A DNA stretch of 64,000 nucleotides from Cyanobium sp. CZS48M (GTDB lineage Bacteria > Cyanobacteriota > Cyanobacteriia > PCC-6307 > Cyanobiaceae): the NCBI GenBank assembly GCA_030373145.1, contig JAUCZK010000005.1:62001-126000 (forward strand), read 5' to 3'. This document shows positions 1 to 64,000 of the stretch, in pieces. Within the stretch, counting starts at the first letter, position 1; every line of letters starts with the position of its first letter. The notes under the pieces are model-generated. The model was not told the DNA's origin and did not search any database. It saw only the letters and a list, made by a program, of their open reading frames with translations. The position numbers were made by a program, and so were the translations under genes.

Positions 1-1043
1 CGCTGGGGGTGCCCGGCACCCCGTCGCTGGTGGCCCTGCCGCTGCCGGATCAGCTCTTCGACGGGGTGGAGAGGATTCAGATCCTGGCCTGCGGCACCAG
101 CCGCCATGCGGCCCAGGTGGGGGCCTACCTGCTGGAGCAACTGGCGGGACTGCCCACCGCGGTGCACTACGCCAGCGAATTCCGCTACGCGCCGCCGCCG
201 CTGGTGCCCCACACCCTCACCATCGGCGTCACCCAGTCGGGTGAGACCGCCGACACCCTGGCGGCGCTGCAGATGGAGCAGAAGCGCCGGGAGCTGATCG
301 CCGATCCGGCCTTCGCCCCAAGGCTGCTCGGCATCACCAACCGGCCCGAGAGCTCCCTGGGCCGGCTGGTGCCCCACCTGCTCGACATCGGCGCCGGCAT
401 CGAGGTGGGTGTGGCCGCCACCAAGACCTTCCTCGGCCAGCTGCTGGCCTTCTACGGCCTCGCCCTCTCCTTCGCCGAGCGACGCTCCAGCTGCTCCCCG
501 ACCCGGCTGCTCCAGCTGGTGGCCGGGCTGAGGGCCCTGCCCGCCCAGCTGCAGGTGCTGCTGGAGGAGCAGGATCTGCTCTGCGCCGAGCTGGCCCACC
601 AGTTCGCCGACACCCAGGATGTGATCTTCCTGGGCCGTGGCATCAACTTCCCGATCGCCCTCGAAGGGGCCCTGAAGCTCAAGGAGATCAGTTACATCCA
701 TGCCGAGGGCTACCCGGCCGGTGAGATGAAGCACGGCCCGATCGCCCTGCTGGATGCGAGGGTGCCGGTGGTGTCGATCGCGGTACCCGGCAGCGTCTTC
801 GACAAGGTGCTCTCCAACGCCCAGGAGGCCAAGGCCCGTGATGCCCGACTGATCGGTGTGGCCCCGCGCGGCCCCGACACCGAGATCTTCGATGTGCTGC
901 TGCCGGTGCCGGAGGTGGATGAGCTGCTCAGCCCCCTGTTGACCGTGATTCCGATGCAACTTCTCTCTTATCACATCGCCGCCCACCGTGGCCTTGATGT
1001 GGATCAGCCCCGCAATCTGGCCAAGAGCGTCACCGTGGAGTGA
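1..1043 (+). CDS. glmS: glutamine--fructose-6-phosphate aminotransferase (isomerizing), C-terminal SIS domains; 5' end outside window
   Basis: ORF with ILACGTSRHAAQVG, SGETADT and C-terminal DVDQPRNLAKSVTVE; open at window start. Confidence 0.96.
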   Translation, partial: LGVPGTPSLVALPLPDQLFDGVERIQILACGTSRHAAQVGAYLLEQLAGLPTAVHYASEFRYAPPPLVPHTLTIGVTQSGETADTLAALQMEQKRRELIADPAFAPRLLGITNRPESSLGRLVPHLLDIGAGIEVGVAATKTFLGQLLAFYGLALSFAERRSSCSPTRLLQLVAGLRALPAQLQVLLEEQDLLCAELAHQFADTQDVIFLGRGINFPIALEGALKLKEISYIHAEGYPAGEMKHGPIALLDARVPVVSIAVPGSVFDKVLSNAQEAKARDARLIGVAPRGPDTEIFDVLLPVPEVDELLSPLLTVIPMQLLSYHIAAHRGLDVDQPRNLAKSVTVE

Positions 1044-2335
1044 ATCTCAACCTGCTCGCTGCTCTCCTTCCCATGCGCCTGCTCGTTCTGCTGCTGGCCC
1101 TGCTGGCGCTGCTGGCCTTCTTCGCCGCCAGCGAGTTCGCCCTGATTCACCTGCGGCCCAGCCGGGTCAAGGTGCTTGCCGCCGACGGCCACGGCGGTGC
1201 CCTCTCGGTGGAGCGGCTGCAGCAGCGCCTGCGCCGGGTGCTGGTGGCCACCCAGCTGGGGGTGGCCCTGGCGATGGTGGCCCTCGGCTGGGCTGGCCGT
1301 GGTCTGGCGGTGCGGCTCGATCCCGGGGCCGAGCGCCTCTGGGTGGATGTGGCGGTGTTTCTAGGCCTGGTGGGGCTGGCCACCGTGATCGGCGGTGTGG
1401 CCCCCAAAGCCTGGGTGATGCACCGGCCGGAGAGCTCGGCCCTGCAGCTGGCGCCGTTGCTGGAGTGGGTGATCCGTACGCTCTGGCCGCTGTTGATCCT
1501 GGTGGAGCGGTTCGCCAATGGTCTGCTGCGACTGCTGGGTCTGCCGCGCAACTGGGATGAGCTGGTGCCCGCCCTCTCCGCCGGCGAGCTGGAAACCCTG
1601 ATCGAATCCAACAGTGTCACCGGTCTGCTGCCGGATGAGCGCAGCATTCTCGAAGGGGTGTTCTCCCTGCGAGACACCCAGGTGCGGGAGGTGATGGTGC
1701 CCCGCTCCGGCATGGTCACCCTCCCCCTGGAGGTCACCTTCGCCGAGATGATGGAGGCGGTGCACGCCACCGCCCACGCCCGTTTCCCCGTCATCGGTCA
1801 GTCGCTCGATGACGTGCGCGGTGTGCTCGACCTGCGCCGCCTGGCCGAACCGATCGCCCAGGGGCAGCTGCAGGGCGACACGCTCCTGGCCCCCTTCATC
1901 ACCCCGGTGGCACGGGTGCAGGAAACGGTGTCGCTGGCGGTGCTGTTGCCGCTGATCCGCAGCGGTCAGCCCCTGCTGGTGGTGGTGGATGAACATGGCG
2001 GCACCGAGGGCCTGGTGACGGTGGCTGACCTCACCAGCGAGATCGTCGGCGATGAGGATGATCTGATCACGATCCGCCAGAACCTGCAGCGCCTTCAGGA
2101 CGACACCTGGCTGGTGGCGGGCGATCTGGAGATCTTCGAGCTCAACCGCCAGCTCGACCTCGCCCTGCCGGAGGCCGACGGCCACCACACGCTGGCGGGC
2201 TTCATGCTGGAGCGGCTGCAGCACATCCCGGCCCCCGGCGAGAGCCTGCGCTGGAAAGGACACCAGTTCGAGATCAGCGCCATGGACGGCCCCCGCATCG
2301 AGCGGGTTCAGATCACCCGCCGCGCCTCCGACTGA
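1040..2335 (+). CDS. CNNM/hemolysin (CorC/TlyC-like) membrane protein with DUF21 and CBS domains
   Basis: N-terminal TM segments, VREVMVPRSGM, CBS-like repeats, DEHGGTEGLVTVADL. Confidence 0.9.
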   Translation: MNLNLLAALLPMRLLVLLLALLALLAFFAASEFALIHLRPSRVKVLAADGHGGALSVERLQQRLRRVLVATQLGVALAMVALGWAGRGLAVRLDPGAERLWVDVAVFLGLVGLATVIGGVAPKAWVMHRPESSALQLAPLLEWVIRTLWPLLILVERFANGLLRLLGLPRNWDELVPALSAGELETLIESNSVTGLLPDERSILEGVFSLRDTQVREVMVPRSGMVTLPLEVTFAEMMEAVHATAHARFPVIGQSLDDVRGVLDLRRLAEPIAQGQLQGDTLLAPFITPVARVQETVSLAVLLPLIRSGQPLLVVVDEHGGTEGLVTVADLTSEIVGDEDDLITIRQNLQRLQDDTWLVAGDLEIFELNRQLDLALPEADGHHTLAGFMLERLQHIPAPGESLRWKGHQFEISAMDGPRIERVQITRRASD

Positions 2336-2437
2336 GGCAACGCCTCAACAGCGCTGACGCAACCGGAGCGGATGATCATTGATAATGCCTGCACTGGAAC
2401 GCTGGGAGATCACGTTGGCGGGTGTGCTGGTGCGGCG

Positions 2438-3445
2438 ATGAGCAGCGATCCCATCACCCCGGTCAAGGTGGGGGTCATCGGCATCGGCAACATGGGGTGG
2501 CACCATGCCAGGGTCCTGAGCCTGTTGCGGGACGCCGAGCTGGTGGGAGTGGCCGATCCCGATCAGCGCCGCGGCCAGCTGGCCATTGAGCAGTTCGGCT
2601 GCCGCTGGTTCGAGAACTTCGACGACCTGCTGCCTGAGGTCGAGGCGGTCTGCATTGCCGTGCCCACCCTGCTGCACCACCGGGTGGGCATGGCCTGCCT
2701 CCAGGCCGGTCTGCATGTGCTGATCGAGAAGCCGATCGCCGCCAGCCAGGAGGAGGCCAGCGCCCTGATCGGGGCGGCGGAACTGGCGGGTCGCCAGCTT
2801 CAGGTGGGCCACATCGAGCGCTTCAACCCCGCCTTCCGCGAACTGCTCAAGGTGGTGGCTAACGAAGAAGTGGTGGTGCTGGAGGCACGGCGCCACAGCC
2901 CCCATGCCGATCGCGCCAACGATGTCTCGGTGGTGCTTGATCTGATGATTCACGACATCGATCTGGTGCTTGAGCTGGCCGGCTCCCAGGTGGTGCGGCT
3001 GGCGGCGGCGGGCGGGCGCAGTTCCGAGGGCCCGATCGACTACGTCAATGCCACCCTTGGCTTCAGCAACGGGGTGGTGGCCAGCCTCACGGCCAGCAAG
3101 ATGGCCCACCGCAAGATCCGCAGCCTCAGCGCCCATTGCCGCGCCAGCCTGGTGGAAACCGATTTCCTCAACCGCCGGCTGCACATCCACCGCCGCGCCC
3201 ATGAGTGGGTCTCTGCCGACCACGGCGAGTTGCTCTATCGCAATGATGGCTTCATCGAGGAAGTGAGCACCACCTCGATTGAGCCGCTCTATGCCGAGCT
3301 GGAGCACTTCCTCCTCTGTCTGCGCGGCCGGGAGGTGCCGGCCGTCGATGGCCAGCAGGCCTCCAGGGCGCTGATGCTCGCCAACCTGATCGAGCTGGCG
3401 GTGGATCAGCCCTCGCTCTGCATGGCCCTCGACGCACCGATCTGA
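2438..3445 (+). CDS. Gfo/Idh/MocA family oxidoreductase
   Basis: Rossmann VGVIGIGNMGWHHARVL; EKPIA motif; internal start MSSDPITPVK preferred over ORF start 2372. Confidence 0.88.
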   Translation: MSSDPITPVKVGVIGIGNMGWHHARVLSLLRDAELVGVADPDQRRGQLAIEQFGCRWFENFDDLLPEVEAVCIAVPTLLHHRVGMACLQAGLHVLIEKPIAASQEEASALIGAAELAGRQLQVGHIERFNPAFRELLKVVANEEVVVLEARRHSPHADRANDVSVVLDLMIHDIDLVLELAGSQVVRLAAAGGRSSEGPIDYVNATLGFSNGVVASLTASKMAHRKIRSLSAHCRASLVETDFLNRRLHIHRRAHEWVSADHGELLYRNDGFIEEVSTTSIEPLYAELEHFLLCLRGREVPAVDGQQASRALMLANLIELAVDQPSLCMALDAPI

Positions 3446-6400
3446 GCACCGCCGGCGGCCCCGTCCGCGACCTCGGTGAGGTCGCGCAGAGCAAGGATCT
3501 GCCAGCGGCGGCAGCAGGCTGGAGACGAGGCATAGAACAGATCCCAGGCCGCTGATTTCTGCTGGGCATAGTCCTCCCCAGCCAGCTCAGGATGGGTCTG
3601 CTGCCAGCCCACCCGCACCGCGTGGCCGATCACCACATCAAGGGCTAGGTAGTCGTCGAAGCGCACCTGGGTGTTGGCCCCCACGAACACCACCAGCGAG
3701 AGCAGGGTCTCGGTGCAGAGCTGGCGGTATTCCGGCGCCTCGATCTTGTTGAGCAGGTGCTCCACGACGGCGGCGAAGTTGCGCTCGCCAGGGGTCTTCT
3801 CCGAGAGCAGGGGCTCGCTCACCAGGCGGTTGCGGCGCTCCAGCTTGTCGCCGATCACCAGGCCGCGGCAGTGGTGCAGCAGATCCCAGATGCCGGCGTA
3901 GAAGTCGCGCGGGACCCGCTGCAGGGCCCCCAGGCGCTGGCGGTGCTGCATCCAACCGCAGCCACTGCCCAGGGGCAGGTCGTCGAGGGGGTCGGGCACC
4001 TCCCAGAGCACCCGCCCGCTCAGGTGGAGCTGTTCCTTGCGGCGCAGGGCCTCGCGGGCATGCTCCACATCCGCCAGCACCGTGCGCAGGCGGCGGCGGA
4101 TGGCGTGGGGCGGCAGATCGCAGAGCGCTTCGAAGGCGTCGTCGGCGGTGAGATCCCGCTCGGCCGCCAGCTCGCCGGTGAGCAGCAGCAGCAGCTGCCC
4201 CAGCTGGATCGTCAGGCTGCCGCTGAGCAGCTCCGGCTCCGAGCGGCCCAGGCCGTCGAGGGCCAGCAGCAGTTCCTGCTGCAGCATCCACTCGCGGCCG
4301 TCGTCGCCGCTGAAGCGGCGGATCATGGCGCCGATCATCGCGCTGCCCTGGGGCTGGCTGATCAAGGAGTCATGGGTGTAGTTCCGACCCACCACCACCT
4401 GCTTCTGGCGCACCAGGATGTCGGTGAGGGCATCCTCCAGTTGGGGATGCACCAGCTGCATCAGACCGGCGCAGCGCCGCACCACGTTCCAGTCGCCCTC
4501 CGCCAGGCCCCGCCGGTAGATCTCCTCCACCAGCGCCTGCAGCTTCAGCGGTCCGGCGCTGGCTGGGCCCTGCAGGATCGCGCTCTGCCCCAGCCGCTGC
4601 ACCAGCTGCTCAAGCACCTCTGCCTGCTCCGGCAGCGAGGTGCTGCGCCAGAGCAGATCCGCCAGGCCGGGGATGGCGATGTCCTCCAGTTCCTGCTCCT
4701 GCTGGATCGTCAGCGGCTGCTGGCTGGTGCTGCTGCGCAGCACCGGGGCCGCCGACTGGCTGCGCCTGGCCGGCGGCTGCTCCAGCAGTGGCGGCAGCTC
4801 CTCCCAGCAGACCTGATCGATCAATCCCTCCAGGCGATCGAGCTGCACCGGCACCCCCTCCACCAGGCCGCTGCGCAGGGAGTCCCCCAGGCGGATCAGG
4901 GCGGCGGGATCGCGCTGAAAGGGGCTGGCGGCCAGGGGGATCAGCAGCAGGGGCAGGCCATCGCCGCGCCACTGCCGCTGCAGCAGCCGCAGTTCGCTGG
5001 CCACCGTGTCTGCCAGCTGTTCGGGGTCGTCCGCCAGGTAGAAGGTGCCCTCCTCCAGCACCGAGGGCAGGAAGGCCATCATCTCGTCGCTGCCAGCGTC
5101 GCCCTTGCCGGCGGGGCTGCGGTAGAGCAGCGCCGTGGCCATGGTTTCCATCCGCACCGGGGGATAGCCACTGAGGCCGAGCCTGCTGTTGGCACCCACC
5201 GAGGCCATGCGTCGGCCCAGCTCCCTGGAGCTGGCCACCCGCACCGAACCCTGGGCGTGGGTCACCGGCAGGCCGGCCTGCTCCAGCGCCGCGGCGATGG
5301 ACTCATTCTCGGGCACCAGGGCCACCAGCACCCGCTCGGCCCCCAGCGGAGCCGGCAGGCGCCGGTGGCTGGGATCGATGTCCTCCGGTGTCAGCAGACC
5401 GTGGAGCAGCAGGTCCCCCAGCCAGGTGAGGCTCTGGGTCCAGAGCAGGGGGACGTTCTCATTGGCGATCCGCTCCTGGGTGCCGGGATGGAGCCGCTCC
5501 GCCTCAATCGCCTCGGCCGGCACCAGGTAGAGCTCGGGCAGCTCGGGCACGCCATCGACGTCCACGCTCACCGCCTCCAGGCGCCGCCGCCAGTGCCAGG
5601 CCTCCCCCCAGCGTTCCTCACAGCAGGCCGTGACCAGCTCATAGGCGAAGAACAGGGGCCATTCACACTCGATGCCCTCGAACTGGGCCAGTTCCTCCGG
5701 CTGGTAGTGCAACCGTTCGTGGTCTTCCACCAGGGTCTGGTGGCCGTCACGGCGAAAGCGCTTGTAGCCGTAGGCGCCACCGAGGTCGCGGCGGATCTTG
5801 CGGCGGGTGCGCTCCACCAGCTCGGGGTCTTCGACCGCCCAGGCGGGGTAGCCGATCACCGAGAGGCAGGCGCTGTCCACCTCCTTGCTGGCCGACTCCC
5901 GCGGCAGCAGGGCCTGCAGGGCCCGCCGCAGCCGCACGATCGCCGGATGGGGGATGTGCAGGCAGCAGCTGCCGTCGCCATGGGGGCCGTAGAGGTCGAG
6001 GCCCTCCAGGGCTTCCAGAGCCGCCTTGACCATGCCGATCGAGCTGGCGTTGCGTTCCGGTTCGCCGTGGTTGCCCTTGTCGCCCCGCTCCCAGATGCCG
6101 TAGTCGGCGATCCGGTAGGCCCGGGCCACGTAATACACGAGGTTTTGCAGAAAATCGCGCTCATGGCTGCTCTGTACCACCACCAGCCCAGCCCGGGTCA
6201 GCTGGGCCAGCTGCAGCAGATAGAGGGCCGTGGCGTCGAGCTGCAGGTGGCCCCAGCCGTCGTCGGCAACCACTGGGTGGCCTGTGCCGGTGTCGAACTT
6301 GGCGTGGATGGCATCAAGCCGGTCGAGGCTGCGCTTGAAGCGCTCCACTTTCGGCGCCTGGCGCAGCATGACGGTGAGCAGGCCGCGCATCAGCTGCAGC

Positions 6401-6717
6401 ACCCGCTGATTCAGCTCATGGCTTCGGGTGCAGGGTCCGTTCAGGCGGCGGTGGGCCTGGGCCAGCCCCCAGACGCACTGGATCGAGTAGACGCAGTCGC
6501 GCACCCAGGCATCTCCGTAGTTGCCGTGCACGGTGTTGGCGGTGCTGGCGGGCAGCAGGCCGGTGATCGGATGCTGGCGCGCCAGCACCACCCGCTCGAT
6601 CTGGTCATCGAGGTGGCGCAACAGCTCGCGGGCGTCCTCATCGCTGAGCTGGCGCGGACCCAGCTGCTCCTGCAGGGGCGGCTCCAGTCCGCCGTCGCTG
6701 GTCCACTCGTTCGTCAT
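3406..6717 (-). CDS. glycoside hydrolase family 15 / phosphorylase kinase alpha-like protein
   Basis: 1103 aa, STANTVHGNYGDAWVRDCVYSIQCVWGLA and GKGNHGEPERNASSIGMVKAALEAL typical of this cyanobacterial family. Confidence 0.82.
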   Translation of the reverse strand: MTNEWTSDGGLEPPLQEQLGPRQLSDEDARELLRHLDDQIERVVLARQHPITGLLPASTANTVHGNYGDAWVRDCVYSIQCVWGLAQAHRRLNGPCTRSHELNQRVLQLMRGLLTVMLRQAPKVERFKRSLDRLDAIHAKFDTGTGHPVVADDGWGHLQLDATALYLLQLAQLTRAGLVVVQSSHERDFLQNLVYYVARAYRIADYGIWERGDKGNHGEPERNASSIGMVKAALEALEGLDLYGPHGDGSCCLHIPHPAIVRLRRALQALLPRESASKEVDSACLSVIGYPAWAVEDPELVERTRRKIRRDLGGAYGYKRFRRDGHQTLVEDHERLHYQPEELAQFEGIECEWPLFFAYELVTACCEERWGEAWHWRRRLEAVSVDVDGVPELPELYLVPAEAIEAERLHPGTQERIANENVPLLWTQSLTWLGDLLLHGLLTPEDIDPSHRRLPAPLGAERVLVALVPENESIAAALEQAGLPVTHAQGSVRVASSRELGRRMASVGANSRLGLSGYPPVRMETMATALLYRSPAGKGDAGSDEMMAFLPSVLEEGTFYLADDPEQLADTVASELRLLQRQWRGDGLPLLLIPLAASPFQRDPAALIRLGDSLRSGLVEGVPVQLDRLEGLIDQVCWEELPPLLEQPPARRSQSAAPVLRSSTSQQPLTIQQEQELEDIAIPGLADLLWRSTSLPEQAEVLEQLVQRLGQSAILQGPASAGPLKLQALVEEIYRRGLAEGDWNVVRRCAGLMQLVHPQLEDALTDILVRQKQVVVGRNYTHDSLISQPQGSAMIGAMIRRFSGDDGREWMLQQELLLALDGLGRSEPELLSGSLTIQLGQLLLLLTGELAAERDLTADDAFEALCDLPPHAIRRRLRTVLADVEHAREALRRKEQLHLSGRVLWEVPDPLDDLPLGSGCGWMQHRQRLGALQRVPRDFYAGIWDLLHHCRGLVIGDKLERRNRLVSEPLLSEKTPGERNFAAVVEHLLNKIEAPEYRQLCTETLLSLVVFVGANTQVRFDDYLALDVVIGHAVRVGWQQTHPELAGEDYAQQKSAAWDLFYASSPACCRRWQILALRDLTEVADGAAGGAQIGASRAMQSEG

Positions 6718-6811
6718 GGTCGGCCTGGCAGCGAGGTTGATGGAGGGATCTGCGCCGCAGATGGGTACTCTGCCTGGACTCTCCCCTGCGGTTCGAAGGG
6801 ACCTGGCCGTG

Positions 6812-7543
6812 ATGGTGACGGAAACTCAGGTTCCCGCTGGCCTGCGCTCGAAGGTGCTGGGGCTGCCGATCGATGTCTGCGCTGATGTGGCCGAGGCCGC
6901 CCTGGCGCTGCACGGCCGCGGCGGTGGCCAGATCGTCACCCTCAACGCCGAGATGACGATGGCGGCCCTCGAGGATCCGGCCCTCGGGGATGTGATCCGT
7001 GCCGCCGAGCTGGTGATCCCCGATGGGGCCGGGGTGGTCTGGGCCCTGGGGCGGCAGGGGCACCGGGTGCGGCGCAGCCCGGGCATCGAGCTGGCCGATC
7101 AGCTGCTGGTGGAGGCCGCCGAGCGCGGCTGGCGGGTGGCTTTGGTGGGGGCGTCTCCTGAGGTGATGGAGCGCCTGAAGGAGCGGCTGCTGCTGCGTCT
7201 GCCGGGCCTGGATCTCATCGCCACAGTGCACGGCTATCAGCCCGCCGAAGCCTGGCCGGGGCTGGAGACCAGCCTGCAGGCCAGCCAGCCGGATCTGGTG
7301 CTGGCGGCCCTGGGGGTCCCCCGCCAGGAGATCTGGATCCAGCGCCTGCATCGGGGCCAGCCCGGCCTCTGGATGGGGGTGGGCGGCAGCTTCGATGTCT
7401 GGGCAGGAACCAAAAAAAGGGCCCCCGGCTGGATGGGGGCCCTGCAGATTGAATGGTTGTACCGGTTGATCCAGGAACCGAGCCGCTGGCGGCGGATGCT
7501 GGCCCTGCCCGCCTTTGCCTGGGCAGTGCTGCGGGGCGGCTGA
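6812..7543 (+). CDS. WecG/TagA/CpsF family glycosyltransferase
   Basis: LNAEMTMAALEDP, IPDGAGVVWA, GVGGSFDVWAGTKKRAPGWM; in-frame ATG at 6812. Confidence 0.9.
   Translation: MVTETQVPAGLRSKVLGLPIDVCADVAEAALALHGRGGGQIVTLNAEMTMAALEDPALGDVIRAAELVIPDGAGVVWALGRQGHRVRRSPGIELADQLLVEAAERGWRVALVGASPEVMERLKERLLLRLPGLDLIATVHGYQPAEAWPGLETSLQASQPDLVLAALGVPRQEIWIQRLHRGQPGLWMGVGGSFDVWAGTKKRAPGWMGALQIEWLYRLIQEPSRWRRMLALPAFAWAVLRGG
7409..7443 (-). terminator. intrinsic terminator downstream of psbK, inside the wecG-like CDS
   Basis: minus-strand agggccccc-atccagcc-gggggccct followed by ttttttt (A-run 7412-7418 on plus). Confidence 0.8.
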
Positions 7544-7546
7544 AGG

Positions 7547-7699
7547 TCAGCGGAAGCCGACGGAGGCCTGCCAGACGAAGGCCAGCAGCAGGAAGAACAG
7601 GGGGATGATCGGCAGGATGTCGACCAGGGGACCAAAGGCCTGGTAGGCCTCGGGAAGCTCGGCCAGGGTGGTGGCGGTGATCAGTGTGGAGAAGACCAT
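7547..7699 (-). CDS. psbK: photosystem II reaction center protein K precursor
   Basis: [36 protein letters not shown]. Confidence 0.95.
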
Positions 7700-7733
7700 C
7701 CCTGAACGTCGAAATCGTGATATGGGCTGGACG

Positions 7734-8879
7734 CTACCACGTGTGAGCGGCCGTGGAGCTGGGCTCCCAGGGAGTGAAATCCTCTGCAAAACAGCCCTCG
7801 CGGATGGCCGTGGCCATGGCTGCGCTGAAGCGCATCAGCTGGGTGAGGTTGTGCAGGCTGAGCAGGATCCGGCCCAGCAGTTCGCCGCTGCGGAACAGGT
7901 GGTGCAGATAGGCCCGGCTGTGGCCGGTGCAGGCCGGACAGGCGCAGCTGGAATCCAGTGGGCTGTGGTCGTGGCGGAAGCGGGCATTGCGCAGGTTCCA
8001 GCGCTCGCCCCCCACCAGGGCGGTGCCGTGCCGTCCCAGGCGGGTGGGCAGCACGCAGTCGAAGAGGTCGATGCCCTGGGCCACGGCGATCGCCATCTCC
8101 CGCAGGCTGCCCACCCCCATCAGGTAGCGGGGGCGATCTCGGGGCAGCAGCGGCGCCAGCTGGCGCACGATCTGGTGCATCGACTCCACCGGCTCGCCAA
8201 CGCTCACGCCGCCGATGGCGATGCCGGGCAGGTCCATGGCGCTCACCGTCCGTGCCGCCTGCTCGCGCAGATGGGGGAAAGTGCCCCCCTGGACGATGCC
8301 GAACAGGGCTTGGTCGCGGCGATCGTGGCTGGCGACGCAGCGCTGCAGCCAGGCGTGGGTGCGGCGGCAGGCTTCGGCTACGTCGTTTTCACTGGCGGGA
8401 TAGGGCGGACATTGATCGAAGGCCATGGCCACATCGGCCCCGAGCGCCATCTGGATCTGCATCGAACGCTCCGGTGTGAGGCTGATGCGCGAGCCGTCCC
8501 GGGGCGAGCGGAACACCACCCCCTCGTCGCTGATGACGTTGATGTCACCGAGGCTGAACACCTGGAACCCACCCGAATCGGTGAGCAGGGGCCCATCCCA
8601 GCCCATGAAGCGGTGCAGCCCACCGGCTTCCGCCACGATGTCCTCCCCGGGCTGGAGGTGCAGGTGATAGGTGTTGGCGAGCACCATCTGGGCGCCGGTG
8701 GCCGCCAGCTGGGCCGGGGTCACCCCCTTGACGGTGCCCAGGGTGCCCACCGGCATGAAGCGGGGCGTCTCGATGTTGCCGTGGGGGGTGCGGAAGACGC
8801 CGCAGCGGGCCTGGGTCCTGGGGCAGTGGGCCGTCGCCTCGAACCGGAAAGAGTCGGCCGCTGCGGCGGAGCGGGTCAC
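7734..8879 (-). CDS. tgt: tRNA-guanine (queuine) transglycosylase
   Basis: [43 protein letters not shown]. Confidence 0.96.
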
Positions 8880-8932
8880 GGCGGCTGGAACAGTTCGGGA
8901 CTGAACCTAGATCGCGTCCCGGGGGCTGGCCG

Positions 8933-9712
8933 ATGAGGCCCCCGGCGGCGCCCCCCTGGCTGCGGGACCTGGCCGGGGCCTGGATCTTCTACACGGTGCT
9001 GCCCGCCTGGCCGCGGCCCCAGCCCCGTTTCGAGCGCATGGCCCGCTTCGCCCCCTGGATCGGACTGCTGCAGGGACTGCTGCAGGGCCTGCTCTGGTGC
9101 CTGGCCGAAGCCTGGCTGCCGGCAGGGGCCCGCGTGGCCCTGGTGCTGGCCCTGGGCCTCTGGCTCACGGGAGGCATCCATGCCGATGGGGTGATGGACA
9201 CCGGCGATGGTCTGGCGGCCGGCGATCGGGCCCTGGAGGCCATGGAGGACAGCCGGGTGGGGGCCAGCGGCGTACTCGCCCTGCTGCAGGTGCTGCTGCT
9301 GCGGACGGCGGCGCTGCTCACCCTCGCGGAGCTGAATCTCGGACCCCTGCTGGCCCTTGCCCTGGTCTGGGCCGGGGTGTGGGGCCGCATCGCCCCGTTG
9401 CTGGCCATCCAGCACTTTGCCTATCTGCGCCCCGCCGGCACAGCGGCCTTCCATCAGCGCCACTGGCTCGGCCTTCGCCGGGAGCTCAGGCCCGCGCTGC
9501 TGTTGCTGCTGCCGCTCTCTCTGGTGGGGGCGTCGATGGGCTGGCCCTGGCAGGGCTGGCTGGGTCTGCTGCCGGCCTGGTTGCTGCCGCTGGCTCTGGG
9601 CCGCCGCCTGGGGGGGCACAGCGGCGACAGCTACGGCGCCTGCGTGGAATGGGTGGAGTCGTTGACGCTGCTGCTGCTGGCCCTGGCGGCTCTGGTGGCC
9701 GGGGCCGGCTAG
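8933..9712 (+). CDS. cobS: adenosylcobinamide-GDP ribazoletransferase
   Basis: GGIHADGVMDTGDGLAAGDRALEAMEDSRVGASGV. Confidence 0.93.
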   Translation: MRPPAAPPWLRDLAGAWIFYTVLPAWPRPQPRFERMARFAPWIGLLQGLLQGLLWCLAEAWLPAGARVALVLALGLWLTGGIHADGVMDTGDGLAAGDRALEAMEDSRVGASGVLALLQVLLLRTAALLTLAELNLGPLLALALVWAGVWGRIAPLLAIQHFAYLRPAGTAAFHQRHWLGLRRELRPALLLLLPLSLVGASMGWPWQGWLGLLPAWLLPLALGRRLGGHSGDSYGACVEWVESLTLLLLALAALVAGAG

Positions 9713-9722
9713 GCGCTTCGCT

Positions 9723-10838
9723 TCAGGCGCTGGGCGGCAGCTCCAGCAGGAAGGCGTTGCCGGCACCGGGGAGATCGCTGGCGGCACGGCTGGGGGGGCA
9801 GAGCAGGCTCAGCTCACCGCCGAGGCTGCGGGCCAGATCCCTGGCCAAGGCCAACCCCAGCCCCGTGCCAGGCAGCTCCTGACCCCTTTCCCCACGGATC
9901 CCCCGCCCGAAGATCGATTCGTGCTCGTGATCGGCGATCGCCAGTCCCCCATCCCAGACCGTGAGCCTGGGGCAGCCGCCTGGGGCCAGGGCGCTGTGCA
10001 GACCAACGCTGCTGCCTTCGGGGCTGTAGCGGAAGGCGTTCTCCAGCAGGTTGGCGAGAATCTCGGCCACCACAGCGCTGTCACCGCGCCAGTCCGGCAG
10101 GGTGGCGGGGGCCTGCCAGGGGCGCCCCTGCAAAGAGGCGGTGGCGGCGGCGCGCTGCAGCAGAGGTTCGACCCGCTCCCGCAGCGGCGTTGCCTCGCCG
10201 GTCCGGAGGGATGGGGGCAGCAGCAGGGGGCCTGCGCTCTGGGGGCCGGCCTGGAGCGCCGTTGGATCCGTGAGCCCGTCGATCGCTTCGATGTAGCGGT
10301 GCAGCTGCTGCCCTTCCACCAGCAGGTTCTCCACCAGGGCCCGGTTCTCGGGATCGCCCTCGAGCCGTCGTTTGAGCAGCTGGGCAAAGGTGCGCAGGGC
10401 GGCCAGGGGGTTGCGCATCTGGTGCACCAGCAGGCGCAACTGCTGCTGCTGCCGCTCCAGCTGCCCGCTCAGGCGCTGGTGCTCCAGATCCAGCAGCAGG
10501 GCTTCGGTCAGCGCCTGGGCCGCCGCCTGCAGCCGGGGATGGAGGTTGGCGGGCCAGGCGCTGCCGGCCAACTCCACCCGCAGGGCGCCCAGCAGGGTGC
10601 TCTGGTGGCGCAGGGGCAGCCAGCGGCGCTCCGCACTGGGCAGCAGCAGGCTCTGGTCTTCCTCCACGGCGGGAAGTGCCCTGCGCTGCGGCGGCCAGTG
10701 GCCAGCCGGCATCAGCGCCAGCTTGCCGTCATCCCGGGGCATGGCCAGATACACCACCAGGGAGCGGAGATCGCTGCGGTCAGCGAACTGCTCAAGCTGC
10801 AGCTGCAGCAGAGTCAGGAAGCGCGGTGACACCTGCAT
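9723..10838 (-). CDS. sensor histidine kinase
   Basis: H-box LVHQMRNPLAALRTFAQLL; HATPase_c motifs NLLENAFRYSPEG and GTGLGLALARDLA. Confidence 0.87.
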   Translation of the reverse strand: MQVSPRFLTLLQLQLEQFADRSDLRSLVVYLAMPRDDGKLALMPAGHWPPQRRALPAVEEDQSLLLPSAERRWLPLRHQSTLLGALRVELAGSAWPANLHPRLQAAAQALTEALLLDLEHQRLSGQLERQQQQLRLLVHQMRNPLAALRTFAQLLKRRLEGDPENRALVENLLVEGQQLHRYIEAIDGLTDPTALQAGPQSAGPLLLPPSLRTGEATPLRERVEPLLQRAAATASLQGRPWQAPATLPDWRGDSAVVAEILANLLENAFRYSPEGSSVGLHSALAPGGCPRLTVWDGGLAIADHEHESIFGRGIRGERGQELPGTGLGLALARDLARSLGGELSLLCPPSRAASDLPGAGNAFLLELPPSA

Positions 10839-11002
10839 CTGGAGCTGAACGGGAGAGCCTGCGAAAAAAATTCCTGGATCCGTGCTGAAAATCTCGGAAA
10901 CTGCCTTAAGATTTACGTATCGACCATTACTTCGCGGTCCGCGAGCGGACCTCCAGGTGCAGGGGCGAACGCATCGGTTGCACTTTCCTGCAAACGAGGC
11001 TA

Positions 11003-11032
11003 CAGCAGAGGGAGACCCGTCTCTCTCTGCTG
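11003..11032 (+). other. 13-bp stem / 4-nt loop hairpin in the long 5' region of the DUF3155 gene
   Basis: cagcagagggaga-cccg-tctctctctgctg, complementary with one G:U pair. Confidence 0.55.
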
Positions 11033-11244
11033 TTCGGAGCTTTCCCCTGGGATCGCTCCGGGATGCTTCCTCTCTGGCGATTTCTTGAGCAGCTGCCAGC
11101 AGCCGCCCCAGGACTTCCGCTCCCGGTTGCCAGATGTCTGGACGTGCCTGCGCTCCCCCAAGGGGCGCTCAGCCGATCTGTCTCGCACTGCGAGACCGGC
11201 CCATCCTTCCCATCCCTCTCCATCTCCCCCTCGGGAGTTGTTTC

Positions 11245-11616
11245 ATGTCCAAGAAGCGCAAGCGGATCAGTCGCCGTCGTCTCGCCGGTCAGCGCGTGCT
11301 CGCCCACGTGCCCACCCACAACCTGGAGACAGGAGAACACAAGCCGGTCACCGCGGCTCGCCGTTACATCGCCGAAACCGGCCTTGAGGCGCCTGCCCTG
11401 CTCAACGTCCGTCGCAACGAGCACACCACCGATCGCTTCTTCTGGGGCGAAAAGGGCCTGTTCAGCGCTCAGTACGCCGAGGAGAACCATTTCCTCTTTC
11501 CTTCCCTGCGCCTGATCGTTGATCAGGTTGGTGAAGACAATATCTTCGCTGGCCTCGAAGCCAATGGCTCCGACGACTGGGAGGAAATGGAAGAGTACGA
11601 ATACGCCTTCGTCTGA
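11245..11616 (+). CDS. DUF3155 domain-containing protein
   Basis: KKRKRISRRRLAGQRVLAHVPTHNLETGEHKPVTAARRYI...RRNEHTTDRFFWGEKGLF; in-frame ATG at 11245. Confidence 0.83.
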   Translation: MSKKRKRISRRRLAGQRVLAHVPTHNLETGEHKPVTAARRYIAETGLEAPALLNVRRNEHTTDRFFWGEKGLFSAQYAEENHFLFPSLRLIVDQVGEDNIFAGLEANGSDDWEEMEEYEYAFV

Positions 11617-11644
11617 GCCCAGCCCCCGGGCCCACGGACCCAAC

Positions 11645-11677
11645 AACCCCCGCTGGATCCCTGGATCCGCGGGGGTT
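11645..11677 (+). terminator. probable intrinsic terminator after the DUF3155 gene
   Basis: aacccccgc...gcgggggtt 9-bp stem followed by short T-rich stretch (tttgttc). Confidence 0.65.
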
Positions 11678-11680
11678 TGT

Positions 11681-12286
11681 TCATGGGGATGGCTGCGGCC
11701 AGTGCTCCAGCAGGAAGGAGCGGATCGACGGGAACAGGGCCGGGTCGATGGTGTGGCCCCCCGGGAAGCCCAGCAGCTGGCTCTCGCCGCCGGCGCCGCG
11801 CCAGAGCCGTTGCAGTTCTTCGCTGGCGGCGTAGGGCACCACTGGATCCGCTCGGCCGTGGCTGAGCAGGATCGGCGGCAGGGGGGCATGGGGGCTCCAG
11901 CCGGGGTGGGGATAGCCGCTGCAAGCGATCACGGCGGCCACCGGCAGATCAGCCGCCACATCGAGGGCCATGGCGGCCCCCTGGGAGAAGCCCAGAACAA
12001 TGGTCTGCTGCAGGGGCAGGCTCTCCGCCAGGGCCTCCAGCCGCTGGCGCAGCTGCTGCCGTGCGCCCACCAGACCTGGCCACTCCGGCTGCTGCAAGTC
12101 GTACCACTGGCGACCCACTCCGTGGGGATGGGCTTCCGGCGCCCGCAGGCTGATCACCCCCGTGGAGCGCCCGGCCAGCTCTTCGCCCAGATCCAGCAGG
12201 TCGTCGGCATCGGCACCCCAGCCATGCAGGAGCACCAGCCGCTGCTGGGCGGCGGCTGGTCCGCGAATCAGAAGGTCATCCGTCAT
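11681..12286 (-). CDS. alpha/beta hydrolase, phospholipase/carboxylesterase family
   Basis: LVLLHGWGADADDL, LGFSQGAAMALD, HGRADPVVPY; ATG at 12286. Confidence 0.88.
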   Translation of the reverse strand: MTDDLLIRGPAAAQQRLVLLHGWGADADDLLDLGEELAGRSTGVISLRAPEAHPHGVGRQWYDLQQPEWPGLVGARQQLRQRLEALAESLPLQQTIVLGFSQGAAMALDVAADLPVAAVIACSGYPHPGWSPHAPLPPILLSHGRADPVVPYAASEELQRLWRGAGGESQLLGFPGGHTIDPALFPSIRSFLLEHWPQPSP

Positions 12287-12422
12287 GGGAGTGGGGGGTA
12301 CGGCGCGCTCGGGTGGGGGCGCCGGCGGCAGGGCCGGAGCTGGGGCCATGGTGCTGCTCGATCGCGGCCCTTGGGGGTGTGCCGCTGCGTAAGTTGTGGC
12401 CAGCACGCCGTCACGACCGTCC

Positions 12423-13994
12423 ATGGCCCCCACCGCGCTGCTCAGTGTGTCGAACAAGCAGGGTGTGGTGGAACTCGCCACGGCCCTGCACCACCGCCAT
12501 GGCTACAGCCTGCTCTCCAGTGGCGGCACGGCGACCACCCTGGCCGCCGCCGGCCTGCCGGTGACCCGTGTGGCCGATCACACCGGAGCTCCGGAGATCC
12601 TCGGTGGCCGGGTCAAGACCCTGCACCCGCGCATCCACGGCGGCATCCTGGCCCGCCGCGACGATCCGGCCCACCAAGCTGATCTGGAGGCCCAGGCGAT
12701 CACCCCCATCGATGTGGTGGTGGTGAACCTCTATCCCTTCCGCGAAACCGTGGCGGATCCGGCCGTGTCCTGGCAGAAGGCGGTGGAAACGATCGACATC
12801 GGCGGCCCGGCGATGGTGCGCGCCGCCGCCAAGAACCACGCCGATGTGGCGGTGCTCACCGACCCTTGCCAGTACGCCGACTTCCTCGCGGCCCTGGCCG
12901 AGGATCGGCTGGATGCCGCCCTGCGCCGCCAGCTCGCCCTGGAGGCCTTTCGCCACACCGCCAGCTACGACAGCGCCATCAGCGCCTGGCTGGCGCAGCA
13001 ACTGGAGCCAGCCGCCGCGCCGCAGGAGCCTGCCGCTGCTCAGCAGCCTCCCCTGCGGCTGGAGTTGCCCTTGCGCCAGACCCTGCGCTATGGCGAGAAC
13101 CCCCACCAGCAGGCCGGCTGGTACAGCGAGCCAGGGGCGGGCTGGGGCGGGGCCCGTCAACTGCAGGGCAAGGAGCTCAGCTTCAACAACCTGCTGGATC
13201 TCGATGCCGCCCTGGCCACCGTGCGCGAGTTCGGTTATGGCGGCGAAGTGCAGCCGGCCGCCGTGGTGGTCAAGCACACCAACCCCTGCGGGGTGGCGGT
13301 GGGCGGCAGCATCGCCGAGGCTCTGCAGCGGGCTCTGGCGGCCGATTCGGTCTCGGCCTTCGGCGGCATCGTGGCCCTCAACGCGGTGGTGGATGGGGCC
13401 AGCGCCGAGCGGCTCACCAGCCTGTTCCTGGAGTGCGTCGTGGCGCCTGGATTCAGCCAGGAGGCCCTGGCGCGCCTGGGGACCAAGGCCAATCTGCGCC
13501 TGCTGGAGCTGCCTGCCGCCGCGGTGGCCCTGGCGCCAAGGCGTCAGCTGCGCACCGTGCTCGGTGGCCTGCTGGCCCAGGACCTCGATGATCAGGCCGT
13601 CCTTGAAGACGCCTGGCAGGTGGTCAGCCAGCGGCCGCCCAGCCCCGCCGAGCTCGACGACCTGCGCTTTGCCTGGCGCCTGGTGCGCCATGTGCGCTCC
13701 AACGCGATCGTGGTGGCCAGAGGCGGAGTCAGCCTGGGGATCGGTGCCGGACAGATGAACCGGGTGGGCTCCGCCCGCCTCGCCCTGGAGGCGGCCGCAG
13801 CAGCCAGTCAGGGGGCGGTGCTGGCCAGTGATGGCTTCTTCCCTTTCGGGGACACCGTGCGGCTGGCGGCGGAGCACGGGATCAGCGCGCTGATTCAGCC
13901 GGGCGGCAGCGTGCGCGACGGGGAATCGATCGAAGCCTGCGATCAGCTCGGTCTGGCGATGGTCTGCACCGGCCAGCGCCACTTCCTGCACTGA
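12423..13994 (+). CDS. purH: bifunctional phosphoribosylaminoimidazolecarboxamide formyltransferase/IMP cyclohydrolase
   Basis: ALLSVSNKQGVVELA, LSSGGTATTLAAAG, GGRVKTLHPRIHGGIL, LRYGENPHQQA. Confidence 0.97.
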   Translation: MAPTALLSVSNKQGVVELATALHHRHGYSLLSSGGTATTLAAAGLPVTRVADHTGAPEILGGRVKTLHPRIHGGILARRDDPAHQADLEAQAITPIDVVVVNLYPFRETVADPAVSWQKAVETIDIGGPAMVRAAAKNHADVAVLTDPCQYADFLAALAEDRLDAALRRQLALEAFRHTASYDSAISAWLAQQLEPAAAPQEPAAAQQPPLRLELPLRQTLRYGENPHQQAGWYSEPGAGWGGARQLQGKELSFNNLLDLDAALATVREFGYGGEVQPAAVVVKHTNPCGVAVGGSIAEALQRALAADSVSAFGGIVALNAVVDGASAERLTSLFLECVVAPGFSQEALARLGTKANLRLLELPAAAVALAPRRQLRTVLGGLLAQDLDDQAVLEDAWQVVSQRPPSPAELDDLRFAWRLVRHVRSNAIVVARGGVSLGIGAGQMNRVGSARLALEAAAAASQGAVLASDGFFPFGDTVRLAAEHGISALIQPGGSVRDGESIEACDQLGLAMVCTGQRHFLH

Positions 13995-14095
13995 AGACCC
14001 TCGAGCCACGCCCTCAACGGCTGCACGGCGTGCGCTGAACGGCGCGGGGAGGGCGTGGAGCAGTAGTTTCGCCTCCAACGGAACGGCCTCACCCC

Positions 14096-14560
14096 GTGAC
14101 CATGCCCGACGCCCTCGCCTTCAACCTCAATTTCCTTCACCCGCTGCTGATGTGGGTGCTGCTTGCCCTCTCCGGCTATGCCCTGTTTCTAGGTATCAAG
14201 GCCAAGAAGACCCGCACCGCCGATGCGGCACAGCGCAAGGAGCTGATCAAGGGCCAGTTCGCCCAGCGCCACTTCCAGATCGGCTCGATCGTGCTGGCGG
14301 TGATGGTGCTGGGCAGCTTCGGCGGAATGGCCGTCACTTACATCAACAACGGCAAGCTGTTTGTGGGCCCGCACCTGCTGGTGGGCATCGCCATGGTCAG
14401 CCTGATCGCCGTGGCGGCCTCCCTCTCGCCGCTGATGCTCAAGGGCAATCTGATCGCCCGCAAGGCCCACGTGGGCCTGAACATGACCCTGATGACCCTC
14501 TTCCTCTGGCAGGCGGTCACCGGCATGCAGATCGTCAACAAGATCTGGACCAACCGCTGA
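14096..14560 (+). CDS. DUF4079 domain-containing membrane protein
   Basis: NLNFLHPLLMWVLLALSGYALFLGIKAKKTR...AHVGLNMTLMTLFLWQAVTGMQIV. Confidence 0.8.
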   Translation: MTMPDALAFNLNFLHPLLMWVLLALSGYALFLGIKAKKTRTADAAQRKELIKGQFAQRHFQIGSIVLAVMVLGSFGGMAVTYINNGKLFVGPHLLVGIAMVSLIAVAASLSPLMLKGNLIARKAHVGLNMTLMTLFLWQAVTGMQIVNKIWTNR

Positions 14561-14638
14561 AGCCTGATCAGCTGGGATCTGATCCCCTGCCCACGGCTCA
14601 GCGGAGTCTTGTCATGAGCAAGCCCAGCACCGCCTGGA

Positions 14639-15316
14639 TCAGAACGGGGCCCGCCGGCGCGGCGGGCAGGGCAGCTGGTGGGTGGCGTGGAAATCTTCCT
14701 GGACCTTCCAGGTGAGTTTGCGCGAGATCTGCCGCACGATCTGTCGCAGCAGGTGATCGCCGCTGGATTGCACCAGCTTGTCGGGAAGCAGGCCGATCAC
14801 CGCCGGCAGCCGGATCCATACGCAGAGGTCCAGGTCCCAGCGCACCTGGGTGAGGGGGTCGCCCAAGCCCTCTTCCAGCTGCAGGGCGGCGTTGAATTCG
14901 ACGTCGTAGATCTCCTGCAGGCTGGCATCGGGATCGCTCAGGGCCGCCGTGAGAATGCGATAGACGCCCTCGCTCTGGGGCAGGAGCTCAAGGCCGATGG
15001 TGGGCTCCACCTCGAAGCCGAAATTGCCGAAGCGCCCCAGGGTCAGGGCATAGCCGTTGGGCCCGAGCGGCTGAACCTTCATCGGCGCCGCGCAGCGCCT
15101 GAACCAGCCGTCGTGATGGTCTAGGTAGTCGCCCACCACGTGGGACGGCGCCCGCATCTCCATCACATCGGCGAAGGTGCTGGTGTAACGATGAACCCGC
15201 TGATCGTCGCTGTGGCGCAGCGGCAGGGCGGCCTCGGCCGTTGAGCCCTGGGCAGACGGCGGATCCTGGGGAAGGGCCACGGTCGTCGAGGCGTCGCGGG
15301 ACAGGGCGGTGCTCAA
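14639..15316 (-). CDS. DUF1997 domain-containing protein
   Basis: YALTLGRFGNFGFEVEPTIGLELLPQ...LDLCVWIRLPAVIGLLPDKLVQSSGDHLLRQIVRQISRKLTWKVQEDFH. Confidence 0.75.
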   Translation of the reverse strand: MSTALSRDASTTVALPQDPPSAQGSTAEAALPLRHSDDQRVHRYTSTFADVMEMRAPSHVVGDYLDHHDGWFRRCAAPMKVQPLGPNGYALTLGRFGNFGFEVEPTIGLELLPQSEGVYRILTAALSDPDASLQEIYDVEFNAALQLEEGLGDPLTQVRWDLDLCVWIRLPAVIGLLPDKLVQSSGDHLLRQIVRQISRKLTWKVQEDFHATHQLPCPPRRRAPF

Positions 15317-15445
15317 AACTGTTCGATCTCCTGGTGGCCCGAGTGACTGCCCCTGGATGGCGGGAGATGAGAATTCAATGTAACTGCTGCTTGCAGGGGG
15401 AATCGCTGCGCTTGTGACAGCGATGGAGCTGAGGCTCGAAGGGCC

Positions 15446-16642
15446 TCAGTCGCCGCAGAGCTGCATCAGGTGGCGGATCACGTCCTCCACCACCCGGTCT
15501 GGAGTGGAGGCGCCGGAGGTGATGCCCACCCGCAGGGGCCCTTCAGGCAGGAACGGGGCCACCACCTCCAGATCGCCCCCCAGGGGCATGTGCTCGATGC
15601 GGTTGCCAGGCCCGATCCGCTCGGGTGTGTCGATGTGGAAGGAGCGGATGCCGCGGCTGATGGCGATCTCCTGCAGGTGCGTGGTGTTCGAGGAGTTGTA
15701 GCCGCCGATGACCACCATCAGGTCGAGCGGTTCATCCACCAGGGAGAACATGGCGTCCTGGCGCTCCTGGGTGGCGTCGCAGATGGTGTTGAAGGCCAGG
15801 AAGTGGTCGTTGAGCTCGGCCGGGCCGTAGCGCTGCAGCATGGTGCGCTCGAACATGCGGCCGATCTCCTCGGTTTCGCTCTTGAGCATCGTCGTCTGGT
15901 TGGCCACGCCGACGCGCGCCAGGTCCCGGTCGGGGTCGAAGCCGGGAGAGGAGGCCTTGGCGAAGTGGCTGATGAAGGCCTCACGGTCGCCCTTCCCGAG
16001 GATGTAATCGCAGACCATCTGCGCTTCGGCCAGGCCCAGCACCACCAGGTAGGTGCCGGCAAAGGAGCTGGTGGCCAGGGTTTCCTCGTGCTTCACCTTG
16101 CCGTGGATGATTGAGCTGAAGGCATGCTTCTTGTGCTTCTCCACGGTGTTCCACACCTTGGACACCCAGGGGCAGGTGGTGTCGACGATGTGGCAGCCGC
16201 GCTCGTTCAGCAGCTGCATCTCCTGAACCGTGGCGCCGAAGGCGGGCAGGATCACAACATCACCGACGCCCACCTCGGAGAAGTCCTTGACCCCTTCCTC
16301 GACGCGGATGAACAGCACGTTCATGTCGCGCAGGTGCGCGTTCACCGAGGGGTTGTGGATGATTTCGTTGGTGATCCAGATCCGCTCGCTGGGGTAGTGA
16401 CGCCGGGTTTCATAGGCCATGGCCACGGCACGCTCCACGCCCCAGCAGAAGCCGAAGGCCTCGGCCAGACGCACGGTCAGCCGGCCATGGCGCAGCTCGT
16501 AGCCGTTCTCACGGATGGTGGCGATCAGCTCGCTCTGATAGGCCTCCTCCAGGTTGACCGCCACCTGCTCGCCCAGGCCGAAGCCGCGGCGGTTGTAGCG
16601 CTCCGAGTGGTGCAGCGAGCGTTTGAAGGCGCGGGTGTCCAT
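15446..16642 (-). CDS. ispH: 4-hydroxy-3-methylbut-2-enyl diphosphate reductase
   Basis: [37 protein letters not shown]; cyanobacterial N-terminus [22 protein letters not shown]. Confidence 0.96.
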
Positions 16643-16700
16643 GGCGTCGCCGCAGGGCAGGCAGGGGCTGACTCTATGGGCTGTGGCCCATCGACGGGCG

Positions 16701-16729
16701 AAAAAAAGGCCCCGGTCGAAACCGGGGCC
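16701..16729 (-). terminator. intrinsic terminator downstream of amt
   Basis: minus-strand ggccccggt-ttcg-accggggcc followed by ttttttt. Confidence 0.88.
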
Positions 16730-16768
16730 AGCAGCGACCCTGGGGCCGGAATTGGAGGAGCCGGCTGC

Positions 16769-18238
16769 TCAGTTCGCCGTGGAGGCGAAGTCGGGATAGG
16801 CCTCCATGCCGTGCTCGGCGATGTCGAGACCTTCGATCTCTTCCCTCTCGCTGACGCGGATGCCACCGGAGAGGCTTCCGAGCACCGACCAGGTGATCCA
16901 GGCTGTGACGACGGCAAAGATGCCGTAGGCAATCACCCCGAGGATCTGAAGACCGAGCTGGCCGAAGCCATGGCCGAGGAGCAGGCCCTTGTCGGTGTTG
17001 AACAGACCCACCGCGAGGGTGCCCCAGATGCCGCAGGTGCCGTGCACGGACCAAGCGCCCACGGGATCATCGATGCCGAGACTGTCGATGAACGCCACCG
17101 AGAAGACGGCGAGGGTGCCGGCGATGAAGCCCACAACCCAAGACGCGGGCATCGAGAAACCATCGCAGCCGGCAGTGATGCCAACCAGCCCGGCCAGGAT
17201 GCCGTTGATGGTCATGGTCAGGTCGGGTTTGCCTGAGGTGAGCTGGGACACCAGCGTGCCGGCGATACCGCCACCAGCGGCCCCCAGGGTGGTGGTCACG
17301 GCGATGTAGGGAACGGTTTCGTTCATCGCCAGGACGGAGCCCGGGTTGAATCCGTACCAGCCGATCCAGAGCACCAGGCAGCCCAGGGTGGCAATCGCCA
17401 GGTTGTGGCCTGGAATGGCCTGGGTCCTGCCGTCGGTAAACTTGCCGATCCTGGGTCCGAGCAGCATGGCGCCCACCAGGCCACACCAGGCACCCACCGA
17501 GTGCACAAGGGTGGAGCCGGCGAAGTCGATGAAGCCCAGCTGGTTGAGCCAGCCGGCACCGTTCCACTTCCAGCTGCCGGCGATGGGGTAGATGAAGGCG
17601 ACGAGAACAAGCGAGAAGATCACGAACTCGCTGAACTTGATGCGCTCGGCCACCAGACCGGAAACGATGGTGGCGGAGGTGCCGGCGAAAGCCACCTGGA
17701 AGAGGAAGTCGACCGATGGCACCAGGGCGGCATCCTTGACCATCTCCGCAGTGACGGTGGGATCAAAGAACAGACCCAGCGGGCCGCCCTTGCCGTAGAA
17801 GAGCCAGCCGGGGATGACCGGCTCGCCATACATCAGCGAGAAGCCGATCAGCCAGTAGGCACTGGCCGCCAGGGCAAAGACGATCAGGTTCTTGGTGAGG
17901 ATGTTGGTGGCGTTTTTCTGGCGACACAGACCCGCTTCGACCATGGCGAAGCCGGCGTTCATGAAGATCACCAGGATGGCGGCGATCAGCAGCCAGACAT
18001 TGTTGATCAGGAAAGCCGGCGTGAGCTCCGGCAGCTCAGCGGCGTGGGCGGAGAGGTTGAACACCCCGAGGCCGAAGAGGGCCAGGGGCACACAGGCCAG
18101 CCAGGTGAGCGTGCGGGAATTGGAGAGTCCGCGGATGCTGCGCAGCAGCAGTTCAGGAGCTTCGAGCAGGCTCGCCTCCTGAAGACTCCGGGGCCGGCGT
18201 CGCCGAGGGGCGTGAGGAGCAATTGTCATGGAGCGCAA
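16769..18238 (-). CDS. amt: ammonium transporter
   Basis: NAGFAMVEAGLCRQKNATNILTKN, GAWCGLVGAMLLGPR, GTCGIWGTLAVGLF. Confidence 0.95.
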   Translation of the reverse strand: MRSMTIAPHAPRRRRPRSLQEASLLEAPELLLRSIRGLSNSRTLTWLACVPLALFGLGVFNLSAHAAELPELTPAFLINNVWLLIAAILVIFMNAGFAMVEAGLCRQKNATNILTKNLIVFALAASAYWLIGFSLMYGEPVIPGWLFYGKGGPLGLFFDPTVTAEMVKDAALVPSVDFLFQVAFAGTSATIVSGLVAERIKFSEFVIFSLVLVAFIYPIAGSWKWNGAGWLNQLGFIDFAGSTLVHSVGAWCGLVGAMLLGPRIGKFTDGRTQAIPGHNLAIATLGCLVLWIGWYGFNPGSVLAMNETVPYIAVTTTLGAAGGGIAGTLVSQLTSGKPDLTMTINGILAGLVGITAGCDGFSMPASWVVGFIAGTLAVFSVAFIDSLGIDDPVGAWSVHGTCGIWGTLAVGLFNTDKGLLLGHGFGQLGLQILGVIAYGIFAVVTAWITWSVLGSLSGGIRVSEREEIEGLDIAEHGMEAYPDFASTAN

Positions 18239-18357
18239 CGTCGCACAGGATTTTGCGGAACTAAGGATGAATCACGCCCGAGGGCGTTCCTACAAGGCAA
18301 AAGTGCACTCTGCGGCACCAATTGCTGGTGGCATCCGCTACAAAATCTTTGATCCGT

Positions 18358-19119
18358 TCACTCGGGTAAGCCCTGGGGCTCCCGGGGAATCAGCTCGGCC
18401 ACGCCAAGCCAGCTCACGGCCGCGGCGCTGAAGCCATAGCGCAGGGGCAGCACCTCAACCCCCGCCGAGAGGGCCTCCCGGAACAGTTCGCCGTAGCGGG
18501 GATCGGCCGAATCCCCCGGCGCGAAGCTCGTCACGTCGGCGCGGCTCAGGCAGGGCACCAGCAGGCCCCGGGCTTCGCTCCCCAGGGCCATCAGCTCCCG
18601 CAGGTGCTTCTGGCCCCTCTCCGTGACGGTGTCAGGGAAGAGGGCCAGCTCCCCTCGGCTCCAGGTGGTGTTTTTCACCTCCAGGTAGATGGGGCGTGGG
18701 TCGGCGGCATCGGCGGTCGGGCTCAGCAGCAGATCGATCCGGCTGCGGCGGCCTTCGCCGTAGGCCACCTCGGCGCGGATCGAGCCGATCGGCCCGATCC
18801 AGGGCTCCAGGCAGCCCGCTTCGATCGTGGCTCGCACCAGCCGGTTGGGCAGCATCGTGTTCACCCCCACCCAGCAGGGCGCGCCGTCGCTGCCGGGCAC
18901 CTGGGCCTGCTCCCAGGTCCAGGCCAGCTTGCGCTCCGGCCTGGGGTCGTGGCGCAGGCGCACGCGCCCACCCGGGAGCAGCACTCCGGTCATGGGACCG
19001 GTGTTGGGGCAATGGGCGATCACCACCTGGCCATCGGCCAGCTCCACATCGGCGAGAAAGCGCTTGTAGCGGCGCAGCAGCACTCCCTCCACCAGGTTCT
19101 GCATCGGCAGAATCGACAT
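18358..19119 (-). CDS. sfsA: DNA/RNA nuclease SfsA family protein (start 19119 or 19104)
   Basis: VEGVLLRRYKRFLADVELADG, HCPNTGPMTGVLLPG, LEVKNTTW, FPDTVTERGQKHLRELM. Confidence 0.92.
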   Translation of the reverse strand: MSILPMQNLVEGVLLRRYKRFLADVELADGQVVIAHCPNTGPMTGVLLPGGRVRLRHDPRPERKLAWTWEQAQVPGSDGAPCWVGVNTMLPNRLVRATIEAGCLEPWIGPIGSIRAEVAYGEGRRSRIDLLLSPTADAADPRPIYLEVKNTTWSRGELALFPDTVTERGQKHLRELMALGSEARGLLVPCLSRADVTSFAPGDSADPRYGELFREALSAGVEVLPLRYGFSAAAVSWLGVAELIPREPQGLPE

Positions 19120-19278
19120 GCCGGCGGGGCTGGGGCAAGGCTTCGGATCCGGCATCAATTCAGGGGCTGGCCAAGGGGTATTGGCTCTGGCATCCATGCT
19201 GCCGCTCGGCCAGCGGGCCTCGCTGCGGGCGGCTGGGTGGAGAATCCCCCGGTGGATGGGGCCCAACGGCCTGAGTGG

Positions 19279-20892
19279 ATGGCGAAATCCCTGCGGCGCA
19301 TCGCCTTGATCGTGGGGTTGGCCACGGCCCTGAGCAAGGTGGCCGGTCTGCTGCGCCAGCAGGTGATCGCCGCCGCCTTCGGGGTGGGTGCCGCCTACGA
19401 CGCCTACAACTACGCCTATGTGTTGCCGGGATTCCTGCTGATCCTGCTGGGGGGCATCAACGGGCCGTTCCACAGCGCCATGGTCAGCGTGCTGGCCCGC
19501 CGCCCCCGCGAGGAGGGCGCCCATGTGCTGGCGGCCATCAACACCCTGGTGGGGGTGGGCCTGCTGGCGGTGACGGTGCTGCTGCTGGTGGCCGCCGATC
19601 CCCTGATCACCCTGGTGGGGCCAGGACTCGAAGCGGAGCGCCACGCCATCGCCGTGCTGCAGCTGCGCTGGATGGCGCCGATGGCCCTGTTCGCCGGCCT
19701 GATCGGCCTCGGTTTCGGGGCTCTCAATGCAGCCGATGTCTTCTGGCTGCCGTCGGTGAGCCCGCTGGTGTCGAGTGCGGCGATGATCGCCGGCATCGGC
19801 CTGCTCTGGTTTCAGCTCGGTGCGGAGATCGCCCTGCCGGCCACGGCGGCGCTGGGGGGCATCGTGCTGGCGGCCACCACCACCCTGGGGGCGGTGCTGC
19901 AGTGGCTGATCCAGCTGCCCGCCCTGGCGAAGCAGGGCCTGCTCCGCTTTCAGCTCGTCTGGGACTGGAAGCACCAGGGCGTGCGCGAGGTGCTGCAGGT
20001 GATGGGCCCTGCCACCCTCTCCTCGGGGATGCTGCAGATCAATGTCTTCACCGATCTATTCTTCGCCAGTGGCATCATCGGTGCCGCCGCTGGCCTGGGC
20101 TACGCCAACCTGCTGGTGCAGACGCCCCTGGGCCTGCTCTCCAACGCTCTGCTGGTGCCCCTGCTGCCGGTGTTCGCCCGGCTCACGGCCCCGTCGGATC
20201 GCCCGGCCCTGGTGGACCGGATCCGCCAGGGTCTGATGCTCTCCACCGCCAGCATGATGCCGCTGGGGGCTCTGTTCGTGGCCCTGGCCGTGCCGATCGT
20301 GGCGGTGGTCTACGAGCGGGGGGCCTTTGATCGTGGCGCGGCGCTGCTGGTGGCCAGCCTGCTGATGGCCTATGGCGTGGGCATGCCGGCCTACCTGGGC
20401 CGCGATGTGCTGGTGCGGGTGTTCTATGCCCTCGGTGACGGCACGACCCCCTTCCGCTTCTCCCTGGCCGGCATCGGCTTCAACGTGATCTTCGACTGGG
20501 TGCTGGTGGGCGGTCCCACGCCCTGGGGCCTGCAGCTGCCCCGGCTCAACTTCGGTGCCCCTGGCCTGGTGCTGGCCACGGTGGCGGTCAATCTGCTCAC
20601 CTGTGCGGCCTTGCTGCTGGCGCTGCAACGGCGCCTCGGGGGCCTGCCCCTGCGGGTGTGGGGCAAGGACAGCCTTTGGCTGCTGCTGGCCGCGCTGGTC
20701 GGGGGGCTGGCGGCCTGGATGCTCTCCAGCCTCGTGGGCTGGCCCGCCGGACTGCTGGGCCAGCTGCTGCAGTGCGGCCTGAGTGCCGGCCTGGGGCTGA
20801 CGCTCTACGGCCTGATCGCCAGCTGGCTGGGGGTGCCCGAGGCCCGTGATCTGATCCTGCAGGTGCGGGGGCGCTTCAGTCGGGGGTCCTGA
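19279..20892 (+). CDS. murJ: lipid II flippase MurJ/MviN
   Basis: GLATALSKVAGLLRQQVIAAAFGVGAAYDAYNYAYVLPGFL; multi-TM; in-frame ATG at 19279. Confidence 0.93.
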   Translation: MAKSLRRIALIVGLATALSKVAGLLRQQVIAAAFGVGAAYDAYNYAYVLPGFLLILLGGINGPFHSAMVSVLARRPREEGAHVLAAINTLVGVGLLAVTVLLLVAADPLITLVGPGLEAERHAIAVLQLRWMAPMALFAGLIGLGFGALNAADVFWLPSVSPLVSSAAMIAGIGLLWFQLGAEIALPATAALGGIVLAATTTLGAVLQWLIQLPALAKQGLLRFQLVWDWKHQGVREVLQVMGPATLSSGMLQINVFTDLFFASGIIGAAAGLGYANLLVQTPLGLLSNALLVPLLPVFARLTAPSDRPALVDRIRQGLMLSTASMMPLGALFVALAVPIVAVVYERGAFDRGAALLVASLLMAYGVGMPAYLGRDVLVRVFYALGDGTTPFRFSLAGIGFNVIFDWVLVGGPTPWGLQLPRLNFGAPGLVLATVAVNLLTCAALLLALQRRLGGLPLRVWGKDSLWLLLAALVGGLAAWMLSSLVGWPAGLLGQLLQCGLSAGLGLTLYGLIASWLGVPEARDLILQVRGRFSRGS

Positions 20893-21142
20893 GGGTGACC
20901 CGGCGCTCCTCACGCACCTGCACCGGGATCTCCAGGTGGCTGCGGCCGAGCATCTGGGGACCATCGACCGAGAAGATCCGCGCCTCGATCCCGAACTCCC
21001 GGAAGGCGGTCTCCAGTTCCTGGATCAGCGCCTTCTCCACCTGGGCCTCGGCGTCGACCACCTTGCCGATCAATCGGCCCCCGAGGGGGCCGATGCGCTG
21101 CCGGACCACCTCTCGGGCATTGGTGACCTCGATGACCAGCAT
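20876..21142 (-). CDS. conserved hypothetical protein
   Basis: 88-aa ORF MLVIEVTNAREVVRQRIGPLGGRLIGKVVDAEAQVEKALIQELE; overlaps murJ 3' end by 17 nt. Confidence 0.6.
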   Translation of the reverse strand: MLVIEVTNAREVVRQRIGPLGGRLIGKVVDAEAQVEKALIQELETAFREFGIEARIFSVDGPQMLGRSHLEIPVQVREERRVTLRTPD

Positions 21143-21237
21143 CCAACGCCTGCAGCGGATTTGAACCCTATTCGCAGCCCATCGCCCAGGCCGGCCCTGT
21201 CGTGCTTCTTCAGCCGCGGCAGCGCGCCCTTGGGGCC

Positions 21238-21528
21238 TCAGTCGCCGATGGTGTCAAGGATGTCTTCGAGGTCACGCAACTGCCCGGGGGGGAGCAGGCG
21301 GGCCAGGGGCAGGCGGCTGGAGCCGCCGCCGATCGGCACCTGTACCGCTTCAAGGGCCTGGCGGGCGCAGACCTCCGGGCCCTGATCGAGGCGGGCGGCG
21401 CATTCGATCGCCAGGGTCTTGGCCAGACCGGCGTCGCCCAGATACAGATGCCAGCTGGCCACCTGGATGTAGAGGCGGTCCGCCAGGGCCAGGCTCAGCT
21501 CCTCGAGTTCCGTTGCCGTCAGGCTCAC
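21238..21528 (-). CDS. DUF3181 family protein
   Basis: LALADRLYIQVASWHLYLGDAGLAKTLAIEC...DLEDILDTIGD. Confidence 0.72.
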   Translation of the reverse strand: MSLTATELEELSLALADRLYIQVASWHLYLGDAGLAKTLAIECAARLDQGPEVCARQALEAVQVPIGGGSSRLPLARLLPPGQLRDLEDILDTIGD

Positions 21529-21543
21529 TGCAGTCGTGCGCGC

Positions 21544-21801
21544 TCAGGCTTCACTTTGGTCGAGGGGCTGGGTTCGTGGCCGCAGCCGCAACACGATGAT
21601 GAGGTGCAGCAGCCAGAGCGCCCCCCAGGCCAGGCTCAGCCAGCTCAGGTGCACCCAGGGATGGCGCAGCCCCTGGACGAACCACAGGCCCGTGTTCACG
21701 GCGGCGAACAGGCCGCCGTGCAGGCAGAGGTTGACCACCCGCTCGTAGTGGCAATAGGTGGGGTCGGCGGGGTCGGCGGGGCCGTACCAGCGGATCGGCA
21801 T
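21544..21801 (-). CDS. small membrane protein (two predicted TM helices)
   Basis: MPIRWYGPADPADPTYCHYERVVNLCLHGGLFAAVNTGLWFVQGLRHPWVHLSWLSLAWGALWLLHLIIVLRLRP. Confidence 0.6.
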   Translation of the reverse strand: MPIRWYGPADPADPTYCHYERVVNLCLHGGLFAAVNTGLWFVQGLRHPWVHLSWLSLAWGALWLLHLIIVLRLRPRTQPLDQSEA

Positions 21802-21897
21802 GGGGGAAGGGAGACGCAGTGGCTGCGGTGGCGGGCTCGATTGTGCCCCGGCGACAGTTGACGGATGGCCCCCCCTTGCGGTGAGAATGCTTGGCAT

Positions 21898-21971
21898 GCG
21901 CTTGTAGCTCAGCGGATTAGAGCATCTGACTACGGATCAGAGGGTCGGGAGTTCGAATCTCTCCAGGCGCG
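21898..21971 (+). tRNA. tRNA-Arg (anticodon ACG)
   Basis: cloverleaf: acceptor gcgcttg/caggcgc, anticodon arm tctga-ctacgga-tcaga, T-loop gttcgaatc. Confidence 0.95.
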
Positions 21972-21977
21972 CTTGTC

Positions 21978-22003
21978 AACCGTCCGACATCGGGCGGTTT
22001 TTT
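21978..22003 (+). terminator. intrinsic terminator after tRNA-Arg
   Basis: aaccgtccg-acat-cgggcggtt followed by a T-run. Confidence 0.75.
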
Positions 22004-22067
22004 CTTGGCTGGGTTTTCGCCAGGGTGATTTCTTACGATGAGAAGCTTGCGCCTTGCCCTCGATCCC

Positions 22068-23357
22068 ATGGTGGATTCCACCGGTACGCCCCTGAACCAG
22101 TCCCTGGCGGCCGGGGACCCCGCCATCGCGGCCCTGATCGGCCGTGAGCTGGACCGTCAGCAGAGCCATCTGGAGCTGATCGCCAGCGAGAACTTCACCT
22201 CCAGGGCCGTGATGGAGGCCCAGGGGTCGGTGCTCACCAACAAGTACGCCGAAGGCCTGCCCCACAAGCGCTACTACGGCGGCTGTGAGCACGTCGATGC
22301 GATCGAGGAGCTGGCGATCGCCCGGGCCCGCCAGCTGTTCGGGGCCGCCTGGGCGAACGTGCAGCCCCACAGCGGTGCCCAGGCCAACTTCGCCGTGTTT
22401 CTGGCCCTGCTCCAGCCCGGCGACACGATCCTGGGCATGGACCTCTCCCACGGCGGTCACCTCACCCATGGCTCGCCGGTGAATGTCTCGGGCAAGTGGT
22501 TCAAGGCGGTCCATTACGGCGTCGATCCCCACACCCAGCAGCTCGACTACGACGCCATCCGGACCCTGGCCGAGCAGCACCGCCCCCGCTTGATCATCTG
22601 CGGCTACTCCGCTTATCCCCGCACGATCGACTTCGCGGCCTTCCGTTCGATCGCCGATTCGGTCGACGCCTTCCTGCTGGCCGACATGGCCCACATCGCC
22701 GGCCTGGTGGCGACGGGTGCCCATCCCAGCCCCGTCCCCCATTGCCATGTGGTCACCACCACCACCCACAAGACCCTGCGGGGTCCCCGCGGCGGGCTGA
22801 TCCTCTGCAATGACGCTGAGTTCGGCAAGCGCTTCGACAAGGCCGTCTTCCCCGGCAGCCAGGGGGGTCCCCTGGAGCATGTGGTGGCCGCCAAGGCGGT
22901 GGCCTTCGGTGAGGCCCTGCAGCCCTCCTTCCGCACCTACAGCCAGCAGGTGATCCGCAATGCCCAGGCCCTGGCCACTCGGATCCAGGAGCGGGGCATC
23001 GCCGTGGTGTCGGGTGGCACCGACAACCACCTGGTGCTGCTCGACCTGCGCTCGATCGGTCTCACCGGCAAGGTGGCCGACCTGCTGGTGAGCGAGGTCA
23101 ATATCACGGCCAACAAGAACACCGTGCCCTTTGATCCGGAATCGCCCTTCGTCACCAGTGGTCTGCGCCTGGGCACGGCCGCCCTCACCACCCGCGGTTT
23201 CGATGCCGACGACTTCGTCGAGGTGGCCGATGTGATCGCCGACCGGCTGCTCCACCCCGAGGACAGCGTGATCGAGCTGCGCTGCCGCGAGCGGGTGCGT
23301 GCCCTCTGCGCGCGCCATCCGCTCTACGGGCCGAGCCGCATCCCCCAGCCGGCCTGA
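22068..23357 (+). CDS. glyA: serine hydroxymethyltransferase
   Basis: [61 protein letters not shown]. Confidence 0.97.
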
Positions 23358-23464
23358 CTCCCACTGCCTAAGCTGGACCCTCGATCTGGCCTCTGCATGG
23401 CACCCCCCGCGTCGTTGCCACCAGCGTTGCCCCGCAGCGGCAACCCGATCCTCGGCAGCGGCCT

Positions 23465-24670
23465 GTGAGCATGGCCGCCAGTCCGCTCGCTGCGGCCTTC
23501 CTGACCCTGGTTATCTCGGCGCTGCTCACGGCGCTGGTGGTGCCGATTGTGCGGCGCATGGGGCTGCGCTACGGCCTGATCGATCCCCCGGATTCGCGCA
23601 AGCAGCACGACATCCCGATGGTGCGGCTGGGGGGAATCGGCATGGTGGTGGGCTTTTCCCTGGCCCTGGCGATCACCTGGGCCCTGGGTGGCTTCGGCAC
23701 CCTGGCCCCGGACCGGGACCAGCTGATCTGGACCACCCTGGCCGGCGCTCTCTGTTACTTCGTGATCGGGCTTGCCGATGACCTCTTCGCCCTGCCGCCC
23801 CTGCCGCGCCTGGCCGGTCAGGTGGCGGTGGCGGTGGTGGTCTGGAGCGAGGGGGTGCGCATCGGAGCGATCGATCTGCCGCTGGGATGGTTCGGTCTGC
23901 CGTCGCTGGCCTTTCCCCTGCCCGACAGCCTCAGTCTGCTGGCCACGGTGATCTGGTTGGTGGGCATCACCAACGCCATCAACTGGATCGATGGCCTTGA
24001 CGGCCTGGCCGCCGGCGTGGGTGGCATCGCCGCAGTGGGGCTGCTTTCGGTGAGCTTCAGCCTTCAGCAGAGCGCCGCCGGCCTGCTCGCCGCCGCCCTG
24101 GCCGGCGCCTGCCTCGGATTCCTGCGCCACAACTTCAACCCCGCCCGCATCTTCATGGGCGATGGCGGCTCCTATTTCCTTGGTTTTGCCCTGGCGGCGA
24201 TCAGCATCGTCGGCCCGGCCAAGGGGCTCACCACCGTGAGCTTGCTGTTCCCGCTGCTGATTCTCTCGCTGCCCCTGGCCGACATGTCAGCAGTGATCAT
24301 GGGCCGCCTCAGCGAGGGGCACTCCCCCTTCTATCCAGATCGGCGCCATCTCCATCACCGGCTGCTGCGGGCCGGCTTCAGCCATCGCCGCACGGTGCTG
24401 CTGATCTACGCCTTCACCCAGTGGCTGGCGGCCCTGGCCCTGGTGGCGGCCAATGTGGAGCTGCGCTTCCTCTGGCTGGCTCTGGCCACCGCTGTGCTGA
24501 TCGGCGCCGTGATGGGATCCAGGCGCCAGCGCCGCTTGCCGGGGGAGTCCGCCGTTGACAGCACATCGGCGTTTTCCCCAGGGCCTTCGGCCTCCGCCTC
24601 AGTGGCGGCCCCCTCCAACTCCGTTCCCTGTGATGCCGGCCGTGACCCAAGCCTTGATCCAAGGCCCTGA
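23465..24670 (+). CDS. MraY/WecA-family undecaprenyl-phosphate N-acetylglucosaminyl-1-phosphate transferase-like
   Basis: [71 protein letters not shown]. Confidence 0.9.
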
Positions 24671-25952
24671 GAGCGGCGGCAGCGAAATCCTCTGCATCGG
24701 CACCGAGCTGCTGCTGGGCAACATCCTCAACGGCAATGCCCGCTGGCTGGCGGAGCAGCTGGCGGGCCTGGGGCTGCCCCACTACCGCCAGTCGGTGGTG
24801 GGCGACAACCGCGACCGCTTGATCGCCATGGTGCGGGAGGCCTCCAGCCGCTGCCGGCTGCTGATCTGCACCGGTGGCCTTGGACCCACCCCCGATGACC
24901 TCACCACCGAGGCCCTGGCCGCCGCCTTCGCCACCCCGCTGGAGGAGCGCCCTGAGGTGTGGAGCGACATCCAGGCCAAGTTTGCGGCCCTGGGCCGCAT
25001 TCCCTCGCCGAGCAACCGCAAGCAGGCCCTGCTGCCTGTGGGAGCGGCCGTGCTGCCCAACCCGCTGGGCACGGCCCCCGGCATGATCTGGAGCCCCAGG
25101 CCCGGTTTCAGCCTGCTCACCTTCCCCGGAGTGCCCTCCGAGCTGCGGGCGATGTGGGCCGCCACCGCGGCGCCCTGGCTGCGGGGACAGGGCCTGGCGG
25201 AGGGGGTGTTCGCCAGCCGGATCCTGCGCTTCTGGGGGGCTGGGGAATCGCGACTGGCGGAGCAGGTGGCCGACCTGCTGGAGTGGGCCAATCCCACCGT
25301 GGCCCCCTATGCCGGCACCGGTGAGGTGAAGCTGCGGATCACGGCCCAGGGCCCCACGCTCCCCCAGGCCGAGGCACTCCTGGCCCCGCTGGAGGCTGAG
25401 CTGCGCCAGCGGCTGGGGACCTGGTTCTACGGGATCGACGATGACAGCCAGGCCTCCCTCTGCCTGGAGCTGCTGCGGCAGCGGGGGGAGACCCTGGCGG
25501 TGGCGGAGTCGTGCACCGGCGGTGGGCTGGGCGCGGCCCTGGCGGCGGTGCCCGGTGCTTCCGATGCCTTCCTCGGGGGGGTGATCGCCTATGCCAATTC
25601 CGTCAAGCAAGGGCTGCTGGGGGTGCCTGCTGCCACGCTCGAGTCCCATGGGGCGGTGAGTGATCCGGTGGCGATCGCCATGGCCGAAGGGGCGCGGCGG
25701 GTCACCGGCAGCACCTGGGCCCTGGCCCTCACGGGCGTCGCCGGCCCGGGTGGCGGCAGCCCCGACAAGCCTGTGGGGCTGGTGCACATCGCCCTGGCTG
25801 GGCCCCAGGGCAGCACCAGTGAGGGGGTGCGTTTCGGCTCTGGCCGCAGCCGCGACTGGATCCAGGCGGTCAGCGCCGGTGAGGCCCTCAACCGCCTGCG
25901 CTTGCGTCTGCTGGCCCAGACCCAGAGCGAAGGCCAGGCCCCCCGGACCTAG
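24633..25952 (+). CDS. cinA: CinA family competence/damage-inducible protein (nicotinamide-nucleotide amidohydrolase domain)
   Basis: [28 protein letters not shown]-terminal [35 protein letters not shown]. Confidence 0.94.
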
Positions 25953-25980
25953 GCTGTTGTGTCTTGGTTGTGGGGACACG

Positions 25981-27414
25981 GTGAGCGCCGGCACGCTGTA
26001 CGACAAGGTCTGGGACCTGCACCGCGTGGCGGAGCTGCCTGGAGGGTCCACCCAGCTGTTCATCGGCCTGCACCTGATCCATGAGGTGACCAGCCCCCAG
26101 GCCTTCGCCGCCCTGCGCGATCTGGGCCTGGGCGTGCGTCACCCCGAGCGCACCGTGGCCACGGTGGATCACATCGTGCCCACCACTTCCCAGGCGCGGC
26201 CCTTCGCCGATCCCCTGGCTGAAGAGATGCTCGCCACCCTGGAGCGCAACTGCGCCGAGCACGGCATCACCCTGCACGGCCTCGGCAGCGGTCGTCAGGG
26301 CATCGTCCACGTGATCGCCCCGGAACTGGGCCTCACCCAGCCCGGCATGACCGTCGCCTGCGGCGACTCGCACACCTCCACCCACGGGGCCTTCGGCGCG
26401 ATCGCCTTCGGCATCGGCACCAGCCAGGTGCGGGATGTGCTCGCCAGCCAGAGCCTGGCGATGAACAAGCTCAAGGTGCGCCGCATCCTGGTGGAGGGCC
26501 GCCTACAGCCGGGCGTGTTCGCCAAGGATCTGGTGCTGCACATCATCCGCAGCCTGGGGGTGAAGGGCGGTGTGGGCTACGCCTATGAATTCGCTGGATC
26601 CTGCATTGAGGCCCTCTCGATGGAGGAGCGCATGACCCTCTGCAACATGGCCATTGAAGGGGGCGCCCGCTGTGGCTATGTGAACCCCGATGCCACCACC
26701 TTCGCTTACATCCAGGGCAGACCTTTTGCACCCGAGGGAACGGCCTGGGATCGGGCGGTGGCGTGGTGGAGCAGCCTGGCCAGCGGAGCTGATGCCGTAT
26801 TCGACGACGAGGTGGTCTTCGAGGCCGGCACGATTGCCCCCACCGTCACCTGGGGCATCACCCCAGGTCAGGGCATCGGCGTCGATGAGTCGGTGCCCAG
26901 CCTTGCCGATACCCCGGTCGATGAGCGTCCGCTGGCGGAGGAGGCCTACCGCTACATGGACCTCCAGCCCGGCATGCCGATCGCCGGAGTCCCGGTCGAT
27001 GTCTGCTTCATCGGCAGCTGCATCAACGGTCGCCTCAGCGATCTGCAGGCGGCGGCCGCCGTGGCCCGGGGCCGTCAGGTGGCCCCGGGCCTCAAGGCTT
27101 TTGTGGTGCCGGGCTCGGAGCAGGTGGCGGCTGCCGCCGAGGCCGAAGGTCTCGATGCCGTGTTCACGGCGGCGGGCTTCGAATGGCGCGAGCCGGGCTG
27201 CTCGATGTGCCTGGCGATGAACCCCGACCGCCTGGAGGGTCGCCAGATCAGCGCCAGCTCCAGCAACCGCAACTTCAAGGGCCGCCAGGGTTCCGCCTCC
27301 GGCCGCACCCTGCTGATGAGCCCCGCCATGGTGGCCGCCGCCGCCGTCACCGGCCGGGTGAGCGATGTGCGCGACCTCCTCGCCCTCGTGCCGCTGCAGG
27401 TGCCGGTGGGCTGA
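25981..27414 (+). CDS. leuC: 3-isopropylmalate dehydratase large subunit (GTG start)
   Basis: [36 protein letters not shown], Fe-S ligand regions CFIGSC and CSMCLAMN. Confidence 0.97.
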
Positions 27415-27476
27415 GCGCCGCCGCCGGTCTCCCCCTGGATCCGCCCCTTGCCCCGTTCCGTGCCCCGCCTCCTGCC

Positions 27477-28103
27477 ATGAGCAGCTCCCTGCCCCCCAGG
27501 CCCTTCCCAGCCGGCCCCATCGCCAGCGTCACCGGCACCGCTGTGGTAGTGCGCGGCGATGACATCGACACCGATCGGATCATCCCGGCCCGTTTTCTCA
27601 AGTGCGTCACCTTCGAGGGACTGGCAGAAGGGGCGTTTGCCGATGACCGCACCGAGCTGGCCGGAGCCCATGCCTTCGACCAGGCGGAGCACCAGGGGGC
27701 CACGCTGCTGCTGGTCAACCGCAACTTTGGCTGTGGCTCCAGCCGCGAACATGCCCCCCAGGCGTTGATGCGCTGGGGCATCCGGGCTGTGGTGGGCGAA
27801 AGCTTTGCCGAGATTTTCTACGGCAACTGCCTGGCGCTGGGTCTCCCCTGCCTGACGGCTGGCCACGACGCCATGCGCGCCCTGCAGGAAGCGGCCCTGG
27901 CCGCCCCCACCGCGCCCCTCTGCTTAACCCTGGCCGAGGCCACCCTCGAGGGCTACGGCCAGCGCTGGCCTCTGGTACTTCCCGCCGGGCCGCTGCAGAT
28001 GCTGACCACGGGCCAGTGGGATGCCACCGGTCAGCTGCTCTCTCACCACGCTGAACTCAGCCGAACCCTGGCCGCCCTGCCCTACGCCAACGGCTTTCAC
28101 TGA
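27477..28103 (+). CDS. leuD: 3-isopropylmalate dehydratase small subunit
   Basis: GDDIDTDRIIPARFLK, NFGCGSSREHAPQAL. Confidence 0.95.
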   Translation: MSSSLPPRPFPAGPIASVTGTAVVVRGDDIDTDRIIPARFLKCVTFEGLAEGAFADDRTELAGAHAFDQAEHQGATLLLVNRNFGCGSSREHAPQALMRWGIRAVVGESFAEIFYGNCLALGLPCLTAGHDAMRALQEAALAAPTAPLCLTLAEATLEGYGQRWPLVLPAGPLQMLTTGQWDATGQLLSHHAELSRTLAALPYANGFH

Positions 28104-28135
28104 GCGAGCCGGTCCGCGCCGCCCAGGTTGGAGCC

Positions 28136-31100
28136 TCAGAACGGGGTCCGGCCTGGTCCGCCAGCCCCACCGAGCTGGGGACGGAAGGGAGCGAAGGGCA
28201 CGCCCGTTCCCTTGAAGCCGAAATCGTTGAGGCGGATCCGCACCCCGCCGATGCCCTCATAGGGGCTGTAGAACACGCTGAAGGCATAGGACCGGCGCTG
28301 CCAGCGCAGCTCCACGTAGGACCCGGTCACCTCGCCGTAGTTCGGCGAAGCGGGATCCACATTGAGGCCGATTCCTCCGTTGAACAGCAGCGGTCCGGCG
28401 ATCTGCTGGGTGAGGCCGATGCCCACCGTGCCCAGATCCACCGCCGCGTCGAAGCCGAAGGGGCTGAGGCCATCACGCAGGGTGATACCGCCGGTGACCG
28501 TGAGCTGGGTGAAATCAAAGAAGCGCTTGTTGAAGTGCCCCAGGGTGAGGGTGGGACCTCCGGAGATCGAGAAGGTGTTCTGATACGTGCCATCGCCGAA
28601 GTAGGCCAGGTTCCCCGACAGATTCGTGTTCAGGGCCAAGCCGGGCACGATCGGCTCGGGGGAGTAGCGCAGGGCACCCTCGGGTGTGGAGGGCAGGGCC
28701 GTTCCCTGCCAGAGCTGCAGCGTGCTGTTCAGTGATCCCACGGCGTTCGCTCGCCAGAGCTGGGCAAGATTCCTGGATTCCACTCCGCTGCTGAGGAATT
28801 CGTTGCTCTGGTAGTTGCCCACACCCACTCGCCAGAAGTAGCGGTTGCTGAGCTTGCCCCAGTTCGGCAGGGTTTCTTCCTTCTCCAGGGAGGCGCCGTA
28901 GGCGGAATAAATGTCCTGCTCGCCCAGGGATCCATTCCAGATTCTGAAGCGGTAGGCCCCAAAGAGCCGGGCCGTGGTGGCGCCCACCAGGGGCAGGGTG
29001 ATGTTGCGATCCATCTGGCCCCAGCTGCGGGTGCCGTTGGCGATGTTCTCGGGATTGAAGGTGGAGATGTCCAGGTTCAAGCTGGTGCTGAATCCCAGCA
29101 GCGGGGTTTTGAGCCGGGCCTCCAGGCCGAAGAGATCCCCCAGGGTGTTGTCCTGGCTCACCGAGGGGCCTCCGGCCTGCCCACCCGGGATGGGGTAGCT
29201 GTCGGTGGTGCCCTGGTAGGCCCGCTCGAGCATGAACTGGGGTTCCAGCTCCAGGGTCCCCTTCTCGCCGATCCGGATCGGCCGCAGGCGCCGTCCCACG
29301 TAGAAACCGTCGCGGTCCTCCTGGTCCACCCCCAGCACCCAGCGGTTCTCCACTTCCTGCTGCTTGCGGATGCGGGTGCGTGAGGTCACCGGAATGGACA
29401 GACGGTCTTCCAGGATCAGCCGGTTGCGCTTGGAGGTGATCAGCAGATCACCGTTGGCGTCCTGGTTGACCACCACCTGATCCGCGTCCATCCACGATTG
29501 GGAGGGAGTGAAGGGGTCGTTGCTGAAGCTGGCCCTGTCGCTGCGCCAGCCATTGGCGGTGAGCACGATCCTTGCCGCCTGATAGCGCAGGTGGGTGAGG
29601 GTGCCCTGCACGGCCTGGCGGTTCTTCTCCGAGCGCAGCCGCCGCACCTGGGGCGGCCGTGACGGGCCGAAATCGCTGTCCTGGTCGGTGGCCACGTTGT
29701 CGTTGCTGCCGGTCCCGCGACGGCGCTCGATCAGCAAGCCCTCGCGTTTCTGCACGTTGGAGATGCGCTGCTCGATGGCGGCGGCGGCGGCGGCGCGCTG
29801 GCGCTCCTGCTCGCGCATGGCGCGGAAGGACACTCCGCTCCCGGTCCCCGTGGGGCCCTGGGCCGCCTCAGCGCCGCTGGCTGATGTCCCTGGGTCTTGG
29901 TCCGGCGCCGGAGCCTCTCCTCCCATGGCCACCTGCTCGAGGGCCTCAGGCAGGGAGCGGGGGCGATCCGGCGGCTCCGCTCCACGGTTGGGGCAGCCCT
30001 TGGCCGGCCGCAGATTGGCCTGAGGGTCATCCTGCGGCGCGGGATCGCTGCCGAAGCGATAACGCAGGCCCAGCAGGTAAGCGTTGCTGCCCTCCCTGAC
30101 GCCGTTGTAGGTGCCGAAAGCGCCGGAGCGGTGGTGAATCCGCCCCACCATCGACCACTGGGGCGAGAAGGAGCCCTCGATCTCGAAACCCAGGTAATTG
30201 AGGAGGCGGGCCGATCTCTCGCGGTAGGTGTCTTCGTACTTGCTGAGGTTGGTGTTCAGGCTCACCCCCTGCACAAAGCCCAGGCTCAACCAGGGTTGCA
30301 GCCAGGCCCTCAGCCCGATGCCGCCGGTGAACTCGCCGAAGGTCTGGGCGGGGGTGGAGAGGTTGGCCACTTCGGAGGAGGTGAACGGTCCGATGTAACG
30401 CCCGCCCCGCTGGGCCGAGGCCCAGTGCCCGAGGGCATTGAAATCGAGTTCAAGGGCGAAGGGGCCGGCCTTGATCAGTCGCTTCTGCAGCCCGGCGCCC
30501 AGCACCCGCTCCGGCCGGAAGACCCCCTGGCCGAAGAAGGTCTGGCCGAAATCGGAGTGGAACATCTGCCCGCCCCAGAGGGTGGCGCTCCAGGGGTGGG
30601 GGTGCCAGTCGGGAATCTCGGGCAGCAGCGTGGGGCAGGCGATCGGCTCGGGCTCAGGGAGCGGCTGGGAGGGGGGCTGCTCGATGTCGAGGTCTTCGAG
30701 GCTGGTCTCGAGGTCGAGAACGCCGTAGACGTCCTCCATCTCCCCTTCGCCCTCGATCAGGCCGTAGCGGAACAGGCTGCCCTGCACGTACTGCCGGCCG
30801 CGCCAGAAGCGCACACTGCCGATGGCGTAGACCGTTCGGGTGGTCGTGTCGTATTCGATCCGATCCGCCATCAGCCGGCCACCGGCCAGGACGGCCTTGG
30901 CCTTGCCGGTGGCCACGTAGCGGTTGATCACCACGTCGAACCCCTGTTGATCGGCGCTGATCCCCAGCTCTTTGGGTGGGGTCCTTGGGTCAGTGCCGCT
31001 GGCCTCGGCGGCACTGGGCGGCTCCGTCCCAGTCGGTTTCAGCCTGAGCGGTTCAAGACCTGATGGTTCTGCAGGACCGGTGGTCGGCGCCAATGCTGGC

Positions 31101-31354
31101 TCGGAGAATCCCTGTGGGCTGGCCTCTGTTGGGCTATGAACTGGTTCGGTGGTGGCAGGCGCCAATTCAGCGACTGGGCTGTGCTGGGGCGCCCCAGGCA
31201 CCAGCGGATCGCCACTGCTGACGTCCTCATCGCTTTGAAGCGCAGGTGGGGCGTCTGACTCGAGGGTCTGGGCCCTGCTCACCGCCGGTGTCGCCAGGGT
31301 TGCCGCGCCCACAAGCCCGATGGTCCACCGGATAAGCCTTGCTGAGGGCACCAC
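28136..31354 (-). CDS. DUF3769 protein (cyanobacterial LptD/OstA-like outer membrane protein)
   Basis: 1072 aa with N-terminal signal-like segment, OstA-like region DRIEYDTTTRTVYAIGSVRF, beta-rich C-terminus. Confidence 0.75.
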   Translation of the reverse strand: MVPSARLIRWTIGLVGAATLATPAVSRAQTLESDAPPALQSDEDVSSGDPLVPGAPQHSPVAELAPATTEPVHSPTEASPQGFSEPALAPTTGPAEPSGLEPLRLKPTGTEPPSAAEASGTDPRTPPKELGISADQQGFDVVINRYVATGKAKAVLAGGRLMADRIEYDTTTRTVYAIGSVRFWRGRQYVQGSLFRYGLIEGEGEMEDVYGVLDLETSLEDLDIEQPPSQPLPEPEPIACPTLLPEIPDWHPHPWSATLWGGQMFHSDFGQTFFGQGVFRPERVLGAGLQKRLIKAGPFALELDFNALGHWASAQRGGRYIGPFTSSEVANLSTPAQTFGEFTGGIGLRAWLQPWLSLGFVQGVSLNTNLSKYEDTYRERSARLLNYLGFEIEGSFSPQWSMVGRIHHRSGAFGTYNGVREGSNAYLLGLRYRFGSDPAPQDDPQANLRPAKGCPNRGAEPPDRPRSLPEALEQVAMGGEAPAPDQDPGTSASGAEAAQGPTGTGSGVSFRAMREQERQRAAAAAAIEQRISNVQKREGLLIERRRGTGSNDNVATDQDSDFGPSRPPQVRRLRSEKNRQAVQGTLTHLRYQAARIVLTANGWRSDRASFSNDPFTPSQSWMDADQVVVNQDANGDLLITSKRNRLILEDRLSIPVTSRTRIRKQQEVENRWVLGVDQEDRDGFYVGRRLRPIRIGEKGTLELEPQFMLERAYQGTTDSYPIPGGQAGGPSVSQDNTLGDLFGLEARLKTPLLGFSTSLNLDISTFNPENIANGTRSWGQMDRNITLPLVGATTARLFGAYRFRIWNGSLGEQDIYSAYGASLEKEETLPNWGKLSNRYFWRVGVGNYQSNEFLSSGVESRNLAQLWRANAVGSLNSTLQLWQGTALPSTPEGALRYSPEPIVPGLALNTNLSGNLAYFGDGTYQNTFSISGGPTLTLGHFNKRFFDFTQLTVTGGITLRDGLSPFGFDAAVDLGTVGIGLTQQIAGPLLFNGGIGLNVDPASPNYGEVTGSYVELRWQRRSYAFSVFYSPYEGIGGVRIRLNDFGFKGTGVPFAPFRPQLGGAGGPGRTPF

Positions 31355-31451
31355 ATCTCCAGGACCGCGGCCGATCCTGCCATGCCCCGGTGGAGGCTGG
31401 TGCTCCGCTCAGGTGGGTTGGTTCAGTGCCCCCACCTGGAGCCGCTGACCC

Positions 31452-31571
31452 TCAGTCTTCGAGGTCCTTGCGGCTGGGGGTGCGGCTGGGATCGCTGGCC
31501 AGGAAGCCGAAGACGAAGATGCCGATGAAGAAGAAAACGACCGAGTAAACGGAGATCTTGAGGGCGAGCAT
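31452..31571 (-). CDS. psbI: photosystem II reaction center protein I (39 aa; absent from ORF track)
   Basis: manual minus-strand translation [39 protein letters not shown]. Confidence 0.95.
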
Positions 31572-31672
31572 GGTTCCGTCCGGCGGGTGACAGGGAGTGA
31601 CAGGCGCCAGGTGGGGCCTGAACGACCCTGCGGCAGCCGCATCATCCTATGGGTCACTGATGGCCGGGATCG

Positions 31673-34600
31673 ATGACGCAGGCCCTGGACCCCCAGCTTC
31701 CCCCTGAGATTGAAACGTTTCGATCATGTTCGAGACTCGACCTGCTCGCCGCCTGGCAGAGGCAGGGCGCAGATGGCTCCTGGCAGGGCGCCCTGGCCGA
31801 CCCCTGGGCCCGGCTGCATCGCCCCGACTGGCATGCCCGCGGGCTGATCGCCTGGCCGCGGGGGGGACAGACCCGGCGCCTGGTGCAGGAGCTGAGCTGT
31901 CCCCCCAGCTGGCGCGGCCGGGCTCCGGCGCTGGCCCGCCTGGCCCTGCGCTGGTGGGCTGATGCCGCCGAACTCCGGGTCGACGGCCGCACCGTTCACC
32001 GCGGTGATCTCTTTGACAGCTCCTGCCGCTGGGCCCTGCCGCAGCGCTGGTGGGAGGGGGTGCCGCTGCGCCTGGAGCTGGAGCTGCGCAGCCCGCTCCA
32101 TGACGACGGCGCCCTGATGCTCAGCCGGATCGAGGCGGAGCCCCTGGATCCGGCTGATCCGGACGGTCTGCTGGTGGCCACGCGGCTGGAGCTGGAGCAG
32201 CTGCGCCAGGCCGCGCCTGCTGGACCGCCCGGTTCGTTCCACCTGCTCGGCCATGCTCACCTCGATCTGGCCTGGCTCTGGCCGGTGGCCGACACCTGGC
32301 AGGCCGCCGAGCGCACCTTCCGCTCGGCCCTCGATCTGATCGAGCAGCACCGGAACCTTCACTTCGGCCATTCCACGCCGGCGCTCTATGCCTGGCTGGA
32401 GCGTCACCGGCCCGAGCTGTTCGAGCGGATCCGCGCCGCCATGCACGCCGGCCGCTGGGAGCCGATCAATGGCCCCTGGGTGGAGACCGATTGCGTCCTA
32501 GTTGATACAGCCTCATTGCTGAGGCAGTTCCAGGAGGGGCAGGCCTACAGCCGCCAGACCTTCCCCGAGTGGGAGCACCAGCTGGCCTGGCTGCCCGACA
32601 GCTTCGGCTTCGCCGCCGGCCTGCCGGCGGTGGCGGCGGCCACCGGTGTGCGCTGGTTCTGCACCAACAAGCTGGCCTGGAACGCCACCAACCCTTTCCC
32701 CCACCGGCTCTTCCGCTGGCGCAGCCGCTGTGGCGCCGAGGTGCTGGCCCTGATGAGCGCCCCGATCGGCACCGATGGCGATCCCCTGGCGATGGAGCGC
32801 TACCGGCTGGAGTGGCAGGCGGCCACGGGCGACGCCGAGGCCCTGTGGCTGCCGGGGGTGGGGGACCACGGCGGCGGGCCCACCCGCGAGATGCTGGAGC
32901 AGCTGGACCTCTGGCGTGACGACGAGGCCACGGCGCCCCAGCGGCACGGCACGCTGCGCGACTACCTGCAGCGGCTGGAGCCCCTGGGCGCCCAGCTGCC
33001 CGTCTGGCGCGATGAGCTCTACCTGGAGCTGCACCGGGGCTGCGCCACCAGCCGCCCCGACCAGAAGCGCCACAACCGCAGCCTGGAGCGGCTGCTGCGC
33101 GAGGCCGATCTCGCCAGCGCTCTGCTGGGGGAGCCAGCCGATCCTGCGGAGCCGGATGGCTGGCGGGAGCTGCTGTTTCAGCAATTCCACGACATCCTGC
33201 CGGGCACCTCCATCCCGGAGGTGTTCGAGCAGGCCGAACCCCAGTGGCGGGCGGCGCGCCGCCAGGCATCCAGCCGCCGCGACCGGGCGCTGCGGGCCTG
33301 GCTGGAGCTCGCTGGGGCCAAGGCCCAGGAGCAGGGCTGTGAGGTTGAACTGGGCGGCGAGGCGGAACCGTGGTGGTGGGTCCAGCTGCAGCCCCTGCCG
33401 CCGGCCCCCCTCACCCTGCGCCTGCCTTCGGGCCACTGGAGCCTGGGGGGGCAGAGCCTGCCCTCGCAGCCCGCCCCATCGGGCGGCCACTGGGTGCAGC
33501 TGCCCTATCCCGGCGGCGTGGCGGCCCTCCAGCTCAGCCGTCAACGCCAGCCGCCTGGGGCGCTGCCGCCGCTGACCGCTGACGCCGGGGCCTCGATCGT
33601 CAATCCGGTGCGGCTGGAGAGCCTTGGGGCCGGCGACCGCTGGCGGCTGGGCAATGGCCTGCTCTGGGCCCAGCTCGGCCCCCTCGGCCTTGAGCAGCTC
33701 TGGGGGGCCGACCACAGTCCCCAGCTGGCCGAGCCGCTGCAATGGCGCCGCTGGATCGATCGCGGTGAGTTCTGGGATGCCTGGGATCTGGCCGCCGACT
33801 ACCGCCAGCACCCCCTGCCCCTGCACTGGGAGCCGGGCCCGATGCTGGCGGAGATGGGTCCGCTCTGCAGCCGCCTGGTCTGGCGCGGCCGCTGCGGCGC
33901 CAGCGCCCTGCGCCTCGATCTGCAGCTGCGGGCCGGCTGCCCATGGCTGGAGCTCAACCTGCGGGTCGACTGGCGCCAGCGCCATGAACTGCTGCGCCTG
34001 GAGCTGCCGCTGCAGCACCAGGCCGTGCGCTGGGCCGCCGACACCAGTGCGGGCGTGATCGAGCGGATCGCGGCGACCGCCACGGCACGGGAAGCCAGCC
34101 GCTGGGAGGTGCCGGCCATCAGCTGGCTGGCGAGTCAGGCCGCAAGCGGTGGCCTGGCGGTGCTGCTCGATGGGCCCCAGGGGGTTTCCGGCAGCCCTGA
34201 GGCCCTCGGGGTTTCGTTGCTGCGTGGGCCCACCTGGCCCGATCCCGGGGCCGACAACGGACCCCAGCGCCTGCGTCTGGCGCTGATGCCCTGTGCCCAG
34301 GGCTGGCGCCAGGCCGGGGTGGCGGCGGCGGCGGTGCGTTTCCGCGAGCCCTGCTGGCTGAGGCCGCTCGAGAGCTCGGCCACTGCCCTTGGCTCAGCCC
34401 AGGGTTCAGCCAAGGTCGCTGTGCCTGGGTCGGTGCTGCGCCTGGGGCATCCCGACCTGCGCCTGATCAGCCTCGCCAGCGAAGGCGAAGGCCTGGCGCG
34501 GCTGATTGTGCAGAACCTCTCCCCCTGCCGTCGCTGGCTCGAGCTGGCAGGCCAGTGGGAGGCGCTGGAGCGGATCGACGGGCTGGGGGCTCCCCTGACG

Positions 34601-34714
34601 GCGGCGAGCGGAGCTGAGAACGCCAGTTCAGCCGATGGAGACCTCACCCGCTTGGCGCCTTGGCAGCTGGCCAGCTGGCGGATCAGTCGTCGTGGTCGTC
34701 GAAAGGATCCGTGA
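31673..34714 (+). CDS. glycoside hydrolase family 38 alpha-mannosidase-like protein
   Basis: HLLGHAHLDLAWLWPVADTWQAAERTF, WVETDCVLVDTASLLRQF, WLPDSFGFAAGLPAV, FHDILPGTSI. Confidence 0.88.
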   Translation: MTQALDPQLPPEIETFRSCSRLDLLAAWQRQGADGSWQGALADPWARLHRPDWHARGLIAWPRGGQTRRLVQELSCPPSWRGRAPALARLALRWWADAAELRVDGRTVHRGDLFDSSCRWALPQRWWEGVPLRLELELRSPLHDDGALMLSRIEAEPLDPADPDGLLVATRLELEQLRQAAPAGPPGSFHLLGHAHLDLAWLWPVADTWQAAERTFRSALDLIEQHRNLHFGHSTPALYAWLERHRPELFERIRAAMHAGRWEPINGPWVETDCVLVDTASLLRQFQEGQAYSRQTFPEWEHQLAWLPDSFGFAAGLPAVAAATGVRWFCTNKLAWNATNPFPHRLFRWRSRCGAEVLALMSAPIGTDGDPLAMERYRLEWQAATGDAEALWLPGVGDHGGGPTREMLEQLDLWRDDEATAPQRHGTLRDYLQRLEPLGAQLPVWRDELYLELHRGCATSRPDQKRHNRSLERLLREADLASALLGEPADPAEPDGWRELLFQQFHDILPGTSIPEVFEQAEPQWRAARRQASSRRDRALRAWLELAGAKAQEQGCEVELGGEAEPWWWVQLQPLPPAPLTLRLPSGHWSLGGQSLPSQPAPSGGHWVQLPYPGGVAALQLSRQRQPPGALPPLTADAGASIVNPVRLESLGAGDRWRLGNGLLWAQLGPLGLEQLWGADHSPQLAEPLQWRRWIDRGEFWDAWDLAADYRQHPLPLHWEPGPMLAEMGPLCSRLVWRGRCGASALRLDLQLRAGCPWLELNLRVDWRQRHELLRLELPLQHQAVRWAADTSAGVIERIAATATAREASRWEVPAISWLASQAASGGLAVLLDGPQGVSGSPEALGVSLLRGPTWPDPGADNGPQRLRLALMPCAQGWRQAGVAAAAVRFREPCWLRPLESSATALGSAQGSAKVAVPGSVLRLGHPDLRLISLASEGEGLARLIVQNLSPCRRWLELAGQWEALERIDGLGAPLTAASGAENASSADGDLTRLAPWQLASWRISRRGRRKDP

Positions 34715-34823
34715 GCTGCTTGGAGGGCGGGCCGAAGGCGGTGTAAACACCGAAGCCGGTGAGGGCAAGGAGCGCCACCAGAACGGTGATCGCCACGGAG
34801 ATGGCTGGGGAGGTTTCGCTCAA
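34683..34823 (-). CDS. psbN: PsbN (46 aa, TTG start; absent from ORF track)
   Basis: manual translation (M)SETSPAISVAITVLVALLALTGFGVYTAFGPPSKQLTDPFDDHDD*; divergent from psbH. Confidence 0.93.
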   Translation of the reverse strand: MSETSPAISVAITVLVALLALTGFGVYTAFGPPSKQLTDPFDDHDD

Positions 34824-34891
34824 GGGTGGTGTCTGGGGAGGGACAGGCCGGACTCTGGCCGGGTTGCGGCGGCACGGCTTCAGGCAGCCTT

Positions 34892-34959
34892 GGCGGCAGG
34901 CGGAGCCCCGAGGGGTCGCCGGTCCGTCACAACTGCCGATGAGGGCTGCGCCTGCCGCC
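34892..34959. repeat. inverted repeat / long hairpin in the psbN-psbH intergenic region
   Basis: ggcggcaggcg-g-agccc ... gggct-g-cgcctgccgcc: 11 bp plus 5 bp separated by a 1x1 mismatch. Confidence 0.65.
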
Positions 34960-35014
34960 GCTCGACCCTTACAGTAACGGTCTTCACCCTTGTGCCAGAG
35001 AGGACACCACAGCC

Positions 35015-35215
35015 ATGGCCCAACGCACTCCCTTGGGAAACCTGCTGCGCCCCCTGAACTCGGAGTACGGAAAGGTCGTGCCCGGCTGGGGAACCACTCC
35101 GGTCATGGGCATCTTCATGGCGCTGTTCCTGGTCTTTCTGCTGGTGATCCTGCAGCTCTACAACCGTTCCCTGCTCCTCGACGGCATCACTGTCAATTGG
35201 AACGGCATGGGTTGA
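35015..35215 (+). CDS. psbH: photosystem II phosphoprotein H
   Basis: [62 protein letters not shown]. Confidence 0.97.
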
Positions 35216-35265
35216 TCGTCGGGATCACCACTTCGCCGCTGCTCCTCACCTGAGACCCCTCCTCC

Positions 35266-35637
35266 ATGAACTTCTTCGGGATCGGTCTGCCGGAGATGGC
35301 GGTGATCGCCGCCATTGGCCTGCTGGTTTTCGGACCCAAGCGCCTTCCTGAGCTGGGCCGCAGCCTGGGCCGCACCCTCAAGGGCTTTCAATCAGCCTCA
35401 AGGGAGTTCGAGCAGGAGTTCCGCAAGGCTGTCGACACGGAAACCGTGTCGGCCACCAGCCTGGGTTCCGAAGCTCTGGCGGCCGAACCCCTGGCCGCGG
35501 CCGCGAATTCTCTGCCAGCCCCGGATAACAGCCCAGAGACCAGCGCTGCCGAAGCCCAAGCCGGAACCGGGGTTGTGGCGGCTGCCGCTGAGCCGCAGGA
35601 CCTGCCCTCCCCCAACGCCTCCTCCTCCTCCAGCTGA
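35266..35637 (+). CDS. tatA: TatA/E family twin-arginine translocase subunit
   Basis: MNFFGIGLPEMAVIAAIGLLVFGPKRLPELGRSLGRTLKGFQ. Confidence 0.9.
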   Translation: MNFFGIGLPEMAVIAAIGLLVFGPKRLPELGRSLGRTLKGFQSASREFEQEFRKAVDTETVSATSLGSEALAAEPLAAAANSLPAPDNSPETSAAEAQAGTGVVAAAAEPQDLPSPNASSSSS

Positions 35638-35687
35638 GCGTTGGTGCTGAACCCCGCTGGCTGCCTGTCCCCCGGCGGCCGTCTGCG

Positions 35688-36314
35688 ATGACCTCCACAG
35701 CGGCAGCATCGGTTGACCTGCAGCTGCTGGTCGGTCTCGGCAATCCCGGCGCGAAGTACGACCAGACCCGCCACAACGTGGGCTTCATGGCCCTCGATCA
35801 GCTCGCCCGCCGTGAGGGGGCCTCCTTCCGGGCCAATGGCAAGCTGCAGGGAGCCATCGCCGATCTCGGTCAGGGCTCCGATCGCCTGAGGCTGCTCAAG
35901 CCCAGCACCTTCATGAATGACAGCGGTCGCTCGATCCGGGCCACGCTCGACTGGTTCGGCCTGCGCCCCGACCAGATGCTGGTGCTGGTGGATGACATGG
36001 ATCTGCCCCTGGGGCGCCTGCGCCTGCGCCGCTCCGGCAGTGCCGGCGGCCACAACGGCCTGCGCAGCACCATCAGCCACCTGGGCAGCCAGGACTTCGC
36101 CCGCCTGCGCATCGGCATCGGTGCCCCGGCCCTGGACCCAGCCCTGCGCAAAGCCCGTACGATCTCCCATGTGCTGGGTCGCTTCGAGGCCGACGAGCTG
36201 CCCTTGCTGCAGCAGGTGCTGATCGAGGTTCTCGATGGTGTCAGCTTCACCCGCCGCTGGGGATATGAGCGGGCGGCCACGCGCCTGAACAGTTTTCAAC
36301 CCACCCCTGGTTGA
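35688..36314 (+). CDS. pth: peptidyl-tRNA hydrolase
   Basis: LLVGLGNPGAKYDQTRHNVGFMALDQLA, KPSTFMNDSGRSI, GGHNGLRS. Confidence 0.97.
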   Translation: MTSTAAASVDLQLLVGLGNPGAKYDQTRHNVGFMALDQLARREGASFRANGKLQGAIADLGQGSDRLRLLKPSTFMNDSGRSIRATLDWFGLRPDQMLVLVDDMDLPLGRLRLRRSGSAGGHNGLRSTISHLGSQDFARLRIGIGAPALDPALRKARTISHVLGRFEADELPLLQQVLIEVLDGVSFTRRWGYERAATRLNSFQPTPG

Positions 36315-36350
36315 CGCTGGATTCACCTCCACGCTCCATGCCCTGATCCC

Positions 36351-36608
36351 TTGAGCCGCCTGCCCGCCACCACCGCCCAGCTGCGGGTGCTGCATCAGAG
36401 CTTCAGCCATCAGCTGTTAGAGGGGGAGGTGGCCGCCGGCGGCTTCCACTGGACCTTCTGCTGGGCCTTCGGCCGCGGAGAGCTCACGGTGGAGCCCTCC
36501 CTGGGCCGTGCCCTGATCCAGGACGCCCTGCTGCGCTTTCTGCTGCAGGTGGACTATCAGCTTGAGCCCGGCGGTGACTACGCCTTCACCGTGCGGGCCA
36601 AGTTCTAG
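36351..36608 (+). CDS. DUF3146 family protein (TTG start)
   Basis: HQLLEGEVAAGGFHWTFCWAFGRGELTVEPSLGRALIQDALLRFLL. Confidence 0.72.
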   Translation: MSRLPATTAQLRVLHQSFSHQLLEGEVAAGGFHWTFCWAFGRGELTVEPSLGRALIQDALLRFLLQVDYQLEPGGDYAFTVRAKF

Positions 36609-36615
36609 GGCCGCT

Positions 36616-37065
36616 TCAGCGGGTCTCCGGCGCCTTAGCCAGGGGGTGGCCCAGCTGTCGCTCCAGCAGCAGCTGGGCCACCACGTCATCCCAGTCGCGG
36701 GGTGGCTGACGCAGGCCCTGGGGCAACAGCCGCCGCCAGCCGCGGGGCGGGTGCAGGTCCCAGAAGCGCGCTCTGGCGGCCAGGGTTGAGCCATGCTCCT
36801 CCACCAGCAGCACCGGCGCCAGCGGCTCCAGCCTCCGCCGCCAGAGGGCGCTGCCGGTGCCGTTGCCGAGGATCACCGCCGTCACCTCGCCATGGCTGAG
36901 CCAGGCTTCCAAGCGGTCCCAGGCCTGCTCAGGGGGGATCACCAGCGCTTCGAGCAGCCGCCGCCGGGCCCGGTCGGTGCGCACCAGTCCACATTTGCTG
37001 CGACCTGGATCGAGTCCGGCCAGGGCGCCCTGGTCGGGCAGCTCCGGGGCAGGGGGCGGCGTCAT
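36616..37065 (-). CDS. RuvX/YqgF resolvase-fold-like protein
   Basis: ALAGLDPGRSKCGLVRTD, VTAVILGNGTGSALWRRRLE, LLVEEHGSTLAARARFWDLHPPRGWRRLLP. Confidence 0.72.
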   Translation of the reverse strand: MTPPPAPELPDQGALAGLDPGRSKCGLVRTDRARRRLLEALVIPPEQAWDRLEAWLSHGEVTAVILGNGTGSALWRRRLEPLAPVLLVEEHGSTLAARARFWDLHPPRGWRRLLPQGLRQPPRDWDDVVAQLLLERQLGHPLAKAPETR

Positions 37066-38303
37066 GGACGCCCGGGACCCTGCCGCTCCAGCCGAGGCTC
37101 GCTGGGGCCCACCGCCAGGCGCAGTTCCAGCACCAGCGGATCGGGGGTTTCGGCGTCACGGACCGCCACGGCCTCGAGGGTCACGGTCTGACCGGGGGGG
37201 CGCTCGCTCAGTTCCCTCCCCAACCGGTTGAAGGTGGCCACGTCGAACTGAACACCATCGGCGATCGAGCCCTGGCGCTGGGCCTTGGCGAAGGAGGCCG
37301 CCAGCAGCAGGTTGAGACGGTTGCGCACCTGCTCACTGGAGCGTTCATTGCCCTCCAGCACCGTGGAGGCCATCAGGTCACCCCGTCGCAGCACCTGGCG
37401 GTTGGGCCTGAGGTCGGGGAAGCCCAGCACCTGGTCCTCGCCGCGCAGCACGTTGGCGGCCGAGAGGATGCTCACCACCCAGGGCCCACCGCGGGAGAGG
37501 CGCGTTTCCAGGGTGGCGATGTCCTGGCGAGGCACCAGCAGGATCTGGCGGTTGGGGGTTTCCGCGGGCAACACCCGCTGGAAGGCATTGAGATTGGCCT
37601 GCCGTAGCAGCGCCACCACTGCCGCATTGGCTTCGGTGGCGTTGCGGGGGTTCACTTTGGCGCTGGCGAGGGGTTGACCGCTGCTGATCACCACATCGCC
37701 GCGGCGCAGGGCGATCAGTTTCCCCTCCAGTCCCTTGAGTTCGCTTTCGCCGGCCGTGATCAGGCCGCGCACCCTTGCCAGTTCCGCTTCAGTTTTGCGG
37801 ATGTCCTGGTCCCTGGCGCGGATGTCCCGGTTGAGGCGGTCGCGCTGGGCCAGCAGTTGCTGCCGCTGGGCCTGCAGGGGCTTGAGTTCACCGCGCAGCT
37901 GGCGCGCCTGGATCTCGGCGGCGGTGAGCTGACGGCGGGTCTGCTCGCGGTCGCGGCGGGCCTGCTGCAGGGCCGCTTCCACCTGGGCCTGCTCCTGGCG
38001 GCTGAGGCGCAGATTCCTCTCGCTGCGCCGCAGGGTGGTGCGGCTCTCCAGCAGCCTGGCCTGCAGGGCGTCGAGTTCGAACAGCCCAACCCGCAGGCGT
38101 TCGCTCACCGCCAGCATCAACCCGAGCGAGACGGCACTGATCAGGCTGCCCGTGAGCACGGTGATCAGCACGGCTGTCTTGCGCGGCCGCAGGTTGAACA
38201 GGCTGAGCCTGGCTTTGCCCACCCGGCTGCCGAGCCGATCGCCCAGGGTGGCCAGCACCCCTCCAAGGGCCAGGAGGGCCAGAATCAGCAGCCAGCCAGA
38301 CAC
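37062..38303 (-). CDS. DUF3084 domain-containing protein
   Basis: N-terminal TM then LGDRLGSRVGKARLSLFNLRPRKTAVLITVLTGSLISAVSLGLM; coiled coil. Confidence 0.85.
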   Translation of the reverse strand: MSGWLLILALLALGGVLATLGDRLGSRVGKARLSLFNLRPRKTAVLITVLTGSLISAVSLGLMLAVSERLRVGLFELDALQARLLESRTTLRRSERNLRLSRQEQAQVEAALQQARRDREQTRRQLTAAEIQARQLRGELKPLQAQRQQLLAQRDRLNRDIRARDQDIRKTEAELARVRGLITAGESELKGLEGKLIALRRGDVVISSGQPLASAKVNPRNATEANAAVVALLRQANLNAFQRVLPAETPNRQILLVPRQDIATLETRLSRGGPWVVSILSAANVLRGEDQVLGFPDLRPNRQVLRRGDLMASTVLEGNERSSEQVRNRLNLLLAASFAKAQRQGSIADGVQFDVATFNRLGRELSERPPGQTVTLEAVAVRDAETPDPLVLELRLAVGPSEPRLERQGPGRP

Positions 38304-38348
38304 AGTGCTGTGCGTGAAGGTCCAGTATCCGCCGTGGCGGCTCCCGCT

Positions 38349-39077
38349 TCAGCTGAAGCGCTTGGCCAGGGCCACCGGATCGAAGACTGTGATTTTCTTG
38401 CGGTCGATCTGCACCAGCCCGGCTTGACGCAGATCGCCCAGCAGGCGGGTGATCGTCACCCGGGTGGAGCCGATCGCTTCGGCGATCGCCTGATGGGAGA
38501 GGCGCAGGTCGATCGTGATGCCTTCGCTGCCGGGCACGCCGAAATCCCGGCAGAGCACCAACAGGAAACTCACCAGCCGTGACGACATGTCCCGGTGGGT
38601 GAGGGTTTCGATCATGGTCTCGGTCTGCAGGATCCGCGAGGAGAGGCCCTGCAGGAGCAGCAGGCCCACAGCGGAGTCCTGCTCGATGGCCCGGCGCACC
38701 GAAGCCGCCGGCGCTGCCACCAGCTCAACGCGGGTGAAGGCCACAGCATGGTAAAACCGATCCGAGCGCTGGCCGGTCAGCAGAGAGAGCACGCCGAACA
38801 GGCTGTTTTCACGCAGCAGGGCCACGGTGATCTCTTCGCCCGATTCATACACCCGCGAGAGCCGCACGGCTCCACGGCGCAGGAGGTAAACCCGTTCAGC
38901 CGGATCGCCGGGGAAAAAGATCGTCTTTCCCCGCTCAACGGTTTCGAGCACGCAACCACTCAGGCCGCGCATCACATCCAGCAGGGTGCTCGCTCCGTTG
39001 GCGGCAGCGGCGAGGCCTACGGGGGCCGGTGTCGATGGGCCGCCGGTGCGACTGAATCCGCGCATCGCGCCAACCAT
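38349..39077 (-). CDS. ntcA: global nitrogen regulator NtcA (CRP/FNR family; start 39077 or 39065)
   Basis: [79 protein letters not shown]. Confidence 0.96.
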
Positions 39078-39103
39078 GTTTCGGCGGAGCAGGTGTGAGA
39101 CGG

Positions 39104-39145
39104 ACGGTAAGGATCGCCCATGGCTCGCCCTGTAGTCACCGACAC
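39104..39145 (-). promoter_or_regulatory. candidate NtcA-activated promoter of ntcA: GTG-N8-TAC, N22, TACCGT
   Basis: minus strand gtgtcggtgactac-agggcgagccatgggcgatcct-taccgt; matches GTAN8TAC-N20-24-TAN3T with one mismatch. Confidence 0.6.
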
Positions 39146-39284
39146 TAATCAATCGCATCCATTCAAACCCGGCCAAGCCTCGTCTGGGGTTGGAGTACAG
39201 GTGTTCGCGCTAGGGATGGTGGCTGAGGCTTGCTGGCGGCCTGGACACCGCTACATTCGGGTTCGCGCTTCCCTTGGGGTGTTG

Positions 39285-39878
39285 ATGACGGCCAGCCTGC
39301 GCAACGCCTCCACCGAGTCGCGCCCTTCCCTGCGCGCCCTTGGCACGTCCCGGCCGGTGCCGCCCCGGCCCAGGCCGGCGCTCGCCAGGCCCGAAGGCTT
39401 GCTTCAGGTGCACACGGCTCCCTTCCGCGGCAGTTTCGGTGGGGTATTCAGCCAGGCCCTGCGCAGCGCCGGGCTGGGCAGCCGGGTGCTGATCAGCCAG
39501 TTTCTCAAGGGCGGGGTGGAGCAGGGACCCGAGCACAGCCTCAGCCTCTGCGGCCGGCTGCAGTGGTTGCGTCCGGCGGTGCCCTCCTGCCTCACCAAGC
39601 CCGCCGCCGAGGAGCAGGAGCCGGTGCGCGCTGCCGTTCAGGAGGTGTGGGCCTTCAGCCGCAGCCAGCTGCTGGGGGCCGCCGTGGAGCTGCTGGTGCT
39701 CGATGAACTGGGGCTGGCCATTGAGCTGGGTTTTCTCGCTCCCCAGGAGGTGATCAGCACCCTGGAGCAACGGCCGGCCCACCTGGATGTGATCCTCACG
39801 GGGCCGTCGATTCCCCTGGAGCTGCTGGCCATGGCTGATCAGGTCACCCAGCTGCGGCGGGGAGGTGCCCCGTGCTGA
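39285..39878 (+). CDS. CobO/BtuR (ATP:corrinoid adenosyltransferase)-like protein with degenerate P-loop
   Basis: LQVHTAPFRGSFGGVFSQALRSAGLGSRVLISQFLKGG...LLVLDELGLAIELGFLAPQEVISTLEQRPAHLDVILTG. Confidence 0.75.
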   Translation: MTASLRNASTESRPSLRALGTSRPVPPRPRPALARPEGLLQVHTAPFRGSFGGVFSQALRSAGLGSRVLISQFLKGGVEQGPEHSLSLCGRLQWLRPAVPSCLTKPAAEEQEPVRAAVQEVWAFSRSQLLGAAVELLVLDELGLAIELGFLAPQEVISTLEQRPAHLDVILTGPSIPLELLAMADQVTQLRRGGAPC

Positions 39879-40465
39879 AGAACGACCGCTGGATCAAAGC
39901 GCTGGCGGCGGAAGGGATGATCCAGCCCTTCCAGTCCACCCTGGTGCGACATCTGCAGCCGGAAACCAGCTCCAGCCCGGTGCTGAGCTTCGGCTGCTCC
40001 TCCTACGGCTACGACCTGCGCCTCTCTCCGCGGGAATTCCTGATCTTTCGCCACGTGCCCGGCACGGTGATGAACCCGAAGCGGTTCAATCCAGACAACC
40101 TCGAGCCCGCCCCCCTCCATCACGACGAGGATGGCGACTACTTCATCCTGCCGGCCCATTCCTATGGCCTGGGCGTGGCCCTGGAGAAGCTGAAGGTTCC
40201 GCCCATGATCACCGTGATCTGCCTGGGCAAGAGCACTTACGCCCGGCTTGGCATCATCGTCAACACCACTCCGGCGGAGGCGGGCTGGGAGGGCCATCTC
40301 ACCCTCGAGTTCAGCAACTCATCCGGCGCCGACTGCCGGATCTATGCCAACGAAGGCATCACCCAGTTGCTGTTCTTTGAAGGTGATCCCTGCGACACCA
40401 CCTACCAGGATCGCGCCGGCAAGTATCAGCATCAGCCCGAGCGCGTCACCCTCGCCAGGGTCTGA
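39872..40465 (+). CDS. dcd: dCTP deaminase
   Basis: VLSFGCSSYGYDLRLS, PAHSYGLGVALEKLKVP, GKSTYARLGIIVNTTPAEAGWEGHLTLEFSN. Confidence 0.95.
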   Translation: MLKNDRWIKALAAEGMIQPFQSTLVRHLQPETSSSPVLSFGCSSYGYDLRLSPREFLIFRHVPGTVMNPKRFNPDNLEPAPLHHDEDGDYFILPAHSYGLGVALEKLKVPPMITVICLGKSTYARLGIIVNTTPAEAGWEGHLTLEFSNSSGADCRIYANEGITQLLFFEGDPCDTTYQDRAGKYQHQPERVTLARV

Positions 40466-40466
40466 C

Positions 40467-40760
40467 TCAGCGCAGTCCCATGGCCCGACGCACCTGGCCG
40501 ATGCAGGGCAGCCCGCTTGGGCAGAGCCGGATCAGCCGGCCATTGACCACGAAAGGCGTGTCGGCGCTTGGATCGGCCGAAGCGCTGCTCGCCACGGGAG
40601 CCGGTGTTCCTCCTGACAAGTTCCCCGAGGGGGATGGGCCTGAGATACCGCCACTCCCACTGGCTCCCGCCGCGTCGATCAGCGTCTGGCTCCGGGCCGC
40701 AGGCGCGACCAGCAGCATCATGAGCAGCAGCAGCAGCAGCAACGGCAGTGGCGGTGGCAT
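40467..40760 (-). CDS. small secreted hypothetical protein
   Basis: MPPPLPLLLLLLLMMLLVAPAARSQ signal peptide, Ser/Gly-rich linker, C-terminal LIRLCPSGLPCIGQVRRAMG. Confidence 0.55.
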   Translation of the reverse strand: MPPPLPLLLLLLLMMLLVAPAARSQTLIDAAGASGSGGISGPSPSGNLSGGTPAPVASSASADPSADTPFVVNGRLIRLCPSGLPCIGQVRRAMGLR

Positions 40761-40819
40761 GGCGGGGCTTGCAGAGGCTTTTGCAGTCACAGGTCGTCTC
40801 GGCAGATCGGCAGGGGTGC

Positions 40820-41545
40820 TCAGGGGGCCAGGCGCGCTTTGTGCAGCCGGGCTCGGCTGTACCAAGCGGCGAACTCCGGAGCCCACGCCTCCAGGTGGGG
40901 CCACATCAGGTCACAGAGCTGACGGATTTCGAGCTGCGCATCCAGCTTCGCGCGCAGGTCGAGGAAATGCAGAAACGCCCGCAGGCTGAAGCTCACCACG
41001 AAGTGCTGGCGGTAGTCGAACGGCAGGATGCCGCGGGCGTGCTCCTCGGCGTAGCCGGCATCGAGCAGGTCGCGGTAGCGCTCGGCGGCGGCACGGCAGA
41101 GACCGAGATCGATGGCCCGCTGGGCGTCGTCGTAGAGGTACTTCTTGCCCTGGCGGTCGCTGTAGGCGCCCACCGGCCGCAGGTAGAACACCTCCTCCAG
41201 CTCCAGTTCGCCATTGGCGGCCCGGCGGATGCGATCGCCTGTGTAGCGCATGGATTGCACATCGAAACTCACGCCCACCCGGTGGGTACGGGCCTGCTGC
41301 ATCACCGAATGGGGGAACCAGCCGACGTTGAGCACGATCTGGGCATGCTCCAGGGGCCCGTAGTGGCCGCGCTCGCCGGAGAGCAGTCGCTTCACGCAGA
41401 TTTCACCGGCCTTCGTCTCGTCCGGCCAGTCGTCCCGGTCCGCGGCCACGAACCCCTCGCTGTAGTCCTGGTGCATCCCGGCATAGACGCACTGCTGGGG
41501 ATTCGGGGTGGCCGCGATCAAGCTGACCCGGAAGCGGGGATCCAT
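40820..41545 (-). CDS. thyX: FAD-dependent thymidylate synthase
   Basis: GHYGPLEHAQIVLNVGWFPHSVMQQARTHRVGVSFDVQSMRYTG. Confidence 0.95.
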   Translation of the reverse strand: MDPRFRVSLIAATPNPQQCVYAGMHQDYSEGFVAADRDDWPDETKAGEICVKRLLSGERGHYGPLEHAQIVLNVGWFPHSVMQQARTHRVGVSFDVQSMRYTGDRIRRAANGELELEEVFYLRPVGAYSDRQGKKYLYDDAQRAIDLGLCRAAAERYRDLLDAGYAEEHARGILPFDYRQHFVVSFSLRAFLHFLDLRAKLDAQLEIRQLCDLMWPHLEAWAPEFAAWYSRARLHKARLAP

Positions 41546-41584
41546 GGGCGTGTACGTCGGAATGGGAGGGGGCTGGTGGTGGGC

Positions 41585-42175
41585 TCAGCCGTGGCTGCGG
41601 GGGCCGGCCTGGGCTGGTGCGACCAGGTCAATGCCCTGGGTGTTGCCCTGGGCCTCGCCGCCGCTCAGGGGCGAGAGGTTGCCGACGCCAGCCAGCAGGG
41701 GCAGGGGGGTGTCCTCGATCAACGCAGACATGATCGAGGTCAGCTCAGGGCGGCTGCGGGCCCCCAGGGAGCGCCCGATTGCCTGGCCGCTGCGGTCGAA
41801 CAGCTCCAGCTGGGGGATGCCGTTCACCGCGTAGCGATCGATCTCCGGACTCCAGCGTGGATTGTCCACATTCAGCAGGACCACGTTGAGCTCGCCGCGG
41901 TGCTGGCCCTCAAGGGCCGCCATCGCCGGCGCCATTGAGCGGCAGGCTTCGCACCAGTCGGCATAGAACTCCACGACCGTTGGTTTCCCACTGGCGAGGG
42001 CCAGGGGCAGCTCCGGCGAGCGCCGCGCCAGTTGCTCCAGCGGTGCCTGGGGCTGCAGGCCTCCGCGCAGCCCGAACAGCAGCAACGACAGGGCGGCGGC
42101 GATGGCGGCCAGCACCATCCGCTCCCGTCGCCCCAGGGGGGAGCTGGCATCAGCCGCGGGGTTGGGCAGGGTCAT
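41585..42175 (-). CDS. membrane-anchored thioredoxin-like protein (TxlA/HCF164-like)
   Basis: single N-terminal TM; VVEFYADWCEACRSMAPAM; NGIPQLELFDRSG. Confidence 0.87.
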   Translation of the reverse strand: MTLPNPAADASSPLGRRERMVLAAIAAALSLLLFGLRGGLQPQAPLEQLARRSPELPLALASGKPTVVEFYADWCEACRSMAPAMAALEGQHRGELNVVLLNVDNPRWSPEIDRYAVNGIPQLELFDRSGQAIGRSLGARSRPELTSIMSALIEDTPLPLLAGVGNLSPLSGGEAQGNTQGIDLVAPAQAGPRSHG

Positions 42176-42335
42176 CGTGACGGGCGGGGAACCTGAACCG
42201 ACGGCACTCTGGCAGCTCTGACGCGGCTGCCGGGGCAACCGGCTCGGGGCTGGCGGCTCGGGGCTGCCCGTCTCCTGGAGGACGGGCGGCCGGTCTGCAA
42301 AGGCTCGATAGCATGGGTCTTCCCTCCAGGCTGCG

Positions 42336-42749
42336 GTGAAGCGTCGCCTCACGATTCACTTCCCGCGCGAAACGGTGCATCACCCGATCACGTACCGGCT
42401 CGCCGTGGATTTCGATATCGCCGCCAAGATCCTGCGGGCCCAGATCGCCCCCAACCAGAGCGGCACCATGGTGGTGGAGCTCTCGGGCGACATCGACGAG
42501 CTGGATGCCGCCGAGCAGTGGCTGGAGGACCTGGGTCTGGGCCTGGATCGGGCCCCCGGTGAAATCCGCATCGACCGCGGCCGTTGCGTCGATTGCGGCA
42601 TCTGCGCCAGCGTCTGCCCCAGTGGTGCCCTGCGCAGCCGCCCGCCGGCCTGGCGGCTGGAGTTCCGGGCCCAGCACTGCCTGGTGTGCGAGCAATGCAT
42701 CCCCAGCTGTCCCCTGGATGCCATCGAGCTGGTGCTGGAGGCCCGATGA
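42336..42749 (+). CDS. NIL-domain 4Fe-4S ferredoxin-like protein (GTG start)
   Basis: CVDCGICASVCPSGAL and CLVCEQCIPSCPLDAI preceded by a NIL-like domain. Confidence 0.87.
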   Translation: MKRRLTIHFPRETVHHPITYRLAVDFDIAAKILRAQIAPNQSGTMVVELSGDIDELDAAEQWLEDLGLGLDRAPGEIRIDRGRCVDCGICASVCPSGALRSRPPAWRLEFRAQHCLVCEQCIPSCPLDAIELVLEAR

Positions 42750-43264
42750 GCCGTGTGATCGGCGGCATCCTGCGTCTGGCCCTTCTGCCCCTGCGGGCGC
42801 CGTTCCTGCTGGTGCTCCTGCTGGTGAGCATCTTTCTGGGTGTCCAGTGGGTGGTGAACGCTCCAGCCCAGGGCCTGGTGAATTCCGAACATGTCCCGAT
42901 CCACAGTCTGTACTGGACGGTGGAATGTCTGCAGGCGGTGCTGGTGGTGGTGGTGGCCTCGGTGCCCGATCTGCTCCTGCGTCAGCTCTCGGTGCTGATG
43001 GCCGCCAGCCGGGTGATCACCCTGATCATCAGCCTGTTGCTGGTCACCGTCGGGGGCCTCTATCTGCTGCACCTCAGCGCCCTCGCCGATGTGGTGATCC
43101 TGGCCGCGGCGGTGCTGCTGGCCCGTCTGGATCTCATCCGCATCAAGGTGGTCCCTTCACCCCTGTTCACGGCCTTCGCGCTCTCCGGCTACGTGATGCT
43201 CGGTGTCTGGATTGGTCGCCTGTTGCAGCTCGGCGGCCTGCTGACGGGGACGAGCGACAGCTGA
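42746..43264 (+). CDS. conserved membrane protein
   Basis: in-frame ATG overlapping previous stop; several TM segments. Confidence 0.7.
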   Translation: MSRVIGGILRLALLPLRAPFLLVLLLVSIFLGVQWVVNAPAQGLVNSEHVPIHSLYWTVECLQAVLVVVVASVPDLLLRQLSVLMAASRVITLIISLLLVTVGGLYLLHLSALADVVILAAAVLLARLDLIRIKVVPSPLFTAFALSGYVMLGVWIGRLLQLGGLLTGTSDS

Positions 43265-43274
43265 GGCCGGCCGA

Positions 43275-45284
43275 TCAGCAGCCGCGCCTGGGCTTCTCCT
43301 GATAACCCCAGAGATTGCCCAGCACCTTTTTGACGTAAAGACGGGTTTCCGGGTACGGGATCGCCTCCACCCAGAGTTCCGGCTCGCTCTGCAGTCGGGC
43401 GTCACGCCAGCCGGCGACGGCGCCTGGACCGGCGTTGTAGCTGGCGATCACCAGAAAGGGGTTGCCAGCCCAGAAGCCGAGCAGTTGAGTGAGGTATTTC
43501 GCCCCCAGTTCGGCATTGAAGGCGGGCTCCCGCAGCTGTTCGCCGCTGACCGCCCCCCCGGCCAGCTCAGCCGCCGTTTCCGGCATCAGTTGCAGGAGGC
43601 CAATGGCCCCCGCCACCGATCCCACCCCTGGGGTGAAGCGTGATTCCTGCCGCGCCACCGCCAGCAGCAGGGTGGGGTCCAGTCCATGGCGGGCCGCCGC
43701 AGCGCTGAAGGCCTCGCCATGGCGCAGCGGCAGCAGCGCCCGCTGCAGGGGCAGGGTGGTGGGGCAGGTGCCACCGGCCCAGCGCAGGTTCGCCTCATCC
43801 AGCTGGCCAAGGCCGGTCCAGTCGTCGCCGACGCCCTGCCGCAGCCGCCCCTCCAGGGTCAGCTCCTGGGGGGAGGTGGGGGTGGCCGATGGACGCTCCT
43901 GACGCCATTGCTCCCAGGCCTCCAGGTTGAGGGCCAGGCGCCAGAGCTGATCAAGCTGGGGCTGACCGCTCTCCAGGGGCCGCCAGGGCTGGGCCGGCAG
44001 GGTGATGGGGCCGCTCGCCCTCAGACGCAGTTCGGGCCGTTCGCCCAGCTGAACTCTGCTGCGCCAGGCGTAGTAACTCCAGGGCACCCGCTGCAGCACC
44101 GCCTGCCAGCTGCGGCGGGCGGCGGGCTGCTGCCCCAGCTGCTGTTGGGCCATGCCCTGCCAGAACAGCTGGCGCACCGCCAGGGGCGGCGGCAGGCTCT
44201 CGGGCGGCAGGGCCTGCAACAGCGCCAGGGCATCGGCGGCTTTCCCTTTGAGCAGGGCGGTGCGGGCCAGCTCCCACTGCAGGTCCCAGCTGGCGGGATC
44301 CTTTGGCCAGCGCCGCAGCACCGATCGCCAGTTGCCACCGCCATCCAGCACCAGCCTGGCCTGCACCGGCGCGCTCTGGCGCAGGGGTTCCGGCAGCTGC
44401 AGCAACTGGGCCGGGGTCACCGTGGGCGCGGGGGTCTGGGCCAGCAGGCGCACGGCCTCCAGGGCTTCGGGCCGCTGGCTCTGGCCTTGGCTGAGGGCCA
44501 GCAGACGCGCCACCCCGGCCTTGGTTTCGGCGGGGTCTCCCTTCAACAGAGCGCGGCCGATCTCCAGCTCCTGGCCGGGCTCGGCCCGCCCCGATCCCAG
44601 GCAGCTCAGGGCCCTGGTGCTGTCCCCCAGCCGGGCCAGACCCGCCGCCAGCGTGCCCCGCTCGGCGGCGCCCAGGGGCGTCGCTGGCTGGGAGCAGATC
44701 TGGCGCAGGCGACCGCCCGCTCCGGGCCAGCGCGGACCCCAGCGAGCCAGATGCAGGGCCCCCTGCTGGCGCTGGACGGGCTTGGGCCCCAGCTCCAGGG
44801 CGGCCGCCAGGGCGGCGGGGTGGGCCGGGAAGCGACGCAGCAGCTCGAGGCGTTGGCTCGGATTCTCGCGGCCGAGGGAATAGAGCGCATCGGCGCTGGA
44901 GGGAGCCTCGGGGAACCGCTGCAGCAGCTCCTTCCACTCGGAGCTGGCCGAGAGGCCCTGGGCTTCCAAGGCCAGGGCCTCTCGCTTCAAGGCCACAGGG
45001 GCCAGTGGGCCCGGTCCCCAGCCCTGCCCCTGCAGCAGCTGGATCTGGCGGGCGGGGTCGTCGCTGCTGGTGGCGGGCAGCAGCAGCAGGCTGGCCTCCC
45101 GGCGCCGCTCGGGATCGGGATCCCAGCGGCGGATGCGCTCCAGGCTGAGGGTTGAGCTCTCAGGGGAGAGCAGGGGCCGCTGCAGCAGCAGCAGGCGTCC
45201 CAGCAGCAGCAGTCCGGCGCAGCCGGCCACGGCGAAGGCCAGCGGCAGAGGCCAGCGGCGGCCGACAGGGGTGGGGTTTGGCAC
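43275..45284 (-). CDS. lytic transglycosylase (Slt70-like)
   Basis: C-terminal ALLLAVARQESRFTPGVGSVAGAIGLLQLMPETAAELA-type SLT domain, SYNAGPGAVAGW. Confidence 0.88.
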   Translation of the reverse strand: MPNPTPVGRRWPLPLAFAVAGCAGLLLLGRLLLLQRPLLSPESSTLSLERIRRWDPDPERRREASLLLLPATSSDDPARQIQLLQGQGWGPGPLAPVALKREALALEAQGLSASSEWKELLQRFPEAPSSADALYSLGRENPSQRLELLRRFPAHPAALAAALELGPKPVQRQQGALHLARWGPRWPGAGGRLRQICSQPATPLGAAERGTLAAGLARLGDSTRALSCLGSGRAEPGQELEIGRALLKGDPAETKAGVARLLALSQGQSQRPEALEAVRLLAQTPAPTVTPAQLLQLPEPLRQSAPVQARLVLDGGGNWRSVLRRWPKDPASWDLQWELARTALLKGKAADALALLQALPPESLPPPLAVRQLFWQGMAQQQLGQQPAARRSWQAVLQRVPWSYYAWRSRVQLGERPELRLRASGPITLPAQPWRPLESGQPQLDQLWRLALNLEAWEQWRQERPSATPTSPQELTLEGRLRQGVGDDWTGLGQLDEANLRWAGGTCPTTLPLQRALLPLRHGEAFSAAAARHGLDPTLLLAVARQESRFTPGVGSVAGAIGLLQLMPETAAELAGGAVSGEQLREPAFNAELGAKYLTQLLGFWAGNPFLVIASYNAGPGAVAGWRDARLQSEPELWVEAIPYPETRLYVKKVLGNLWGYQEKPRRGC

Positions 45285-45327
45285 GGACAGGGCAGGGCAG
45301 GCCGCTGGGGCTTTGGCATTCTGGGGT

Positions 45328-45561
45328 TTGTGTCTTCCTCTCAGGCCTGTGCCCCTGTCCTGGCCCCGCTGGTCGGCTCAACTCCCTGGTGCCACAGGGC
45401 GCCGGCGGGCGCTACTGGTGCTCGGGGTGGCACTGGGCGTCTACGTGCTGAGGCCGCTGGTGCCCCTGCTCTGGGTGCCGGGATGGGTGGTGGGCGGTCT
45501 GCTGCTCTGGGCGGTGATCGAGCTGCTGCGCTGGGCCTGGTGGCCGAAGCGCTGGCGCTGA
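45328..45561 (+). CDS. small membrane protein, start uncertain
   Basis: ALLVLGVALGVYVLRPLVPLLWVPGWVVGGLLLWAVIELLRWAWWPKRWR; candidate TTG 45328 or GTG 45349. Confidence 0.4.
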   Translation: MCLPLRPVPLSWPRWSAQLPGATGRRRALLVLGVALGVYVLRPLVPLLWVPGWVVGGLLLWAVIELLRWAWWPKRWR

Positions 45562-45564
45562 GCT

Positions 45565-47022
45565 GTGGTGGTGGCCGGTCGGCTTAGCCTGAATTTTTTC
45601 CTCCCCCACCTGATGCTGGAGCTGGCTTCGTCCCCCATCGGCGCCCCCCTCGGGGAGGCCTGCACCGGTTTCGGTACCGATGGCATCCGGGGGCAGGTGG
45701 GCAGCCTGATCACACCGCTGCTGGCCCTGCAGGTGGGCTACTGGTGCGGCCGGGTGCTGCCGGCGGAGCGCCCGGTGCTGATCGGCATGGACTCCCGCAA
45801 CAGCGGCCCGATGCTGGCCGCTGCCCTCACCGCCGGACTGACCGCCGCTGGTCGGGAGGTGTGGAACCTGGGGCTGTGCCCCACCCCCGCGGTGCCCGGC
45901 ACGATCCGCCGGGCCGGAGCCGCCGGTGGCCTGATGGTCTCCGCCAGCCACAACCCCCCCGGCGACAACGGCATCAAGGTGTTCGGGCCTACGGGCGACA
46001 AGATCGACCGAACCCTGCAGGCGGCGATCGAGGCGGGGCTGCGCGGAGACGAGGCCGCCACGATCCAGACCACGGGCCTGAGCGGCCCCCGCGGCTGTGG
46101 CCCGGCCCATCAACGAGAGGATCTGCTCGAGAACTACCGCGAAGCGCTGATCGCCAGCGTCGCCGGGCGGCGTCTGGATGGCTGCCGCATCGTGCTGGAT
46201 CTCTGCTGGGGCTCAGCCACCGCCTGCGGCGCCGAGGTGTTCCGGGCCCTGGGGGCCGACCTGACGGTGCTGCACGGCGAACCCGATGGACAGCGCATCA
46301 ATGTGTCCTGCGGCAGCACCCACCTGGAGGCCCTGCGCCAGGCGGTGCTGCACTCAGGTGCCCAGATGGGCTTCGCCTTCGATGGCGATGCCGATCGGAT
46401 GATGGCGGTCGACGGCAAAGGCCGGGTCGTCGATGGCGACCAGGTGCTCTACCTCTGGGGGGGCGAGCTGCTGGAGAGTGGCGATCTGCCTGGCCGGCTG
46501 CTGGTGGCCACCGTGATGTCGAACCTGGGCTTCGAGCGGGCCTGGCAGGCCCGGGGCGGCCTGCTGCAGCGCACCGATGTGGGCGATCAGCACGTGCATG
46601 CGGCGATGGCCGCAAGCGGGGCCGGCCTCGGGGGCGAGCAGTCGGGCCATATTCTCTCGGCTCAGCACGGCATGAGTGGCGACGGTCTGCTCACCGCCCT
46701 GCAGGTGGCCACGCTGATCCACAACGGCACCGGCTCGCTGGCCGACTGGATGGAAGCCAGCTTCGAGCCCTATCCCCAGGCCCTGGTCAACGTCACCGTG
46801 CCCGACAGGAGCCGTCGCCAGCAGTGGCAGCGCTGCGATCCCCTGCGCCAGGCCGTCGAGCAGGCCGAGACCGCCATGGCCGGCAGCGGCCGGGTGCTGG
46901 TGCGCGCCAGCGGCACCGAACCGCTGCTGCGGGTGATGGTGGAGGCGGCGGAGCAGCAGGCTGTCGATCACTGGTCGTCGCACCTGGCGGCGCTGGCCGC
47001 GGCTCACCTCAACCGGGCCTGA
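45565..47022 (+). CDS. glmM: phosphoglucosamine mutase
   Basis: FGTDGIRGQVG, MVSASHNPPGDNGIKVFG, FDGDADRMMAVDG, VRASGTEPLLRVMVE. Confidence 0.96.
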   Translation: MVVAGRLSLNFFLPHLMLELASSPIGAPLGEACTGFGTDGIRGQVGSLITPLLALQVGYWCGRVLPAERPVLIGMDSRNSGPMLAAALTAGLTAAGREVWNLGLCPTPAVPGTIRRAGAAGGLMVSASHNPPGDNGIKVFGPTGDKIDRTLQAAIEAGLRGDEAATIQTTGLSGPRGCGPAHQREDLLENYREALIASVAGRRLDGCRIVLDLCWGSATACGAEVFRALGADLTVLHGEPDGQRINVSCGSTHLEALRQAVLHSGAQMGFAFDGDADRMMAVDGKGRVVDGDQVLYLWGGELLESGDLPGRLLVATVMSNLGFERAWQARGGLLQRTDVGDQHVHAAMAASGAGLGGEQSGHILSAQHGMSGDGLLTALQVATLIHNGTGSLADWMEASFEPYPQALVNVTVPDRSRRQQWQRCDPLRQAVEQAETAMAGSGRVLVRASGTEPLLRVMVEAAEQQAVDHWSSHLAALAAAHLNRA

Positions 47023-48046
47023 GCGCACCAGGGTCAGGCGAAGTGGAGTTGAGCGCGGCCTGGGGCCTCTCCAGGCTGAGAAGCCCGGCGGCCAGTTGCA
47101 GGGCCCCCTGGCAGGCATCTCCGCGGGGAGGCACCAGCTGGGCCTGCGGTAGGACCAGCCTCAGGCGGCGTTGATAGGCCGCGCTGAAGAGGCTGAGGTG
47201 TTCCAGGGCCCCGCCCAGGCCGCAGACCTCACCGCCTTGAAGGTCGAGGGCCTGGGCCACACCAGCCACCAGCTCCACCAGTCCCCGGGCCGAGCGCTCC
47301 AGCACTGAGTTGGCGTCGGGATCGCCGGCTTCCGCCAGGGCATGCACCGCCGGGGCCAGCCGTGCGAAGCCGGCGGCGCCGAAGCCAGGCTCCACCACCA
47401 TCGCCTTGATCCGCTGGGGGGTGATGGTGCCGTCCCCCAGGGCCGCCCAGAGGCGGCTGCGAAAGTCGCTCTCGTGCCGTCGGCCGTCGGCCATCTCCAG
47501 AGAGCGGATCAGGGCATCGCGGCCGATGTCGCAGGCTGAGCCGGCCTGATCCAGCAGCCAGCCCCAGCCACCGCAGCGGTGCTCGTCCCCACTGCTGTTG
47601 CGGCCCAGGGCGATGCAGCCGGTGCCGCTGATCACCACGATGCCCGGGCCGCCGCCAAAGGCGCCCAGCAGGGCGGTGCGCTCATCTCCGCTCACCAGCA
47701 CGCGCTCCAGCGGCAACCCGATTGCAGCGGCGGCCAGGGTGGTGCCGAGGCGCTGCACCGCGCTGCCCTGCTCGATGCCGCTGGCCCCAACGGCAGCGGC
47801 ATCGAGCAGGGCCGTGGACAGGGCCTGCTCACCCTTGCTGGCAGCGGCGGCGCGGGCCCGCTGAAGGCTGAGGCGCAGGGCGGCGCTGAAGCGCTCCTCG
47901 CCAGCGGCCGCTGCCAGGTGGCTCACTCCGGGCCCGTCGCCTTCAGCCAGCACCCGCAGGCTGCCGTCGCTGTGGCGATCGGCCAGGCGGCAGGTGGTGT
48001 GGGTCTGGCCGGCATCGAAGCCCGCCAGCAAGACTGGCTCAGGCAT
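47009..48046 (-). CDS. BadF/BadG/BcrA/BcrD-type ATPase (N-acetylglucosamine kinase-like)
   Basis: LLAGFDAGQTHTTCRLAD, GIVVISGTGCIALGRN, CGGWGWLLDQAGSACDIGRDAL. Confidence 0.87.
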   Translation of the reverse strand: MPEPVLLAGFDAGQTHTTCRLADRHSDGSLRVLAEGDGPGVSHLAAAAGEERFSAALRLSLQRARAAAASKGEQALSTALLDAAAVGASGIEQGSAVQRLGTTLAAAAIGLPLERVLVSGDERTALLGAFGGGPGIVVISGTGCIALGRNSSGDEHRCGGWGWLLDQAGSACDIGRDALIRSLEMADGRRHESDFRSRLWAALGDGTITPQRIKAMVVEPGFGAAGFARLAPAVHALAEAGDPDANSVLERSARGLVELVAGVAQALDLQGGEVCGLGGALEHLSLFSAAYQRRLRLVLPQAQLVPPRGDACQGALQLAAGLLSLERPQAALNSTSPDPGALRPG

Positions 48047-49382
48047 CCGAGTCCGCAGCCGGCAGGGTGGCCAGGGTGGCGAGGCAGAACCAGCCGGTCA
48101 GCTGCACCTCAGGGCGGAAGAAGATCGTGTCGGTGAGGCCCTGCACGCAGAGTCCCAGGATCGCCGCCACGGCCCCCAGGGCCGGCAACACCTGGGGGTG
48201 CTCCCGCCGCAGCTGGGCCAGGCCCTGGCGCAGGCTGCACTGCAGCAGGCCCAGTCCCGCCAGCAGGCCGGGGATGCCCCCCTCCACCGCCAGCTCCAGG
48301 GGGATCGAGTAGGCGCTGAGGGCGTTGAACTTCGGTTGCTGATAGAGCGGATAGATCAGGTTGAAGATCGTGTTGCCAGGGCCGATGCCCAGCCAGGGCC
48401 GGTCGTGGACCATCTGCAGCGCCGCCATCCAGACGTTGATGCGGAAGTTGTTGGAGCTGTCCTCGCGGCCCGCCACCAGGCTCAGCACCCGCACCCGCAG
48501 CGGCTCGATCTGACTCACCGCCAGCACCAGCACCAGACCGCCCCCCAGCAGCAGCACCAGGGGAAACAGACGGCGCAGCAGGGGGGACCAGTGGCGGCTG
48601 GTGCGCAGAGCCAGCAGCAGGGCCAGGCTGCCCAGGGCCGCCACCATGCCCAGCCAGCCCCCACGGCTGTAGGTGAGCAGCAGGGCCACCGCACCGATCA
48701 GCAGTGCTGAGAGGGCATAGAGGCGGGCCATCGGGCGCCGCCAGCGCAGCAGCGCCACCGCCGCCAGGGGCAGGATCGGCAGCAGGTAGCCCGCCAGCAG
48801 GTTGGGGTTGTCGAGGGTGCTGTAAATGCGCACCGTGCCCTCGGCCACCGAATTGGGATCCGACCAGCGGGCCAGGGCAGAGCTGTCGCCATAGAGCTGG
48901 CGGATGCCGATCACCGCCGTGATCAGTTGCCCGCCCAGCAGGGCCGCCACGATCCGGTCCCACCAGGGGGGAGCACTGGCCAGCAGCTGGCGCATCAGGG
49001 CGTAGACGCCCAGGTAGCTGAGCAGCTTGAGCAGGCCCTTGGCGGCGGCGACGGGTACGGGCGAGAAGCCGGTGGAGAGCACCGCCACCGCCAGCATCAC
49101 CAGCAGCCAGCCGCTGAGCCGGCCGATGCGGCCGGCGGGGGTGCAGAGGGCCCAGATCAGCCAGAGCAGGCCACTGGAGACGATCAGCAGACTCAGCCCG
49201 GCCCTGGTGACCAGCGGCAGCCCCGCCATCAGCGCGCAGAGCACCAACCCGCAGAGCAGGGGCAGGTGCCGGGCCAGGGGCCCGGCCGAGGATCGGGCGA
49301 ACAGGCCCTGCCAGCGCAGCAGCCAGGGCACCCGCCCCTCCCGCTCCGCTGAGGCGATGGCGTGGGCGGTGGGGGTGGACAT
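48039..49382 (-). CDS. ictB: IctB family putative bicarbonate transporter / O-antigen ligase-like protein
   Basis: RVPWLLRWQGLF..., TLDNPNLLAGYLLPILPLA, LLLTYSRGGWLGMVAAL, RPWLGIGPGNTIFNLIYPLYQ. Confidence 0.85.
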   Translation of the reverse strand: MSTPTAHAIASAEREGRVPWLLRWQGLFARSSAGPLARHLPLLCGLVLCALMAGLPLVTRAGLSLLIVSSGLLWLIWALCTPAGRIGRLSGWLLVMLAVAVLSTGFSPVPVAAAKGLLKLLSYLGVYALMRQLLASAPPWWDRIVAALLGGQLITAVIGIRQLYGDSSALARWSDPNSVAEGTVRIYSTLDNPNLLAGYLLPILPLAAVALLRWRRPMARLYALSALLIGAVALLLTYSRGGWLGMVAALGSLALLLALRTSRHWSPLLRRLFPLVLLLGGGLVLVLAVSQIEPLRVRVLSLVAGREDSSNNFRINVWMAALQMVHDRPWLGIGPGNTIFNLIYPLYQQPKFNALSAYSIPLELAVEGGIPGLLAGLGLLQCSLRQGLAQLRREHPQVLPALGAVAAILGLCVQGLTDTIFFRPEVQLTGWFCLATLATLPAADSDA

Positions 49383-50053
49383 CAGTGGCCGGCGGGGCTG
49401 GCCGACGGATTATGGGCGCCTTCGGCCCTGCGGCGGTAGAGCACCCGGTACACCGGCAGCCCCTGGGCGAGCACGATCCGCTCCCGCTCCGTCGGCACCG
49501 GCAGTGGGTTGTCAGTCCGCCAAGGACGCCCATCTTCCGCTGGCCGCAGGAACCAGCCGCTGGCTTCGCTGAGGGCCACCATCGGCTCGATCACCGCGGT
49601 CACATCGCTCTGCAGGAACAGCTCGCCCCCCTCGGCCAGGGCCGCGGCCAGAGCCTCCAGCAGATCGCTCTGCAGCACCCGTCGCTTGTGGTGCCGGCTC
49701 TTGAACCAGGGGTCGGGGAACTGGATCGTCACCCGTTGCAGCCGCCCGGCCGGCAGGGCCCGCAGCCAGCCCAGCAGACTCACATTGGCGTTGCAGAACA
49801 GGAAGCGCAGGTTGCTGCTGGCCTGCGCCAGGCGGTCGCGCTCGGCGGCCTCCACCAGCGGCCGGCGGATCTCGACCCCCAGGAAGTTCCACCCAGGCTG
49901 GAGCGGTGCCATCGCCAGCAGGAAGCGGCCTCGGGCACTGCCGATGTCGAGGTGGAGCGGCTGCTGTGGCCGCTCGAACAGGTCCGCCGGTGCTGGCAGC
50001 TCAAGCGGTTGCTGGTGCACCCGCGAGAGGGGGTTGACGTGCTGGCGCACCAC
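49382..50053 (-). CDS. trmB: tRNA (guanine-N7-)-methyltransferase
   Basis: [45 protein letters not shown]. Confidence 0.94.
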
Positions 50054-50056
50054 CGC

Positions 50057-51367
50057 TCAGGCCTCAGGCGGCTCTGCTGATACCGCGGCGTCCGGGCGGG
50101 GCACCAGGAAGCCCCAGCTGGCGGTGTAGCCATGCAGATAGGTGCTGCCCGCCACCGGCCCGATCTCGCCGTTGCAGAAGGCCCCGGCCATGGGCAGCTC
50201 CGGAAACTCCCCCTGGGCAATCCTCACGTCGCCATCGGCTTCGCCGTAGAGGCCCTTGCCCCGGCCCAGACAGGCGAAGAGCAGGCCCGCCAGGGGCGGC
50301 TCGGATCCCCTGGCCTGGCTGCGCAGCAGTTGCCGCAGCTCCTGGCGGGAGGCGTCGGCATCCCGGAGCTGGAACTGCACCTGCTGGCCCACCCTCAGGC
50401 GCTCGGCCACCGCCACCGCTCCGTTGCGGGGATCCACCCCGATCAGATTTCTCACCAAAAAGGCCGTGGTCTCGCCGTTGTCGCCGCCGCCGGCCATGTT
50501 GAAACTGTTGCGGGCCACACCGAGGAAGAGCGAGTGGCGCACCAGTTCCCGCTCGGCGGGGTTGAGGGTCTGGAGGATCGTCTGCAGGCAGTTCACCGGT
50601 GTGTTCTGCTGGTCGCCGCGGCTCAGCTGCAGCACCACATTGCGCTCGGCCTGCTCGATCTCGAACACCGGACCGATCGGTCGGCAGCCCTGGGCCACCA
50701 ACGGATCGATGGTCCAGCTGCCGCCGATCAGGCAGCCCACGGCGCCGGTCACCACCCGGTCGTCGAACAGCAGGGATCCATGGCTGGCGCTGTGGGGGCC
50801 GGCGATCCCCCCCACCTTGGCCAGGCCCGGGAAGGCGTAATCCAGGCCGCTGATCAGATCGTTGATGGCCTGGCAGGTGGGGTCCACCAGCAGCACCATG
50901 GCGTTGGCCCGTGCCGGATCGGCACCCACCCAGTCGATCCAGACGCGGCTGTCACCATCGAGATCGGGCAGCTGATCGGTGTCGAGCTCGAACAGCTGCA
51001 ATTCGGCTCCCGGCAGACGCAGCAGCATCACGCTCAGGGCCGGCTCCTGCTCCACCTCATGGGCGCTGCCGCCCGCCCCGGTGCCCACTACTCCACCGCC
51101 GGCGGCGCCCAGCCAGTGGCGGGCCTTCAGACGGGTGCGCAACAGGGGCATCAGCCGCTGCAGGTCGCTGGCGTAGCTGGTGGAGCAGAACACCAGCGCC
51201 AAGTCCGCCTCGCCCCGGACCGCGGCGCCGAAGCCCTTGGCATTGAGCTGCTGCACCACCTCGCTGACGGCGTCTTCGAGGGAGGGCAGGCGTGAGAGCG
51301 CCGTGCGGCAGGACGCCTGCTCATCACCGCGGCGGAGCCAGGAGAACAGGGGAGGCGCAGGCATCAA
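50057..51367 (-). CDS. FIST N/C domain-containing signal-transduction protein
   Basis: DLALVFCSTSYASDLQRLMPLLRTRL, GGGVVGTGAG, GCRPIGPVFEIEQAERNVVLQL, GLLFACLGRGKGLYGEADGDVRI. Confidence 0.82.
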   Translation of the reverse strand: MMPAPPLFSWLRRGDEQASCRTALSRLPSLEDAVSEVVQQLNAKGFGAAVRGEADLALVFCSTSYASDLQRLMPLLRTRLKARHWLGAAGGGVVGTGAGGSAHEVEQEPALSVMLLRLPGAELQLFELDTDQLPDLDGDSRVWIDWVGADPARANAMVLLVDPTCQAINDLISGLDYAFPGLAKVGGIAGPHSASHGSLLFDDRVVTGAVGCLIGGSWTIDPLVAQGCRPIGPVFEIEQAERNVVLQLSRGDQQNTPVNCLQTILQTLNPAERELVRHSLFLGVARNSFNMAGGGDNGETTAFLVRNLIGVDPRNGAVAVAERLRVGQQVQFQLRDADASRQELRQLLRSQARGSEPPLAGLLFACLGRGKGLYGEADGDVRIAQGEFPELPMAGAFCNGEIGPVAGSTYLHGYTASWGFLVPRPDAAVSAEPPEA

Positions 51368-51386
51368 CCGAACTTACTGGTGAAGC

Positions 51387-52037
51387 ATGGCGCGGATAAT
51401 GGCGCCTTCCCGTACCCAAGCTGTGCCCGACCTGCTGTACCGCACCCTGGTGTGGCTCGACTTCCGTCTGGCGGTGGTCTTCACCCTTGGTCTGCCCCTG
51501 GTGCTGCTGGTCTGGGCGGCGTGGCGGCGGGAGGGGGCGCTGCTGCGGTTGATGGGCATCTATTGGAAGGTGGCCAGCCTGTCGGCGATCGCGGTGCTCT
51601 TGTTCGTCGACGCCCGGCCCCTGGCCTATCCGCTGATGGTCGTGGCCAAGCTGCTCATGGTGGCGTCGCTCTGGTTCTGGGTGGATCTGAACGAGGAACT
51701 GGCTGATCTGCCCCCCTGGCGGCCGCTGCCGCTGGCAGTGCGCAGCTGGCGCTGGGCCCTCACGGCCTTCGGCCTGCTGGGGGCCGCACTGGGAGTGGGT
51801 GCCATGGGCTGCGGTCTTGGCGCGACGGGCACGGCCTTCTGCCAGACCTGGCTGGAGGCGCCCCGTCGCCTGCACGGTGGGGCCGCCCAGGTGTTCTCCT
51901 TCGTGTTCGGCGCCGACCTCACCCCCACCCTCACCGCCTTTTTCGGCTACCTGGCCCTGGTGGCCTACGTGGTGGGCCTGATGCAGTGGATCCTGGTGCG
52001 TCTGCCCCGCCAGGGGCGGGTGGCGGGAGGGTTCTGA
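51387..52037 (+). CDS. DUF3177 family membrane protein
   Basis: LYRTLVWLDFRLAVVFTLGLPLVLLVWA...SLWFWVDLNEEL. Confidence 0.78.
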   Translation: MARIMAPSRTQAVPDLLYRTLVWLDFRLAVVFTLGLPLVLLVWAAWRREGALLRLMGIYWKVASLSAIAVLLFVDARPLAYPLMVVAKLLMVASLWFWVDLNEELADLPPWRPLPLAVRSWRWALTAFGLLGAALGVGAMGCGLGATGTAFCQTWLEAPRRLHGGAAQVFSFVFGADLTPTLTAFFGYLALVAYVVGLMQWILVRLPRQGRVAGGF

Positions 52038-52360
52038 TGGTGGTCGCTTTGCTGGCCCAGCTGGAAGCGATCAGCCGCGGCAGGCCTGACCGTGTCCTGC
52101 GTCTGCGGGGCACTCTCCCCTCGTTGGTGGGTCCAGGGGGCGAAGAAGGGACAGAGGAGGAGTTCGAACTGCTGATCTTCCGAGGCTTTTCCAGCAGCGT
52201 GACCCATCCCACCGCCTTCGATCCCGATCAGCCGGCGCTGCCGGAGGGGGCAAGCCTGGGGAGCGCCGAGCTCCTGCAGGGGCCAATGAACCCAGAGTCT
52301 GAGCTGGTGCTGGCCGGACCAGAGCCGGTGGAGAGATTCCTAGACCCTGACCGCTGGTGA
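52037..52360 (+). CDS. conserved hypothetical protein
   Basis: MVVALLAQLEAISRGRPDRVLRLRGTLPSLVG...EFELLIFRGFSSSVTHPTAFDPDQPALP. Confidence 0.6.
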   Translation: MVVALLAQLEAISRGRPDRVLRLRGTLPSLVGPGGEEGTEEEFELLIFRGFSSSVTHPTAFDPDQPALPEGASLGSAELLQGPMNPESELVLAGPEPVERFLDPDRW

Positions 52361-52387
52361 GTTTCGTTCACTAGCGGTCAGGATCTA
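52341..52387. repeat. inverted repeat spanning the stop codon of the preceding gene
   Basis: taga-c-cctgaccgctggtg / cactagcggtcagg-a-tcta; 14 bp (one G:U) plus 4 bp across one mismatch. Confidence 0.6.
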
Positions 52388-52702
52388 CCCAGCGCCGCGT
52401 GATTCGAACTTCTGTGATTTGGCCCGTAGAAGGGAAAACTAATAAGCCAATGCCCAGAGATTTAAAGGCTATTTTTATATTGACAAGGAGCATTGTGCTG
52501 TTGGCCGAGTTCAGTTGATCAACTCATTTCAGCGAGTGCTGGAGTGGCGAGGACTAAGGTCTAAAGTGGTCAGTGACTTGGAGAGCGCCAGGGGGGGCAG
52601 AACGTGCTTCATCCCTGGCGCCATACTCGAATAAGTTTGAAGCTTCAATGCCCCGACCTGGCCTCTTCAGGCGAGATACCAGACCGTGCCGCTGATCCTG
52701 AT

Positions 52703-53038
52703 TCAGCCCATTCCGGTCTTGTCTTTAACGTCTTCGACGGCATTCCTGACTTTGGCCTCGGCCTGCTTCGCCTTGCCGGCGAGGCGATCTCCCTGATTGC
52801 CAGTGACGTTGCCAATCGATTCCTGGGTCTTGCCCTCGAACTTCTTGGCGCCGGCCTTGACGCGGCCAACGGTGGCGGCCAGGGGCAAGCCGGAGGCGCT
52901 GAGGGTGAAGGCTGCTGAGGCCTGGGCGGGAGCGCTCAAGGCCGGCGTGGCGATCAGCACCAGCAGGCTGAAGGCCAGGCCAAGGCAAGTGGCGGCCAGC
53001 TGGCGCAGAAGGCGAAGTTGGTGATTCATGGTGATCAA
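52703..53038 (-). CDS. CsbD family protein with N-terminal signal/TM segment (start 53038 or 53026)
   Basis: RVKAGAKKFEGKTQESIGNVTGNQGDRLAGKAKQAEAKVRNAVEDVKDK. Confidence 0.75.
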   Translation of the reverse strand: MITMNHQLRLLRQLAATCLGLAFSLLVLIATPALSAPAQASAAFTLSASGLPLAATVGRVKAGAKKFEGKTQESIGNVTGNQGDRLAGKAKQAEAKVRNAVEDVKDKTGMG

Positions 53039-53181
53039 GGCGAAGGGGAATGAGAATTAGCGCTTGACTAGACTCTATTGCAGCAACCAGAATGTTCCAT
53101 ATTATTCGAGCATCAGTGATCACTGATGGCGCAGCCCAGATCGCAATGATCTGATCGGAGCACCGTGATTCACGCAGCTAT

Positions 53182-53346
53182 TCACATTACGCTGCGCCGG
53201 CCGGTGAGGAAAGAGATCACGGCAAGCACGAGAAACACAAGAAACAGAATCTGGGCGATGCTCGCCGCAGAGCCGGCGATGCCACTGAAGCCGAGGACGG
53301 CAGCGACGATCGCAATGATAAAAAAGGTTATGGCGTAGTTCAGCAT
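53182..53346 (-). CDS. DUF1328 family small membrane protein (54 aa; absent from ORF track)
   Basis: manual translation [54 protein letters not shown]. Confidence 0.87.
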
Positions 53347-53356
53347 GACGGGGCTC

Positions 53357-53542
53357 CTAGGGAGTGTTGATCAGCTCAGAAATCTCTTGTTGGCTCTTGC
53401 CGAGCTTCTTCTGCAGATGGCCAAGCAATTCCTCTTCCTGGCCCTCGGTGTAGGCCAAGTCGTCATCGGTGAGATCGGCGAACTTCTGCCTGAGCTTCCC
53501 TTTCAATTCATGCCATTCACCTTTGAACTGGAGTTTGTTCAT
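53357..53542 (-). CDS. CsbD family protein
   Basis: [58 protein letters not shown]. Confidence 0.92.
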
Positions 53543-53931
53543 GATCAGGTCCGCAAGGGTGTGAGATCAATGCCAGAGCAGATGGAACGGCCAGATCGCT
53601 GCCAGAGCAAATCCGTTCGCCTGTCACGCCATAGCTCCTCTCATTTCACTATGGGTCTGAAACTGGTGCTTGACTGCTGCAGATGCGCCCCATATCTACG
53701 GCAAAATAACGGTCAACGTTGTAGCTGGTTCAACTGTGCTGCCCTGATCCCATGAGCTTGTGTTCTGTGTCAGTAATTCCCCTTTCTCGACGCATCGCCG
53801 CTTTTTCCTGCCTACGTTTCGAATAAGAGCAGGTTGCTGCCAACCCCTGCTGCGCCACCTCGGTGACCGCAGATGTGCATTCTGGGCGCCCATAGGGGTG
53901 GGCTGCCAGTTAATCCTTCAAGTGCAAGCCG

Positions 53932-55011
53932 ATGCGGATCGCCCAGATTTCACCACTGTTTGAAAGTGTACCGCCGCTGCGATATGGCGGAACGGAACGA
54001 GTTGTTCACTATCTCACAGAAGAATTTGTCAACCGTGGTCATGAGGTCGTGCTGTTTGCCAGCGGTGACTCCCTCACCAGCGCCGAGCTCTTCCCCTGTG
54101 TGCCGCGAGCCCTCAGGCCGGCCGGCTATCGGGGCGATCCACGGGTGCCCGAGGATCGCCAGCTTGATCAGGTGATCGCTCAGCTCGATCGCTTCGATAT
54201 TGTCCATTTTCATACAGGCCATGGCCTCCACCCCGGCATCGCCCGTCTGCCGGTGGCGCAGCTCCACACCTTGCACGGGCCCCTGACGGGTCCGGAGATG
54301 GCCCAACTCCACGGGGGTGTCGATCCGGTGCCCCTGGTGTCGATTTCGGAATCCCAGCGGGCGCCTCTGCCTGGGGCTCACTGGCTCGGCACCATTCACC
54401 ATGGTCTGCCCAGCGATCTGTACCGCTTCCAGCCGTCACCCTCCGAGTACCTGGCCTTCGTGGGGCGGATTTCACCTGAGAAGCGTCTTGACCGTGCCAT
54501 CGCCATCGCCAACGCTCTGGGTCTGCCCCTCAAGGTGGCCGCCAAGATCGATGCCGTTGATCTGGATTATTTCCACACCACAATTGAACCTCTGTTGCGT
54601 GAAAGTCCACTGGTGGAGTTCATCGGCGAGGTCGATGATGCCGGCAAGCAGGAGCTGCTCGGCAACGCCCTGGCTCTGCTGTTCCCGATCGACTGGCCCG
54701 AACCCTTCGGCTTGGTGATGATCGAAGCCAACGCCTGCGGTACGCCCGTGATCGCCTGGCGCAACGGCTCCACCCCCGAGGTGATTCGGCCCGGCCGCAA
54801 TGGCGTGCTGGTGGGAACAATCGAGGAGGCCGTGACGGCGGTGCGGGGAATCGAGCGACTGGATCGCCGGCGGGTTCGCCATGATTTTGAGCAGCGTTTC
54901 ACAGTCGCCCGGCAGGCGGCCGACTACGAACGTCTCTTCCAACGCCAGATCGAGACCCGTCGCCGTCCCTCCCCGGCCAGGCTCCTTGCCGCGTGTTCCC
55001 ATGCCGCATGA
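53932..55011 (+). CDS. glycosyltransferase family 4 protein
   Basis: MRIAQISPLFESVPPLRYGGTERVVHYLTEEFVNRGHEVVLFASGDS; FVGRISPEKRLDRAI; PEPFGLVMIEANACGTPVIAWRNGSTPEVI. Confidence 0.92.
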   Translation: MRIAQISPLFESVPPLRYGGTERVVHYLTEEFVNRGHEVVLFASGDSLTSAELFPCVPRALRPAGYRGDPRVPEDRQLDQVIAQLDRFDIVHFHTGHGLHPGIARLPVAQLHTLHGPLTGPEMAQLHGGVDPVPLVSISESQRAPLPGAHWLGTIHHGLPSDLYRFQPSPSEYLAFVGRISPEKRLDRAIAIANALGLPLKVAAKIDAVDLDYFHTTIEPLLRESPLVEFIGEVDDAGKQELLGNALALLFPIDWPEPFGLVMIEANACGTPVIAWRNGSTPEVIRPGRNGVLVGTIEEAVTAVRGIERLDRRRVRHDFEQRFTVARQAADYERLFQRQIETRRRPSPARLLAACSHAA

Positions 55012-57121
55012 TCTGCTCCCCCCGTTCGTACTCAAGGATGGGGAAACCTTCGCGATGCTCGATCGCCGGGGTGAAATCTGCCCCGAGACCCATCCCGATT
55101 CCGGCATCTATCACCGCGGCGCTCGCCATGTGAGCCGCCTGGAGCTCCGGCTCTGGGATCAGTCCCCGATCGTGCTGAGCTCCGCCGAGAGTGAGGAGAT
55201 GGGGCTTCACGTGAGCCATCTCAGCAACGACATCGACGGGCCCGGTGCGCCCCCGCCCGGGTCCGTGCACCTGAAGCGCAGCACTGTTCTGACCCCCACG
55301 AGCTGTTTGCAGGCCCTCGATTTCACCAGTTACCTGGGCGGTGCGGTGTTGCTGCCGTTGACCCTGCGCTTCGACGCCGATTTTCGCGACATCTTCGAGA
55401 TCCGTGGACACCAGCGTCCCCAGCGCGGCCGCACGGTCCACCAGCACACCCAGGATGTCCTGGAAGTGGCTTACGGCGGGCTTGACGGGGAGGATCGCCG
55501 CACGCTCCTGCGGGTGGAAGGTGTGGCGGCGGAGGTGGGTGAGGCCCACATCACCTTGATCCTGCAGCTGGAACCTCGCTGCACCCGTCGCGTCCATCTC
55601 CTGCTCGATTTCCATCCCGCCGGTGATCGACTCGCGGTTGAAGACGCCTTTGATGTCGCACTGGCGGCGACGAACGAGCGCTTGCGCGACAGCCAGCGTC
55701 AGGCAGCCTCCATTGCCAGCGACAACCAGGCGTTCAACTGCTGGGTGACGCGCTCCATGTCGGATGTGCATCTGCTCTCCAGCCAGCTCGAGCACGGCCT
55801 CTACCCCTACGCCGGCGTTCCCTGGTTCAGCTGCCCCTTCGGCCGTGATGGGCTGATCACCGCCCGCCAGATGCTCCTGGTGGAACCGCGCCTGGCCCGC
55901 GGCGTGCTCGGCTACCTGGCGGATCAGCAAGCCAGCCACTTCGACCCTGCGGTCGATGCCGAACCCGGAAAGATCCTGCATGAAGCCCGTCTGGGCGAAA
56001 TGGCGGCCCTGGGGGAGGTGCCCTTTGCCCGTTACTACGGTTCGGTGGATGCCACGCCTCTGTTCCTGATCCTGGCGGGCGACTACCTCCTGCGCAGCGA
56101 TGACAAGTCCTTCATCGACCAGCTGCGACCGGCGCTGAACCAGGCGATGGATTGGATCAGGGCCGCCGAAGCGCGTAGCCAGGACGGATTCCTGCGCTAC
56201 CAGTGCGCCGCCCAGGGCGGCCTTCGCAACCAGGGTTGGAAGGATTCCGATGATGCCATCCACCACGCCGACGGCCGCCTGGCCGAGGGTTCAATCGCCC
56301 TTTGCGAGGTGCAGGCCTACGCCTACGGGGCCCGCCGCGCCATGGCGGGCATTGAGCAACGCTTCGGGGGTGCCGCCGAAGCCGAGCAATTGCGCGAGGA
56401 AGCTCATCAGCTGCGCCGTCGCTTCCATGCAGCCTTCTGGTGCGATGCCATCGGCACCTATGCCCTAGCGCTCGACGGAGAGGGCACAGCCTGTGCCGTG
56501 CGCAGCTCCAACACAGGCCACTGCCTCTGGACCGGCATCGCCAGCCGCGACGCGGCGGCGTCGGTGGCACGACAGCTGCTTGCACCCACCAGCTTCAACG
56601 GCTGGGGCGTGCGCACTCTCGATGAACGAGAGGCCCGTTACAACCCGATGAGCTATCACAACGGCTCAATCTGGCCCCACGACAACTCCTTGATCGCCCT
56701 GGGCCTGGCCCGCTACGGCCACATGCCAGAGGCGATGCGAATCCTCACCGGCTTGTTCGACACGGCCCGGGCGATACCGCAGTTCCGGTTACCCGAGTTG
56801 TTCTGCGGATTCCCTCGTCGCGACGATGAAGCCCCCACCCTCTACCCGGTGGCTTGCAGCCCCCAAGCCTGGGCCAGCGGCTCGGTGTTTGGTTTGCTGG
56901 AAGCGATCACCGGAATGGGCATCGGTCGCGACGCCGAAACGGACCGGGTGCAGGTGCTGTTCCGCAAGCCGGTGCTCCCGAAGGGCATCAACCTGCTGGA
57001 AGTCAATGGGCTGCGGCTTGGCGAGGAGGAGATCGACCTGCAGCTGCATCGCAGCGAGCACGACACCGGCGTCCTGGTGCGACGGCGAACGCCAGGTGTT
57101 GATGTGATGATAACCAAGTGA
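55001..57121 (+). CDS. amylo-alpha-1,6-glucosidase / glycogen-debranching N-terminal domain protein
   Basis: MPHDLLPPFVLKDGETFAMLDRRGEICPETHPDSGIYHRGARHVSRLELRL; AGVPWFSCPFGRDGLITARQML; NQGWKDSDDAIHHADG; YHNGSIWPHDNSLIA. Confidence 0.88.
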   Translation: MPHDLLPPFVLKDGETFAMLDRRGEICPETHPDSGIYHRGARHVSRLELRLWDQSPIVLSSAESEEMGLHVSHLSNDIDGPGAPPPGSVHLKRSTVLTPTSCLQALDFTSYLGGAVLLPLTLRFDADFRDIFEIRGHQRPQRGRTVHQHTQDVLEVAYGGLDGEDRRTLLRVEGVAAEVGEAHITLILQLEPRCTRRVHLLLDFHPAGDRLAVEDAFDVALAATNERLRDSQRQAASIASDNQAFNCWVTRSMSDVHLLSSQLEHGLYPYAGVPWFSCPFGRDGLITARQMLLVEPRLARGVLGYLADQQASHFDPAVDAEPGKILHEARLGEMAALGEVPFARYYGSVDATPLFLILAGDYLLRSDDKSFIDQLRPALNQAMDWIRAAEARSQDGFLRYQCAAQGGLRNQGWKDSDDAIHHADGRLAEGSIALCEVQAYAYGARRAMAGIEQRFGGAAEAEQLREEAHQLRRRFHAAFWCDAIGTYALALDGEGTACAVRSSNTGHCLWTGIASRDAAASVARQLLAPTSFNGWGVRTLDEREARYNPMSYHNGSIWPHDNSLIALGLARYGHMPEAMRILTGLFDTARAIPQFRLPELFCGFPRRDDEAPTLYPVACSPQAWASGSVFGLLEAITGMGIGRDAETDRVQVLFRKPVLPKGINLLEVNGLRLGEEEIDLQLHRSEHDTGVLVRRRTPGVDVMITK

Positions 57122-57130
57122 TGAACGGGC

Positions 57131-57400
57131 TCAGGTAATATCTAAAAAAACCGCTGAAATCCATCCAGATTCAAGACTGCGACTGGATTGGATGGGCCGC
57201 ACCGACACCGGCGCAAAAGTGGATCCGAGGAGATCAATGTAATCAGAGTGATCCACGATCTTCCGTCGGCACCGAAATGCAGATGGGTGATGCCGGAAAA
57301 GACGAACTCGATCCCCTTGACCTTCAGGCCCATGGTCCACTTCATCAAGGCCCTCTCGCCGCTGAGCACCACGGCACCGAGCTCGATCAAGCGTCATCAC
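57131..57400 (-). pseudogene. frameshifted, truncated NTF2/SnoaL-like remnant
   Basis: ALMKWTMGLKVKGIEFVFSGITHLHFGADG in one frame continues as KIVDHSDYIDLL in the other frame at about 57259-57265. Confidence 0.6.
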
Positions 57401-57409
57401 AGCAGAGCA

Positions 57410-58270
57410 TCAGGCCTTCCTGGGCAACGAATGACAAGGGGGTGTGAGTTGTCGCCGCAGCTTGCGCAGCACTCTCCGTTCGAGACTCTGCACCTGACCC
57501 TTGCTCATCCCCATCGAGCCGGCCACCTCGGCATAGGAACGGCTCTCCTCCGTGCCAAAGCGAAGCTGGAGTAGATGCTTTTCACGGCTATCGAGAGTTT
57601 GAACATGTCTAAGAAGCCATTGGTAGTCGTCCTGGGCAGTCAGACTCTTTTCGTCGCGGACTAGATCCATCAGGCAGGTATCCTCGCCCATGATTCCAAC
57701 CTTTTGGTCGAGTGATGTGGTGCGGCACTCCCGAACAGTGCGTAATGAATTCTCCACACGTCGTTCTGATTCTCCGAGATGAACCGCCATGGTGCGGGTG
57801 GAGAGAGCCTGATCGGAGGAGGCTTGCAGACGTTCAGCACGGAAGGCGAGATTGAGGATCGTCTTTGGAATCCTGATGCCGCTGCTACCTTCGCGCATGG
57901 CATGCGTGACCGCCTCGCGAATCCACCAGAAGGCATAGGTGGAAAATTTGTAGCCGCGGGCGGGATCGAACAGTTCAACAGCTCGGATCAATCCGAGATT
58001 GCCGGCCTGCAGAAGGTCAAGCATCTCTAGTTGGAGGCTGCCGATCCGGTCCTTATACTTGAGGCCGACCAGCGCCACCAGCCTGAGGTTGGCGGATACC
58101 ATGCGGTTCTTGGCCCTGGTGCCACCTTTGATCAGAGCCTTTGGTGGATTGGCATGGTTGAGCCACTCCTGCACGATTCCGGCCAGATGCAGTTCTTCAT
58201 CAGGAGCCAAAAGTGGAGTGCGTTTGATCAGTCTCAGATAGTTGTTGAGACTATCGCCGACAGCGTTCAT
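57410..58270 (-). CDS. RNA polymerase sigma-70 family factor (group 2-like)
   Basis: NLRLVALVGLKYKDRIGSLQLEMLDLLQAGNLGLIRAVELFDPARGYKFSTYAFWWIREAVTHAM; region 4 YAEVAGSMGMSKGQVQSLERRVLRKLR. Confidence 0.92.
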   Translation of the reverse strand: MNAVGDSLNNYLRLIKRTPLLAPDEELHLAGIVQEWLNHANPPKALIKGGTRAKNRMVSANLRLVALVGLKYKDRIGSLQLEMLDLLQAGNLGLIRAVELFDPARGYKFSTYAFWWIREAVTHAMREGSSGIRIPKTILNLAFRAERLQASSDQALSTRTMAVHLGESERRVENSLRTVRECRTTSLDQKVGIMGEDTCLMDLVRDEKSLTAQDDYQWLLRHVQTLDSREKHLLQLRFGTEESRSYAEVAGSMGMSKGQVQSLERRVLRKLRRQLTPPCHSLPRKA

Positions 58271-58659
58271 GCTCGGACGGTTTTTAAGCCTATTCTCTCA
58301 GAAGAATTGGTCTCGCTGGCTTCTATGTGTTAGGCGTCTCATTCACTTGTTCATGCTAGAACGCATCCACTGGACCCGAGGATCGCAGACAGCTTGTCAG
58401 CATGGTTATGTGATACATGCGCTTTCCTTGTCCCCGGCTTGCTGGCTTGATCAAGGTGAGCAGTCCATTGCTGGTTGACCCCAAAGGGAGAGGATCTCTG
58501 CATCAACCCAGTGGAACGACCCAGCGCGGCTCCTGTGCTGCTGATGTGTTCCTGCTGGCGAAGACCCATCAGGAGCGATTCCTCTTCCCCATTCAGTCCA
58601 AGCCATTGAGCTGGGATGCCCTCGGCCGTCCTCTCCCCTGAACTAGCGACCCGCTTGTT

Positions 58660-58935
58660 TTAGACTGAACCGCGCATCAAGACGTCCTCGACGTCTGTGG
58701 TGATTCCGCAATCATTGTAGGCCGATGCTGGCGGGAATCCCAGATCACGTAGCCATTCCACCAGCAGACGTCGATCCTGCATGGCCGAGGCCAAGGGCGA
58801 TAGAGCTGATGTGATGGCAGAGTCTGCCAGAATTTCTAGCTGTAGATCTTCCAGAGCGCAACAGATGACTCGATACAATGCATAGCTCTTGGGATCGAGT
58901 TCACCGAGTTGACTGCGTCGTCTCTCTGTCATCAT
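58660..58935 (-). CDS. hypothetical protein
   Basis: 91-aa ORF MMTERRRSQLGELDPKSYALYRVICCALEDLQLEI; no family recognised. Confidence 0.45.
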   Translation of the reverse strand: MMTERRRSQLGELDPKSYALYRVICCALEDLQLEILADSAITSALSPLASAMQDRRLLVEWLRDLGFPPASAYNDCGITTDVEDVLMRGSV

Positions 58936-59044
58936 TCAGGCGAAATCCAGGGCTTAGGCAGCAGAATGGCTCACATTACTGTATAGCTGTGAGTGAAACT
59001 CTATGCAGCGAGGCCCACTCGGAATTTCAAGTTGTGAGGCCTGA

Positions 59045-59263
59045 TCAGGCCATGGTCACGAGATTGTCGGAAACAATGACTTTCATGGGAGTGGAGCAAA
59101 TCTTGTGGCCATATCTGGAAGGGGTGTAGTTGACCGCTGTACGGAGGGTTTCCAGGTGAACAGCCAGAATGTCCTCAACACTGGTTCCCAGGGCTTCTGC
59201 AACGCGCTGGATCACGTCGGCAGTCCCAGGAGAAAGACTGAGTTCAACGATTAATTTATCCAT
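59045..59263 (-). CDS. hypothetical small protein
   Basis: 72-aa ORF MDKLIVELSLSPGTADVIQRVAEALGTSVEDILAVHLETL. Confidence 0.5.
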   Translation of the reverse strand: MDKLIVELSLSPGTADVIQRVAEALGTSVEDILAVHLETLRTAVNYTPSRYGHKICSTPMKVIVSDNLVTMA

Positions 59264-59383
59264 GCCGTTTCCTTGCCTTCATCTTCAGGGTAGTCACAGA
59301 GATGTGGCAGGGATGCCGTCGATCTGCCGTCGATTTGTGGCTGATCTGCAGGACGCTCCGCTCAGGTATGCCGATTCTGGGCA

Positions 59384-59513
59384 CTGTTGCGTTTTGGCCA
59401 GGCGTGGATGAGGATTGCAGCAGAACTGCCGCAGATCTGATCCTGATCTGCGGCAGTGAGAGCCGCGCGCCTGGTCCATGCCTCGCCACTGGCATGCCGT
59501 CAAGACGCAACAG
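59384..59513. repeat. 130-nt nested inverted-repeat element (outer 15-bp arms, inner 12-bp hairpin at 59427-59457)
   Basis: ctgttgcgttttggc ... gtcaagacgcaacag (13 WC plus 2 G:U) enclosing ctgccgcagatc-tgatcct-gatctgcggcag (perfect). Confidence 0.65.
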
Positions 59514-59628
59514 CGTTAGGTTGAGACTGTAACGGGTCCGATCCCATTGATGCTCAATTGGCCCGCCCTGCTGGTCGCACGCAATGACCGATCGTTTCTT
59601 TTGATTGAGTCAGGGAGAGGAAGCGACC

Positions 59629-59913
59629 ATGAGAAGTGAACACCGGGTTTCCTCTGCTTTCCGGTCTCCCGTACGCATCAGCATCACCATCCCAGACAGC
59701 GTTCATGAGGGATTGGCTCAGATTGCCAACCAACAGGGGCGATCCCTCAGCAATCTGGCGGCCTATCTGCTGGAGTGGGCCCTCTCAGAAGAACAGAACT
59801 GTCAGTTGATTCTTCATCGGACTTCATCAGAGGAGCGCCCCTCACCTGCTGGACTGCCGATGCTGAACCAGCCGTCTTCTCCCGATCAGGACACCCAGTC
59901 TGATCGGGATTGA
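59629..59913 (+). CDS. ribbon-helix-helix (CopG/Arc-like) DNA-binding protein
   Basis: RSPVRISITIPDSVHEGLAQIANQQGRSLSNLAAYLLEWALSEE. Confidence 0.77.
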   Translation: MRSEHRVSSAFRSPVRISITIPDSVHEGLAQIANQQGRSLSNLAAYLLEWALSEEQNCQLILHRTSSEERPSPAGLPMLNQPSSPDQDTQSDRD

Positions 59914-59972
59914 CCACGGGATCCAAGCCCTGGGTCCAGACTGGGATCGCATCAAGCCCTCACCAGCCGCTT

Positions 59973-62990
<3,018 letters not shown>

Positions 62991-63032
62991 GGCTCCGGAA
63001 GGGCGGCAAGGCCGAATTATCGACCCCAGCCC

Positions 63033-63668
63033 TCAGGGTCTGTCGTCGTCATCGGCCGTCGGCTCGGCGTCGGCTTCCCCAGCGGCTGCAGTGGCGTCAG
63101 CCGCTGGGCCCTGATCTGAATCCACCACTGGGGGAGCGTCTGGGCTCTGTGCACCGGCCTGCTCGATCAGCTGCTCGATTTCGGCGAACGACTCCACGGT
63201 GGTCACATTGGGGTCGCTGGCTTCGGGCTCGGGACGCACCCAGCGCTTGCTGCTGGCCTGGACCTTGGCGCTGGCTTCGCGCCGCTCTTTGAGCCAGGTG
63301 CTCAGGACCCCCAACTTGGATCCCGCCAGGCCGATCAGCCCCATCAGGGCGGCGCTCAGTTGCTGCAGGCTGGTGCGCCAGCGCTCCACGCCGGTGAGGC
63401 GTACCTGCTCCTCGCGACTGAGCTGGCGCCAGCGGCCCAGGCTCACCTCCGTGCTCAGCCGGCCGATCAGCAGGCCGCCGCAGAGCACGGCCAGCATCGG
63501 GGCCCCGCTGAGGCGCTCGGCGCTGGTGACCAGCACCAGGCCCAGCATCAGCACCAGGGCGCCCCAAACTGAATCGCGAGGGCGGCTGAGTTCGGGCACC
63601 AGCAGTGGCAGCAGCAACACCAGCAGACCGGCAAGAAGTGCCAGGGATCCACCGAGGGTGGCGAGCAT
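63033..63668 (-). CDS. Ycf66-like membrane protein
   Basis: MLATLGGSLALLAGLLVLLLPLLVPELSRPRDSVWGALVLMLGLVLVTSAERLSGAPMLAVLCGGLLIGRLSTEVSLGRW; internal start chosen because the ORF start overlaps the tRNA. Confidence 0.55.
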   Translation of the reverse strand: MLATLGGSLALLAGLLVLLLPLLVPELSRPRDSVWGALVLMLGLVLVTSAERLSGAPMLAVLCGGLLIGRLSTEVSLGRWRQLSREEQVRLTGVERWRTSLQQLSAALMGLIGLAGSKLGVLSTWLKERREASAKVQASSKRWVRPEPEASDPNVTTVESFAEIEQLIEQAGAQSPDAPPVVDSDQGPAADATAAAGEADAEPTADDDDRP

Positions 63669-63722
63669 GGCGGCGGAAGCGGCGGTGCGGCCATTCTGAG
63701 CCGCTCGATACAGTTGGCTCAC

Positions 63723-63804
63723 GCCCACCTGGCGGAATTGGTAGACGCGCTGGTTTTAGGTACCAGTGGCTTCGGTCGTGGGGGTTCAAGTCCCCCGGTG
63801 GGCA
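63723..63804 (+). tRNA. tRNA-Leu (anticodon UAG)
   Basis: acceptor gcccacc/ggtgggc, anticodon arm ctggt-tttaggt-accag, long variable arm, T-arm gggggttcaagtccccc. Confidence 0.96.
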
Positions 63805-63812
63805 TCGCTGAA

Positions 63813-64000
63813 TCAGCGCAGTTGCAGGGCCAGTGGTGCGAAGGCCACCAGGCCGCCGCCGAGGGCCAGAGCCACTGCCAGCCGGGTGGTGACGCTGCAG
63901 GGGAGACGGCGCAGCGCCAGCAGCGTGCCACCGCTCACCAGCAGCGAGCCCACGAAGGCCCCCAGCCACCAGGAGAGGGAGGTGTGATCGCTGGGGGCTT
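63813..64000 (-). CDS. partial membrane protein, 5' end beyond window
   Basis: open minus-strand frame SDHTSLSWWLGAFVGSLLVSGGTLLALRRLPCSVTTRLAVALALGGGLVAFAPLALQLR*. Confidence 0.5.
   Translation of the reverse strand, partial: APSDHTSLSWWLGAFVGSLLVSGGTLLALRRLPCSVTTRLAVALALGGGLVAFAPLALQLR

Follow-up and report, generated by a model that had tools for sequence, protein, structure and literature searches.

The divergent gap and its surroundings

The DNA analysed here, referred to as the window, is a stretch of 64,000 nucleotides from Cyanobium sp. CZS48M. Within it, two small genes diverge from a gap of 365 bp which extends between the start of ORF72 on the minus strand (59263) and that of a gene for an RHH_5 protein on the plus strand (59629). 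Both starts had been assigned correctly in an earlier interpretation made from the letters of the window alone (the sequence-only reading). Around them lie ORF91, ileS, a gene for a sigma factor and one that resembles glycogen-debranching genes (the debranching-like gene). The features of the gap and the two genes that flank it are listed in Table 1.

Table 1. Features in and next to the divergent gap (window coordinates).
Feature	Position	Strand	Description
ORF72	59045..59263	-	conserved small protein with conserved C-terminal tail; pN/pS 0.27-0.40
Candidate -10 of ORF72	59287..59292	-	TACCCT (TACGCT or TATCCT in relatives); only minus-strand TAnnnT kept in the four genomes
Array A	59303..59357		five 11-bp-phased units: TGTGGCAGGGA / TGCCGTCGATC / TGCCGTCGATT / TGTGGCTGATC / TGCAGGACGCT
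Inter-array linker	59358..59398		includes the left outer arm (CCGCTCAGGTATGCCGATTCTGGGCACTGTTGCGTTTTGGC); 85-93% invariant in four genomes
Outer imperfect inverted repeat	59384..59513 (arms 59384-59398 and 59499-59513)		15-bp arms; encloses about 100 bp
Array B	59416..59459		four 11-bp-phased units: TGCAGCAGAAC / TGCCGCAGATC / TGATCCTGATC / TGCGGCAGTGA
Candidate -10 of RHH gene	59517..59522	+	TAGGTT, identical in four genomes; only plus-strand TAnnnT kept
RHH_5 gene (CopG/Arc-like)	59629..59913	+	94 aa from the ATG at 59629; Pfam RHH_5, E 6.2e-13

For the RHH_5 gene, pN/pS values of 0.30-0.50 were obtained. ORF72, as judged from sequence comparison, is under purifying selection; family searches with this protein, including Pfam and NCBIfam, yielded no significant match. 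In the model of ORF72, the N-terminus is extended and precedes two helices, predicted at 12-25 and 29-46. When the model was compared with Foldseek, the top ranks were occupied mostly by ribbon-helix-helix (RHH) proteins (TacA, CdbA, CopG and Arc), none of them at a significant level, and an ungapped alignment of ORF72 to the RHH core scored better than 300 of 300 shuffles. A profile-profile comparison between ORF72 and the RHH protein, for which few sequences were available, was not significant. ORF72 is a probable RHH protein.

Nine genomes of the same genus were inspected for the gap element, and it was present in four: the window's own genome and those of Synechococcus WH 5701 (G001; hereafter WH5701), CS-1329 (G008) and RedBA-s (G005). 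The same four carry both the RHH gene and ORF72, and the element occurs only there. In all of them, the element and the two genes are arranged in the same order beside ileS; the other five genomes have neither the RHH gene nor ORF72 at this place. ORF91 (58660-58935, minus strand, 91 aa), which follows ORF72 in the same direction, is likewise conserved in these four genomes, with 86-87% identity and pN/pS values of 0.16-0.30 when the window/RedBA-s pair is left aside. In the window, CS-1329 and RedBA-s, ORF91 and the debranching-like gene are separated by the sigma-70-family gene (57410-58270, minus strand), which is absent from that position in WH5701. A search of the whole family Cyanobiaceae with the DNA of the gap returned short matches only, nearly all of them within long open frames.

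Homologues of the RHH_5 protein reach up to 12 matches per genome in Cyanobiaceae, often with several within a few kb (e.g., G194:C2:469408-472396), which suggests that the family is expanding and possibly island-borne. The nearest homologues outside the genus (L074 and L075) share about 60% identity with the RHH protein of the window; both adjoin an apparent argJ-type gene, and neither is preceded by an 11-bp array of the kind described below. The regions preceding 26 further RHH homologues, inspected for phased arrays and long hairpins, did not reveal a common pattern.

Dyads, 11-bp arrays and candidate promoters

The outer arms of the dyad in the gap, CTGTTGCGTTTTGGC and GTCAAGACGCAACAG, are located exactly where the sequence-only reading had placed them. 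The inner hairpin is a perfect dyad, as had been described, yet its length and coordinates needed revision: instead of 12 bp it comprises 13 bp (59425-59437 and 59445-59457), with a loop of 7. A similar adjustment applies to the word GATCTGCNG, for which four copies had been reported. Those at 59321 and 59343 (both plus strand) are in place; the remaining two had been noted one base too high and are found at 59429-59437 (minus strand) and 59445 (plus strand). Although GATCTGCNG is enriched across the entire window (18 matches versus 6.2 expected; maximum of 14 in 100 shuffles), its four copies within 133 bp represent a real cluster. The spacing of 22 bp between the first two copies, recorded earlier without reference to a phase of 11 bp, corresponds to 2 x 11, and both clusters of the word fall inside 11-bp-phased arrays, designated A and B.

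The units of these arrays are degenerate (pairwise identity about 60%) and follow a consensus of roughly TGCnGnnGATC. The inner 13-bp hairpin is formed by unit 2 and unit 4 of array B. All-pairs identity of four consecutive 11-bp units served as array score, which was calculated for the window plus 20 other stretches of the genome (about 399 kb), resulting in 462,461 positions (about 463 kb) with a mean of 0.277 and a standard deviation of 0.059. Array B was the top place among all these positions (scored at 59414, 0.62), and array A came next (scored at 59306, 0.59), tied with one other site. Periods of 9, 10 and 12 gave nothing when tried at the two places. Moreover, 11 was the top lag in the autocorrelation of the gap in all four genomes (z of 4.5 in the window, 3.7 in both CS-1329 and WH5701, and 2.3 in RedBA-s). 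Arrays A and B resemble each other and are therefore unlikely to have arisen independently.

Array A is kept in the window and its three sister genomes (73% invariant). Array B is kept in CS-1329 (0.59) and WH5701 (0.58) and deleted in RedBA-s (0.36). Conservation of the arrays across the four genomes does not exceed that of the linker or the leader, and it is the linker that constitutes the most conserved block of the gap. The leader right before the RHH start (59586-59619; ACCGATCGTTTCTTTTGATTGAGTCAGGGAGAGG) is nearly invariant. The outer inverted repeat is present in the window, CS-1329 and RedBA-s. Its right arm, only 47% invariant, is replaced in WH5701, whereas the left arm is unchanged even in that genome.

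A scan of the gap for consensus sigma-70 promoters was negative. Of the TAnnnT hexamers within the 365 bp, just one on either strand is shared by all four genomes. Each of the two divergent genes thereby has its own, at the end of the gap where its promoter would be expected, about 24 bp from the start of ORF72 and about 107 bp from that of the RHH gene, respectively. We infer from their sequence and conservation that the two hexamers may represent the -10 regions of the two genes. If so, array A, which begins just upstream, would cover the -35 region of ORF72. Likewise, with TAGGTT as the -10 region of the RHH gene, the right outer arm would simply be spacer of the RHH promoter, array B would be positioned upstream of this promoter, and the hairpin would lie outside the RHH transcript.

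Possible functions of the gap

The sequence-only reading had offered three options for the gap: an iterated operator for the adjacent RHH protein, a structured non-coding RNA, and a non-autonomous mobile or REP-like element. The second, according to which the hairpin in region 59380-59520 is a small RNA or the 5' leader of the RHH mRNA, draws on a very stable fold in the window (-83 kcal/mol; z of -7.4 on the plus and -7.1 on the minus strand versus shuffles) and on one compensatory pair, a change from C-G to U-A in the inner stem of WH5701, which is the sole two-sided change. However, gene-oriented folds of the relatives are weak (z of -0.4 in CS-1329, -1.4 in WH5701 and -2.6 in RedBA-s), WH5701 lacks an intact right outer arm, and RedBA-s has lost the core of the inner hairpin. 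Covariation, which had been proposed as a check, was no better than in shuffles in a test that with four sequences is weak, though every sign agrees: the structure seen in the window has 87.2% paired cells across the four genomes as compared to 86.7% in shuffles, and the covariation term of RNAalifold is unfavourable. An Rfam scan with E values up to 1 returned nothing relevant, and no terminator-like T-run directly follows the hairpin. We therefore regard a structured RNA as improbable. The hairpin can be explained by the pseudo-palindromic nature of the units in combination with a lineage-specific outer inverted repeat.

Equally, the 15-bp imperfect terminal inverted repeat around about 100 bp might be taken for a MITE with CTGTTGCG ends. 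Such an element should occur in further copies or at variable insertion sites, but DNA similarity and the arm pattern revealed none elsewhere in the 2.77-Mb genome. In every carrier, the single copy occupies the same place between the same genes, and collections of phages and plasmids searched with the gap contained no match. In the non-carrier G006, the debranching gene and ileS are separated by 276 bp with a possible 3' remnant of the RHH gene, an arrangement more in keeping with a gene cassette that was lost entirely than with an unoccupied insertion site. A mobile origin is thus highly improbable. The sequence GGCACTGTTGC, which we take to resemble an IS6-like end, was dropped as a candidate because the element is present in a single copy.

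The first option fared best: 11-bp arrays are found in the sister genomes, they co-occur with the flanking genes, and there are no other copies. An iterated RHH operator implies an RHH gene next to it and regularly spaced repeats in a promoter region which are conserved in relatives. Both are found at this locus, where the RHH_5 gene is accompanied by the RHH-like ORF72. On this evidence, we consider it likely, though with appreciable doubt, that the gap serves both divergent genes as promoter region, acts as double-stranded DNA and contains an iterated operator of the RHH type. The operator is probably autoregulatory. According to this model, the pseudo-symmetric TGCnGnnGATC sites of the arrays would all face the same side of the helix, with array A next to the promoter of ORF72 and array B upstream of that of the RHH gene. 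Along the arrays, dimers of an RHH protein would line up side by side, as is known of other RHH proteins on iterated operators; the adjacent RHH_5 protein, ORF72 or both are the most likely candidates. Dimers at array A would block the -35 region of ORF72, and those at array B would act on the RHH promoter, possibly through a bridge between the two arrays, resulting in autoregulation. Which protein binds, the sign of the regulation and the looping are what we infer from this arrangement. Points that weigh against the model are the degeneracy of the units, the lack of an array upstream of the RHH homologues in L074 and L075, a conservation of the arrays no higher than that of linker and leader, and the non-significant profile comparison of ORF72 with the RHH protein.

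The situation in RedBA-s bears on this model. In that genome (L044 3389-3668), an extra C within a C run shifts the reading frame of the RHH gene and array B is deleted, while ORF72 and array A are still present; in this lineage, the module appears to be in decay. Concomitant loss of array B and of the RHH reading frame is expected if the two belong together, a coincidence that amounts to a single event in a draft genome.

The chief rival of the RHH operator is another regulator which prefers 11-bp direct repeats, such as a global regulator or a response regulator of the OmpR/PhoB type, that controls the ORF72/RHH pair. OmpR/PhoB-type regulators bind direct repeats at 11-bp spacing, and the phasing of the arrays would fit such a protein equally well; the position of array B upstream of a putative -35 region would suit an activator. 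Yet a global regulator should have many sites, and no similar copy or array was detected in the parts of the genome searched; also, the presence of the arrays tracks the two adjacent genes exactly. Among two-unit matches elsewhere, the closest of those checked lay inside long open frames without arrays (a genome-wide search with the two-unit pattern was uninformative because the pattern resembles common codon strings). Together with the lack of another copy, this favours a local regulator, and we regard control by another regulator as rather unlikely. The locus could also be a relic or an active toxin-antitoxin or partition module, with the arrays as antitoxin operator or centromere. Both kinds of module typically combine small RHH genes with iterated repeats (for partition, see PMC5016525), and ORF72 is followed by a 91-aa ORF of no recognised family. 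Nevertheless, no ATPase or toxin family was recognised nearby. No ParM-like gene as in type II partition is adjacent according to the list of ORFs and to Pfam, with which the sigma factor and the small ORFs were scanned. Pfam, NCBIfam and PADLOC assigned neither ORF72 nor ORF91 to a toxin family as expected of a type II toxin-antitoxin operon, though a toxin of a new type would have gone unnoticed. ORF91 has no match in Pfam, NCBIfam, PHROGs or PADLOC, and its fold is poorly predicted (pLDDT 57). Such a module is accordingly improbable.

With an RHH-type operator, an eye-catching palindrome receives a testable function, and the gap reads as an ordinary kind of switch between back-to-back genes for small DNA-binding proteins. 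The case further illustrates that a very strong fold of a single sequence (z about -7) can stem from pseudo-symmetric DNA-binding repeats and not from RNA. RHH_5 genes are numerous in picocyanobacteria and, as far as we found, mostly uncharacterised. A more elaborate version, in which a single split iteron operator is common to the two divergent RHH proteins and each regulates the other via a bridged A-B nucleoprotein complex, as a switch confined to a few Synechococcus genomes, is speculative and has a rather low probability; if true, the RHH pair would form a compact natural genetic switch in picocyanobacteria.

Comparison with known RHH operators

The kind of operator proposed here is already known, and this instance of it appears to be undescribed. 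Arc and CopG are small RHH proteins which bind repeated short sites in promoter regions. The same is true for Omega of plasmid pSM19035, a small RHH protein on repeated short promoter-region sites, the heptads (PMC5016525). The gap differs from the sites of these three proteins by its period of 11 instead of 7 and by its two separated arrays, and binding to it is presumed. A cyanobacterial precedent is TrcR (Anabaena all0854), an RHH autorepressor with a conserved motif over its own -10 region (PMC10272220). The likeness consists in a conserved motif that a cyanobacterial RHH regulator has in the promoter region of its own gene. The site of TrcR, however, is short (8-bp consensus), AT-rich and also present at other targets, whereas the gap contains two GC-rich, 11-bp-phased arrays of which no other copy was found and to which binding is postulated. 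Finally, in the ParR/parC systems of plasmids R1 and pSK41, one RHH dimer binds per array repeat around the promoter, and transcription is repressed (PMC5016525). The gap is chromosomal, has degenerate units, and is flanked by two divergent small regulators and not by a par operon with a ParM or ParA gene. What it shares with parC are direct repeats in tandem, each close to one turn of the helix, which in R1 form two blocks with promoter DNA between them.
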